In this document: positions 1-38,158 of the stretch, in pieces
Position numbering within the stretch: the stretch's first letter is position 1
Layout of the letters: each line of letters begins with the position of its first letter
From: Pseudomonadota bacterium
Lineage (GTDB): Bacteria; Bdellovibrionota_C; UBA2361; OMII01
Reading direction: 5' to 3'
DNA length: 38,158 nucleotides
NCBI GenBank assembly: GCA_900299055.1
Contig: OMII01000090.1
Span: 1-38,158 of the forward strand
The notes under the pieces: generated by a model
Databases searched by the model: none
Told to the model about the DNA's origin: nothing
What the model saw: the letters and a program-made list of their open reading frames with translations, nothing else
Position numbers and translations under genes: made by a program

Positions 1-506
1 AAGGTATTGATGTGCTCACCGGCGGCGGGCCTGGCCTGATGGAAGCTGCCAACAAAGGGGCACGCCTCGGTCGAGAAGAAAAGCAGACTCGAAGTCTGTC
101 GTATGGATTGTCAATTCAGTTGGAGTTTGAGCCAGAGCCGAATCGGCACATCGATATCAAGCGACACCATCATAAGTTCTCCTCGCGCCTCGACGATTTT
201 ATACGGTTATCTCACTCGGTAGTATGCACGCCGGGAGGAATCGGAACGCTACTCGAGTTCTTTTTTGTGTGGCAGTTGATTCAGGTGAAGCACGCCACGC
301 CGCGACCGATTGTGTTGCTGGAGAAGGAGTTCTGGGAGGGAGTTCTGGACTGGATGCGAGATGTGCCACTTGCTCGCGGGCTCGTGGGAGAGAAAGATTT
401 TAGTAATATTCACATCGTGGATACGCCAGAGGAGGTCTTTGAGATCATCTCCACCCATCACCGCGAGTTTAGGGCACGCGCTGGGGCAGTTGAAGAATCT
501 GCATAG
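1..506 (+). CDS. LOG family protein (TIGR00730-like), 5' end outside window
   Basis: This is the C-terminal part of a LOG-family (formerly 'lysine decarboxylase-like') protein. Family members are nucleoside 5'-monophosphate phosphoribohydrolases that release a free nucleobase (cytokinin activation in the best-known cases). The Rossmann-type nucleotide motif GGGPGLMEAANKGA lies at the window edge. The family signature PGGIGTLLEFF follows about 60 residues later, with the catalytic Arg/Glu surroundings expected there. The frame is open from base 3 with no stop, so the start lies upstream; the GTG at 12 is an internal Val codon. Family assignment is firm, but the substrate cannot be told. The C-terminus continues past the core as a short tail rich in Ala and Glu. 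Confidence 0.9.
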   Translation, partial: GIDVLTGGGPGLMEAANKGARLGREEKQTRSLSYGLSIQLEFEPEPNRHIDIKRHHHKFSSRLDDFIRLSHSVVCTPGGIGTLLEFFFVWQLIQVKHATPRPIVLLEKEFWEGVLDWMRDVPLARGLVGEKDFSNIHIVDTPEEVFEIISTHHREFRARAGAVEESA

Positions 507-760
507 CCTTCAGAGGCCAGGGTGGTGAGGTTATAGCGTTTCCACAAGACAACGCTGCGGTAGAGTTCACAGGGAGTGCGGCTATAAACTCGCCGATGAT
601 GACTACGTGCCGCTGGTGGCTTTTTCAACGAGGGAGTCGGGCACTATTCGCAGTAGGTCCACAATGGCTGCGTTCTCGGTTTCAAAAATAGACAAAGTGG
701 GCGCTTTCTCGAGTCAGCTGAATTGTGGTGATTAGCCGATGATGGCTCTGCCGGAATGGA
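507..760. other. intergenic, no gene seen
   Basis: I see no ORF with a ribosome binding site or recognisable protein, no T-run terminator after the LOG gene and no convincing sigma-70 promoter. Several frames on both strands stay open from about 680 onward, which I read as composition rather than coding. It leads into the stem-loop cluster at 761-971. Confidence 0.5.
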
Positions 761-971
761 CCAGAGAAGATGCAAAATGCCTGTCTCTGGCCTCGCGGTC
801 CGTATACGAGTCGCCTGCTTGCAGAGGGTGGCAGGTACACTCTCGTACGAGCCGCACGAAGGCCTTGTCCGACGTGGCGTTTGAGCACGAAGGTGGATGC
901 AGGTGGTGCAGGCGCTCTTTGCTCTTTCAGAGACGCTCGGTGTCTCTGCTCAGTCGTTCGGCTTCGAACGA
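761..971 (+). ncRNA. candidate structured RNA or 5' leader (stem-loop cluster)
   Basis: Several stem-loops follow each other. 761-767 pairs perfectly with 784-790 (CCAGAGA/TCTCTGG), with an inner GCA/TGC pair. 808-811 plus 814-818 pairs with 831-835 plus 839-842. 855-858 pairs with 873-876. 928-934 pairs perfectly with 942-948 (CAGAGAC/GTCTCTG). 954-960 pairs perfectly with 965-971 (TCGTTCG/CGAACGA) around a 4-nt loop. I tested by eye for RNase P, tmRNA, SRP RNA and 6S signatures and found none. It could be an independent small RNA or the leader of the binding-protein gene at 1051. The strand is assumed from that gene. The element and its limits are inference from base pairing only. Confidence 0.3.
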
Positions 972-1050
972 GCCGATACCCTGCTGGATGTCCCCGTATG
1001 GCGCCCATATCGACTTTTCACAGGGTGATTGTTCAAGATATTATTTGGGG

Positions 1051-2136
1051 ATGCGGCTTTATTCCTTGCTGACCCTTTGGGTCTTTATCGCAGTGCTGGC
1101 GAGTCCTATATCCTCACGAGCTGATGACCGTATTGCTATAGGCGTTTCGACCATTCTTACTGGAGACGGATCGACCTACGGCGAAGATATTAAAAATGTA
1201 CTTCTCTTCGCTAACGATAAGATAGGACACGGCCGGTTCCGCCTTGTCATCGAAGACGATAAATGTAATCCAAAAGACGCTGTCAGCGTGGCGAAAAAGC
1301 TCACATCATCCGACAGGGTGCAAGGAGTAGTAGGCTATGGGTGTAGCGGAGCTCTTCTTGGAGCGGCACCTGTGCTCGATCGATTAGGCATCCCAACGAT
1401 CGGAACAGTTGTTTCCTCAGCGAAGATATCACAAGCCGGACCTTACGTCTTTCGAACACATCCAAGTGATGAAGTCGGGGTGCAGGTTCTAATGTCGCGT
1501 TTGCAAAAGGAACACCGAACGTTTGGTGTTTTGAGTGCTCAAACTGATTTCTGTCAGGGTATTCTTGAGGGCTTGCAAAAACTTCCGCGTAGCAATGACC
1601 TCGTTATCTATGCCGAAGACGCTTTGCCGTCAGATCCCGACTTCAAGCCAGCGCTCCTGCGACTACGCTCGAAGAAGATCGATGGACTGTTCTTAAACGC
1701 GCAGGATGAAGGTGGTGCGTATCGAATGCTGAAGCAGGCAAGAGAGATCGGCCTCAACGTTCCGTTTTACACGTTCTATCTTGGAGCGAGTGCCGCGTTT
1801 TTCTCGCTGGCGGGTGGGGACGCTGAGGGAGTTGTCACGGTCGACACTCCATCGCTTGAGGAGATCTCAACTCCTGACGGTAAGAGGCTCTTTGAGGAGT
1901 TCATCGAGCGGTACGGACCTATGAAGTCGTGGAACTACTCCTTCGCAACAACTTTTGAGGGGTTCCGAGCCTTGTCACAGGCGCTCTTATATACTGGTGA
2001 TCCAATAGAGTACCTACGAAAAACCGAATTCAATGGCATTTTTGGGCCGTATTCATTCGACGAGCACGGTGATATTCGAGGCATTAGTCAGGTGCTAAAG
2101 ATCAATCAGGGTGGGCGCGCTGTAACAGTGCATTAG
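1051..2136 (+). CDS. periplasmic branched-chain-amino-acid-type substrate-binding protein
   Basis: The product is a 361-residue periplasmic binding protein of the Leu/Ile/Val-binding (peripla_BP_6) type, the solute receptor of an ABC importer or a sensor. A signal peptide is visible: MRLYSLLTLW, a hydrophobic stretch, then a cleavage region near SSRADD. The mature start IAIGVSTILTGDGSTYGEDIKN matches the usual '(I)GxxxPLTGxxAxxGxxxxxG' opening. Later come typical ligand-lobe elements such as GYGCSGALLGAAPVLDRLG and GAYRMLKQAREIG. The frame is open upstream to 739, but I chose ATG 1051 because it begins the signal peptide and the upstream translation is unlike any protein. The SD is weak (TTGGGG directly upstream). 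No permease or ATPase gene is nearby, so it is an orphan receptor here. The ligand is unknown. Confidence 0.85.
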   Translation: MRLYSLLTLWVFIAVLASPISSRADDRIAIGVSTILTGDGSTYGEDIKNVLLFANDKIGHGRFRLVIEDDKCNPKDAVSVAKKLTSSDRVQGVVGYGCSGALLGAAPVLDRLGIPTIGTVVSSAKISQAGPYVFRTHPSDEVGVQVLMSRLQKEHRTFGVLSAQTDFCQGILEGLQKLPRSNDLVIYAEDALPSDPDFKPALLRLRSKKIDGLFLNAQDEGGAYRMLKQAREIGLNVPFYTFYLGASAAFFSLAGGDAEGVVTVDTPSLEEISTPDGKRLFEEFIERYGPMKSWNYSFATTFEGFRALSQALLYTGDPIEYLRKTEFNGIFGPYSFDEHGDIRGISQVLKINQGGRAVTVH

Positions 2137-2319
2137 GTGATGTGTCTGTAGCGTTACCGGATTGATTTGCCAGCGCGATTGTTGAGCAAATGTTTAGAAA
2201 AAATCGTTGTGACAGGGACTGTAAGACACAAGTCATCGACGCTCAAATATATGCTGTAGAAAAGTAGATGCCGTGTGGTGCAAGTATATGCGAGGGGCCG
2301 CGCACCGGGCTCACATCAC

Positions 2320-2341
2320 GAAGCTAGCGAAGGTTAGCTTC
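2320..2341 (-). terminator. weak hairpin after the 2342-3121 gene
   Basis: GAAGCTA (2320-2326) and TAGCTTC (2335-2341) form a perfect 7-bp stem around an 8-nt loop, immediately after the minus-strand stop. No T-run follows, so it may be an mRNA 3'-end stabiliser rather than a terminator. Confidence 0.3.
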
Positions 2342-3121
2342 TCATTCAGTGCCGTTGCACCTCCTTTGATCAAAGAACGGCAGTTCGATCTGCAGCCGTC
2401 CATGTTTTGACAAAATCGGTAACGATGAGAGGGTCTCACTGAACCGCCCAGTCTCAGGCAGAACATCACCCAAAGTTCCGGCGTTGAGGCCAAAAAGCTT
2501 TAACGCTGCGGCGTGGTCATGGGATGGTGCCTGTGTAAATGCCGCTATCTTGCTATTAGACATAGCCAAGAATTGTGCGTAGTAAAGTTTTGGGGTTACC
2601 ACCCTGGGATCTCGATACGGCTTTGGAACGTAGTCCGCCCTTTTTATCCCTCCTGAATCGGCGTAGTAAGGTGAGAAAGCTTCAACGAAACGGGCCATCG
2701 ATTGCTGTGAACACGGAGTATTGGGATCTTGATCTACTCCGAGCGAACATAAAAAGACTCCCAGTACTCGCGACTTTCCCGGCAAAGGCAGCGTAACTCT
2801 GTACGTGCCAACATTTTTGTCGTCAGTTTTTTCCGCAAGGGGCTCTCCTTGCCACTCTATGGGCGACGTCTCTCCGATAGCCTCAACGGTTAATTTGAGC
2901 GCGAGATCACCTCGAGCGTTCTGGAGATCATTAAGAATCAGATCGTAGTCTCCAAACATACAGCGAGATACAGGAACCAAGTCAAAAAGAAAAACTTGCT
3001 CACGTTCTCCTGCTTTGAGCACTGTCATCTCGGCAAGGCCTTCAGCGTAGCTTTTCCTTGCTATGACAAACGCTACAAGGGTAGCACACCCCAATTGCGC
3101 GATCATCCTCCGTAATTTCAT
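2342..3121 (-). CDS. secreted protein of unknown function, operon partner of Hint protein
   Basis: I do not recognise this 259-residue protein. The N-terminus MKLRRMIAQLGCATLVAF then KSYAEG looks like a Sec signal peptide cleaved after about residue 26. The mature part has Cys residues (C54, C124 and C138 region, plus one near the C-terminus) that could form disulfides outside the cytoplasm. There is no membrane segment after the signal peptide. A GGAGG ribosome site lies 8 nt before the ATG, which supports the start. It begins 32 nt after the stop of the upstream Hint-domain gene on the same strand, so the two are probably cotranscribed and may act together outside the cytoplasm. Its function is open. 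Confidence 0.7.
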   Translation of the reverse strand: MKLRRMIAQLGCATLVAFVIARKSYAEGLAEMTVLKAGEREQVFLFDLVPVSRCMFGDYDLILNDLQNARGDLALKLTVEAIGETSPIEWQGEPLAEKTDDKNVGTYRVTLPLPGKSRVLGVFLCSLGVDQDPNTPCSQQSMARFVEAFSPYYADSGGIKRADYVPKPYRDPRVVTPKLYYAQFLAMSNSKIAAFTQAPSHDHAAALKLFGLNAGTLGDVLPETGRFSETLSSLPILSKHGRLQIELPFFDQRRCNGTE

Positions 3122-3153
3122 CGTTTATTCCTCCGTGCCCTGGGGAAATTAAC

Positions 3154-4158
3154 CTACTTCTTTCGTTTTGCTGAGATCTCATGCTGTACAATCAGATCTC
3201 CCACCACTAACCCGTCAGCCACCATGAGTCCGTCGCTCGGCAATCCGTGCCGTTCTAAAATAAAATTGATCACAGAGAGTCCTGCCGTAGGTCTCTCCCG
3301 TGATACCTTACGGACCTTGACTTTCTCCCCGGCCGAATCCTGTAGGATGTCTCCTGAGCGGATCTCTTGCGCCTGTCGCCATCCACGCGCCATGAACATC
3401 GGATGCTCGGTGGAAGCTCTAAGTGTCGCCCCATCGGTCTTCAGTACAACAAGCGCTTTCCTCTCGGGGCCCTCAGAGATATTCAGAATTTTCACCGCCT
3501 TCTTGGTCACGGGATTCCAAACTGTCTCGCCTGCGGAGAACTCCTCAATCTTCTTATAGGTCACTCCATCACCGGTGAGAATGTTCACTCCATGAGGGAA
3601 GCAGCCGTACTGCCATCGGACGAGGCCGCAAAGAAAGCAGGATTGCGCAGCGTTGCCCGAGAATTGGCGATCAAACAAACCACTGTCAATTGTCCACTGC
3701 CTCTGATTTATATAATCATTGATGAGGGCGTCGGAGCGAACCCAGGTAAAGTTTGTGACTAAGTTAACTCCTGTGGTGCCGAGTGTCTGTGAATTAGGAT
3801 TCTTGGCACACACCCAGGAAGAGTCGTTATCATTGAGGTACCAGCGCTTTCGAGCTGTATCGTACTCCATCTTAGCGCCATTAAACTGGTACGTGATGCC
3901 GTCGTGCACTTGATTGGCTAATGACACCTGGCTAACCGTTCGCCCGTCACAAAAACTGGCGGGGGGCGGTGGAACGGGCGTTGCCGTAGGCGGCACCGTC
4001 GCTGTCGGTGGAACAGATGTAACGCTATCATTTTGCCCATTTTCGGATTGCCGCTGGGCCCAGGCACGAGTTGCAGTAGCAGATAGCGATCCACCACTAG
4101 AGATGAATATCAACGCTACAAGCAGTCGCTTGCTATGAATATGGCGTTGCCCCTTCAT
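3154..4158 (-). CDS. exported protein with C-terminal Hint (hedgehog/intein-type) domain
   Basis: The product has 334 residues from ATG 4158; GTG 4173 is in frame, but an AAGGAAG site fits ATG 4158. The order is a signal peptide (about 1-35, ending near RAWAQ), a Thr/Pro linker with VPPTAT repeats (about 49-67), a Cys-containing N-terminal domain (about 70-184), then a Hint domain (about 185-325). Hint blocks are clear: C186 opening GCFPHGVNILTGDG, the IEEFSAGETVW turn, the block B TEHP motif with T250 and H252, then GWRQAQEIRSGDIL, and the closing VADGLVVGDL. The closing block lacks the terminal His-Asn needed for intein excision, so hedgehog-like thioester cleavage before C186 is possible but splicing is not expected. 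The substrate of any released thioester and the role of the N-domain are unknown. It is the first gene of a two-gene operon. Confidence 0.8.
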   Translation of the reverse strand: MKGQRHIHSKRLLVALIFISSGGSLSATATRAWAQRQSENGQNDSVTSVPPTATVPPTATPVPPPPASFCDGRTVSQVSLANQVHDGITYQFNGAKMEYDTARKRWYLNDNDSSWVCAKNPNSQTLGTTGVNLVTNFTWVRSDALINDYINQRQWTIDSGLFDRQFSGNAAQSCFLCGLVRWQYGCFPHGVNILTGDGVTYKKIEEFSAGETVWNPVTKKAVKILNISEGPERKALVVLKTDGATLRASTEHPMFMARGWRQAQEIRSGDILQDSAGEKVKVRKVSRERPTAGLSVINFILERHGLPSDGLMVADGLVVGDLIVQHEISAKRKK

Positions 4159-4565
4159 CGAATCTTCCTTCACGTGATCTCTCGGATTGGTAATCGACTC
4201 CTCGCGAGACTTTCTTGAGTAATGCTTTATTTGCGCCGTGATTACAAGAGTTTGGAAGTTCGTTGTGGGGTTGCCGAATTGCTTTGCTAGCGCTACTTCT
4301 GCCCAATTTCTCTGCGATAATCAGGAAGACTAGGTAGGTGAAACGCACGTCTCTCTTCGTGAGCTCAGTAAGTAAGGAGTGCTCCTCAGCCTCAGCCTCT
4401 GCATCTCGGTACGCTCTGCGATTGTACGAAGCTTAGAGCTTTGAGCTCAGAAATAGCCACTGACTATGTTGTGGTCAGCGGTGCCAGGGAAGGGAGCTGC
4501 GTCTGTGTTGAGGACCCCTTGCCATCGTGTGGTTCATTAGCGTAAGCGCGTGAAGCCAATGTCTG
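4159..4565. other. 407-nt intergenic region upstream of the Hint operon
   Basis: This presumably holds the minus-strand promoter of the Hint operon and the 3' end of the 4566-5993 gene. Visible elements are a CTGAC/GTCAG stem-loop (about 4460-4476), GAGCTCAG at 4361-4368 and again at 4443-4450, and a short GAGCT/AGCTC hairpin overlapping the second copy. None has a T-run. I find no convincing -35/-10 pair. A 71-codon minus-strand frame starting at 4348 overlaps the Hint start and is not supported. Confidence 0.45.
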
Positions 4566-5993
4566 TTACGGCTGTTCTATCTCAGCCTCGGCTTGCCGCC
4601 TCTCGGCGGCTGCACGGATCGCTTCTAAGAAGCGGTTGCGAATTTCCTCTCTACGAGCCTCTTCTTCTGAGGCATTCGCGGGTATGCTCTCAGATTCAAC
4701 GGGTTCTTCAGATTCGTTGTAAACCTCCTCGACAGGTGCTGGAGCGCCCGGAGATTTGCTGCTCGCGGACTCTAACAATGAGAAGAGATTGCCAGATTTA
4801 TCTGCCTGGGCTTGGTTCGCTTGAGTCTTGTCATCTGCGGCGCTTTTAAAGTTGGCAACACCGCGCGCCGTATCAAGAAGGGATGTCTTGATAATACTTG
4901 GATAGTGGTCGAGCACAAAATCTTCGCTGGACTTCTTCGATGTCTCCTGCTGGCGAGATAGCGTTGTGTCCGCGACGACTACGTCTGTTGAGCCTTCATC
5001 CTTTATCGAGTGCGCTGGTGCATCGCCCGAAGCTGGGCGCTCTGTTGTTGGCTGGACTTTGTGCTCAGATACTGTGGCTGCCTTAATGGCTGAGCCGCTC
5101 TCGTGTGCGTGAGGTGTTGGGCGCCGTGAATTCGAGAAAAAGCCTATGCCTACCCATACGCTTAGAGCAACACCCAGTGATACTGCTGATACTTTCGCTA
5201 TCGCTTGCCCCCGGCGAGGACGCGTAGGATCCAATAGCGTATCTGTTGAAGCAGGTGTTCCGCTCATTGCTGCAGTCGCGAGAGCTACTTTCTCCGGAGC
5301 TCGGCTAGCTTGCTGGTGTTCTTGGCGTACCTTGTCTCTGATTTCGTTGATGAGTGCGTTGTTATGTGATCCCGCTGCTCCAAAGCCGATCGTTCTCTGA
5401 GAAGTTTGACCAACTTCAATTCGCTCGACTGATTGATTGTCGATCCAGCTCTCAGGCCGATAGGAGAGTGCTGGGATTACGATCAGAGCTTTGCGTGATC
5501 GCGCAAATGTTGCTAGCAAATCCGCTGCGCGTTCACGCCACTGACCGGAGATGTTTTCGAAGGGGTCGTTCAGAACTAGAACCCGCTCGGGATCGGTTGT
5601 GGCGGCGATCAATCGTAGCCTGGCTTCTTGATCAGCACTTAAGTCAGAGCATTTTTTTTCCGCTACGTTCTCAAGGCCGATTTGTAAGAGAAGAGCGTCC
5701 GCGGCCGAGTCGTTGATGTCATGCTTTGCGAGAAAGTCGCGCACAAGTAGTCCGGTTGTAGGTGAAGGCTCTCCAAAGCCGATAACGATATGTTCTTCTG
5801 CGCGGTATTCGTTGCCGGCGCAGGTGACCACGAGATTCTCTTTTCCTGGCGAACCCCCAAGGGCTCTCTGGTAGGGGCGCAGGTCGCTCGGCACTGACGC
5901 TCGAAGCACCGAGATCTTCCCGGCGAGGCAGTTTACCACGTTTAAAAGTTCCCCTGAGTTGGATAGAAGCTTGAGTTGTAACTTGTTCGGCAT
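4566..5993 (-). CDS. single-pass membrane protein with degenerate ABC-ATPase-like domain
   Basis: The product has 475 residues. Residues 1-205 follow the layout of an ABC ATPase: a GELL strand (14-17), a GLLVRDFL segment (81-88) in the place of 'GLTVRENL', a signature-like DLSADQEARLRLIAA (117-131), and a Walker B-like strand VLVLNDPF (138-145). Key residues are lost. No GxxGxGKS Walker A is present (the equivalent region about 30-47 lacks GKS). The Walker B Asp is Asn142 and the catalytic Glu is Asp143. The switch His is absent (LIVIPAL). A linker follows, then one transmembrane helix (about 266-286) and a long hydrophilic, Ser/Glu-rich tail ending in a charged helix (about 443-472). The likely topology is an inner-membrane protein with a cytoplasmic pseudo-ATPase and a periplasmic tail. 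The ABC relationship is my reading of motifs; the function is unknown. Confidence 0.65.
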   Translation of the reverse strand: MPNKLQLKLLSNSGELLNVVNCLAGKISVLRASVPSDLRPYQRALGGSPGKENLVVTCAGNEYRAEEHIVIGFGEPSPTTGLLVRDFLAKHDINDSAADALLLQIGLENVAEKKCSDLSADQEARLRLIAATTDPERVLVLNDPFENISGQWRERAADLLATFARSRKALIVIPALSYRPESWIDNQSVERIEVGQTSQRTIGFGAAGSHNNALINEIRDKVRQEHQQASRAPEKVALATAAMSGTPASTDTLLDPTRPRRGQAIAKVSAVSLGVALSVWVGIGFFSNSRRPTPHAHESGSAIKAATVSEHKVQPTTERPASGDAPAHSIKDEGSTDVVVADTTLSRQQETSKKSSEDFVLDHYPSIIKTSLLDTARGVANFKSAADDKTQANQAQADKSGNLFSLLESASSKSPGAPAPVEEVYNESEEPVESESIPANASEEEARREEIRNRFLEAIRAAAERRQAEAEIEQP

Positions 5994-6086
5994 TGCCAGT
6001 CTCGCTGCTTGGTCGCCTATGAGTATCGGTCTAATACGAGGAATACATAAGGATTAAGGGTTGAACGTCGAGAGGAAAAGGGACGC

Positions 6087-6101
6087 ACGTTTGCAAAACG
6101 T
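6087..6101. other. perfect inverted repeat between two minus-strand genes
   Basis: ACGTTT (6087-6092) and AAACGT (6096-6101) flank a 3-nt loop, 46 nt after the stop of the methyltransferase gene and 94 nt upstream of the pseudo-ABC gene. On the minus strand a pyrimidine-rich stretch (CCCTTTTCC) follows a few bases later. It could be a weak terminator for the upstream gene or an operator for the downstream one. Confidence 0.3.
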
Positions 6102-6146
6102 TATATTACGATGAGGGTCGTCTAACTTACTGAATCGAAATGATTA

Positions 6147-7253
6147 TTAGATGGGCCGCGGTCGATCGACCTTTGCAAACGCGGTATCCTCTGCGATCTC
6201 TTCCTGCAGCGACCCCGAAACGAGGAGGCGATCAAAAACTTTTCCCTTCTCAAAAGGCCGGGTTCGCTCTGAGCGTAGCCCCTTTCGGAGTCGCGCTGTT
6301 CCATAAAACGAATCTCCACAGACGAGCGCTTCAGTACCTAGCCGAGTTTTGCAGGGCGGCGTAAGAATCCGCACTCCTGACGGTACAGAGCCGCCTTGCT
6401 GGAAAATAAATGCGGCGTACTTGATCCTGTGCTTGTTAAAGGAGAGTAGATGATCGAGCTGTGCGTTGAGCGGTGGTTGCTGCCACTCGAGTGTGTCGTG
6501 ACACCAGTCAGTGGCTGACGCGGAGAGCATTGGACACTCGCTTGAGCGAGTGCACGGGAAGATTGGCGCAAGGTCTGAGCGGGAGGCTACGACTCGATCG
6601 CGCATCTCCATTAAGCGACGAGTGTGGAGTTGCTGTCCCGGCTCAAGTAGTAGCAGATATCCACCGCGAGACACGGATTGAGTGAGAGCACTGAGTGTCG
6701 CCACTGACTGCTCATGGCTCAGCTCAGCGAGAACGTTTGCCGCAACTACTAGATCGTACGTCTCGAGACGCGGCTCTACAGAGTTTCGCATCCTAACGCC
6801 GAGTAGGTTGTTATTAATATCCCACGCCTCGATAAGGCTTAAGGCGAGCTCGCTCATGTGCGGCGAGCTTTCAACGCAGGTTATGCGCACTCGTTGCTGA
6901 AGAGAGCTGAGAATCGCCAGTGCCGCCGTGCCGGGACCGCACCCCACATCTAACATCGAGATCTCCGAGCGTTCAAATTGTAGCAACGGGGAGAGATGCA
7001 GAAGTTTAGCGGCGTTTATCGGGGTATAGTAGAGGGCATACGCTTGAGCTGCCCGTGCACTGTGTATTGGTGAGTGCAGCCTCGTGCCGGTCTCGTGCGT
7101 TACGTAGGCTTCAGAGACCCGGCGGAGTTCGGTAACATACGGCTGGAGCTCACGATGGGCGACGTCGCCCAGCTTATACTGGGCGAAAGCCGCCTCTGAG
7201 AGGATATTTTTCGCGATATAGCTCTCTAGTGTGGCGACGTGGCTCATGGGCAT
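6147..7253 (-). CDS. Rsm22/METTL17-like ribosomal small-subunit methyltransferase
   Basis: The product has 368 residues from ATG 7253; TTG 7277 and ATG 7247 are also in frame, and no clear SD decides between them. It is a class I SAM-dependent methyltransferase with motif I LDVGCGPGT (about 101-109) and an acidic strand-2 end (CVESSP). The Rsm22 (PF09243) hallmark is CxxxxxCP (C234, C240) followed by DWCH (C251), with more Cys at 301 and 312. In mitochondrial METTL17 equivalent cysteines hold a [4Fe-4S] cluster. The family acts on small-subunit rRNA or its assembly; an rRNA target here is inference. The C-terminal strand region (GVRILTPPC...LVCGDSF) fits the family. It is transcribed divergently from the heptose fusion gene 128 nt away. 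Confidence 0.8.
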   Translation of the reverse strand: MPMSHVATLESYIAKNILSEAAFAQYKLGDVAHRELQPYVTELRRVSEAYVTHETGTRLHSPIHSARAAQAYALYYTPINAAKLLHLSPLLQFERSEISMLDVGCGPGTAALAILSSLQQRVRITCVESSPHMSELALSLIEAWDINNNLLGVRMRNSVEPRLETYDLVVAANVLAELSHEQSVATLSALTQSVSRGGYLLLLEPGQQLHTRRLMEMRDRVVASRSDLAPIFPCTRSSECPMLSASATDWCHDTLEWQQPPLNAQLDHLLSFNKHRIKYAAFIFQQGGSVPSGVRILTPPCKTRLGTEALVCGDSFYGTARLRKGLRSERTRPFEKGKVFDRLLVSGSLQEEIAEDTAFAKVDRPRPI

Positions 7254-7381
7254 CAGTTTTAAGCGTATAGGACGCAAGTCTAACGAAGCTTACGGAGCTT
7301 TACTAGGGTGTGCTAGGACTTGCATAAGTGCCCTTTATGGGCGACGTTAGCGGTACGTTTTGATCTGACGAGCGCGACGCC

Positions 7382-9202
7382 ATGAACCCCCCAATTATAC
7401 ATCGTGAGGACGCCGTAAAGGTGCGGCAAGCATACGCCACCGCTGGCAAGCGAGTCGGGTTTACGTCGGGGGTATTTGATATCGTGCACCCAGGCCATGT
7501 GGAGTATCTGCGTGCTGCGCGCGAGCTTGTTGATGTTTTGTTTGTTGGTGTTAATTCCGATCTATCCGTCCGAGCTAATAAAGGACCGACAAGGCCCATA
7601 AACTCCGAACGTGATAGAGCGGAGGTCCTGTTGGGGCTCTCCTCGGTCGACCATGTTTTTATCTTCGACGAGCGCAACAACAACACTAATATCGAGCTTC
7701 TGCGCCCGGATGTGTATATCAAAGCAGGGGATTACTCAGAGGAGCGTCTCAGCTCTAAGAAGATAGTGGAGTCTTACGGCGGTTCGGTCGCATTGGTGCC
7801 GTTTCGTGAAGGCAGCTCAACGACTGGAGTCGTTGCAAAGATAAAAGCAGCTCTTGTGACACAAGAAGGACATGAAGTTTCCTATGACTTTCGCCCCGCG
7901 GTGTTCCTCGACCGTGATGGCACCATCAACGAGCATATCGAATATTTAAGCGAGCCCGCGAGGTTTATTCCAATTCCCGGCGCTTACGCGGCAATCAAGC
8001 GTCTTCAAGATCTTGGATATCGGATAGTGGTAGTGACTAATCAGCCCGGAATAGGTCTTGGCTACTTTCGCAGAGAAGATCTATTTGCCGTAAATCGTGA
8101 GATGATGAGACAAGGCACAGAGTACGGCTGTGCTTTTGATAAGATTTACTACTGCCCGCACTCAAAAGCAGACGCCTGTGCGTGTCGTAAACCAGGGACG
8201 TATTTTATCAAGCTGGCAGAGCGAGAATTAAATATAGACCTCGCCAATAGCGTTATCATCGGTGACATGACATCCGATGTAGAATGTGGGGTCCAGTCTG
8301 GCTTGCGTACTGTGTTGGTGAGAACTGGGCGCGGCGGTGATGATAAGATGTTCAAGGTCGCACCGACGCATATAGCCGCTGACCTTGCTGGTGCCGCTGA
8401 GTGGATAGCAGCCCAACCAAAAGTTGCCGCGCGCGAGGGTGGGGCTTCCGTTGTAAAATCGACTGCTCACGATGCACACTTTCTTGCGGCAGCGACCTCT
8501 CTCGCTGACAACCTGGGCCGGGAGTACGCGACGATATTTGGCTCTGTCCTGGGGGGTGCCACTCTGATTGAACAACGTACCAGCACAGATGGCTCACCGT
8601 CGATAGTGGCGGATTCGTTGGATCTGATACGCAAAGCGTCACATCGTGGATTAGCCCTATCGAAGAAGCTTGAGGCGCTGGCGAGAGCGGAGGAGCGGCC
8701 CAGCGCGACGAGATCGCTGGAGTCTTGTGTGAAGGCCGTCATAGAGCTTGTATCAAGTCATCACGGCGATGAGTGTCAGATAGAACTGATATGTCCAGAG
8801 GATGTAGAGGTTGAGGTAGCTGATTTTACCGTCGTGCAGATGTTGCTTGAGCTGTGCGAGAACGCCTTGGAAGCTATGAGAGCCCTACCGGAGCGCTTTA
8901 TCGTGTTTCACGTCGAGAGGCTAGAACTTGACAGCGAAGCGTCTGCTCTTGAATTGAAGCCGGGGTCTTATGCCCGCGTCAGTATTGTCGACCACGGCGA
9001 TGGGCTTGAAGAGCCTCGGGAGCGGGACGGCCTTGTATCCCTCTCGGCGGCCCGCGTAAAAGAGTATGGGCGAGGCCTGGGTCTGAGTATGTTGATGGCC
9101 AAGTCTGTCATGAAGCAACATGGCGGAACCGTGGCTGTGGCGTCTCGCCTGCAGGCGGGGACTAATATATCTCTCTACTTCCCAGTGTCTCATAAATCCT
9201 AG
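7382..9202 (+). CDS. rfaE2-gmhB: fusion: heptose-1-P adenylyltransferase + heptose bisphosphate phosphatase + histidine-kinase-like ATPase module
   Basis: The 606-residue protein has three parts. (1) Residues 1-158 form a RfaE2/HldE-C type nucleotidyltransferase: GVFDIVHPGH with HxGH (36-39), then NSERDRAEVL and IKAGDY. It transfers AMP to heptose-1-phosphate. (2) Residues 172-345 form a GmhB HAD phosphatase: FLDRDGT with D177/D179, VVVTNQPGIG, the zinc set C258/H260/C266/C268 and GDMTSD (D295). It dephosphorylates heptose 1,7-bisphosphate, the step just before adenylylation. (3) Residues about 360-604 form a histidine-kinase core: a two-helix region, N-box ELCENALEAM (N494), G1 DHGDG (537-541), G2 GRGLGL (563-568) and GGTVAVAS near the end. 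Where an AHDFNN H-box would align, D376 replaces His, although an AHD at 362-364 lies nearby. Parts 1-2 give two consecutive ADP-heptose (LPS core) steps. The role of part 3 is unknown. SD is weak. Confidence 0.88.
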   Translation: MNPPIIHREDAVKVRQAYATAGKRVGFTSGVFDIVHPGHVEYLRAARELVDVLFVGVNSDLSVRANKGPTRPINSERDRAEVLLGLSSVDHVFIFDERNNNTNIELLRPDVYIKAGDYSEERLSSKKIVESYGGSVALVPFREGSSTTGVVAKIKAALVTQEGHEVSYDFRPAVFLDRDGTINEHIEYLSEPARFIPIPGAYAAIKRLQDLGYRIVVVTNQPGIGLGYFRREDLFAVNREMMRQGTEYGCAFDKIYYCPHSKADACACRKPGTYFIKLAERELNIDLANSVIIGDMTSDVECGVQSGLRTVLVRTGRGGDDKMFKVAPTHIAADLAGAAEWIAAQPKVAAREGGASVVKSTAHDAHFLAAATSLADNLGREYATIFGSVLGGATLIEQRTSTDGSPSIVADSLDLIRKASHRGLALSKKLEALARAEERPSATRSLESCVKAVIELVSSHHGDECQIELICPEDVEVEVADFTVVQMLLELCENALEAMRALPERFIVFHVERLELDSEASALELKPGSYARVSIVDHGDGLEEPRERDGLVSLSAARVKEYGRGLGLSMLMAKSVMKQHGGTVAVASRLQAGTNISLYFPVSHKS

Positions 9203-9332
9203 TGGTCGAATTCGGGGGTAATCCCAGGGTGGGGTGGAGGTTATCCGGCAGTGGCTTTGACCCCAGAGCTGCTTTGGTCTCCGCCCTGCGACTTGCGTGC
9301 TTAGCTTCGTAGGTTTTAGCCGCCCAGTGCGC

Positions 9333-9338
9333 TACAAT
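9333..9338 (+). promoter_or_regulatory. possible -10 element of the deaminase gene
   Basis: TACAAT lies 33 nt before the deaminase ATG. No good -35 lies at 16-18 nt upstream, so this is a weak promoter guess. Confidence 0.3.
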
Positions 9339-9370
9339 AGGTGCTAGTCGCCGATTGAGAGGATTGTTGT

Positions 9371-9955
9371 ATGACCGCGTTTCCTGATGTTTCGATTGCG
9401 TTACCGGAGTGGGTTCAGCGTGAGGTGCGGCCAGGTGAGCGCTACGAAACGCTTGAGGATCGGATGAGGTTTGTAATCTCACTCGCCGCCCGAAATGTCG
9501 ACCGGGCAACCGGCGGGCCGTTTGGGGCAGCGGTATTTGAGCGAGATAGCGGCCTTTTAATCGCTCCCGGCGTTAACCGTGTTGAGCTATCGCTCTGTTC
9601 GCTCGCTCACGCGGAATCTGTGGCGCTCATGGTGAGCCAGCAGGCACTTAAAACATATGATCTTGGGGCAGAGCACTTGCCCGCGCTGGAGCTGGTGACA
9701 AGCTCGCAGCCATGTATCCAGTGCTATGGCAATGTGTGGTGGTCAGGGATTAGTCGCTTAGTTACGGGCACTTCTATCGCGCAGACCTCAGCGATAGCGG
9801 GTTTTGATGAGGGGCCTGTGCCGTCGAACTGGGCAGAGCTTCTGCGTGCTAAAAAGCCGTCGGAGCGCGCGATCGAGGTCGTCCAGGGCGTCTTAGCCGA
9901 CGAGGCGTGCAAAGTTTTGGAGCGCTACGCACAGAGCGGTGGGGCGCGATATTAA
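9371..9955 (+). CDS. CMP/dCMP-type (guanine deaminase/TadA-like) zinc deaminase
   Basis: The product is a 194-residue cytidine-deaminase-fold protein. The zinc ligands and proton-shuttling Glu are present: HAE at 80-82 and PCIQC at 114-118. GGPFGAAVF (48-56) is typical of the GuaD/TadA branch. It would hydrolytically deaminate a base, nucleoside or tRNA base. The length, beyond TadA, and the N-terminal helix RYETLEDRMRFVISLAARNV favour the nucleoside/guanine deaminase branch. The C-terminal SNWAELLRAKKPSERAIEVV part is also seen in guanine-deaminase-like proteins. Exact substrate unknown. A GAGAGG ribosome site lies 8 nt before the ATG. It follows the heptose fusion by 168 nt and converges with the PBP gene. 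Confidence 0.85.
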   Translation: MTAFPDVSIALPEWVQREVRPGERYETLEDRMRFVISLAARNVDRATGGPFGAAVFERDSGLLIAPGVNRVELSLCSLAHAESVALMVSQQALKTYDLGAEHLPALELVTSSQPCIQCYGNVWWSGISRLVTGTSIAQTSAIAGFDEGPVPSNWAELLRAKKPSERAIEVVQGVLADEACKVLERYAQSGGARY

Positions 9956-10013
9956 CTCTCGACTGGTACGCCACTCGACGCACTCACAACCTACTTTGAG
10001 GAAGGTGTTAATC

Positions 10014-11585
10014 TTACGAACGCTTAGAGCTTTTTTTCGATCGCTTTGTCTGGGAGCTCTTGGAGCTTTTCAAGGCCGCAGCGTGGTAGTGAGTTGATTT
10101 TATCGAGCGGTAATGCTTTTTGCGGCGAGCGGTTGGCGCCACCTCGGGCATCGGTGGAGGGTCCACTCGGAAGAACTTTTGAAATACTAATCGACCCAAG
10201 TGTGAGGCCTTTGCCCCGTGCCTCGCGTCGACGGTGATGACCGCTACTGCGAGCTCTGGATTGTTTATCGGAGCAGCTGCTATGAACCAGTTGTTAAGCC
10301 CAACGGGGTCAGTCCCACTCAGGGTTCCGGTCTTTGCCGCTACGTCGATATTTCCGAGCGTTGGACGAGAGCCTCGCATGAATTCGCGGCGAGAAGTGCC
10401 GATAGTGGTCGTGTTACGCATCATTTCGAGGAGTGATTGGGCGGTTCCCGGCTCTACGATTCTCTGGATGATCTCGGTACGTGGTTGCTCCAGGGTTCTG
10501 CCGTCGCTGTCGGCGATCCTTTCTATTAGTTGTGGGCGAGGAAGGAGTCCGTCATTAGCGATTCCTGATACCAGGGCTGCCGCGTGGACAGGGCTAATTT
10601 TCACCTGACCGAATCCGGCGGAAGTGCGACTCAATTCAAACGGATCTTCGTGTGGGATTGATGCTGAGCTTGGTGGGAGCGGCGCGGGGAAGTCGAGTGA
10701 TTGGTTGAACCCGAACTTATTCGCATAACGATTGAGTACCGAGCCGTTTAGGTACTTCAATCCGATATGTCCGAAGACTGGATTGCATGATCGTCCCATC
10801 GCCTCACCCACGGACATCATGCGTCGGTCAGAGCGAGGATTGGGGAGGTAGTTCCATTCGTTGAGAGTGTAGGTGCCTCCACGAAAGGCTATGAGGGAGT
10901 TTGGATCGATGCCAGCATGTTCAACTGCGGCCGCGGCGGTTACAACCTTAAAGAGGGATGCAGCTGGGAATCCTGCGTGGTACTCAATATCCGCTATGGT
11001 CGGTGACTTTCCTGCGATGGCAAGAATCGCCCCAGTGCGCGGATTCATCGCCACAACAGCGACATGATTCGCTGCGGCGTTTCTGACCACGCCAGATACA
11101 TACTCTTGGAGTTCAGGATCGAGGGTGTAGAATACGTAGTTGTTGTTGGGAGTAACGCTCGCAAAGCGATCGCCGATTCGCGCGTTGAACGATGGTCGTT
11201 TTGAGAGGCGTAGGGCGCCCGAGGAAGAGCTTGATACGCTCACCACATCGAGCTGCGGCACAGGGTATATGCGACCGCTTGAGCGAGCGGCGCTCTCCAT
11301 AGCGAGTTGATCTCGTGACTGCTCGATAGCTCCTCTCATGAGTGCTTGCTCGCGGGCGATCTCTTCGGGGGCCGCAGCAAGAGACTCTGCGCCACGGGAG
11401 TCTGCCGCTAGAGCGATGCTGCGAGGAGAGTGCGGCATAGCTCCAATGATGCCAAGAGCTGTGAGCCCGGCGGCGACTGCGAGTCTCGGTGCGTACGCGA
11501 TTTTTTTCTTATTTTTTTGTTGTCGGGTAGGGGTGCTTGGGAGAAGAGAGGAGTTGTTGTCTGGTAAGAGATGCCCCAGTTTCAT
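10014..11585 (-). CDS. penicillin-binding transpeptidase with basic C-terminal tail
   Basis: The product has 523 residues from ATG 11585; TTG 11678 is in frame and would add 31 residues. A transmembrane anchor lies at about 35-50 after a Lys-rich stretch. A periplasmic linker follows, then a PF00905 transpeptidase domain with SLFK (S210-K213), SCN in GRSCNPVFG, and KTGT in VAAKTGTLSG. No glycosyltransferase domain and no full PBP-dimer domain are apparent, so it is a stand-alone D,D-transpeptidase that cross-links peptidoglycan. The last roughly 35 residues are very rich in Lys, Ser and His, unusual for a PBP and possibly a wall-binding tail. It is divergent from a bactofilin gene, which suggests a shared shape or local wall synthesis role. 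It differs from the mrdA product in the mre operon. Confidence 0.88.
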   Translation of the reverse strand: MKLGHLLPDNNSSLLPSTPTRQQKNKKKIAYAPRLAVAAGLTALGIIGAMPHSPRSIALAADSRGAESLAAAPEEIAREQALMRGAIEQSRDQLAMESAARSSGRIYPVPQLDVVSVSSSSSGALRLSKRPSFNARIGDRFASVTPNNNYVFYTLDPELQEYVSGVVRNAAANHVAVVAMNPRTGAILAIAGKSPTIADIEYHAGFPAASLFKVVTAAAAVEHAGIDPNSLIAFRGGTYTLNEWNYLPNPRSDRRMMSVGEAMGRSCNPVFGHIGLKYLNGSVLNRYANKFGFNQSLDFPAPLPPSSASIPHEDPFELSRTSAGFGQVKISPVHAAALVSGIANDGLLPRPQLIERIADSDGRTLEQPRTEIIQRIVEPGTAQSLLEMMRNTTTIGTSRREFMRGSRPTLGNIDVAAKTGTLSGTDPVGLNNWFIAAAPINNPELAVAVITVDARHGAKASHLGRLVFQKFFRVDPPPMPEVAPTARRKKHYRSIKSTHYHAAALKSSKSSQTKRSKKSSKRS

Positions 11586-11844
11586 TACCGTGAAGTCCCG
11601 CAATACGTAAGACAGCGCATTTGCTGTCGCTTTCGATCCGTTCTCTGCTTGTAGGTGGTGAAGCGATCCTCGCCGCAACAGCTCGCTGAGGTGCGCCTTA
11701 CCTAACTATGATGCCAGAGAAGCCCATTCAGAGCGCACATTGCCTTAAGCAGTGCCAAAGGATGGGTGCGCGAAGCCCAGACCTCCAATGTGACTGATTT
11801 CGGGGGCTTGAACAACCCTTAAAATTACGTTTGCCCTTGAAGGA

Positions 11845-12363
11845 ATGATGCGTCTAGGGTACACCCAAGAGCGTATGTTCTGGCGCAACAAGACCGCTAT
11901 CCAACACCAAGCAGCAGAGTCGCTTTTGAGCGATGGTAAAGGCCAGATTAAGGAGAATTTCGTACGTCAACCAGCTAACGTTGACGCCCAACGGGGTGAT
12001 ATTGACGAGCGCGCTCTGGTGGCAGAGCTCGGGGCCAGTGAGCGCTGCTATGTGGTGCCGCGCTCACACCGCATCTCGGGCGCTATTGTCACATCCAGGG
12101 CGGTCGTTGTGGAAGGGCAGCTTACTAACGGCTCTTTGGACGCTCCTGCTGTGCTGGTGGCGCAGGGCGGTCGTTTGGCTGTGCCGACCCAGGCGTCAAA
12201 AGTGTTCGTACAAGGCGAGGTGAATGCCAACCTTTCGGCCTCGGTGCAGATGATTGTAGGGCCTCGGGGTGCTGTAAAGGGCACGCTTAATGCCCCGTCG
12301 ATACAGGTTGAGCCGGGCGCACAGATGGCAGAGGCGACTCTGTGTGTAGGGCCGAAGCGCTAA
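11845..12363 (+). CDS. bactofilin-like polymer-forming cytoskeletal protein
   Basis: The product has 172 residues. The C-terminal two thirds show the bactofilin (DUF583) beta-helix pattern: short strands with repeating V-x-G turns such as HRISGAIVTSRAVVVEGQL, SKVFVQGEVNANL, GPRGAVKGTLNA and IQVEPGAQM. Bactofilins polymerise without nucleotide and organise local cell-wall synthesis. About 70 N-terminal residues precede the core, longer than usual. AAGGA sits too close to ATG 11845; ATG 11848 and ATG 11875 (MFWRNK, a typical bactofilin-like opening) are alternatives. It is divergent from a transpeptidase gene, an arrangement that fits a bactofilin guiding a wall enzyme. Substrate partners are not visible. 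Confidence 0.8.
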   Translation: MMRLGYTQERMFWRNKTAIQHQAAESLLSDGKGQIKENFVRQPANVDAQRGDIDERALVAELGASERCYVVPRSHRISGAIVTSRAVVVEGQLTNGSLDAPAVLVAQGGRLAVPTQASKVFVQGEVNANLSASVQMIVGPRGAVKGTLNAPSIQVEPGAQMAEATLCVGPKR

Positions 12364-12372
12364 GAAAGTGTA

Positions 12373-12540
12373 GTGTTGTCCCGCCCCTCGGGGTATTACG
12401 TCGAGATTCCATCCTGGTTTAATGTGCGCTCAGGGAGATACACGCCGCGGTTGCCGCTGGTGTTTCCCGGCGATATGCAGCGAGATCCCTCTGTAGTCAA
12501 TGAGTTCACTGTGACTACTGAAGCACATAAACTGAGTTGA
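12373..12540 (+). CDS. possible 55-residue protein after bactofilin
   Basis: A GTG-initiated frame (TTG 12376 also possible) stays open for 55 codons. It reads like a protein, with a segment GYYVEIPSWFNVRSGRY, then RLPLVFPGDM and a hydrophilic end. It lies in the same frame as the bactofilin and is separated from it by the single TAA at 12361-12363. No good SD is visible, so translation by coupling or readthrough would be needed. It ends just before the rplS terminator. I do not recognise the sequence and it could be chance. Confidence 0.35.
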   Translation: MLSRPSGYYVEIPSWFNVRSGRYTPRLPLVFPGDMQRDPSVVNEFTVTTEAHKLS

Positions 12541-12571
12541 ATAAAAAAGGGCTGGTCTTTCGACCAACCCT
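12541..12571 (-). terminator. rho-independent terminator of rplS
   Basis: On the minus strand, a 10-bp stem with one mismatch (12562-12571 with 12548-12557) and a 4-nt loop is followed by a run of six T. It lies about 50 nt after the rplS stop. Confidence 0.85.
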
Positions 12572-12622
12572 CTGTCGCGTACTCTTCTGGTTATTAAGAA
12601 GAGGCGCAGATGTGATGAACAA

Positions 12623-13108
12623 CTAGGCCGCCTGTGTTGGGCTCTCTTCCTTCGAGTTCGTATACATCGTCTTCATGCGGGTAGCCTTACCTCGAAGCGG
12701 TCGTAGGTAAAAGAGTCGCGAGCGACGGACCTTAGCTCGAGTGATAACTTCTACCTTCTCGATGCGTGGGCTGTGGAGTGGGAATGTTCGCTCAACGCCG
12801 ATGTTGTACGACACCTTTCGCACCGTGAACGTTGCATCAGCGTGGTTGCCCTTGCTGCGCTTGAGGACAACGCCCTCAAATACTTGGATACGCTCCTTGG
12901 TTCCCTCGATGATCTTTGCGTGTACGCGAACGGTATCGCCGATGTTAAGTTCTGGGAGATCTGAGCGAATGCTCGCTCCTGTTACAGCTGCCAGCGCCTG
13001 GCCGAGGGTAGTTGGCTCGCGCTTTGTCGCTTTCGGAGCAGTTACGGCCTGCTCGGTCTGCGTCTCTGCGGCTGTCTCTGTCGTATTCGTCTCGTCTGAG
13101 CTTGTCAT
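12623..13108 (-). CDS. rplS: 50S ribosomal protein L19 with N-terminal extension
   Basis: Ribosomal protein L19 lies at the 30S-50S interface. Family motifs are clear: [57 protein letters not shown] and [10 protein letters not shown] with GKATR. It has 161 residues, compared with about 115 in E. coli. The extra length is a roughly 35-residue N-terminal stretch rich in Thr, Glu and Ala, plus a short C-terminal tail. The usual neighbours rpsP, rimM and trmD are absent; rplS stands alone with its own terminator. The ATG at 13108 starts the extension directly. An internal start is possible, but the extension lacks an obvious internal SD. Confidence 0.96.
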
Positions 13109-13370
13109 AGTAAATCCACTGGTGCCTTTTCAAACAACGGACGGGACTTGTACCACAAGGAGCCCTGCAGTTCAATGAATTGGGGCCTAGATTGTGAGAT
13201 CTGCCAACGGTAGTGCGCGTCGTCAGTGAGGCTCGATAAGCGCTAAAAACCTGAAGTCTTTGGCTTTTGTTCGGTGCTTTGTCGGTGTACACTGCTCTGC
13301 GTGGTGGCGCGACAGGGCTACTCGAGGGGGCGCTGTTTTTGCAGCTACCTGAATTTATTGAGGTTTAATT

Positions 13371-13682
13371 GTGAATCGAGCGAGTCTAATCATTCGAAAA
13401 GCGAAGAAGCGAAAGAGTTTCAGGCCGGCGTGGACCAAGGAGCAGGACCTCAAGTACAAGGAGTTGGTTGCCCAGCTCGAGCAGCTCGGATTCACGGTGC
13501 GCCGTGAGGAGTTGAAGCGCGGACATTGCTGGAAGGTTGTTAGTGGTTCGTGTCGCTCGCTGTCTCAGCGTTTTATCTTTGTTGATAGTAGGCTTGCGCC
13601 TCAAGATCAGATCTCGTTTCTAGAATTGAAGCTCCTCGACGCTAAAACTGAGGGAGAGTCTCAGGTTTCTGAGGCCGCGTAG
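13371..13682 (+). CDS. small conserved-looking cytoplasmic protein
   Basis: The product has 103 residues and starts at GTG 13371, with GAGG 8 nt upstream. A basic N-terminus (KAKKRKSFRP) is followed by a helical part (EQDLKYKELVAQLEQLGFTVRREELKRG) and a compact segment GHCWKVVSGSCRSLSQRFIFVDSRLAPQDQISFLELKL. This pattern resembles a family of roughly 90-residue bacterial proteins of unknown function with an 'xGxCRxxgxxxixiDkrLxxxeKixxL' core. That likeness is from memory and untested. Two Cys nine residues apart (around 60-67) might bind a metal. It lies about 200 nt upstream of mreB, probably in a separate unit. No function can be given. Confidence 0.7.
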   Translation: MNRASLIIRKAKKRKSFRPAWTKEQDLKYKELVAQLEQLGFTVRREELKRGHCWKVVSGSCRSLSQRFIFVDSRLAPQDQISFLELKLLDAKTEGESQVSEAA

Positions 13683-13805
13683 CGGTTTCTCGCGGCGGAG
13701 CGCGTCGGGGCAGGCCAGGACTGGGAGTTTTTCAGCGGCCGTTGGGCGATTGAAAATCTCTTCATAGGCGAGCACCTTTCTATCTATTTTCAACTAAATT
13801 GTTGC

Positions 13806-13811
13806 TATGCT
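13806..13811 (+). promoter_or_regulatory. possible extended -10 of the mre operon
   Basis: TTGCTATGCT gives a TGn-TATGCT extended -10, 68 nt before the mreB ATG, within an AT-rich stretch (13775-13800). The -35 region is poor. This is a guess from sequence only. Confidence 0.35.
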
Positions 13812-13830
13812 CCCAAGGCTGCTACGGTAG

Positions 13831-14916
<1,086 letters not shown>

Positions 14917-14938
14917 TCTAGGAGCGTGTGTAGGTCTC

Positions 14939-15790
14939 ATGCGACAAGAGATTTCCGAACGGACGCATATCGCACTCGTTTCGTTTGGTCTTTTTGTGGC
15001 CTCGTTATTTCTCACGGCCTACAGTGCGCGTAATCCGGCAGTGGCACGAGTGGGGCATACTATTGTCTTGGAGGTTACGGCTCCGTTCGCTCGCACTGCA
15101 AACGCCATCGCCCAAGGAGTTCAATCGGTCTGGGGTAGATATCTCTATCTCGTCTCGACAGCTCAGCAGAATGAGAGCCTCTCTCGGCGCGTATCGGAGT
15201 TGGAGAGTCGGCTTGGGATGCTCAGTGAGTTCGAGTCGGAGAATGAAAGATTGAGGCAAGCGTTGTCGTTCGCCTCGGAACGTCAATTGCGCGGAGTCGC
15301 CGCAGCTGTGATAGGGGCAGATTCAAGTGGATGGATTCGAGGTCTCGTAATTGATCGGGGCTCTTCACATGGCGTTCGGCCGGGTATGGCCGTTATCCAT
15401 CCTCGGGGGATCGTCGGGCAAATTACGTCAGTCGCGTCGAATTCAGCACGGGTGCTTTTGGTTAATGATCACTCCAGTGGAGTAGATGTGTTAGTGCAGA
15501 GCTCTCGAGTGCGGGGTGTGGTCGAGGGAGCAGGAGAGAAGGTGTGTGAACTCAAGTTCGTGACGAAGGAGAACCCGGTAAAGGTTGGTGAAGTTGTGGT
15601 TACATCGGGGATGGACCGAGTTTTTCCAAAGGGTGTAGTCGTTGGAACTGTCTCTCATGTGAGCGCGCAGACCAGCACGCTATTTCAGACCATAGAGGTT
15701 CGCCCTGCGGTCAATTTCGCGCGTATCGAAGAGGTTCTCGTGGTCGCCTCCGGGGCCGAAGAGTCGGGTATCCAATCAGGGGGTAAGTAA
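14939..15790 (+). CDS. mreC: rod-shape-determining protein MreC
   Basis: MreC links cytoplasmic MreB to periplasmic PBP2 and regulates elongation. The 283-residue protein has one N-terminal membrane helix (about 10-28, ALVSFGLFVASLFLTAY), a coiled coil (about 75-108, SLSRRVSELESRLGML) and the beta-rich periplasmic domain with conserved elements such as VIGADSSGWIRGLVIDRGS, GVRPGMAVIHPRGIVGQI and GEVVVTSGMDRVFPKGVVVG. It begins 22 nt after mreB and is followed at once by mreD, so it is part of one operon. Confidence 0.97.
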   Translation: MRQEISERTHIALVSFGLFVASLFLTAYSARNPAVARVGHTIVLEVTAPFARTANAIAQGVQSVWGRYLYLVSTAQQNESLSRRVSELESRLGMLSEFESENERLRQALSFASERQLRGVAAAVIGADSSGWIRGLVIDRGSSHGVRPGMAVIHPRGIVGQITSVASNSARVLLVNDHSSGVDVLVQSSRVRGVVEGAGEKVCELKFVTKENPVKVGEVVVTSGMDRVFPKGVVVGTVSHVSAQTSTLFQTIEVRPAVNFARIEEVLVVASGAEESGIQSGGK

Positions 15791-15793
15791 GCG

Positions 15794-16306
15794 ATGCGGT
15801 CTCTCCTCATACTTGTGATTGGATTTGCTCTTGTAATCGTGCAGAGCTTGCTGCATGGCATGGGTATGCCGGAGTGGCTGCTGCCACAGGGGCTTATCGT
15901 GTGCGTGGTGTACTTAGCTTTTTTTGAAAGCTCGATAGCGGGTGCACTGCTCGCATTCGGCTGCGGGCTACTGCTGGATCTAACGACAGCGACGGTGTTG
16001 GGGCCATGGGCTGGTGCCTATGTGCTTGCGTATGCACTTCTATCGTTCGTGTCGCCGCGTTTGTTTGTGGAATCGACGGTTGTGACCTCGGTGGTTACGG
16101 GCGTTACGAGTCTTTTCGCTGGCTCGGTCTACTTGTTTTTGGCTTTCGAGTATCAGTCGCTATCACAGGAAGATATCGTGGTGTTGTTGGGGCAGGCCAG
16201 CGCCTCCGCGATTGTTGCGCCCGCAATATCGTCCATTATCGGTAGGGTGTGTGGGCGGTCAAACTCTCGATTGATGAATCACGCTTCGCTCGTATCGGCG
16301 GTGTAA
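15794..16306 (+). CDS. mreD: rod-shape-determining membrane protein MreD
   Basis: This small, very hydrophobic 170-residue protein has about five membrane helices, between mreC and mrdA, matching MreD in size, position and topology. Recognisable pieces are QGLIVCVVYLAFF, ALLAFGCGLLLDLTTATVLGPWA and YVLAYALLSFVSPRLF. MreD is an integral membrane part of the elongasome, forming a complex with MreC. The ATG lies 3 nt after the mreC stop, consistent with translational coupling. Sequence conservation in this family is low, so operon position is a main part of the call. Confidence 0.93.
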   Translation: MRSLLILVIGFALVIVQSLLHGMGMPEWLLPQGLIVCVVYLAFFESSIAGALLAFGCGLLLDLTTATVLGPWAGAYVLAYALLSFVSPRLFVESTVVTSVVTGVTSLFAGSVYLFLAFEYQSLSQEDIVVLLGQASASAIVAPAISSIIGRVCGRSNSRLMNHASLVSAV

Positions 16307-16312
16307 TCCTAT

Positions 16313-18199
16313 ATGCCGAGGTCGGAACGTAATCAGCTCAACCTTGGAGTGCGTGTGATATGGGCGGGAGCGCTCTGCGCCTGCTGCCTGGCTATTCTTG
16401 TAGGGCGGCTCTGGTACTTGCAGATTGTCAAAGGCAGCTTTTTTCGCGACCGCTCAGAAAACAACAGGCTTCGTACTATCTTCATAACTGCTCCGCGCGG
16501 AGTAATCCACGATAGAAATGGCGAGCCATTAGTTAGTAACCGTCCATCATTCAATGTAGAGCTCGTAGTCGAAGACACTCCAGATCTGAAGAAGACTGTT
16601 GCCGATGTGGCGGAACTCGCAGGGGAAAACCCGGATGAGTTGTACGAGCGTGTGTCGAAGCAGACAAAGCGGAGACGATTTGAGCCGAAGATCGTGCTGC
16701 GCGATGTGTCGCGCGATGTTGTGGGTGCTATTTCAGCGCAGCGGCATCGCTTGCCCGGAGTGGTAGTCGGCGTGGCTCCTGCGCGTCAGTACCCGTTTGG
16801 AGACTTGGCAGCGCACCTTGTCGGGTACATTCGCGAGATCTCCTCGGATCAGCTCAAGAGCGTTACGTACAGTGGTTATCGCTCCGGTGACATGGTTGGC
16901 CAGTCGGGTATCGAATCGAGTCTTGAGCGATATTTGCGCGGCGAGCGGGGCGTGCAGGCGGTTATTGTAAACGCCCTGGGGAGTAAGATCGGAGAGGCTT
17001 ATACCCAGCCCGAGATTCCCGGCAGTAATGTATTTCTGACGATCGACAAACGGCTACAGAAGGTAGCCGATGATGCCTTGGTGGGTAAGAAAGGCGCGGT
17101 AGTTGTCATGGACGTGAAAAATGGCGACATATTGGCGCTTTCATCCGCGCCACGTTTTGAGCCGGCGCTATTCACTGGTGAGATTTCAAAGGATGAGTGG
17201 TCTGATCTGACAGATCCGAAATCGTACAAGTTATCAAATCGCGCTTTGCAGGGGGCGTTTCCACCAGGGTCAGTATTTAAGATCTTTGTGGCTGCAGCAG
17301 CGCTCTCGGAGGGTGTCACAGACACCCACGAGAAGACCTTCTGTCCTGGTTTTCTCCAGTTTGGAAAGAGATCGTTTCGATGTCACAAGCACTCGGGACA
17401 TGGCCGCACCGATTTATTTGAGGCAATAGTTCAATCGTGTGATGTGTTTTTTTACACGATTGGGCAACGCTTGGGCGTAGACCGCATTCATTATTACGCA
17501 CGAGATCTATTTGGTTTTGGGGAGCCTGTTGGACTGGCCGGGATGGAAGAGAGTGTTGGGCTCGTGCCCTCTACGAAGTGGAAGGAGTCCTACTTTCGCA
17601 ATCCTCAAGACAAAAAATGGTACCCAGGAGAGACTCTGCCCGTTGCAATTGGTCAGGGCGCAGTCTCGACAACGCCGATGCAAGTAGCACGAGCGCTCGC
17701 GGCAGTTGTAAATGGAGGAAAGCTGATCAAGCCCCGAGTTGTGAAGCGAGTAGTAGCGGAGGATGGGCGTGTGCTGGAAGATCGCTCACAGGCGCCAGAG
17801 ATTGCCCGAGTGATCGACATTGATCCCGCTATCCTTCAGGAGCTAAAGCGTTCGATGCTGGGAGTGGTTGAAGATAAACGAGGCACGGGCCATGCTGCTG
17901 CTCTTCCTGAGGTTAGTAAGATTCGGGTTGGAGGAAAGACTGGTACCGCGCAGGTGTCGTCACGAGAGTCTGGCGTTGATGTGGAGGATCACGCGTGGTT
18001 TGCTGGGTTTGGGCCAGCTGAGGATCCCTCCCTTGTGGTGGTTGCGTTGGTAGAAAATGGGGGGCACGGCGGGGCGGCTGCGGCACCGATCGCGCGTCAG
18101 ATTTTTATGCAGTATTTCAATGTTCAAGAACCCCAGAAGCCGCAGAAGACAGACCCGAAAAAGCGTAGTCGTGTGGAGGTGAACCGTGTTGACCATTGA
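16313..18199 (+). CDS. mrdA: penicillin-binding protein 2 (elongation transpeptidase)
   Basis: The product is a 628-residue class B PBP that cross-links peptidoglycan during cell elongation with RodA. It has an N-terminal membrane anchor (about 12-35), a pedestal/PBP-dimer domain starting at TAPRGVIHDRNGEPLVSN (59-76) and including GYIREIS, and a transpeptidase domain with SVFK (S320, K323), SCD (375-377) and KTG (542-544). The PBP2-type SxD variant of motif 2 fits mrdA. The tail (PQKPQKTDPKKRSR) is basic. It overlaps the rodA start by up to 14 nt, which indicates coupling. Confidence 0.97.
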   Translation: MPRSERNQLNLGVRVIWAGALCACCLAILVGRLWYLQIVKGSFFRDRSENNRLRTIFITAPRGVIHDRNGEPLVSNRPSFNVELVVEDTPDLKKTVADVAELAGENPDELYERVSKQTKRRRFEPKIVLRDVSRDVVGAISAQRHRLPGVVVGVAPARQYPFGDLAAHLVGYIREISSDQLKSVTYSGYRSGDMVGQSGIESSLERYLRGERGVQAVIVNALGSKIGEAYTQPEIPGSNVFLTIDKRLQKVADDALVGKKGAVVVMDVKNGDILALSSAPRFEPALFTGEISKDEWSDLTDPKSYKLSNRALQGAFPPGSVFKIFVAAAALSEGVTDTHEKTFCPGFLQFGKRSFRCHKHSGHGRTDLFEAIVQSCDVFFYTIGQRLGVDRIHYYARDLFGFGEPVGLAGMEESVGLVPSTKWKESYFRNPQDKKWYPGETLPVAIGQGAVSTTPMQVARALAAVVNGGKLIKPRVVKRVVAEDGRVLEDRSQAPEIARVIDIDPAILQELKRSMLGVVEDKRGTGHAAALPEVSKIRVGGKTGTAQVSSRESGVDVEDHAWFAGFGPAEDPSLVVVALVENGGHGGAAAAPIARQIFMQYFNVQEPQKPQKTDPKKRSRVEVNRVDH

Positions 18200-19337
18200 T
18201 CGGCGACTCCTTACGCATTTCGACTGGATGTTGTTCTCGCTAACGGTGTGTATTCCGCTTGTTGGTCTCATAGTCCTCTACAGCGCCGGATACGATCCAG
18301 AGTTTGCGGTTGATTTCCTTGGGTGGTTAAACGTGGAATTTAGGAGTCCTGCCTGCTTCAAGCAGGGGGTGTATCTTCTAACCGGCCTCGTCCTGATGGT
18401 GGTGGGGATGGCGATCCCCACTCAGACTCTCTATCGCTACTCATTTGCCATCTACGGGGGCGCGCTTCTTCTCTTGGTCGCCGTCGCTGGTTTTGGAGTT
18501 GTTGTAAATGGCTCTCGTCGATGGTTAGACGTCGGACTCTTTAAGCTGCAGCCAGCGGAGTTTATGAAGCTTGGGTTAATCGTGACAATGGCGAGACTGC
18601 TCGCAAAGTCACCACCTAAAAACGCGATAGCCTACTCACTCCGTGAGCTGCTCGTGCCAGCTTTTTTTATTCTGATCCCGATGGGGCTGATTGCACAGCA
18701 GCCTGATTTGGGCACCGCGCTTTCATTGGCGATAGTGGGAGTATGTCAGATCTTGTTCGTAGGTATTCGCCCGAAGGTTATTTTCGGAGTGGTACTGGCA
18801 GTGTGTGTGCTCGCGTATCCTGCCTGGAATTCACTTCATGAATATCAGCAGCGTCGAGTTATGGTGCTGCTTGATCCCGAAGCTGATCCGCAGGGAAGCG
18901 GTTATCACATCACCCAGTCAAAGATCGCTGTTGGTTCGGGAGAGCTCTTTGGAAAGGGGTTTCAGAAAGGCACCCAGACGCAACTTGAGTTTCTTCCGGA
19001 GCACACTACGGACTTTGTGTTCTCGGTTCTTGCAGAAGAGTGGGGCTTTGTCGGGTGCACTTTTATGATAGCGATGTTTTTCTGCCTCCTCGCTGCGATG
19101 CTTCGAGTGGCACATCGGAGCAGGGACCTGTTTGCGTGTCTGCTGGTGGTGGGCATCACGTCCCAGATATTTGCACATATTGTCATCAATATCGGAATGG
19201 TGATTGGATTAATGCCGGTAGTGGGTATACCGCTGCCTCTCATAAGTTACGGGGGTTCTTCGCTGCTCTCACTCTTGTTCGGGCTAGGCATCGTTCAAGG
19301 GGTGAGTATGCGACGGACGCTCTTTACATCGGTATAA
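18186..19337 (+). CDS. rodA: peptidoglycan glycosyltransferase RodA (SEDS family)
   Basis: This is a 383-residue polytopic SEDS protein with about ten membrane helices. Family motifs include GSRRWLDVGLFKLQPAEFMKLG, IAQQPDLGTAL, the DPEADPQGSGYHITQSKIAVGSG loop, FLPEHTTDFVFSVLAEEWGF and GIPLPLISYGGSS. RodA polymerises lipid II glycan strands and works with PBP2. The start is GTG 18186 (TTG 18189 also possible), inside the end of mrdA. FtsW is the close relative, but position after mrdA and the motif set favour RodA. Confidence 0.97.
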   Translation: MLTIDRRLLTHFDWMLFSLTVCIPLVGLIVLYSAGYDPEFAVDFLGWLNVEFRSPACFKQGVYLLTGLVLMVVGMAIPTQTLYRYSFAIYGGALLLLVAVAGFGVVVNGSRRWLDVGLFKLQPAEFMKLGLIVTMARLLAKSPPKNAIAYSLRELLVPAFFILIPMGLIAQQPDLGTALSLAIVGVCQILFVGIRPKVIFGVVLAVCVLAYPAWNSLHEYQQRRVMVLLDPEADPQGSGYHITQSKIAVGSGELFGKGFQKGTQTQLEFLPEHTTDFVFSVLAEEWGFVGCTFMIAMFFCLLAAMLRVAHRSRDLFACLLVVGITSQIFAHIVINIGMVIGLMPVVGIPLPLISYGGSSLLSLLFGLGIVQGVSMRRTLFTSV

Positions 19338-19341
19338 CGCC

Positions 19342-20520
19342 ATGAAGCTCAATACTATATATCGCGTAGGTTTAGCTGTCGGGATTATTCTACCCGTCAT
19401 GGGTGCAGCAGTGGTGGCGCCGCAGGCACAGGATTCAAGTGCGTCTGAGGTCACTTCGGCGGACCACATAGCTCCTCAAGTTGAGGTGACACCTACCGTA
19501 CTACCGCGTCTTGCCGTAGAGCCCCTCTCCCGAGAGCAGATCGATATCTTTCTCGATAGTGTTCGCGCGGGGTCTCCTTTTACCCCTCCACAGACGTACG
19601 TGTCGCAGAAAGTTGATGCGGCGACGTCGGGTATATGGTCTGGAGTCGCTTTCGATGCTGACGGTGAGGTGGTTGACCTTGTGCTGCGCTTTCGACCCTC
19701 AGTAGAGGAGCGCTTAAAACGAGCTGAGAGCGGTAAATCAGCGGGGCAGCTTGCCGACTCTGTCGATATCGGTATTCGGTTGGGGATAAAAGGCTTGCAG
19801 TTCTCGCACAGTATGGCGAGAGACCCGCAGATGCAGAATGGCTTCCTCTCGCCGCTGAAATCCGACAAGCGCCATAAAACTCGAACCGCTTTTGTTCGCG
19901 GCGTGCAGGAGTCTGGGATGCACTTGTCTGTCCCTCCGATGCTGTCTGGAGAAGCTGCGGAAAATTGGGGGGTTCTGATTTGCCCCCGTGCCGCAGCTGT
20001 TGTGAAAGATCCTTCAGGTCGTTCTCTCCAGTTGGAGCTCACCGCCTCACCCTATGAGTTGTCTGAGGTGAAGATGTCGATTGTTGGTAGCGCAAGTACT
20101 CGAGTTCCAACTTTAAACTCAAAAGAGCGCCTCAAGATGCGGGTATCGACAACCCAGGAGGTACCGCCGGCGATCATATCTGAAGATGAGGAGATTTCCG
20201 TCTCGCCGAGTCTCCAAATCGCATATCATCCGAGTGCTAGCGCAGACTTTTTTAGATTTGCGCCCCACGCCAGCACGCAGCAGGAGTTGAGGTTGATGGC
20301 TGAGACGGAGAACTCTGCTGGTTATATCCGTCGGGCGTACTTCGCTTCGACGCTCTATATTCAGAAGTTAACAGAGCCCTCGCCAGCTTCGGTTGTCGTC
20401 AATGGTGCCATGGTCGCTCGTGACGAGGGAGTATGCTACGTGGTGCAGCGCCGCAAAAATCGCTGGGCGGAGTATGGACGGGTCGCCCCTTCTAGGCCGG
20501 CGCAGGCAACAGGTCGCTAA
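19342..20520 (+). CDS. exported protein of unknown function at the end of the mre operon
   Basis: I do not recognise this 392-residue protein. The N-terminus (MKLNTIYRVGLAVGIILPV, then VVAPQAQD) is a signal peptide or membrane anchor, so the rest is probably periplasmic. The middle and C-terminal parts look beta-rich, with repeated short hydrophobic strands and few Cys. The ATG is 4 nt after the rodA stop and no promoter can fit between, so it is almost certainly cotranscribed with mreBCD-mrdA-rodA. No SD is apparent, in keeping with coupling. A periplasmic elongasome accessory role is inference from position only. The unit closes with the hairpin at 20528-20556. Confidence 0.75.
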   Translation: MKLNTIYRVGLAVGIILPVMGAAVVAPQAQDSSASEVTSADHIAPQVEVTPTVLPRLAVEPLSREQIDIFLDSVRAGSPFTPPQTYVSQKVDAATSGIWSGVAFDADGEVVDLVLRFRPSVEERLKRAESGKSAGQLADSVDIGIRLGIKGLQFSHSMARDPQMQNGFLSPLKSDKRHKTRTAFVRGVQESGMHLSVPPMLSGEAAENWGVLICPRAAAVVKDPSGRSLQLELTASPYELSEVKMSIVGSASTRVPTLNSKERLKMRVSTTQEVPPAIISEDEEISVSPSLQIAYHPSASADFFRFAPHASTQQELRLMAETENSAGYIRRAYFASTLYIQKLTEPSPASVVVNGAMVARDEGVCYVVQRRKNRWAEYGRVAPSRPAQATGR

Positions 20521-20527
20521 AGCTTTC

Positions 20528-20556
20528 AAGTCACGCACGTGGAACGTGCGCGACTT
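20528..20556 (+). terminator. hairpin ending the mre operon
   Basis: A 13-position stem with a single A-C mismatch (20528-20540 with 20544-20556) and a 3-nt loop starts 7 nt after the last stop. The following sequence is only weakly T-rich (TTAGTTTG), so termination may be inefficient. Confidence 0.6.
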
Positions 20557-20726
20557 TAGTTTGAAGCCCTTCAGTAACACACTCGAATTCTTTGGTATTT
20601 TCCCGGGCGTCCGTTTCGAGCGGTAAAACAGTCTTGGTGGCTGTTGTTGTCCATGCCCTGGTTGAAAATCTCTTTCTGCGCTAGGGTGCGATACCAAATT
20701 GCTCGTTACGCACACAAGGAGGCCCA

Positions 20727-22241
20727 GTGGCGATTATCATCGACGATGTTTCCCATACGTTCCATGAGTATCTTCTTCTGCCAGGGTTAACGACCAAAGA
20801 GCACATTGCGTCAAATGTGACCCTCAAGACGCCGATCCAACGGTACAACCTCAAGGATGGTATCCGAGGCCACCTCAATACGCCTTTCGTCTCTGCGGCG
20901 ATGCAGGCGGTATCGGGCCCTGAGTTGGCGATTGCACTCGCTCGAAAGGGAGGTTCAGCTTTTATCTTTTGTTCGCAGTCAATTGAGTCTCAGGCGCAGA
21001 TGGTTCGGAAGGTGAAAGAGCACAAAGCGGGCTTCGTGGAGTCAGACTCTAACTTGGCACCGACTGCAACGCTGGGCGACGCGCTTGCGCTTCGGCGTAA
21101 GACTGGACACTCAACGATAGCGATTACAGAGAATGGTGGTCGTAACACTAAGCTGCTTGGACTTCTGACATCAAAGGATTTTTGGGAGTACAAAGACGAT
21201 CTCACCCAGTGCGTCTCCGGCTTTTATACACCACGCGAGAAGCTTGTGATGGCTGAAGAGGGGGTTAGTCTCCAGGACGCTACTAACTTGCTCTGGAAGC
21301 ACAAAAAGGAGTGCCTGCCCGTCGTAGATAAGAACGGATGTTTAAAGTTCCTTGTGTTCCGTAAAGATTATTTCGATCATCACTCATATCCAGATGAACT
21401 TACCGATGGACGGAAGCGTCTGGTAGTGGGCGCCGCTCTGAACACCTACGATTATATGGAGCGTGCTTCTGCGTTGGTCGAGGCAGGAGTCGATTGTCTG
21501 TGTCTCGATTCGTCCGATGGATATAGTGAGTGGCAGGCTGAAGCTGCCCGCCAGCTTCGAGCCAAGTTCGGCGATAAGATTGTCTTAGGCGGCGGAAATA
21601 TCGTTTCAGCTGACGCCTTCCGCTATATGGTAGAAAAAGCTGAGGTCGACTTCGTAAAAGTTGGTATTGGCGGAGGCTCCATCTGTATTACTCGGGAGCA
21701 AAAGGGAATCGGGCGAGGCCAGGCGAGTGCGATTATGGACGTCGCGCACGAGCGCAACAAATACGCTCGTGAGACGGGTATCTACATTCCGATATGCTCC
21801 GATGGTGGCTTGAATTCCGATACGCAGATGATCGTTGCATTGGCGATGGGCGCCGATTTTGTGATGATGGGCAAGTATTTCGCGATGACCGAAGAGAGCC
21901 CAACAGCCAAGATTAGCTATCGAGGCAGGCTCTACAAACCTTATTGGGGAGAGGGGTCAAATCGGGCGCGCAACTGGCAGCGCTACAAGCAGAGCGAGGC
22001 AGCACATCTTGTGTTTGAGGAGGGAGTAGACGCGTACGTTCCTTATAGCGGGCCTCTCGCTGATAAGGTTGAGGTGTCGCTCGTAAAGCTTAAGTCGACT
22101 ATGTGCAACGTTGGAGTGCTTTCCTTGTCTGAGTTTCATGACAAGGCTCGGTTGACCCGTGTGTCCGAGATGACGGTTGTGGAAGGTGGTACATCGACAG
22201 TAGAGATGCTCGACCGGATGCAGCCAAACTCGGAGTCATAA
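20727..22241 (+). CDS. guaB: inosine-5'-monophosphate dehydrogenase
   Basis: IMP dehydrogenase converts IMP to XMP with NAD+, the committed step to GMP. It is a 504-residue TIM barrel with an inserted CBS pair (about 105-220). The catalytic loop GIGGGSICITREQ (C320) and the following KGIGRGQ, then DGG (IPICSDGG) and GADFVMMGKYFA, are family motifs. The loop and the flap region (WGEGSNRARNWQRY) are of the GGGSICITREQKG branch known from Clostridia and Bacteroidetes rather than the common proteobacterial GPGSICTTR type. Start is GTG 20727 with AAGGAGG 4 nt upstream. It heads a tight gene run. Confidence 0.96.
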   Translation: MAIIIDDVSHTFHEYLLLPGLTTKEHIASNVTLKTPIQRYNLKDGIRGHLNTPFVSAAMQAVSGPELAIALARKGGSAFIFCSQSIESQAQMVRKVKEHKAGFVESDSNLAPTATLGDALALRRKTGHSTIAITENGGRNTKLLGLLTSKDFWEYKDDLTQCVSGFYTPREKLVMAEEGVSLQDATNLLWKHKKECLPVVDKNGCLKFLVFRKDYFDHHSYPDELTDGRKRLVVGAALNTYDYMERASALVEAGVDCLCLDSSDGYSEWQAEAARQLRAKFGDKIVLGGGNIVSADAFRYMVEKAEVDFVKVGIGGGSICITREQKGIGRGQASAIMDVAHERNKYARETGIYIPICSDGGLNSDTQMIVALAMGADFVMMGKYFAMTEESPTAKISYRGRLYKPYWGEGSNRARNWQRYKQSEAAHLVFEEGVDAYVPYSGPLADKVEVSLVKLKSTMCNVGVLSLSEFHDKARLTRVSEMTVVEGGTSTVEMLDRMQPNSES

Positions 22242-22251
22242 AGAGAGCGGT

Positions 22252-22677
22252 ATGTGGTACACTCGGGAGCATTTTGAGATCGCTCGTGAGGCGCAGGTTT
22301 GGGGTGTTTTACCCCGCTTCGAGCCTGGGGATGTTGTAGCGCGAGGCTTTGCTGACTTGGGTTACGAGGAATTCCAAGTCTTGCCGGGGCAAAAACTCCT
22401 GTCGCTTACTGCCGGTTCTATTACGAGCATGGCAGGGGATGACACCAAGCATTTTTTCTGGATCCCCTCCATAGACGAGAGTTTCCAACTCCTTGAGAAA
22501 CAGGGCGCTGAGCAGCTTGTATGCGGTCGCATCGAGGGTCGTGAGTGGCGCGTGTCGTGCCGTGTACGTGGTGAGGACGTGGGCGCGGTAGCGCGCGATA
22601 TGCATACAGCGGTACTCAAGGCGTTACTTGCCACCTATCAATGCTGTTACCGAGCTCGTGAGGGGACTCAAGTATGA
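22252..22677 (+). CDS. unknown 141-residue protein between guaB and maf
   Basis: This is not recognised. It is a small soluble protein with no signal peptide or membrane helix. It opens MWYTREHFEIAREAQ, has a mixed alpha/beta middle (FFWIPSIDESFQLLEKQGAEQ, then RIEGREWRVSCRVRG) and a C-terminal helix with two adjacent Cys (YQCCYRAR). It starts 10 nt after guaB with a purine-rich AAAGAGAG upstream, and its stop overlaps the maf start by 4 nt (ATGA). Translation is therefore likely coupled on both sides, and the gene is probably real. A link to nucleotide metabolism would be guilt by association only. Confidence 0.7.
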   Translation: MWYTREHFEIAREAQVWGVLPRFEPGDVVARGFADLGYEEFQVLPGQKLLSLTAGSITSMAGDDTKHFFWIPSIDESFQLLEKQGAEQLVCGRIEGREWRVSCRVRGEDVGAVARDMHTAVLKALLATYQCCYRAREGTQV

Positions 22678-23255
22678 CACTGGCTGTTTCTCCTCTTATT
22701 TTGGCTTCAGGTTCTCCTCGTCGACGTGAGCTGCTCACGCAGGCTGGTGTTGAGTTCTCTGTAATCGTTCCTGGATGTGATGAGACACCGCTCTCACGAG
22801 AGTCGGCGCGTGAGATGGTTGAGCGTCTCGCTTTCGTCAAGGCATCTGTAGTAGCCGTGAGCTATCCTGATTCATTTGTGCTAGGTGCCGACACAACGGT
22901 TTGTATTGGTGGCGTTTCACTGGGCAAGCCTGAATCGGTAGAGGAAGCCTGCCAGATGCTGCGCACTATTCAGGGTAAGACTCATGAAGTGTGGGGTGGG
23001 ATAGCAGTAGTTCATCACACAAAAAAGGTCCGTGAGTGCTGGTCTCACGTAACACGAGTGACGATGGCGCCCATGGACGAGGAGACTATTCGAGACTACG
23101 TGGCGTCTGGAGAGCCGATGGATAAAGCCGGTTCTTATGCAATACAAGGACTTGGCCTCAGATTCGTTTCGAGCATAGAGGGCTCCTACTCAAATGTCGT
23201 TGGGCTAAATCTCACGACGGTTATGGATAAGTTCCGTGAGCTCTCATGTCGATAG
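22674..23255 (+). CDS. maf: Maf-family nucleotide pyrophosphatase
   Basis: Maf proteins hydrolyse non-canonical or pyrimidine nucleoside triphosphates to monophosphates (dTTP/UTP or m7GTP classes). At 193 residues it is the usual length. Motifs are LILASGSPRRRELL (8-21), a GADTTVCIGG metal/substrate segment, GKPESVEEACQML, the TRVTM strand and DKAGSYAIQGLG. The last motif matches the dTTP/UTP pyrophosphatase (YhdE-like) branch, but class assignment is tentative. It overlaps the preceding gene by 4 nt and yggS by 10 nt. Confidence 0.94.
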   Translation: MTLAVSPLILASGSPRRRELLTQAGVEFSVIVPGCDETPLSRESAREMVERLAFVKASVVAVSYPDSFVLGADTTVCIGGVSLGKPESVEEACQMLRTIQGKTHEVWGGIAVVHHTKKVRECWSHVTRVTMAPMDEETIRDYVASGEPMDKAGSYAIQGLGLRFVSSIEGSYSNVVGLNLTTVMDKFRELSCR

Positions 23256-23962
23256 CGACTAATCTAGGTCGAGTGCTGGATTCAGTCGAGCAGGCGGCTC
23301 GGGTCGCTGGAAGGTCACCGGCGGAGATAGTCGTAGTAGCGGTAAGCAAAAAAAAGCCACTTGAAGATCTGCTCGGTTATGAGAAGGCGGCGAGAGAGCG
23401 CGGAGTCTTGTGCGTCTTTGGTGAAAACTACCTTCAAGAGCTCAAAGTAAAGCGCCAGAGCATGGGGTCGGCTGTAATTTTTCATATGATCGGTCCGTTA
23501 CAGAGCAATAAAGTGAGAGACGCGGTTCTGTGTAGTGATGTTATCGAGTCGGTGCACTCACAAAAGGTTTTGGCGCTCATTGCGGAGAGTGCGTGCAAGC
23601 TGGGCAAACGACAGAAGATCATGCTTCAGGTGAATATCGGAAGTGATCCCGCTAAGAGTGGATTTGATCCAGCTCATGTGGAGGAAGCGATTAGGCTCGC
23701 GCATGACGCACGGGAAAGTATCGAACTTGTCGGACTCATGACGATAACACCCTACGAGGCTGAGCCTGAATCCTCGAGGAAATTTTTTCAGGCCATGCGA
23801 ACCCTGCGGGATGACCTATTGAGCAAGGGGCTTGCCGAATGCTTTGCCGCCTCGCGAGTGCTGCTTAGTATGGGTATGTCAGGAGACTACACTATTGCGA
23901 TTCAAGAGGGCGCCGATATCGTTCGTATAGGTACTGCAATTTTCGGCGCACGCGAGAGCTGA
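23246..23962 (+). CDS. yggS: YggS/PLPBP family pyridoxal-phosphate homeostasis protein
   Basis: This is a 238-residue alanine-racemase-N-fold PLP-binding protein that keeps free pyridoxal phosphate in balance and has no known catalytic turnover. Motifs are VVAVSK with the PLP lysine (K35), FGENYLQE, FHMIGPLQSNK, ESVHSQK, LQVNIGSDPAKSGF, GLMTI and LSMGMSGDY, then VRIGTAIFG, all in the expected order. The ATG lies inside the end of maf, so the two are coupled. The neighbour order maf-yggS suggests a housekeeping operon. Confidence 0.96.
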   Translation: MSIATNLGRVLDSVEQAARVAGRSPAEIVVVAVSKKKPLEDLLGYEKAARERGVLCVFGENYLQELKVKRQSMGSAVIFHMIGPLQSNKVRDAVLCSDVIESVHSQKVLALIAESACKLGKRQKIMLQVNIGSDPAKSGFDPAHVEEAIRLAHDARESIELVGLMTITPYEAEPESSRKFFQAMRTLRDDLLSKGLAECFAASRVLLSMGMSGDYTIAIQEGADIVRIGTAIFGARES

Positions 23963-24008
23963 CCAGCCACATAGACGCAAGTTGCGTAAGCGGGTGATGC
24001 TCGCTGCC

Positions 24009-24422
24009 ATGGAAGTTAATGAAATCATGCAGACTGACGTCGCTGTCCTGACGCCACAGGCGTCACTACGAGATGTCGCGGAGCTGATGCGAGAACGCGA
24101 CATCCGCCATGTCCCCATCCTTGAGAGTGGTAAGATCGTTGGTATCGTGAGCGACCGGGATCTTCGGCTCTATGTGGCAGACCTGTTTCAGTCACAGGGA
24201 GAGACCGAGATTGAGGCTGCTCGGAGAGCTCTTACGATTCGAAATATCATGCAGACAAAACCACTTCAGGTTGATCCAAGTGCGGATATAGGTGAGGTGG
24301 TCGACCTGCTGCTAGAGTACCGAATTGGAGCGGTGCTCGTTTCGGATAATCAGGGAGTTTTGAGAGGAATCGTAAGTTATGAAGATCTTCTTCGAGCATA
24401 CAGAGAGCTCGAAGAGGAATAA
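24009..24422 (+). CDS. two-CBS-domain protein
   Basis: The product has 137 residues from ATG 24009 (MEVNEIM, the typical opening of such proteins). ATG 23997 and TTG 23982 are in-frame alternatives and no strong SD decides. It consists of a CBS pair and little else. The first repeat contains LRDVAELMRERDIRHVPILESGKIVGIVSDRDLR, the second ADIGEVVDLLLEYRIGAVLV and RGIVSYEDLL. CBS pairs bind adenosine nucleotides and usually regulate a partner. The partner is not shown here; the downstream DUF5335-like and BON genes are possible stress-related neighbours. Confidence 0.9.
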   Translation: MEVNEIMQTDVAVLTPQASLRDVAELMRERDIRHVPILESGKIVGIVSDRDLRLYVADLFQSQGETEIEAARRALTIRNIMQTKPLQVDPSADIGEVVDLLLEYRIGAVLVSDNQGVLRGIVSYEDLLRAYRELEEE

Positions 24423-24435
24423 ACTAGGTGGCATC

Positions 24436-24774
24436 ATGATGAGAGAGACACGTGAGCTTCCAAAAAACGAGTGGAGACGCTTTTTTGATGCCATTTCGAG
24501 CGGGCTTCCCGGCAAGGCAGTTGATATTACTCTCATCACCCCTCAGGAAAGAGTGCATCAAAGCTGTGTGTGGCAGCTTCATGGGGTGACATACGACCCA
24601 CATGATGATGCGTTAATTATCTCATGTCGGCAGCAGGAGCACGTAATCGCGTCTCCGTTAGAAATTCGAATAGATAGGGATGCCTTTCGCATAAACTCAA
24701 TAGAGGTCATTAAAGGCCCCGGTGATTTGGAGTTGGTCCGTTTCGTGGAGCCGCTCTTGCTGCCAGTCGCCTGA
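24436..24774 (+). CDS. DUF5335-like protein
   Basis: The 112-residue cytoplasmic protein resembles the DUF5335 family of unknown function. It has an opening 'ELPKNEWRRFFDAISSGLPG', a VDITLIT strand, a VWQLHGVTYDPHDDALIISC core and a HVIASPLEIRID segment, as I recall the family pattern. The start is ATG 24436 (ATG 24439 next to it), with AGGTG about 6 nt upstream. It follows the CBS gene by 13 nt, so the two are probably cotranscribed. DUF5335 genes are often found near CBS or stress genes in my recollection, which I cannot verify here. Confidence 0.65.
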   Translation: MMRETRELPKNEWRRFFDAISSGLPGKAVDITLITPQERVHQSCVWQLHGVTYDPHDDALIISCRQQEHVIASPLEIRIDRDAFRINSIEVIKGPGDLELVRFVEPLLLPVA

Positions 24775-24785
24775 GGAGCATCAGC

Positions 24786-24814
24786 GACAGAATCGCCTCC
24801 ACTCTGACAGAATC
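24786..24814 (+). repeat. 9-bp direct repeat upstream of the BON gene
   Basis: GACAGAATC occurs at 24786-24794 and again at 24806-24814, exactly 20 bp apart (about two helical turns). The second copy overlaps a CTGACA that could act as a -35, with 17 nt to TACTCA. This could be a regulator site in the leader of the BON gene. Confidence 0.4.
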
Positions 24815-24864
24815 ACAGGAGCAGTTTACTCAGCCGAACGTTTTAGAAAGTGGGGAATAATTTT

Positions 24865-25518
24865 ATGAAGAGTGATAAGCAGCTTCAGCAAGATGTAATG
24901 GATGATTTGCGGTGGGATCCGAGTATTGATGCTTCTAAAGTTGGAGTGTCGGCGACAAACGGGGTCGTTCTACTTACCGGGACAGTACCAAGTTTTTTTC
25001 AGAAACAAAGTGCAGAGCGGATCGTCAAGCGGGTCGCTGGTGTTCGTGCCGTAGCTAACGACATTGAGGTCCGCCTCCCGAATAGCACAGAGCGTACTGA
25101 TACTGACATCGCGCAAGCGGCCTTGAATGCACTAAAGTGGGACACCTCAGTTCCGGATGAGCGGGTAAAGATCTCAGTAACGAAGGGATGGGTGACCCTC
25201 GAGGGAACCGTCGATTGGAACTATCAAAAAGAATCTTGCGAGAAAGTGGTCGAGCGACTCGTTGGTGTAAAGGGCGTGACAAACCACGTTGCAGTTTCGC
25301 CTCACGTTAAGTCTCAAGATGTGAAGAATCAGATCAAGACCGCGCTACATCGCTATGCTGAGCTCGAGTCGCGCAATATAGAGGTAGATTCTGCTGACAG
25401 CACGATTACCTTACGCGGACAGGTGCGTTCATGGGCAGAGCGCAAAGAGGCTGAAACAGCGGCTTGGATGGCCCCCGGGGTGACACAGGTAAAGAACGAG
25501 ATTGTCGTTTCGGTCTAG
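24865..25518 (+). CDS. triple BON-domain protein (OsmY/YgaU-like)
   Basis: The product has 217 residues made of three BON repeats (about 1-72, 78-145 and 147-217), each with the pattern 'hLxWDxxvdxxxhxVxxxxGxVxLxGxVxxxxxxxxAexxxxxvxGVxxVxNxhxV'. The first two repeats contain LRWDPS and LKWDTS, and each ends in a GV-V-N turn. BON domains bind phospholipids; OsmY-type proteins counter envelope or osmotic stress. Unlike OsmY no signal peptide is visible, so it is either cytoplasmic or exported otherwise. Start is ATG 24865 (GTG 24850 also in frame), with GTGGGG upstream. Confidence 0.9.
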   Translation: MKSDKQLQQDVMDDLRWDPSIDASKVGVSATNGVVLLTGTVPSFFQKQSAERIVKRVAGVRAVANDIEVRLPNSTERTDTDIAQAALNALKWDTSVPDERVKISVTKGWVTLEGTVDWNYQKESCEKVVERLVGVKGVTNHVAVSPHVKSQDVKNQIKTALHRYAELESRNIEVDSADSTITLRGQVRSWAERKEAETAAWMAPGVTQVKNEIVVSV

Positions 25519-25644
25519 TCTGTCTTTAGTTGTTTCGCGGGGTTGTCTCGGGTGGGTGGTTGGCTCCTGCGTCGCCGACAGGGTCGTGCGCATCTAACGG
25601 AGTGACGGTAGGGAAACCCCGCTCGCTGATCGCACTCCGCTCCG

Positions 25645-26652
25645 ATGATTTCTCTGTGTGTCATTGCCAAAAATGAAGCGCATTGTATCGCCACCATGCT
25701 CGAAAGCGTGCGGGGGATAGTGTCGGAGAGTATCGTAGTCGATACCGGTTCTACTGATGGTACTCCCGCTATCGCAGCAGCGTATGGGGCGAGGGTAGAG
25801 CAATTTACATGGTGCGATGACTTCGCGGCAGCACGGAACGCTTCCCTCGCGTTCGCGACGCAACCCTGGATAGTCGTGCTTGACGCCGACGAGGAGCTTT
25901 CTCGTGAAGGTCGGGAGGTGATATTGAGCCTCGTGCGAGAGGCTCCTCGAGCATACTCACTTGAGCGATATCACTTCTCATCGCGACCAGACGCCGTGAG
26001 CTCGATGACGGTCTCACCAGAGATGCCGGGCTATAATCGCGGAGCGCGAGCCTACTATAAGACTCATGATATTCGCTTGTTTCCCAACCGCGAAGAGGTT
26101 CGCTTTGTCGGTGCTGTTCATGAGAGTGCGGAGAGCTCGCTCTATGAGCACGGGATTCCATGGGAGCGCTGCTCCGCAGTGATCTATCACTATGGGCACT
26201 TGGTCACTGAGGAGCGTAAGCGAGAGAAAGCTTTGCAGTATCTCGCGCTTGCTCGCCGGAAAGTGCACGAGAGCCCTGATGATTGGCGTGCCTGGTATCA
26301 CCTCGGAGTGGAGTTGCAAAACCATACGCTTCATTCGGAGGCGAGACTCAGTCTCGAGCAAGCTAGGGTGCGTTGTCCAACATTCGCGCCGTTACTTCGA
26401 CAGCTCGGGATCTCGTATTGCGTGATGGGAGACTATACTTCGGGGCTGCAGACGTTCTCTGAGGCGCTGTCGAATGATTCTTCGTGTGTGCTAACGTGGA
26501 ACGCTCTTGGGGCCGCATTCCTTGAGCTTGGATATCTGGATCAGGCTGAGCACTGCTTTCAGACAATTGTCAGCGGGGACCCGCGCAATCCAGTCGCGTG
26601 TGAGGCGTTGGGGCTCATTCGCCAGCGTAGGGGCCGGCCGAGTGAATCGTGA
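25645..26652 (+). CDS. family 2 glycosyltransferase with TPR repeats
   Basis: The 335-residue cytoplasmic protein has an N-terminal GT-A domain (about 1-190): SLCVIAKNEAHCIATMLESV, VVDTGSTDGT and the metal-binding VLDADEEL (DAD 80-82), with FAAARNASL between. The C-terminal TPR region (about 200-335) has helical pairs such as WRAWYHLGVELQ, LLRQLGISYCVMGDY and WNALGAAFLELGYLDQAEHCF. This architecture is common in glycan, glycopeptide or polysaccharide assembly. Donor and acceptor are unknown. The gene stands alone after a 126-nt gap, whose GCGGGGTT (25537-25544) can pair with AACCCCGC (25615-25622). Confidence 0.9.
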   Translation: MISLCVIAKNEAHCIATMLESVRGIVSESIVVDTGSTDGTPAIAAAYGARVEQFTWCDDFAAARNASLAFATQPWIVVLDADEELSREGREVILSLVREAPRAYSLERYHFSSRPDAVSSMTVSPEMPGYNRGARAYYKTHDIRLFPNREEVRFVGAVHESAESSLYEHGIPWERCSAVIYHYGHLVTEERKREKALQYLALARRKVHESPDDWRAWYHLGVELQNHTLHSEARLSLEQARVRCPTFAPLLRQLGISYCVMGDYTSGLQTFSEALSNDSSCVLTWNALGAAFLELGYLDQAEHCFQTIVSGDPRNPVACEALGLIRQRRGRPSES

Positions 26653-26833
26653 TTGCCCTCCCCCGGGCAGAGTCTCTAGCCACTCGCACATCTCCTGCGA
26701 GACGTATTGTAAAGAGTCGCTATATTAGCTACTTAGGCGTTTAGTAGCCGCATCTGCTTGAAAATTGGATTTGTTCAGCTTATTTGTCTCATAATGATAG
26801 ATAAGGCGATCATTCAGCGTGCTGAGCGTCGCC

Positions 26834-26853
26834 GGATTTTGGAAGCAAAATCC
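26834..26853 (+). other. stem-loop upstream of the FmdB-type gene
   Basis: GGATTTTG (26834-26841) and CAAAATCC (26846-26853) form a perfect 8-bp stem with loop GAAG. No T-run follows. It lies 37 nt before the FmdB start and may be a 5' leader element. TTGAAA and TATTTG, 17 nt apart further upstream, are a weak promoter candidate. Confidence 0.35.
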
Positions 26854-26890
26854 CAATAATCTTAATTATGTGGTTCGAGCTGAGATAGGT

Positions 26891-27208
26891 ATGCCAATTT
26901 ACGAGTACGAGTGCCCTGAGTGTGGTCGGTTTGAGGTGATTCAGAAATTTAGCGACAAGCCCCTTACCCAGTGTCCTACGTGCAAGGAGAAGGGCAAGAA
27001 AAGCTCAGTTACTAAGGCGCTCTCGGCCTCAGCATTCCACTTGAAGGGAAGCGGATGGTACAAGACCGACTACTCTTCGGGTTCATCCTCTTCGTCGAGC
27101 AAAAAGAAGGGTACTAAGGCAGAGTCATCATCTGGGTCAGACAGCTCTTCTAGCGACGCAAGCGCCACCCCTAAAAAGGCGTGCGGCACGGGATGTGGTT
27201 GCCACTAG
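26891..27208 (+). CDS. FmdB-family zinc-ribbon protein
   Basis: The 105-residue protein begins MPIYEYECPECGRFE, the FmdB-family opening. The zinc ribbon uses C8, C11, C28 and C31. Family members are putative regulators of unknown target. After the ribbon come an HLKGSGWYKTDY motif, usual for this family, then a long Ser/Lys-rich tail and a final Cys-rich CGTGCGCH that may bind metal too. Start ATG 26891 was chosen because the family motif begins there; the upstream in-frame extension to 26819 does not fit. It converges with the next gene, a 12-bp palindrome (27215-27226) between them. Confidence 0.93.
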   Translation: MPIYEYECPECGRFEVIQKFSDKPLTQCPTCKEKGKKSSVTKALSASAFHLKGSGWYKTDYSSGSSSSSSKKKGTKAESSSGSDSSSSDASATPKKACGTGCGCH

Positions 27209-27235
27209 ACAGCCTATCGCGCGATAAGCACACGG

Positions 27236-28624
27236 CTAATCTTCAAACGGAACGAATCTCCGCGTCCCATCGAAGCGTTCGATGAGCACTCCACGTCTTG
27301 TTTCGCTGAATCGGCGCGCATATCCGCGTAGTTGCCAGTCTGGAGCAGTTGGATTTTCATCGATATCGCGTTTGAGTGCCTCCTTGCTTCTCTCCGAGAG
27401 TAGTGGATCGTCAGTGAAGTAGACTTCAGGATTTTCGCACTCGCTGAAAAAAGCTCCTTGAAGCCGCCCCTTGTAGCCGTGAACCATCACGCCCTCCTCG
27501 GCGGAGCCGCTCACTGATTGGACTGAGCCGCGAATCATTTTGATGTCTCTCATCTCAACAACTCTGTTGAGCAGTCCTTTGCCCGAGGCGGTGATAGCGG
27601 GATTGTCATCAACGAACGTAGACATGAAATCACCAGCAGGCATTGAGATCGGTATGAAAATCGTCTTCCCGTTGAAAAGGCGGCAAAGTACGGCACCTTT
27701 AGCGCTCATAAAGAAATCACGAACGAGGCCGACCTCATTCCACGGGCCTTCATTTGTAAGGATGTGTTCTATCAGCTCATCACGGATTGCTTGCTGAGAA
27801 ATCTCAAGATTGAAAATATCGTTTCGAGCGAGCTCCAGAAAATCTTCTGAGCTTTGAGGTCGCGTTAGAAGGACCTCATCATTCCCACTCTCATCGCTGA
27901 TAGTGACGAAGATGAGAGCTGGATGAGCAGACCCCGCTGAAAATCGAACTTCAACAGTTTTGTCCAGGAGGAGGTTGTTGTTCATAGAGGCCGCAAAGGC
28001 GATGGTTTTCTGAGACTCGGGGTGAAGTGCGGCGATCGTTTCGCTGTGTCGCGCGAGAAACTCTCCGGGGGTGTACAAGGGCGAAACGGGGGCGAGGCGA
28101 TCACCCTCGGCATCGATCGCCCAGATGCATGAGCCGTGCCGCTTGAAACTCTCGACCAGCCCAACGTAATTCCAGGGGCCGGTTGTATCTTGGATGTACG
28201 ATCGAACCTCGGCGATCTCAGTAGCGTTTAATCCGGGACACATAGCGCTGAGTTGCTCCACTACTACCCTGGAAGACTGTGGAACGCGATACTCCTGATC
28301 GTCCGCAATAAGGGTGTTATTGAAGGGATTCCAGAGCAGTTGCTCCGGTATTGTAAGAGCGAGTTGTTGAAATTCATGGAAGAGATTTTTTTCACCTGAG
28401 GAGAGTCCATCGCCGCGGGTAGTGAGAGCTTCATGGATTGCTTTGTGAGCCGATGGTGATGCGTTGACTGTTAACTCGGCGAGGATTGTGCCCCATTCTA
28501 GTTGATCGAAGAGCCGAGAGTGAGCCGACCATGCGATTCGCGAGATGTCGTGCGCCGGTATGGCACTGAGGGAACAGACTGCTGAGTGCGAGAGTGAAGT
28601 GACTGCGTCGGGAGCCGTATGCAT
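27236..28624 (-). CDS. unknown protein with three internal repeats
   Basis: I do not recognise this 462-residue protein. It is probably cytoplasmic: no signal peptide or membrane helix. It carries three copies of a roughly 45-residue unit (about 137-182, 277-327, 415-461). Copy 1 has GPWNYVGLVESFKR, copy 2 GPWNEVGLVRDFF, and copy 3 a more divergent PDWQLRGYARRFS. Each is followed by a strand pair ending in a Pro-rich turn (LAPVS, FIPIS, FVPFE). Copies 1 and 2 are also followed by a similar 'PGEFLARH'/'AGDFMSTF' segment, giving a repeat period of about 135-145 residues. This suggests a multi-domain protein built by duplication. It is divergent from the H1-like gene; no function is suggested. 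Confidence 0.75.
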   Translation of the reverse strand: MHTAPDAVTSLSHSAVCSLSAIPAHDISRIAWSAHSRLFDQLEWGTILAELTVNASPSAHKAIHEALTTRGDGLSSGEKNLFHEFQQLALTIPEQLLWNPFNNTLIADDQEYRVPQSSRVVVEQLSAMCPGLNATEIAEVRSYIQDTTGPWNYVGLVESFKRHGSCIWAIDAEGDRLAPVSPLYTPGEFLARHSETIAALHPESQKTIAFAASMNNNLLLDKTVEVRFSAGSAHPALIFVTISDESGNDEVLLTRPQSSEDFLELARNDIFNLEISQQAIRDELIEHILTNEGPWNEVGLVRDFFMSAKGAVLCRLFNGKTIFIPISMPAGDFMSTFVDDNPAITASGKGLLNRVVEMRDIKMIRGSVQSVSGSAEEGVMVHGYKGRLQGAFFSECENPEVYFTDDPLLSERSKEALKRDIDENPTAPDWQLRGYARRFSETRRGVLIERFDGTRRFVPFED

Positions 28625-28862
28625 GGTGAGCGAGTTTACGTAGCGATGATGAAATAATCAAAAATAAAAAGCGTAATTTCGAGGTGTGTTTGTCGATTGA
28701 ACCGAGACCGCGCTTGAGCGTGGTTCGCATTAGTTTTCTTCTGTCCTATGGCTACGAGTTTTTGTGATGAGGCGCCGCCCGAGGGGTCACGATATGGTTC
28801 TTTCGCCAGAGGACCATCCGTGCCAAGCTCTCGACGGGTACCCTTTTTAAGGAAACGATACT

Positions 28863-29201
28863 ATGGCCAAAAAGACAAAGAGCGCCGCAAAGAAGAGTGT
28901 GTCAGCTACAACCAAGAAAAGCGCTGCTCAGCGCGCCACTGCCGCAAAAAAGGCGACGCGTTCCAAATCTGCCTCTGCAGCTAAGAAGAAATCAAAAAAG
29001 ATGGAGAAACCAAAAGCCCCGTTCATTACCACTGAGCAGGGAGCCAAGGCATTGCAGTATTACTGCGAAGGGATCATGGACATGGTTGGAGAGTATATCC
29101 TGATCCGAAATCCAAAGATCTCCCAGAAGAGCTTCACTACAGAGGCGCACGCCATGATCCGAGGAATCTTCGGTATGAGCGAGAAGCGCGCGGCTCGGTA
29201 A
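28863..29201 (+). CDS. histone-H1-like basic protein with C-terminal domain
   Basis: The 112-residue protein has a first half (about 1-50) composed of Lys/Ala/Ser repeats, like bacterial H1-type DNA-binding tails. The second half (about 53-112) is a compact domain: FITTEQGAKALQYYCEGIMDMVGEYILI, then RNPKISQKSFTTEAHAMIRGIFGMSEKRAAR. The basic tail probably binds DNA, while the C-terminal part could dimerise or bind a partner; I do not recognise it. Start ATG 28863 has AAGGAA 8 nt upstream. A strong terminator follows. Possible role: nucleoid packaging. Confidence 0.8.
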   Translation: MAKKTKSAAKKSVSATTKKSAAQRATAAKKATRSKSASAAKKKSKKMEKPKAPFITTEQGAKALQYYCEGIMDMVGEYILIRNPKISQKSFTTEAHAMIRGIFGMSEKRAAR

Positions 29202-29222
29202 GCATCGAGTCTCTGCATTGAA

Positions 29223-29272
29223 CGCGGCCACGCCCCCTGGACAGCCCACGGGGCCTGGTCGCGTTTATTTTT
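29223..29272 (+). terminator. rho-independent terminator of the H1-like gene
   Basis: A stem of about 14 positions (29223-29236 with 29250-29263, one mismatch and one G-T pair) has a 13-nt loop. It is followed by TTTATTTTT. Confidence 0.85.
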
Positions 29273-29302
29273 GTGGCATCGCGTTTTGAAGCGAGCAGTT
29301 CG

Positions 29303-29938
29303 TCAAGCTAGTGTTCCCACAATCGCGTTGACAGAGCTTCTAGTTAATAGTTTACGCTCGCAAAAGCGCTCGATCGCGTTGAGCGTTGCGTTAAGGACCG
29401 CGCTTCCCGGTGGACGTTCTGAGAGATCGATAATTCCTTCAGCTTGAGTGAGTGAAACCAGGGCGACTAGAGTTGCTCGCAGCATTGTTTTCACGTCACT
29501 CGCCTCATCAATCGCGTTAAGGGCTAAGTCGAGGAGCTCAAATAGTCTCGTTGAGTCCTCTCCTGTATTTTCCTGAATTACGAGATCAAAGCACTCGCAT
29601 AGCAGCGAGGCTAGCGTAAGCTTGTCGAGGTTCGTTCGGAGCTTCTGAAGAGAATGCGAGGGCGTGAACTCCTTTATACAGATAGCTCCGCTTTTCTCTT
29701 TAGTGAGGCGAGCTGTTCCTCTGTCAAAGAGGTCCAGGGAGCTAGGGAATCGTTTCCGGCTCCCGCGCGCGTGGCGTGCGATCACCGAGACCTTGCCAAT
29801 GGTGGGGGTCAGAATCTGCGCCATCAGGTCGCTATCCCGAAACGCCCGCGCTTTGAGGACAATTGCTGGCACGGCCACGTCGAGCCCACGGCGGAGGGTT
29901 TCTAGGGGGTTATTGTGCAGAAGGTTGGTCTCAGACAT
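29303..29938 (-). CDS. recO: DNA repair protein RecO
   Basis: RecO helps RecF/RecR load RecA on SSB-coated single-stranded DNA. The N-terminal OB fold is clear (AIVLKARAFRDSDLMAQILTP, GKVSVIARHARGSRKRF). It is followed by DLFDRGTARL and the helical domain (TLASLLCECFDLVIQENTGED). The length of 211 residues is on the short side; many RecO proteins run to about 240 with a C-terminal zinc-binding Cys cluster that is absent here. Start is ATG 29938 with no visible SD. It lies divergent from grpE with 132 nt between. Confidence 0.9.
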   Translation of the reverse strand: MSETNLLHNNPLETLRRGLDVAVPAIVLKARAFRDSDLMAQILTPTIGKVSVIARHARGSRKRFPSSLDLFDRGTARLTKEKSGAICIKEFTPSHSLQKLRTNLDKLTLASLLCECFDLVIQENTGEDSTRLFELLDLALNAIDEASDVKTMLRATLVALVSLTQAEGIIDLSERPPGSAVLNATLNAIERFCERKLLTRSSVNAIVGTLA

Positions 29939-30070
29939 TGAAAAACACTTGTTTCATGTTTATAGCATACGTTGTTCGGGACGCATCGGCTTGTAGGCCT
30001 GTTCGGAGCGTATAAAAGAAAAAGTTTCGAGCGTAATGCTCGAGCGGACGAAAAAGCGAAAAGGCAAGGC

Positions 30071-30604
30071 ATGGAAGATAAAGCCGAGGATAATCAGGTA
30101 GTTGAGGGAGATGTCGCAGGTGCGGCAGCGCAGCCAGGTGAGCTTGAGAGGCTTACACAGGATTTGGCTGAGACCAAGGATCGCTACATCCGGTTGATGG
30201 CTGATTTCGAGAATTTTAAGAAGCGCGCCTTGAAGGAGCAATCTGAGCTGCTTAAGTATCAGGGAGAGCGGCTCGTCGTAGACCTGCTGGAGGTTCTGGA
30301 CAATCTGGAACTGGCTTTGTCCTATAGCTCGGCCGACTACGAGAAGCTCAAGGCGGGCCTGGAGATGATCCACAAGATCTTTGTGGAGCGGCTTGGGCGA
30401 TGGGAGATCCGGGGAGAGGGTGCTGTTGGCAGCGAGTTTGACCCGAAGAAGCACGCGGCGATTAGTCGGGTGCCAGGAAGTGATGCAAAGCCAGGCACAG
30501 TAGTCGGAGAGTTGAAGAAGCCGTACTTCTACAAAGATAAGCTGATTCGAGTTGGCGAGGTCGTTGTGGCGGCTGGCGTAGAGGAGACGCAGTCTCAAGC
30601 GTAA
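30071..30604 (+). CDS. grpE: DnaK nucleotide exchange factor GrpE
   Basis: The 177-residue GrpE releases ADP from DnaK. It has a long N-terminal acidic and helical part (about 15-60, [27 protein letters not shown]) typical of the GrpE coiled coil. The helix bundle [12 protein letters not shown] follows, then the beta wing with [15 protein letters not shown] and [24 protein letters not shown]. Start ATG 30071 fits the family and has AAGG upstream; the in-frame extension to 29972 has no family support. First gene of grpE-dnaK-dnaJ. No hrcA or CIRCE sequence is seen. Confidence 0.96.
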
Positions 30605-30638
30605 GAGTTACAAGCAGAGATTTTTTAGAGGAGCTAGT

Positions 30639-32558
30639 ATGTCAAAAGTAATTGGTATCGATCTTGGAACAACCAACTCATGTGTTTCGATCATGGAGGG
30701 TGGAAGCCCAGTAGTTATCGCTAACAGCGAAGGGAGTCGAACAACTCCATCGGTGGTTGGTGTCAACGACGCTGGAGAGCGCCTTGTCGGTCAGATCGCT
30801 AAGCGCCAGGCGGTTACGAATCCGAAAAATACGATCTTCGCGGTAAAGCGCTTGATCGGTAGAAAGACCGACTCCCCAGAGGTTGAGAAGGCTAAGAAGG
30901 TCCTTCCGTATGAGATCACCGGCGCTTCTAACGGTGATGCGTGGGTTAAGCTCAAAGGTGAGTCGAAGAGCCCACAAGAAGTGTCGGCCATGATTCTGAC
31001 TAAGATGAAGCAGACTGCTGAAGATTATCTTGGCGAGAAGGTAACGGAGGCTGTTATTACGGTTCCGGCGTACTTCGATGACGCACAGCGTCAAGCGACA
31101 AAGGATGCAGGAAAGATCGCTGGCTTAAACGTGCTCCGTATCATCAATGAGCCAACCGCGGCGGCGCTCGCGTATGGTTTGGACAAGAAGCACGAGAAGA
31201 TGATTGCGGTATTCGATCTCGGAGGAGGAACATTCGACGTTTCGATCCTGGAGCTTGGAGATGGAGTGTTTGAGGTAAAGGCCACCAACGGAGACACGTT
31301 CCTCGGTGGTGAAGACTTCGATCTTATTCTCGTTGATTATTTAGCGGATGAGTTCAAGAAAGAGCAGGGAATTGATCTCCGTAAAGACACGATGGCCTTG
31401 CAGCGCTTGAAGGAAGCGGCCGAGAAGGCGAAGCACGAGCTCTCAAGTTCGATGGAAACGGATATCAACCTTCCGTTCATCACAGCCGATGCCTCGGGGC
31501 CGAAGCACATGAATCTGAAGATTTCGCGGGCGAAGTTTGAGTCGTTGTGCGCCACGTTGCTCAAGCGACTTGAGGAGCCGTGCAAGGTTGCCCTTCGTGA
31601 CGCCGGCCTGAAGGCGAGTGATATAGGCGAAGTGATTCTGGTCGGCGGAATGACTCGTATGCCCGCTGTTCAGCAGCGCGTAAAGGAGATCTTTGGGAAA
31701 GAGGCTTCGAAGAGCGTAAACCCAGATGAAGCTGTGGCGATTGGAGCTGCAGTGCAAGGTGGAGTTCTGAAGGGCGACGTGAAAGACGTTCTCCTCTTGG
31801 ATGTTACTCCGCTCAGTCTCGGTATCGAGACGTTTGGTGGTGTATCGACCAAGCTCATCGAGAAAAACACCACGATCCCGGTTCGTAAGTCGCAAGTGTT
31901 CTCGACGGCGTCTGATAATCAGCCAGCCGTTTCGATTCACGTACTCCAGGGAGAGCGTGAGATGGCGACAGACAACAAGACTCTTGGTCGTTTTGATCTC
32001 GCTGATATCCCGCCTGCTCCACGTGGTGTGCCGCAGATCGAGGTTACTTTTGACATCGATGCAAACGGTATCGTTTCAGTGGGGGCTAAGGATCTTGGCA
32101 CTGGCAAAGAGCAGTCGATTAAGATTACGGCAAGCTCTGGTCTCTCAAAGGAAGAGATCGACCGTATGGTGAACGACGCCAAGGCGCATGCTGAAGAGGA
32201 TCGTAAGCGGCGCGAGATGGTGGAGGAGCGTAATAAGCTCGACACGCTCGTGTACTCAACGGAGAAGACTTTAAACGAGCTCGCGGATAAGGTCTCCCCA
32301 GACGTTAAGGGTGCCGTAAATACAGCCCTTGAGGATGCCAAAAAGGCGCTGGAGTCCAATGAGCAGGATGCGATGAAGAATGCGTTTTCTGCCCTAGAGA
32401 AGGCCAGCCATAAGCTCTCAGAAGAGGCTTATAAGCGTGCGGCTGCTTCCGGTGAGGGGGCAGCAGCTGGCGACGGAGCGAGCGGCTCAACCGGCGCTGA
32501 CGCAGGGAAAGATGACGTTGTCGATGCGGATTACGAAGAGGTTCGCGACTCGAAGTAA
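30639..32558 (+). CDS. dnaK: chaperone protein DnaK (Hsp70)
   Basis: DnaK is the ATP-dependent Hsp70 that binds exposed hydrophobic peptides. The 639-residue protein begins with [18 protein letters not shown]. It contains [14 protein letters not shown], the [16 protein letters not shown] phosphate motif, [11 protein letters not shown], the [17 protein letters not shown] linker start and a C-terminal lid ending in [17 protein letters not shown] ribosome site precedes the ATG. It follows grpE by 34 nt. Confidence 0.99.
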
Positions 32559-32581
32559 TTCCCGGTGCAGTAGCGATATGC

Positions 32582-32623
32582 AAGGTCGGAGCTCCTGTGG
32601 TATTCATCAGGGGCTCCGACCTT
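32582..32623 (+). terminator. strong stem-loop between dnaK and dnaJ
   Basis: A 16-bp stem with one G-U pair (32582-32597 with 32608-32623) and a 10-nt loop lies 23 nt after dnaK. Only a short T-run (TTTG) follows, so it may partly terminate, attenuate or protect the dnaK mRNA end, making dnaJ less abundant than dnaK. Confidence 0.65.
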
Positions 32624-32658
32624 TGTATTAGGTAAGAAGTAATAAGGGGATAACCACC

Positions 32659-33783
32659 GTGTCCAAGCGTGATTACTACGAGGTGCTTGAGGTTTCTAAG
32701 AGCGCCTCTGTTGAGGATATTAAGAAGGCGTATCGTAAGAAAGCCGTCCAGTTTCATCCCGATAAGAATCCTGGCAACAAAGAAGCTGAGGAGAAATTTA
32801 AAGAAGCCACTGAGGCGTACTCGATCCTTAGCGACGCAGAAAATCGGGCTCGATACGATCGATTCGGGCACGCCGCATTCCAAAATGGCGGTGGCGGTGG
32901 TGGATTTCAGCAAGGAGATTTTTCGGGTTTTGAGGATATCTTTGGCGATATCTTTAGTTCGTTTTTTGGCGGCTCGATGGGGGGAGACCCTCGCCGTGGT
33001 CGTGGTCGGGCAGGGAACGACCTTCGCTACGATCTCGAGGTTAGCTTTGAAGAGGCGGCCTTCGGATGTGAGAAGGAGGTTACCCTCTCGCGGCGTACTC
33101 GTTGTGAGGAGTGTTCGGGCTCAGGTGCTGCAAAAGGGTCGACGAAAGAACGGTGTCCGCAGTGCGACGGTGCGGGGCAGGTGAGAATTCAGCAGGGATT
33201 CTTCACGCTGGCGCGTACGTGTCACGCTTGTGGTGGTGCGGGAGAGGTAGTTAGAAATCCGTGTAAGCCGTGCTCGGGCTCGGGGCTCACGACCAAGGAA
33301 TCGCGATTGAAGGTCAAGGTTCCAGCTGGTGTCGATAATGGCCAACGTCTCAAAATGCGAGGCGAGGGTGAGCCTGGTCAAGGTGGTGGCCCGAGTGGTG
33401 ATCTGTACGTGCAAATCGTCGTCGCTGAGCATCCGCTATTTCAAAGGCAGGATGCGGAGACGGTGTGCGATATGCCGATTACATTCTCGACGGCGGTTTT
33501 GGGGGGTGAGGTAGAGATTCCATCACTCGATGGGAAGTTAAAGTTGAAAATTCCCTCGGGTACCCCGTCAGGCAAGGTCTTCCGAGTTAAAGGAAAGGGG
33601 GTGCCGATCCTCGGTAGTAGCCCGCAGCGTCGGGGCGATCACCACGTTAGGGTGCACGTGCACGTTCCAAAGAAGGTCTCCGATAAAGAAAAGAAACTAC
33701 TGGAGGATTTAGCTGAAATCCAGGGAACAGTGGTTGATGATGACAAGGGGTTCTTCGATAAAATGAAGGATCTGTTTTCCTAG
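32659..33783 (+). CDS. dnaJ: chaperone protein DnaJ
   Basis: DnaJ is the J-domain cochaperone that stimulates DnaK ATPase and delivers substrate. J domain with HPD (33-35), a Gly/Phe-rich region (about 75-110), a zinc region with four CxxCxGxG repeats ([32 protein letters not shown]), then the C-terminal substrate-binding domains. It has 374 residues, the usual length. Start is GTG 32659, with AAGGGGA about 8 nt upstream. Confidence 0.98.
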
Positions 33784-33823
33784 TTGGCTAGTTGCGGCGT
33801 GGCTGACTATAGTTCGATACGTG

Positions 33824-33829
33824 TATATT
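33824..33829 (+). promoter_or_regulatory. possible -10 for the LppC-like gene
   Basis: TATATT lies 22 nt before the ATG, with CTGACT 15 nt upstream as a possible -35. Spacing is short, so support is weak. It would make the lipoprotein gene independent of dnaJ. Confidence 0.3.
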
Positions 33830-33850
33830 CCCGCGCTTTGGTAGCCGTTT

Positions 33851-35764
33851 ATGCGTACGAGTGCCATCCGTATAGTTTCATGTGCTGTTCTAGCTAGCGT
33901 GCTCTTCGCCTGTGGGTCGCCCACGAAGAGGCCTGCTGCGAGACGTGCCCCAGAGTCTGTCATCCAGGAAGAACCATCTGAGGCGCTAGCACGACCAATG
34001 CCCTGGGAGGTATGGGCGCTTTTCAAGGATCTCGACGGACAAGACCTGCACAACAGAGCGCTGTTACTGGGAGATGAATTACAGCAACGTGGCAAGCGTA
34101 ACTCAGCATTGGATTCCTATCTGCGAGCTGCCTCAGAGGCTTTGCCGCCAAACGAAAGCGCTGTTGCGGTTCTTCGTGTCGCGAGCCAGCAGTTAGCGCT
34201 TGATCAGCCGAAAAAAGCCCTAGCGGCGATCGGAGCGTACTACAAGCGAAGAGGTTTGGGTGAGGCCAATGTCGACGTGCCGTTTGGTTTGGTGCTCGCT
34301 TTCGCCTATGGGCGACACGGCGATGTCGAGCAGTCGCTTGCGTGGTTCTCAAAGGTTGCCTCGCAGGGACGTAGTGATGGCCCTGCGGTTCAGGTTGCCC
34401 GCAACGGCTTGGGGCTGCTGCTGCGCACCCTTTCGCCTGAGGAATTCGAGCGTGTGGCAACAAATTGGTTTTCGGATTCCTTTGTAAATGAACAGGTGGG
34501 GCGTGAGCGACTACGCCGAGCCTCACCCGGATTCACGGTGAGTGAGCAAAGCGCCAAAGAGCCATTCTGGTCCTCGTACGAGATGGTTCAGTCGAGCCAG
34601 GTTAATCCTGCTGGTTCGCTTCGACCGACGGATAAGCCAGTTGTAGGAGTAGTGCTGAGCCTCTCAAGTAAATTTGCTGCAATAGGACGAGATACTCGGC
34701 AGGGATTGGAACTCGCTGTTGAAAGAGGAAATACGATTGAGCCGAAGATTGAAGTGCTCGCTCGAGATGTTGGATCGGATACAGCAGCGGCTTCGGCTGC
34801 GGTACGTGAGTTGGTCACTAGTGGTGGTGCGACGGTGATAGCCGGACCGCTTCTAACAGAGCCATCGGTGGCAGCGGCGCAGACCGCTCGCGAGATGGGG
34901 GTTCCTCTCGTGTCGTTCTCAAAGAGCGAGACGTTCTCAACGGGAGGGGGGATATTCAGACTGGGTGCCACCACAACCAGTCAGATCGAAGCATTGGTCA
35001 ATGCTGCCTACGGCGAGTATCACATTACGCGGTTCGCGGTCGCCTATCCTCAAACGGCGAGTGGCGCAGAGTTTGTTGAGGTCTTCAAAAGAAAATTAGG
35101 CTCGCTTGGTCTCACGCTCGAGCTCGAGGTTGCGTACGTGGCAGGCAATGAGGCGTCGATGCTCAACGTCGCCCAACAACTCGATGGTTCGGCCGCTGAA
35201 GCGGTGTTGATACCTGACACAATTGAAGCCAGTGAGCGTTTTCTGTCGAGCCTCTCACCGACAGTGAAGAAGCGTATCCGACCCTTGGGAACGGCGCTGT
35301 GGGATAACGCGCCGAAGATAGCACGCTCTCAGGCTCTCTTCGAACGGTCGATCTTTGTGACCCCATTTTTTTCACAGAGTGTGCGGCCAGAAGTGCAGCA
35401 GTTCGTGGAGTCATACCGCGCCAAGTACGGTGGCGCGCCTAACTTCCTGGCGGCTCAGGGGTTTGACGCTGGCACATTACTCGTGAGCGCACTCCGAATG
35501 AGCTCCCAGGCGGGGCGACCGCTTGAGAGGGCCTTGAGTGAATCTGCCCCAGTTCAGGGCGTCACGGGCTCTCTATCAGTGCTGCCGTCAGGCGAGATAC
35601 AGCGTAGCTTTTACGTTGTTGAAGTTTTGCGAGATTCGTTCCAGGAAAAGCTTCCAAGTGGAGCAGTTACCCGATTTGATCCCTCAGCCGCAGTGGGGCA
35701 GGGACCTACGCAAAGCCTAACACCTCGCCTGGGTGATAGTGAGCGAGTAGAAAGCGGCTATTAA
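33851..35764 (+). CDS. LppC/LpoA-like lipoprotein, TPR plus periplasmic-binding fold
   Basis: The 637-residue protein has a lipoprotein signal ending LFAC, with C21 as the lipidated residue. Residues about 60-230 form TPR-like helices (SALDSYLRAASEA, FAYGRHGDVEQSLAWFSKVA). Residues about 258-600 form a periplasmic-binding-protein fold: VVGVVLSLSSKFAAIGRDTRQGLELAVERG, VIAGPLLTEPSVAAAQTAREMGVPLVSFSKSE, FRLGATTTSQIEAL, AQGFDAGTLLVSAL. The two-domain layout is that of LpoA/LppC, an outer-membrane lipoprotein that activates PBP1A in Gammaproteobacteria. Activation of a PBP here is inference; a transport-related binding protein is the alternative. Start ATG 33851 begins the signal peptide. Confidence 0.8.
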   Translation: MRTSAIRIVSCAVLASVLFACGSPTKRPAARRAPESVIQEEPSEALARPMPWEVWALFKDLDGQDLHNRALLLGDELQQRGKRNSALDSYLRAASEALPPNESAVAVLRVASQQLALDQPKKALAAIGAYYKRRGLGEANVDVPFGLVLAFAYGRHGDVEQSLAWFSKVASQGRSDGPAVQVARNGLGLLLRTLSPEEFERVATNWFSDSFVNEQVGRERLRRASPGFTVSEQSAKEPFWSSYEMVQSSQVNPAGSLRPTDKPVVGVVLSLSSKFAAIGRDTRQGLELAVERGNTIEPKIEVLARDVGSDTAAASAAVRELVTSGGATVIAGPLLTEPSVAAAQTAREMGVPLVSFSKSETFSTGGGIFRLGATTTSQIEALVNAAYGEYHITRFAVAYPQTASGAEFVEVFKRKLGSLGLTLELEVAYVAGNEASMLNVAQQLDGSAAEAVLIPDTIEASERFLSSLSPTVKKRIRPLGTALWDNAPKIARSQALFERSIFVTPFFSQSVRPEVQQFVESYRAKYGGAPNFLAAQGFDAGTLLVSALRMSSQAGRPLERALSESAPVQGVTGSLSVLPSGEIQRSFYVVEVLRDSFQEKLPSGAVTRFDPSAAVGQGPTQSLTPRLGDSERVESGY

Positions 35765-36072
35765 TCGTAGCTCCTATAACGCCTCTTTGTACGAGTAGAT
35801 GCACGCGCTGAAGTCTGATAGGAGTGCTTGCGCGAACTGTTCGCATCTCAAGGCGCTCAGTATGTGGTAAGCGGGAAGCTTTCCTGAGAGGACGCCCATG
35901 ATTTGTGAGTTGTTCAGAGACCGAGAATAATCAGAGCATTGTAGTTTGATATAGTCAGTTTTAGTCCGCTTTCGAAAGAACCCCGAATTTTTAGAGTCCG
36001 TTGCATGGTGCACTATCGATAACAAGCGTAGGCTTGAGCATATTTCAAGTAGTACGAAGTGAGGCAGTCGGT
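35765..36072. other. 308-nt intergenic region
   Basis: It is AT-richer toward 35930-36060 and presumably holds the promoter of the small lipoprotein. CTCCTAT and ATAGGAG near 35770-35825 could pair over a long loop. An 83-codon minus-strand frame from TTG 36025 has no SD and no recognisable protein, so I leave it out. I see no terminator T-run. Confidence 0.4.
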
Positions 36073-36531
36073 ATGGAGCGGGAAATTCGTAATTTATTGT
36101 GCGGTACGTGGTTAAGTCTGGTGAGTCTCACGACGGGCTGTGGTGGCAGCAGTGATTGCACACCTCTCCTGAATGCCCAAGATCCATCTGGACAGTGGCA
36201 GGGTGTGCTTCAGCGACAAGAGAGTGACTGCGGTACAACGAGCCGTGGGATGGACTTTGCGTTTGAGCATCAAGTCGCACTTGACTGCGGAGCCAACGGA
36301 GACTCCAGCGTAACCCTTTTCAACGAGGATGGCCTTCATTTCACAGAGACTTCATTTGACGACCTTGGGGGTGGATCGTTTTCGGTCCAAAACCGTAACA
36401 ATGGAGTTACGATAGACATATCGTATGATAATTTTGATGGTTCCCTCGCAGATGTCACAGAACGAATCCGTATATATTCGAACGGCAAGATCGTGTGCAG
36501 CGAAAAGTATACAGGAAGAGCGCGAAGGTAG
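36073..36531 (+). CDS. small putative lipoprotein
   Basis: The 152-residue protein starts at ATG 36073, with GAGG 8 nt upstream. It begins MEREIRNLLCGTWLSLVSL, then TTGCGGSSDC, a lipoprotein-like signal with a non-ideal lipobox (TTGC). The mature part is acidic with Cys at several positions (C near 23, 29, about 56, 74, and CSEKYTG at the end) and beta-rich strands, for example ISYDNFDGSLADVTERIRIYS. It is unrecognised. No partner gene is in the same strand run. Confidence 0.65.
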   Translation: MEREIRNLLCGTWLSLVSLTTGCGGSSDCTPLLNAQDPSGQWQGVLQRQESDCGTTSRGMDFAFEHQVALDCGANGDSSVTLFNEDGLHFTETSFDDLGGGSFSVQNRNNGVTIDISYDNFDGSLADVTERIRIYSNGKIVCSEKYTGRARR

Positions 36532-36717
36532 GGCCAGGCGTCTCGTTCGAAGCCAATAATTCGCGCGTAGCAAATTGCTATTGATAGCTAGTAGTGGCCT
36601 TGCGTGTACGACTTTTTCGTTGATGGTGTAGATGACTACATAGCCTGTCTCTGCTGACGTCCTTCAACTCGCGATAATCGGTCTGCGTAGGTAACTGGCA
36701 GCGGATCAAGAGACGGT

Positions 36718-38158
36718 TTATTTCGCGTAGACTTCGATGTAATCGGATTGCGAGACCTGAGAAGCAGTGAAAAACCCGCTTCTACACGTGTAGCCGTGAC
36801 CAGAGTCGATAGTACCGTTCTGCATAATAGTGCAGAAATCATTGTCTGCACCGTTGACGATCGAAATGTTTAACGGAGGGAAGATCGTGTTGGCGCTCAG
36901 GTTGTACGGTGAGCCCTGAAAGCGGAGGTGCGCGTAACTTGAACCGTCAGAGGCTCCATCCCACATATTATTTGCACCCGATTCAAATTTTAAGCAGGCC
37001 CCTTGATCGGTAGTAGCGATGACAAAATCACCAGATCGATTCGTCCAGTTACACGTCCGCGCGGTAGATCCTCCCACAAAGCTCGTATACTTCTGGAGGT
37101 TCCCACTGAAGTCGCTTACGGAGTTTAGTCCTCTGCCGTTTGCGACGGCTCCCCAGGTCGCAAACCCTTGTCTGTCATTTCCAAGGATATACTTGTGTGC
37201 CGTAAGTGAGCCTACTGTCGATAGTGATAAGTATTCAGATGTTGAGGGCACCGTGCTCGTAATATTTGCGTTGTCGGCGAAGGTTCTGGTGATCAGGGTC
37301 CAGCCACCTCCTGAGTAGTCCATGTTGCAGAAATGATTCTCTGCGCTCAACGAGCCAGCTCCATCGGGGTCGATTCGATAGACCCCCGTTCCGCGGCTGG
37401 CGCCATTTGACAGGATGCTTGCGCACGAGACCCCTTCAGATGAGAGCGATGAGCCGGTAACAGAGACTCGGTGACTTAAGCAGCTTGAAGCGCCAGATGC
37501 GCCACGAAACCTGGCGTAGACGGTGGCGGTGCCGTCACCAGAGTTAACAAGAGTCCACGATTTTGTAGCCGCCTTTGTCTCCCATGTTCCGCCTGATGCG
37601 CAGCCGGAGGGGTTCGTAATATACATTTCAGTTGCTGTTGGCGCGTACGTGCTGAGCGTAGCTGATGTTCCCGAGTTTGATGAGACCTCTAGAGATGAGG
37701 GGCCATTCAAATCGCTGGGTGCTAGGCGTACGCCTCGACCACCGACATTTTTATAGCGAGTTGTATCAGTGCTTGCAGCGCTGCCACGGTCTGAGATTCG
37801 CAAATACCCCACGCTATCTAGCCAGCCACCACCTCGAAGGCCGATACCTGCCGCGCTCGTTCCTGGCCACGTGCTTACATCAGGATCCCCACTCGCGTTG
37901 AGGGCGCCGTTGCCGTGATAGCGACCCTCAAAGCTCCTCCCTGAACTGTTACCAATTGTTACAGGTCGCTCCCATAGATTGCCCGAGAGTTCCATGGCTC
38001 CATAGTAGCCACCCCCAGAAGCTATTCTTGTGGTGACATTGTAGGCAAAGCTACCCACTCGCAAAGGACCTTGCACAGATGCGTGATTACCATAAGCGGC
38101 GTTTGAGCCGCTCTGAGCGCGCTCGGCCGACAACCCTCCACTTAAGATGCTTGTGGCC
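36718..38158 (-). CDS. large secreted protein with FGE/SUMF1-like and fibrinogen-like domains, N-terminus outside window
   Basis: The frame is open to the window edge, so the N-terminus is missing. From the edge a SUMF1/FGE-sulfatase-like C-terminal part is seen (GAMELSGNLWER, then GIGLRGGGWLDSVG, ISDRGSA and GGRGVRLAP), the fold of formylglycine-generating or carbohydrate-binding enzymes. Then comes a Ser/Thr-rich Ig-like segment (about 80 residues). Last is a fibrinogen-like region with Cys pairs: GVYRIDPDG, NHFCNMDYSGGGWTLITRTF, then CLKFESGANNMWDG, and a C-terminal TCRSGFF and YIEVYAK. The Cys arrangement and composition indicate an extracellular protein, probably an adhesin or surface protein. 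Catalytic activity of the FGE-like part cannot be judged from this half. Confidence 0.75.
   Translation of the reverse strand, partial: ATSILSGGLSAERAQSGSNAAYGNHASVQGPLRVGSFAYNVTTRIASGGGYYGAMELSGNLWERPVTIGNSSGRSFEGRYHGNGALNASGDPDVSTWPGTSAAGIGLRGGGWLDSVGYLRISDRGSAASTDTTRYKNVGGRGVRLAPSDLNGPSSLEVSSNSGTSATLSTYAPTATEMYITNPSGCASGGTWETKAATKSWTLVNSGDGTATVYARFRGASGASSCLSHRVSVTGSSLSSEGVSCASILSNGASRGTGVYRIDPDGAGSLSAENHFCNMDYSGGGWTLITRTFADNANITSTVPSTSEYLSLSTVGSLTAHKYILGNDRQGFATWGAVANGRGLNSVSDFSGNLQKYTSFVGGSTARTCNWTNRSGDFVIATTDQGACLKFESGANNMWDGASDGSSYAHLRFQGSPYNLSANTIFPPLNISIVNGADNDFCTIMQNGTIDSGHGYTCRSGFFTASQVSQSDYIEVYAK

Follow-up and report, generated by a model that had tools for sequence, protein, structure and literature searches.

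We found that a single gene in the 38,158-nucleotide stretch of DNA analysed here (contig OMII01000090.1, hereafter the window) joins two heptose enzymes to a histidine-kinase core in which Arg occupies the phosphoacceptor position. With moderate confidence, we interpret this third module as a pseudo-histidine kinase that serves as a dimerisation or regulatory module on a bifunctional enzyme of the LPS core. These results suggest that a metabolic enzyme has taken over a signalling module as one of its structural or regulatory parts.

Results

Architecture of the three-module gene

One uninterrupted frame of 606 codons, starting with ATG, runs from position 7382 to 9202 on the plus strand. HMM matches to all three modules lie within it, confirming the single three-module frame that the first-pass annotation had described. 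The features of the gene are as follows; L009, L010 and L014 are other fusions of the same kind.

7382-9202, plus strand: whole three-module gene, 606 amino acids plus stop; orthologues exist
7430-7846, plus strand: RfaE2/HldC heptose-1-phosphate adenylyltransferase module, residues 17-155, HxGH at 36-39; TIGR02199 match, 5xf2 fold match
7895-8416, plus strand: GmhB heptose-1,7-bisphosphate 7-phosphatase module, about residues 171-345; NF006506 match, 3l8h/3l8e fold match
8417-8464, plus strand: variable linker, about residues 346-361, low pLDDT
8465-8686, plus strand: DHp-like helical hairpin, helices 362-400 and 408-435 in the module-3 model
8519-8521, plus strand: R380 codon, H-box phosphoacceptor position by alignment with L009, L010, L014 and 25 other kinase cores
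8717-9190, plus strand: CA (HATPase_c) domain, about residues 446-603; PF02518 match, 5idm (CckA CA) fold match
8861-8863, plus strand: N-box N494, invariant across 11 fusions
8990-9004, plus strand: G1 box DHGDG, residues 537-541
9017-9067, plus strand: diverged F-box/ATP-lid stretch, residues 546-562, 0 of 17 columns invariant
9068-9085, plus strand: G2 box GRGLGL, residues 563-568

The third module was matched both by PF02518 (HATPase_c; residues 484-603, E 1.9e-10, 41.6 bits against a cut-off of 26.4) and by the whole-kinase-core model NF010076 (residues 365-605, E 8.1e-21), which moved the start of module 3 back to residue 365. Structure prediction of the full chain (mean pLDDT 69.7) gave putative HldC, GmhB and DHp-CA folds. 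The models matched the solved structures of HldC (5xf2; TMt up to 0.89), GmhB (3l8h and 3l8e; 0.82-0.85) and histidine kinases (9jfj and 5idj). In the model of module 3 (mean pLDDT 69.2), helices 362-400 and 408-435 are followed by a CA fold. Its top fold matches were ZraS and CckA, and the CckA CA domain with AMPPNP aligned to it at TMt 0.74. The DHp part is of low confidence, with pLDDT about 50-60 in single-chain models whose alignments took in 7-8 sequences, and its placing relative to CA is unreliable because whole-core TM-scores were about 0.5.

Two consecutive heptose enzymes and their genomic context

Residues 17-155 matched TIGR02199 (RfaE2) at E 6.8e-51 with 171.9 bits, the curated cut-off being 181.5, and residues about 171-345 matched NF006506 (GmhB) at E 1.9e-48 with 164.4 bits, the cut-off being 178. 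Both enzyme matches were likewise slightly under the curated cut-offs in the relatives L014, L015 and L008. H36 and H39 of the HxGH motif are present in the RfaE2/HldC module, and the GmhB module has the HAD residues D177 and D179 together with the zinc set C258, H260, C266 and C268. The adenylyltransferase and the phosphatase with its full zinc and Asp set were thus correctly named in the first-pass annotation, as was the pair's role in consecutive ADP-heptose steps. Within the genus, mean identity is 68% for RfaE2 and 73% for GmhB, and 37% for residues 319-365 around the linker. In L014 (1486-3282; genome G012), three of the four GmhB zinc ligands are missing, with S, S and W at window residues 258, 266 and 268; the same number of ligands is missing from several of the two-module enzymes, L021 and L024 among them.

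A search of the window's genome at E 0.001 returned no second RfaE2 or GmhB. The other heptose genes are separate: a GmhA homologue (C290) below the family cut-off, HldA (C249) just under it with 332 of 345 bits, and HldD (C37) above it. Heptosyltransferase-like genes adjoin HldA. In the species covered by a review of the ADP-heptose pathway (PMC10221265), the adenylyltransferase is either HldC or part of HldE. Since no other RfaE2 or GmhB was detected and the other heptose genes are separate, the three-module protein is probably needed for the LPS inner core, given the pathway as set out in that review.

Some genomes of other lineages have a second, HldE-like protein (frames of about 507-618 amino acids) beside the standard heptose genes, as in G013 (C12:136417-140293), G012, G019, G020 and G024. 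In some of them this gene adjoins GmhA-like and epimerase genes; it was not seen in the window's genus.

Distribution of the fusion and its locus

The three-part gene was found in 10 species of the genus, the window included, as one frame in nine and split over two contigs in G006. Two further genus genomes, 60 and 70% complete, gave no match. The genus genes have diverged to about 55% identity, and none of the 10 is a shortened copy. L014, from another family of the order (G012), has the same three-part architecture. In nine other families, 13 genomes carry the RfaE2-GmhB fusion alone; G013 and G020 gave no match to it, and the match in G028 was partial. For the remainder of the class (the class and phylum sets are the same 46 genomes here), a search at E 1e-50 returned nothing, the matches there being to single domains, and the 46 genomes contained no further three-part fusion. 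A wider contig scan yielded one two-module gene and otherwise just the same species again. The search for related fusions proposed in the first-pass annotation therefore shows that the architecture recurs.

Where flanks were available, the gene lies in a syntenic locus. A conserved protein of about 475 amino acids and, in most cases, also an Rsm22-like methyltransferase are encoded upstream on the other strand, and a penicillin-binding protein, bactofilin, L19 and MreB lie downstream. Recurrence in 10 species and in another family means that the gene is not a product of chance or of misjoining. We found no support, beyond the draft state of the genomes, for the idea that an assembly artefact or a frameshift had joined two genes. 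This idea has a negligible probability and was rejected: genomes assembled independently of one another have the same junction, at the same position in the syntenic locus. A separate kinase gene directly after the two-module gene was absent at the two loci checked in other families, where the next gene encodes an unknown 459-amino-acid protein (L064) or an RmlD-like reductase (L065).

Other features of the window were also observed. The protein of about 475 amino acids at 4569-5993 (minus strand) has no Pfam match and is kept at the same place throughout the genus and in G015. Positions 739-4173 hold three genes that look like an insertion, since in relatives the genes on either side lie close together. 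Of their products, one is a Peripla_BP_6 protein, another has a HINT/intein-like match that is weak (E 7.8e-6) and the third has no Pfam match. A weak match to the fibrinogen C-terminal domain (E 1.3e-4, 22.3 bits, cut-off 22) lies at 36721-38133 (minus strand).

Loss of the phosphoacceptor His

To locate the acceptor column, the 11 fusions were aligned together with 25 further kinase cores from the same order. In the window protein the H-box stretch is LADNLGREYATIFGS, with R380 at the acceptor position, so that the phosphoacceptor His of a histidine kinase is replaced. The corresponding stretches of L014, FAGRVGHDFNNLLGS, and L010, LSGAIGHDFNTILGS, have His. The first-pass annotation had taken D376 as the H-box equivalent, which is wrong: R380 aligns with the His of L009, L010 and L014, and D376 sits four residues upstream in a column that varies freely. 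Its description of a core lacking the phosphoacceptor His holds for the window protein; these three orthologues have the His. His is missing in 8 of the 11 fusions, the residue being Arg in the window, L005 and L006, Ala in L007, L011 and L013, Tyr in L008 and Gly in L012. All 25 of the other kinase cores sampled have His, and an acidic residue at H+1 is kept in all 11 fusions.

Parsimony on the module-3 tree, with His ancestral, gave four losses (the R clade, the A/G clade, L007 and L008), a count affected by the less firmly supported placement of L008. A single early loss with later regain of His, instead of four losses, is formally conceivable. By the alignment and tree, His has been lost several times in the genus fusions. 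As His is present in two congeners and in the outgroup, this is, on the sequence evidence, a lineage losing phosphotransfer and not a kinase type that was His-less originally. Phosphotransfer may persist in the two congeners, since both still have His.

Origin of the kinase core

In a tree that included the 25 further kinase cores from the order, the fused cores formed one clade with support of 100/99. When the L014 core was matched across 29 genomes, the genus fusions led. The nearest solved sequence relative of this core was 5idj (E 7e-16), labelled CckA in the fold search. By these comparisons, module 3 has a single origin and derives from HDFNN-type (CckA/ZraS-like) kinases. In trees of the enzyme modules alone the two families were not grouped, and one clade was not rejected (p-AU 0.109). 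Given the single module-3 clade (100/99), we do not favour independent fusions in the two families. The data fit a single capture and then either loss from other families or transfer.

The order also has a conserved histidine kinase of about 1050 amino acids with GAF/PAS domains and an H-N-F-N-N H-box (L049:5371-8472, L050:2207-5422, L051:6197-9391 and L062:4094-7177). It directly follows short genes that, judged by eye, look of the flagellar-export type, with an FlhB-like start. These kinases form their own clade, and a role as direct source of module 3 was unsupported.

Nucleotide site and constraint on module 3

All 11 fusions have N494, D537, G539 and G565. G541 and G567 are each kept in 10 of 11; the exceptions are L006 and L005, which are closely related to the window gene and lack one or the other. 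The N-box, G1 and G2 had been called intact, which is true of the core residues; divergence is seen between G1 and G2, in the F-box/ATP lid (SLSAAR in the window protein against FFSTK in the outgroup), which makes ATP binding by the window protein uncertain. The H-box and the ATP lid are among the most variable stretches of the fusions, with mean column entropy within the genus of 1.73 bits for the H-box stretch and 2.06 bits for the lid. Lower values were obtained for the part of helix 1 that follows the H position (0.54 bits), for the first part of CA (0.76) and from G2 to the end (0.62). The invariance of nucleotide-site residues points to some role that CA has kept; the variability of the lid and the missing His speak against phosphotransfer in the window's species.

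It is improbable that module 3 is still an active kinase, with CA phosphorylating its own chain in the His-bearing species and a partner or another residue in the His-less ones. The His of L009, L010 and L014, the acidic H+1 residue and the kept nucleotide residues would agree with such activity, but His is gone from most fusions, no lid column is invariant in the genus and G541 or G567 is lost in L006 and L005.

We also considered whether the fused core is a functionless passenger that is being lost. His, the lid and some G-box residues are eroding, and DHp evolves faster than the enzyme modules, with a mean identity within the genus of 50% against 68-73%. However, CA has a mean identity of 63%, none of the 10 genus genes is shortened, and dN/dS, where dS could be estimated, is far below 1 (about 0.07-0.18 for DHp and about 0.06-0.14 for CA; these values show constraint and not its exact strength, because dS is high or saturated in many comparisons). 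We therefore regard this decay as improbable too.

The stretch just after the H position, including S388, L390 and G391, is among the best conserved parts of module 3. Response regulators dock just after the H position in known kinases. The DHp face might still dock a response regulator or another kinase, and this binding would control the heptose enzyme, so that signals would flow into metabolism, a two-component system in reverse. We judge this unlikely, though somewhat less so than the two preceding readings: the conserved neighbourhood at the locus contains no response regulator, and a dimer core would predict the same conservation. In its favour is DivL, whose acceptor site is Tyr in most orthologues and Ala in one (PMC4211667); here, Tyr is found in L008 and Ala in three fusions.

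Discussion

Among the three roles put forward in the first-pass annotation, dimerisation or regulation agrees best with the data. The poor conservation of the ATP lid, which ranks with the least conserved stretches, makes a protein kinase acting on an unknown partner a poorer match. Module 3 has a predicted kinase-derived DHp-CA fold in which His is replaced, as in a pseudo-histidine kinase. From motifs and profile matches, the GmhB domain would take off the 7-phosphate and the RfaE2/HldC domain would adenylate the product. The C-terminal extension, a DHp-CA core that would now be a pseudo-histidine kinase in the genus, may act through its DHp helices, which would pair two chains into a dimer. 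We infer that CA is docked on this bundle, binds ATP or ADP at least in some members and controls how the two enzyme heads are arranged or how active they are, with no further need for phosphotransfer via the H-box His. Counting against this dimer or regulatory reading, the enzyme used in the 13 genomes from other families has two modules and lacks module 3.

All three modules are known individually, as are pseudo-histidine kinases. A literature search of titles and abstract openings, with few subscription journals, returned no description of a heptose enzyme combined with a kinase core and no precedent for graded acceptor loss within one genus. The earlier statement that no named family covers the whole architecture holds within what could be searched. 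The host of the module is the only detected enzyme for two consecutive heptose steps of the LPS inner core. The acceptor residue of orthologues in close relatives is His, Tyr, Ala, Gly or Arg, and related families have the enzyme but lack the module. These proteins form a natural series, and each of them can serve to test how a signalling kinase turned into a regulatory or scaffold domain. As a tentative possibility, the retired kinase core on the sole HldC-GmhB enzyme may sense ATP/ADP or a phosphorylated receiver and directly set the rate of ADP-heptose supply. If so, a two-component signalling surface would control LPS-core synthesis after translation, in a genus that keeps His-bearing intermediate stages.

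Modules 1 and 2 resemble HldC and GmhB of the ADP-heptose pathway in sequence, motifs and predicted folds. These are separate proteins in the species reviewed in PMC10221265, whereas in the window they are fused together and to a kinase core. The two-module fusions of the same order (L015-L027) have an orthologous enzyme part, in G015 at the same syntenic locus, but they end near residue 345-355 without the kinase core that the window gene has. CckA/ZraS-type cores with an HDFNN H-box are the closest solved relatives of module 3 in sequence and fold. Unlike module 3, which has R380 and no sensor or receiver domain, these cores retain the phosphoacceptor His, and their lid is intact.

The two pseudo-histidine kinases taken as precedents sit on sensors, whereas module 3 sits on a heptose enzyme. 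DivL has, like module 3, a DHp-CA core with a non-His acceptor residue, and it works without kinase activity (PMC4211667). It carries PAS sensor domains and acts in cell-fate control; the likeness drawn here is that of the kinase fold. The kinase-related domain of plant phytochrome B, to which PMC5712524 ascribes dimerisation, is C-terminal, lacks the His and keeps the CA boxes, as module 3 does; it sits on a photoreceptor, unlike module 3, which sits on an enzyme.
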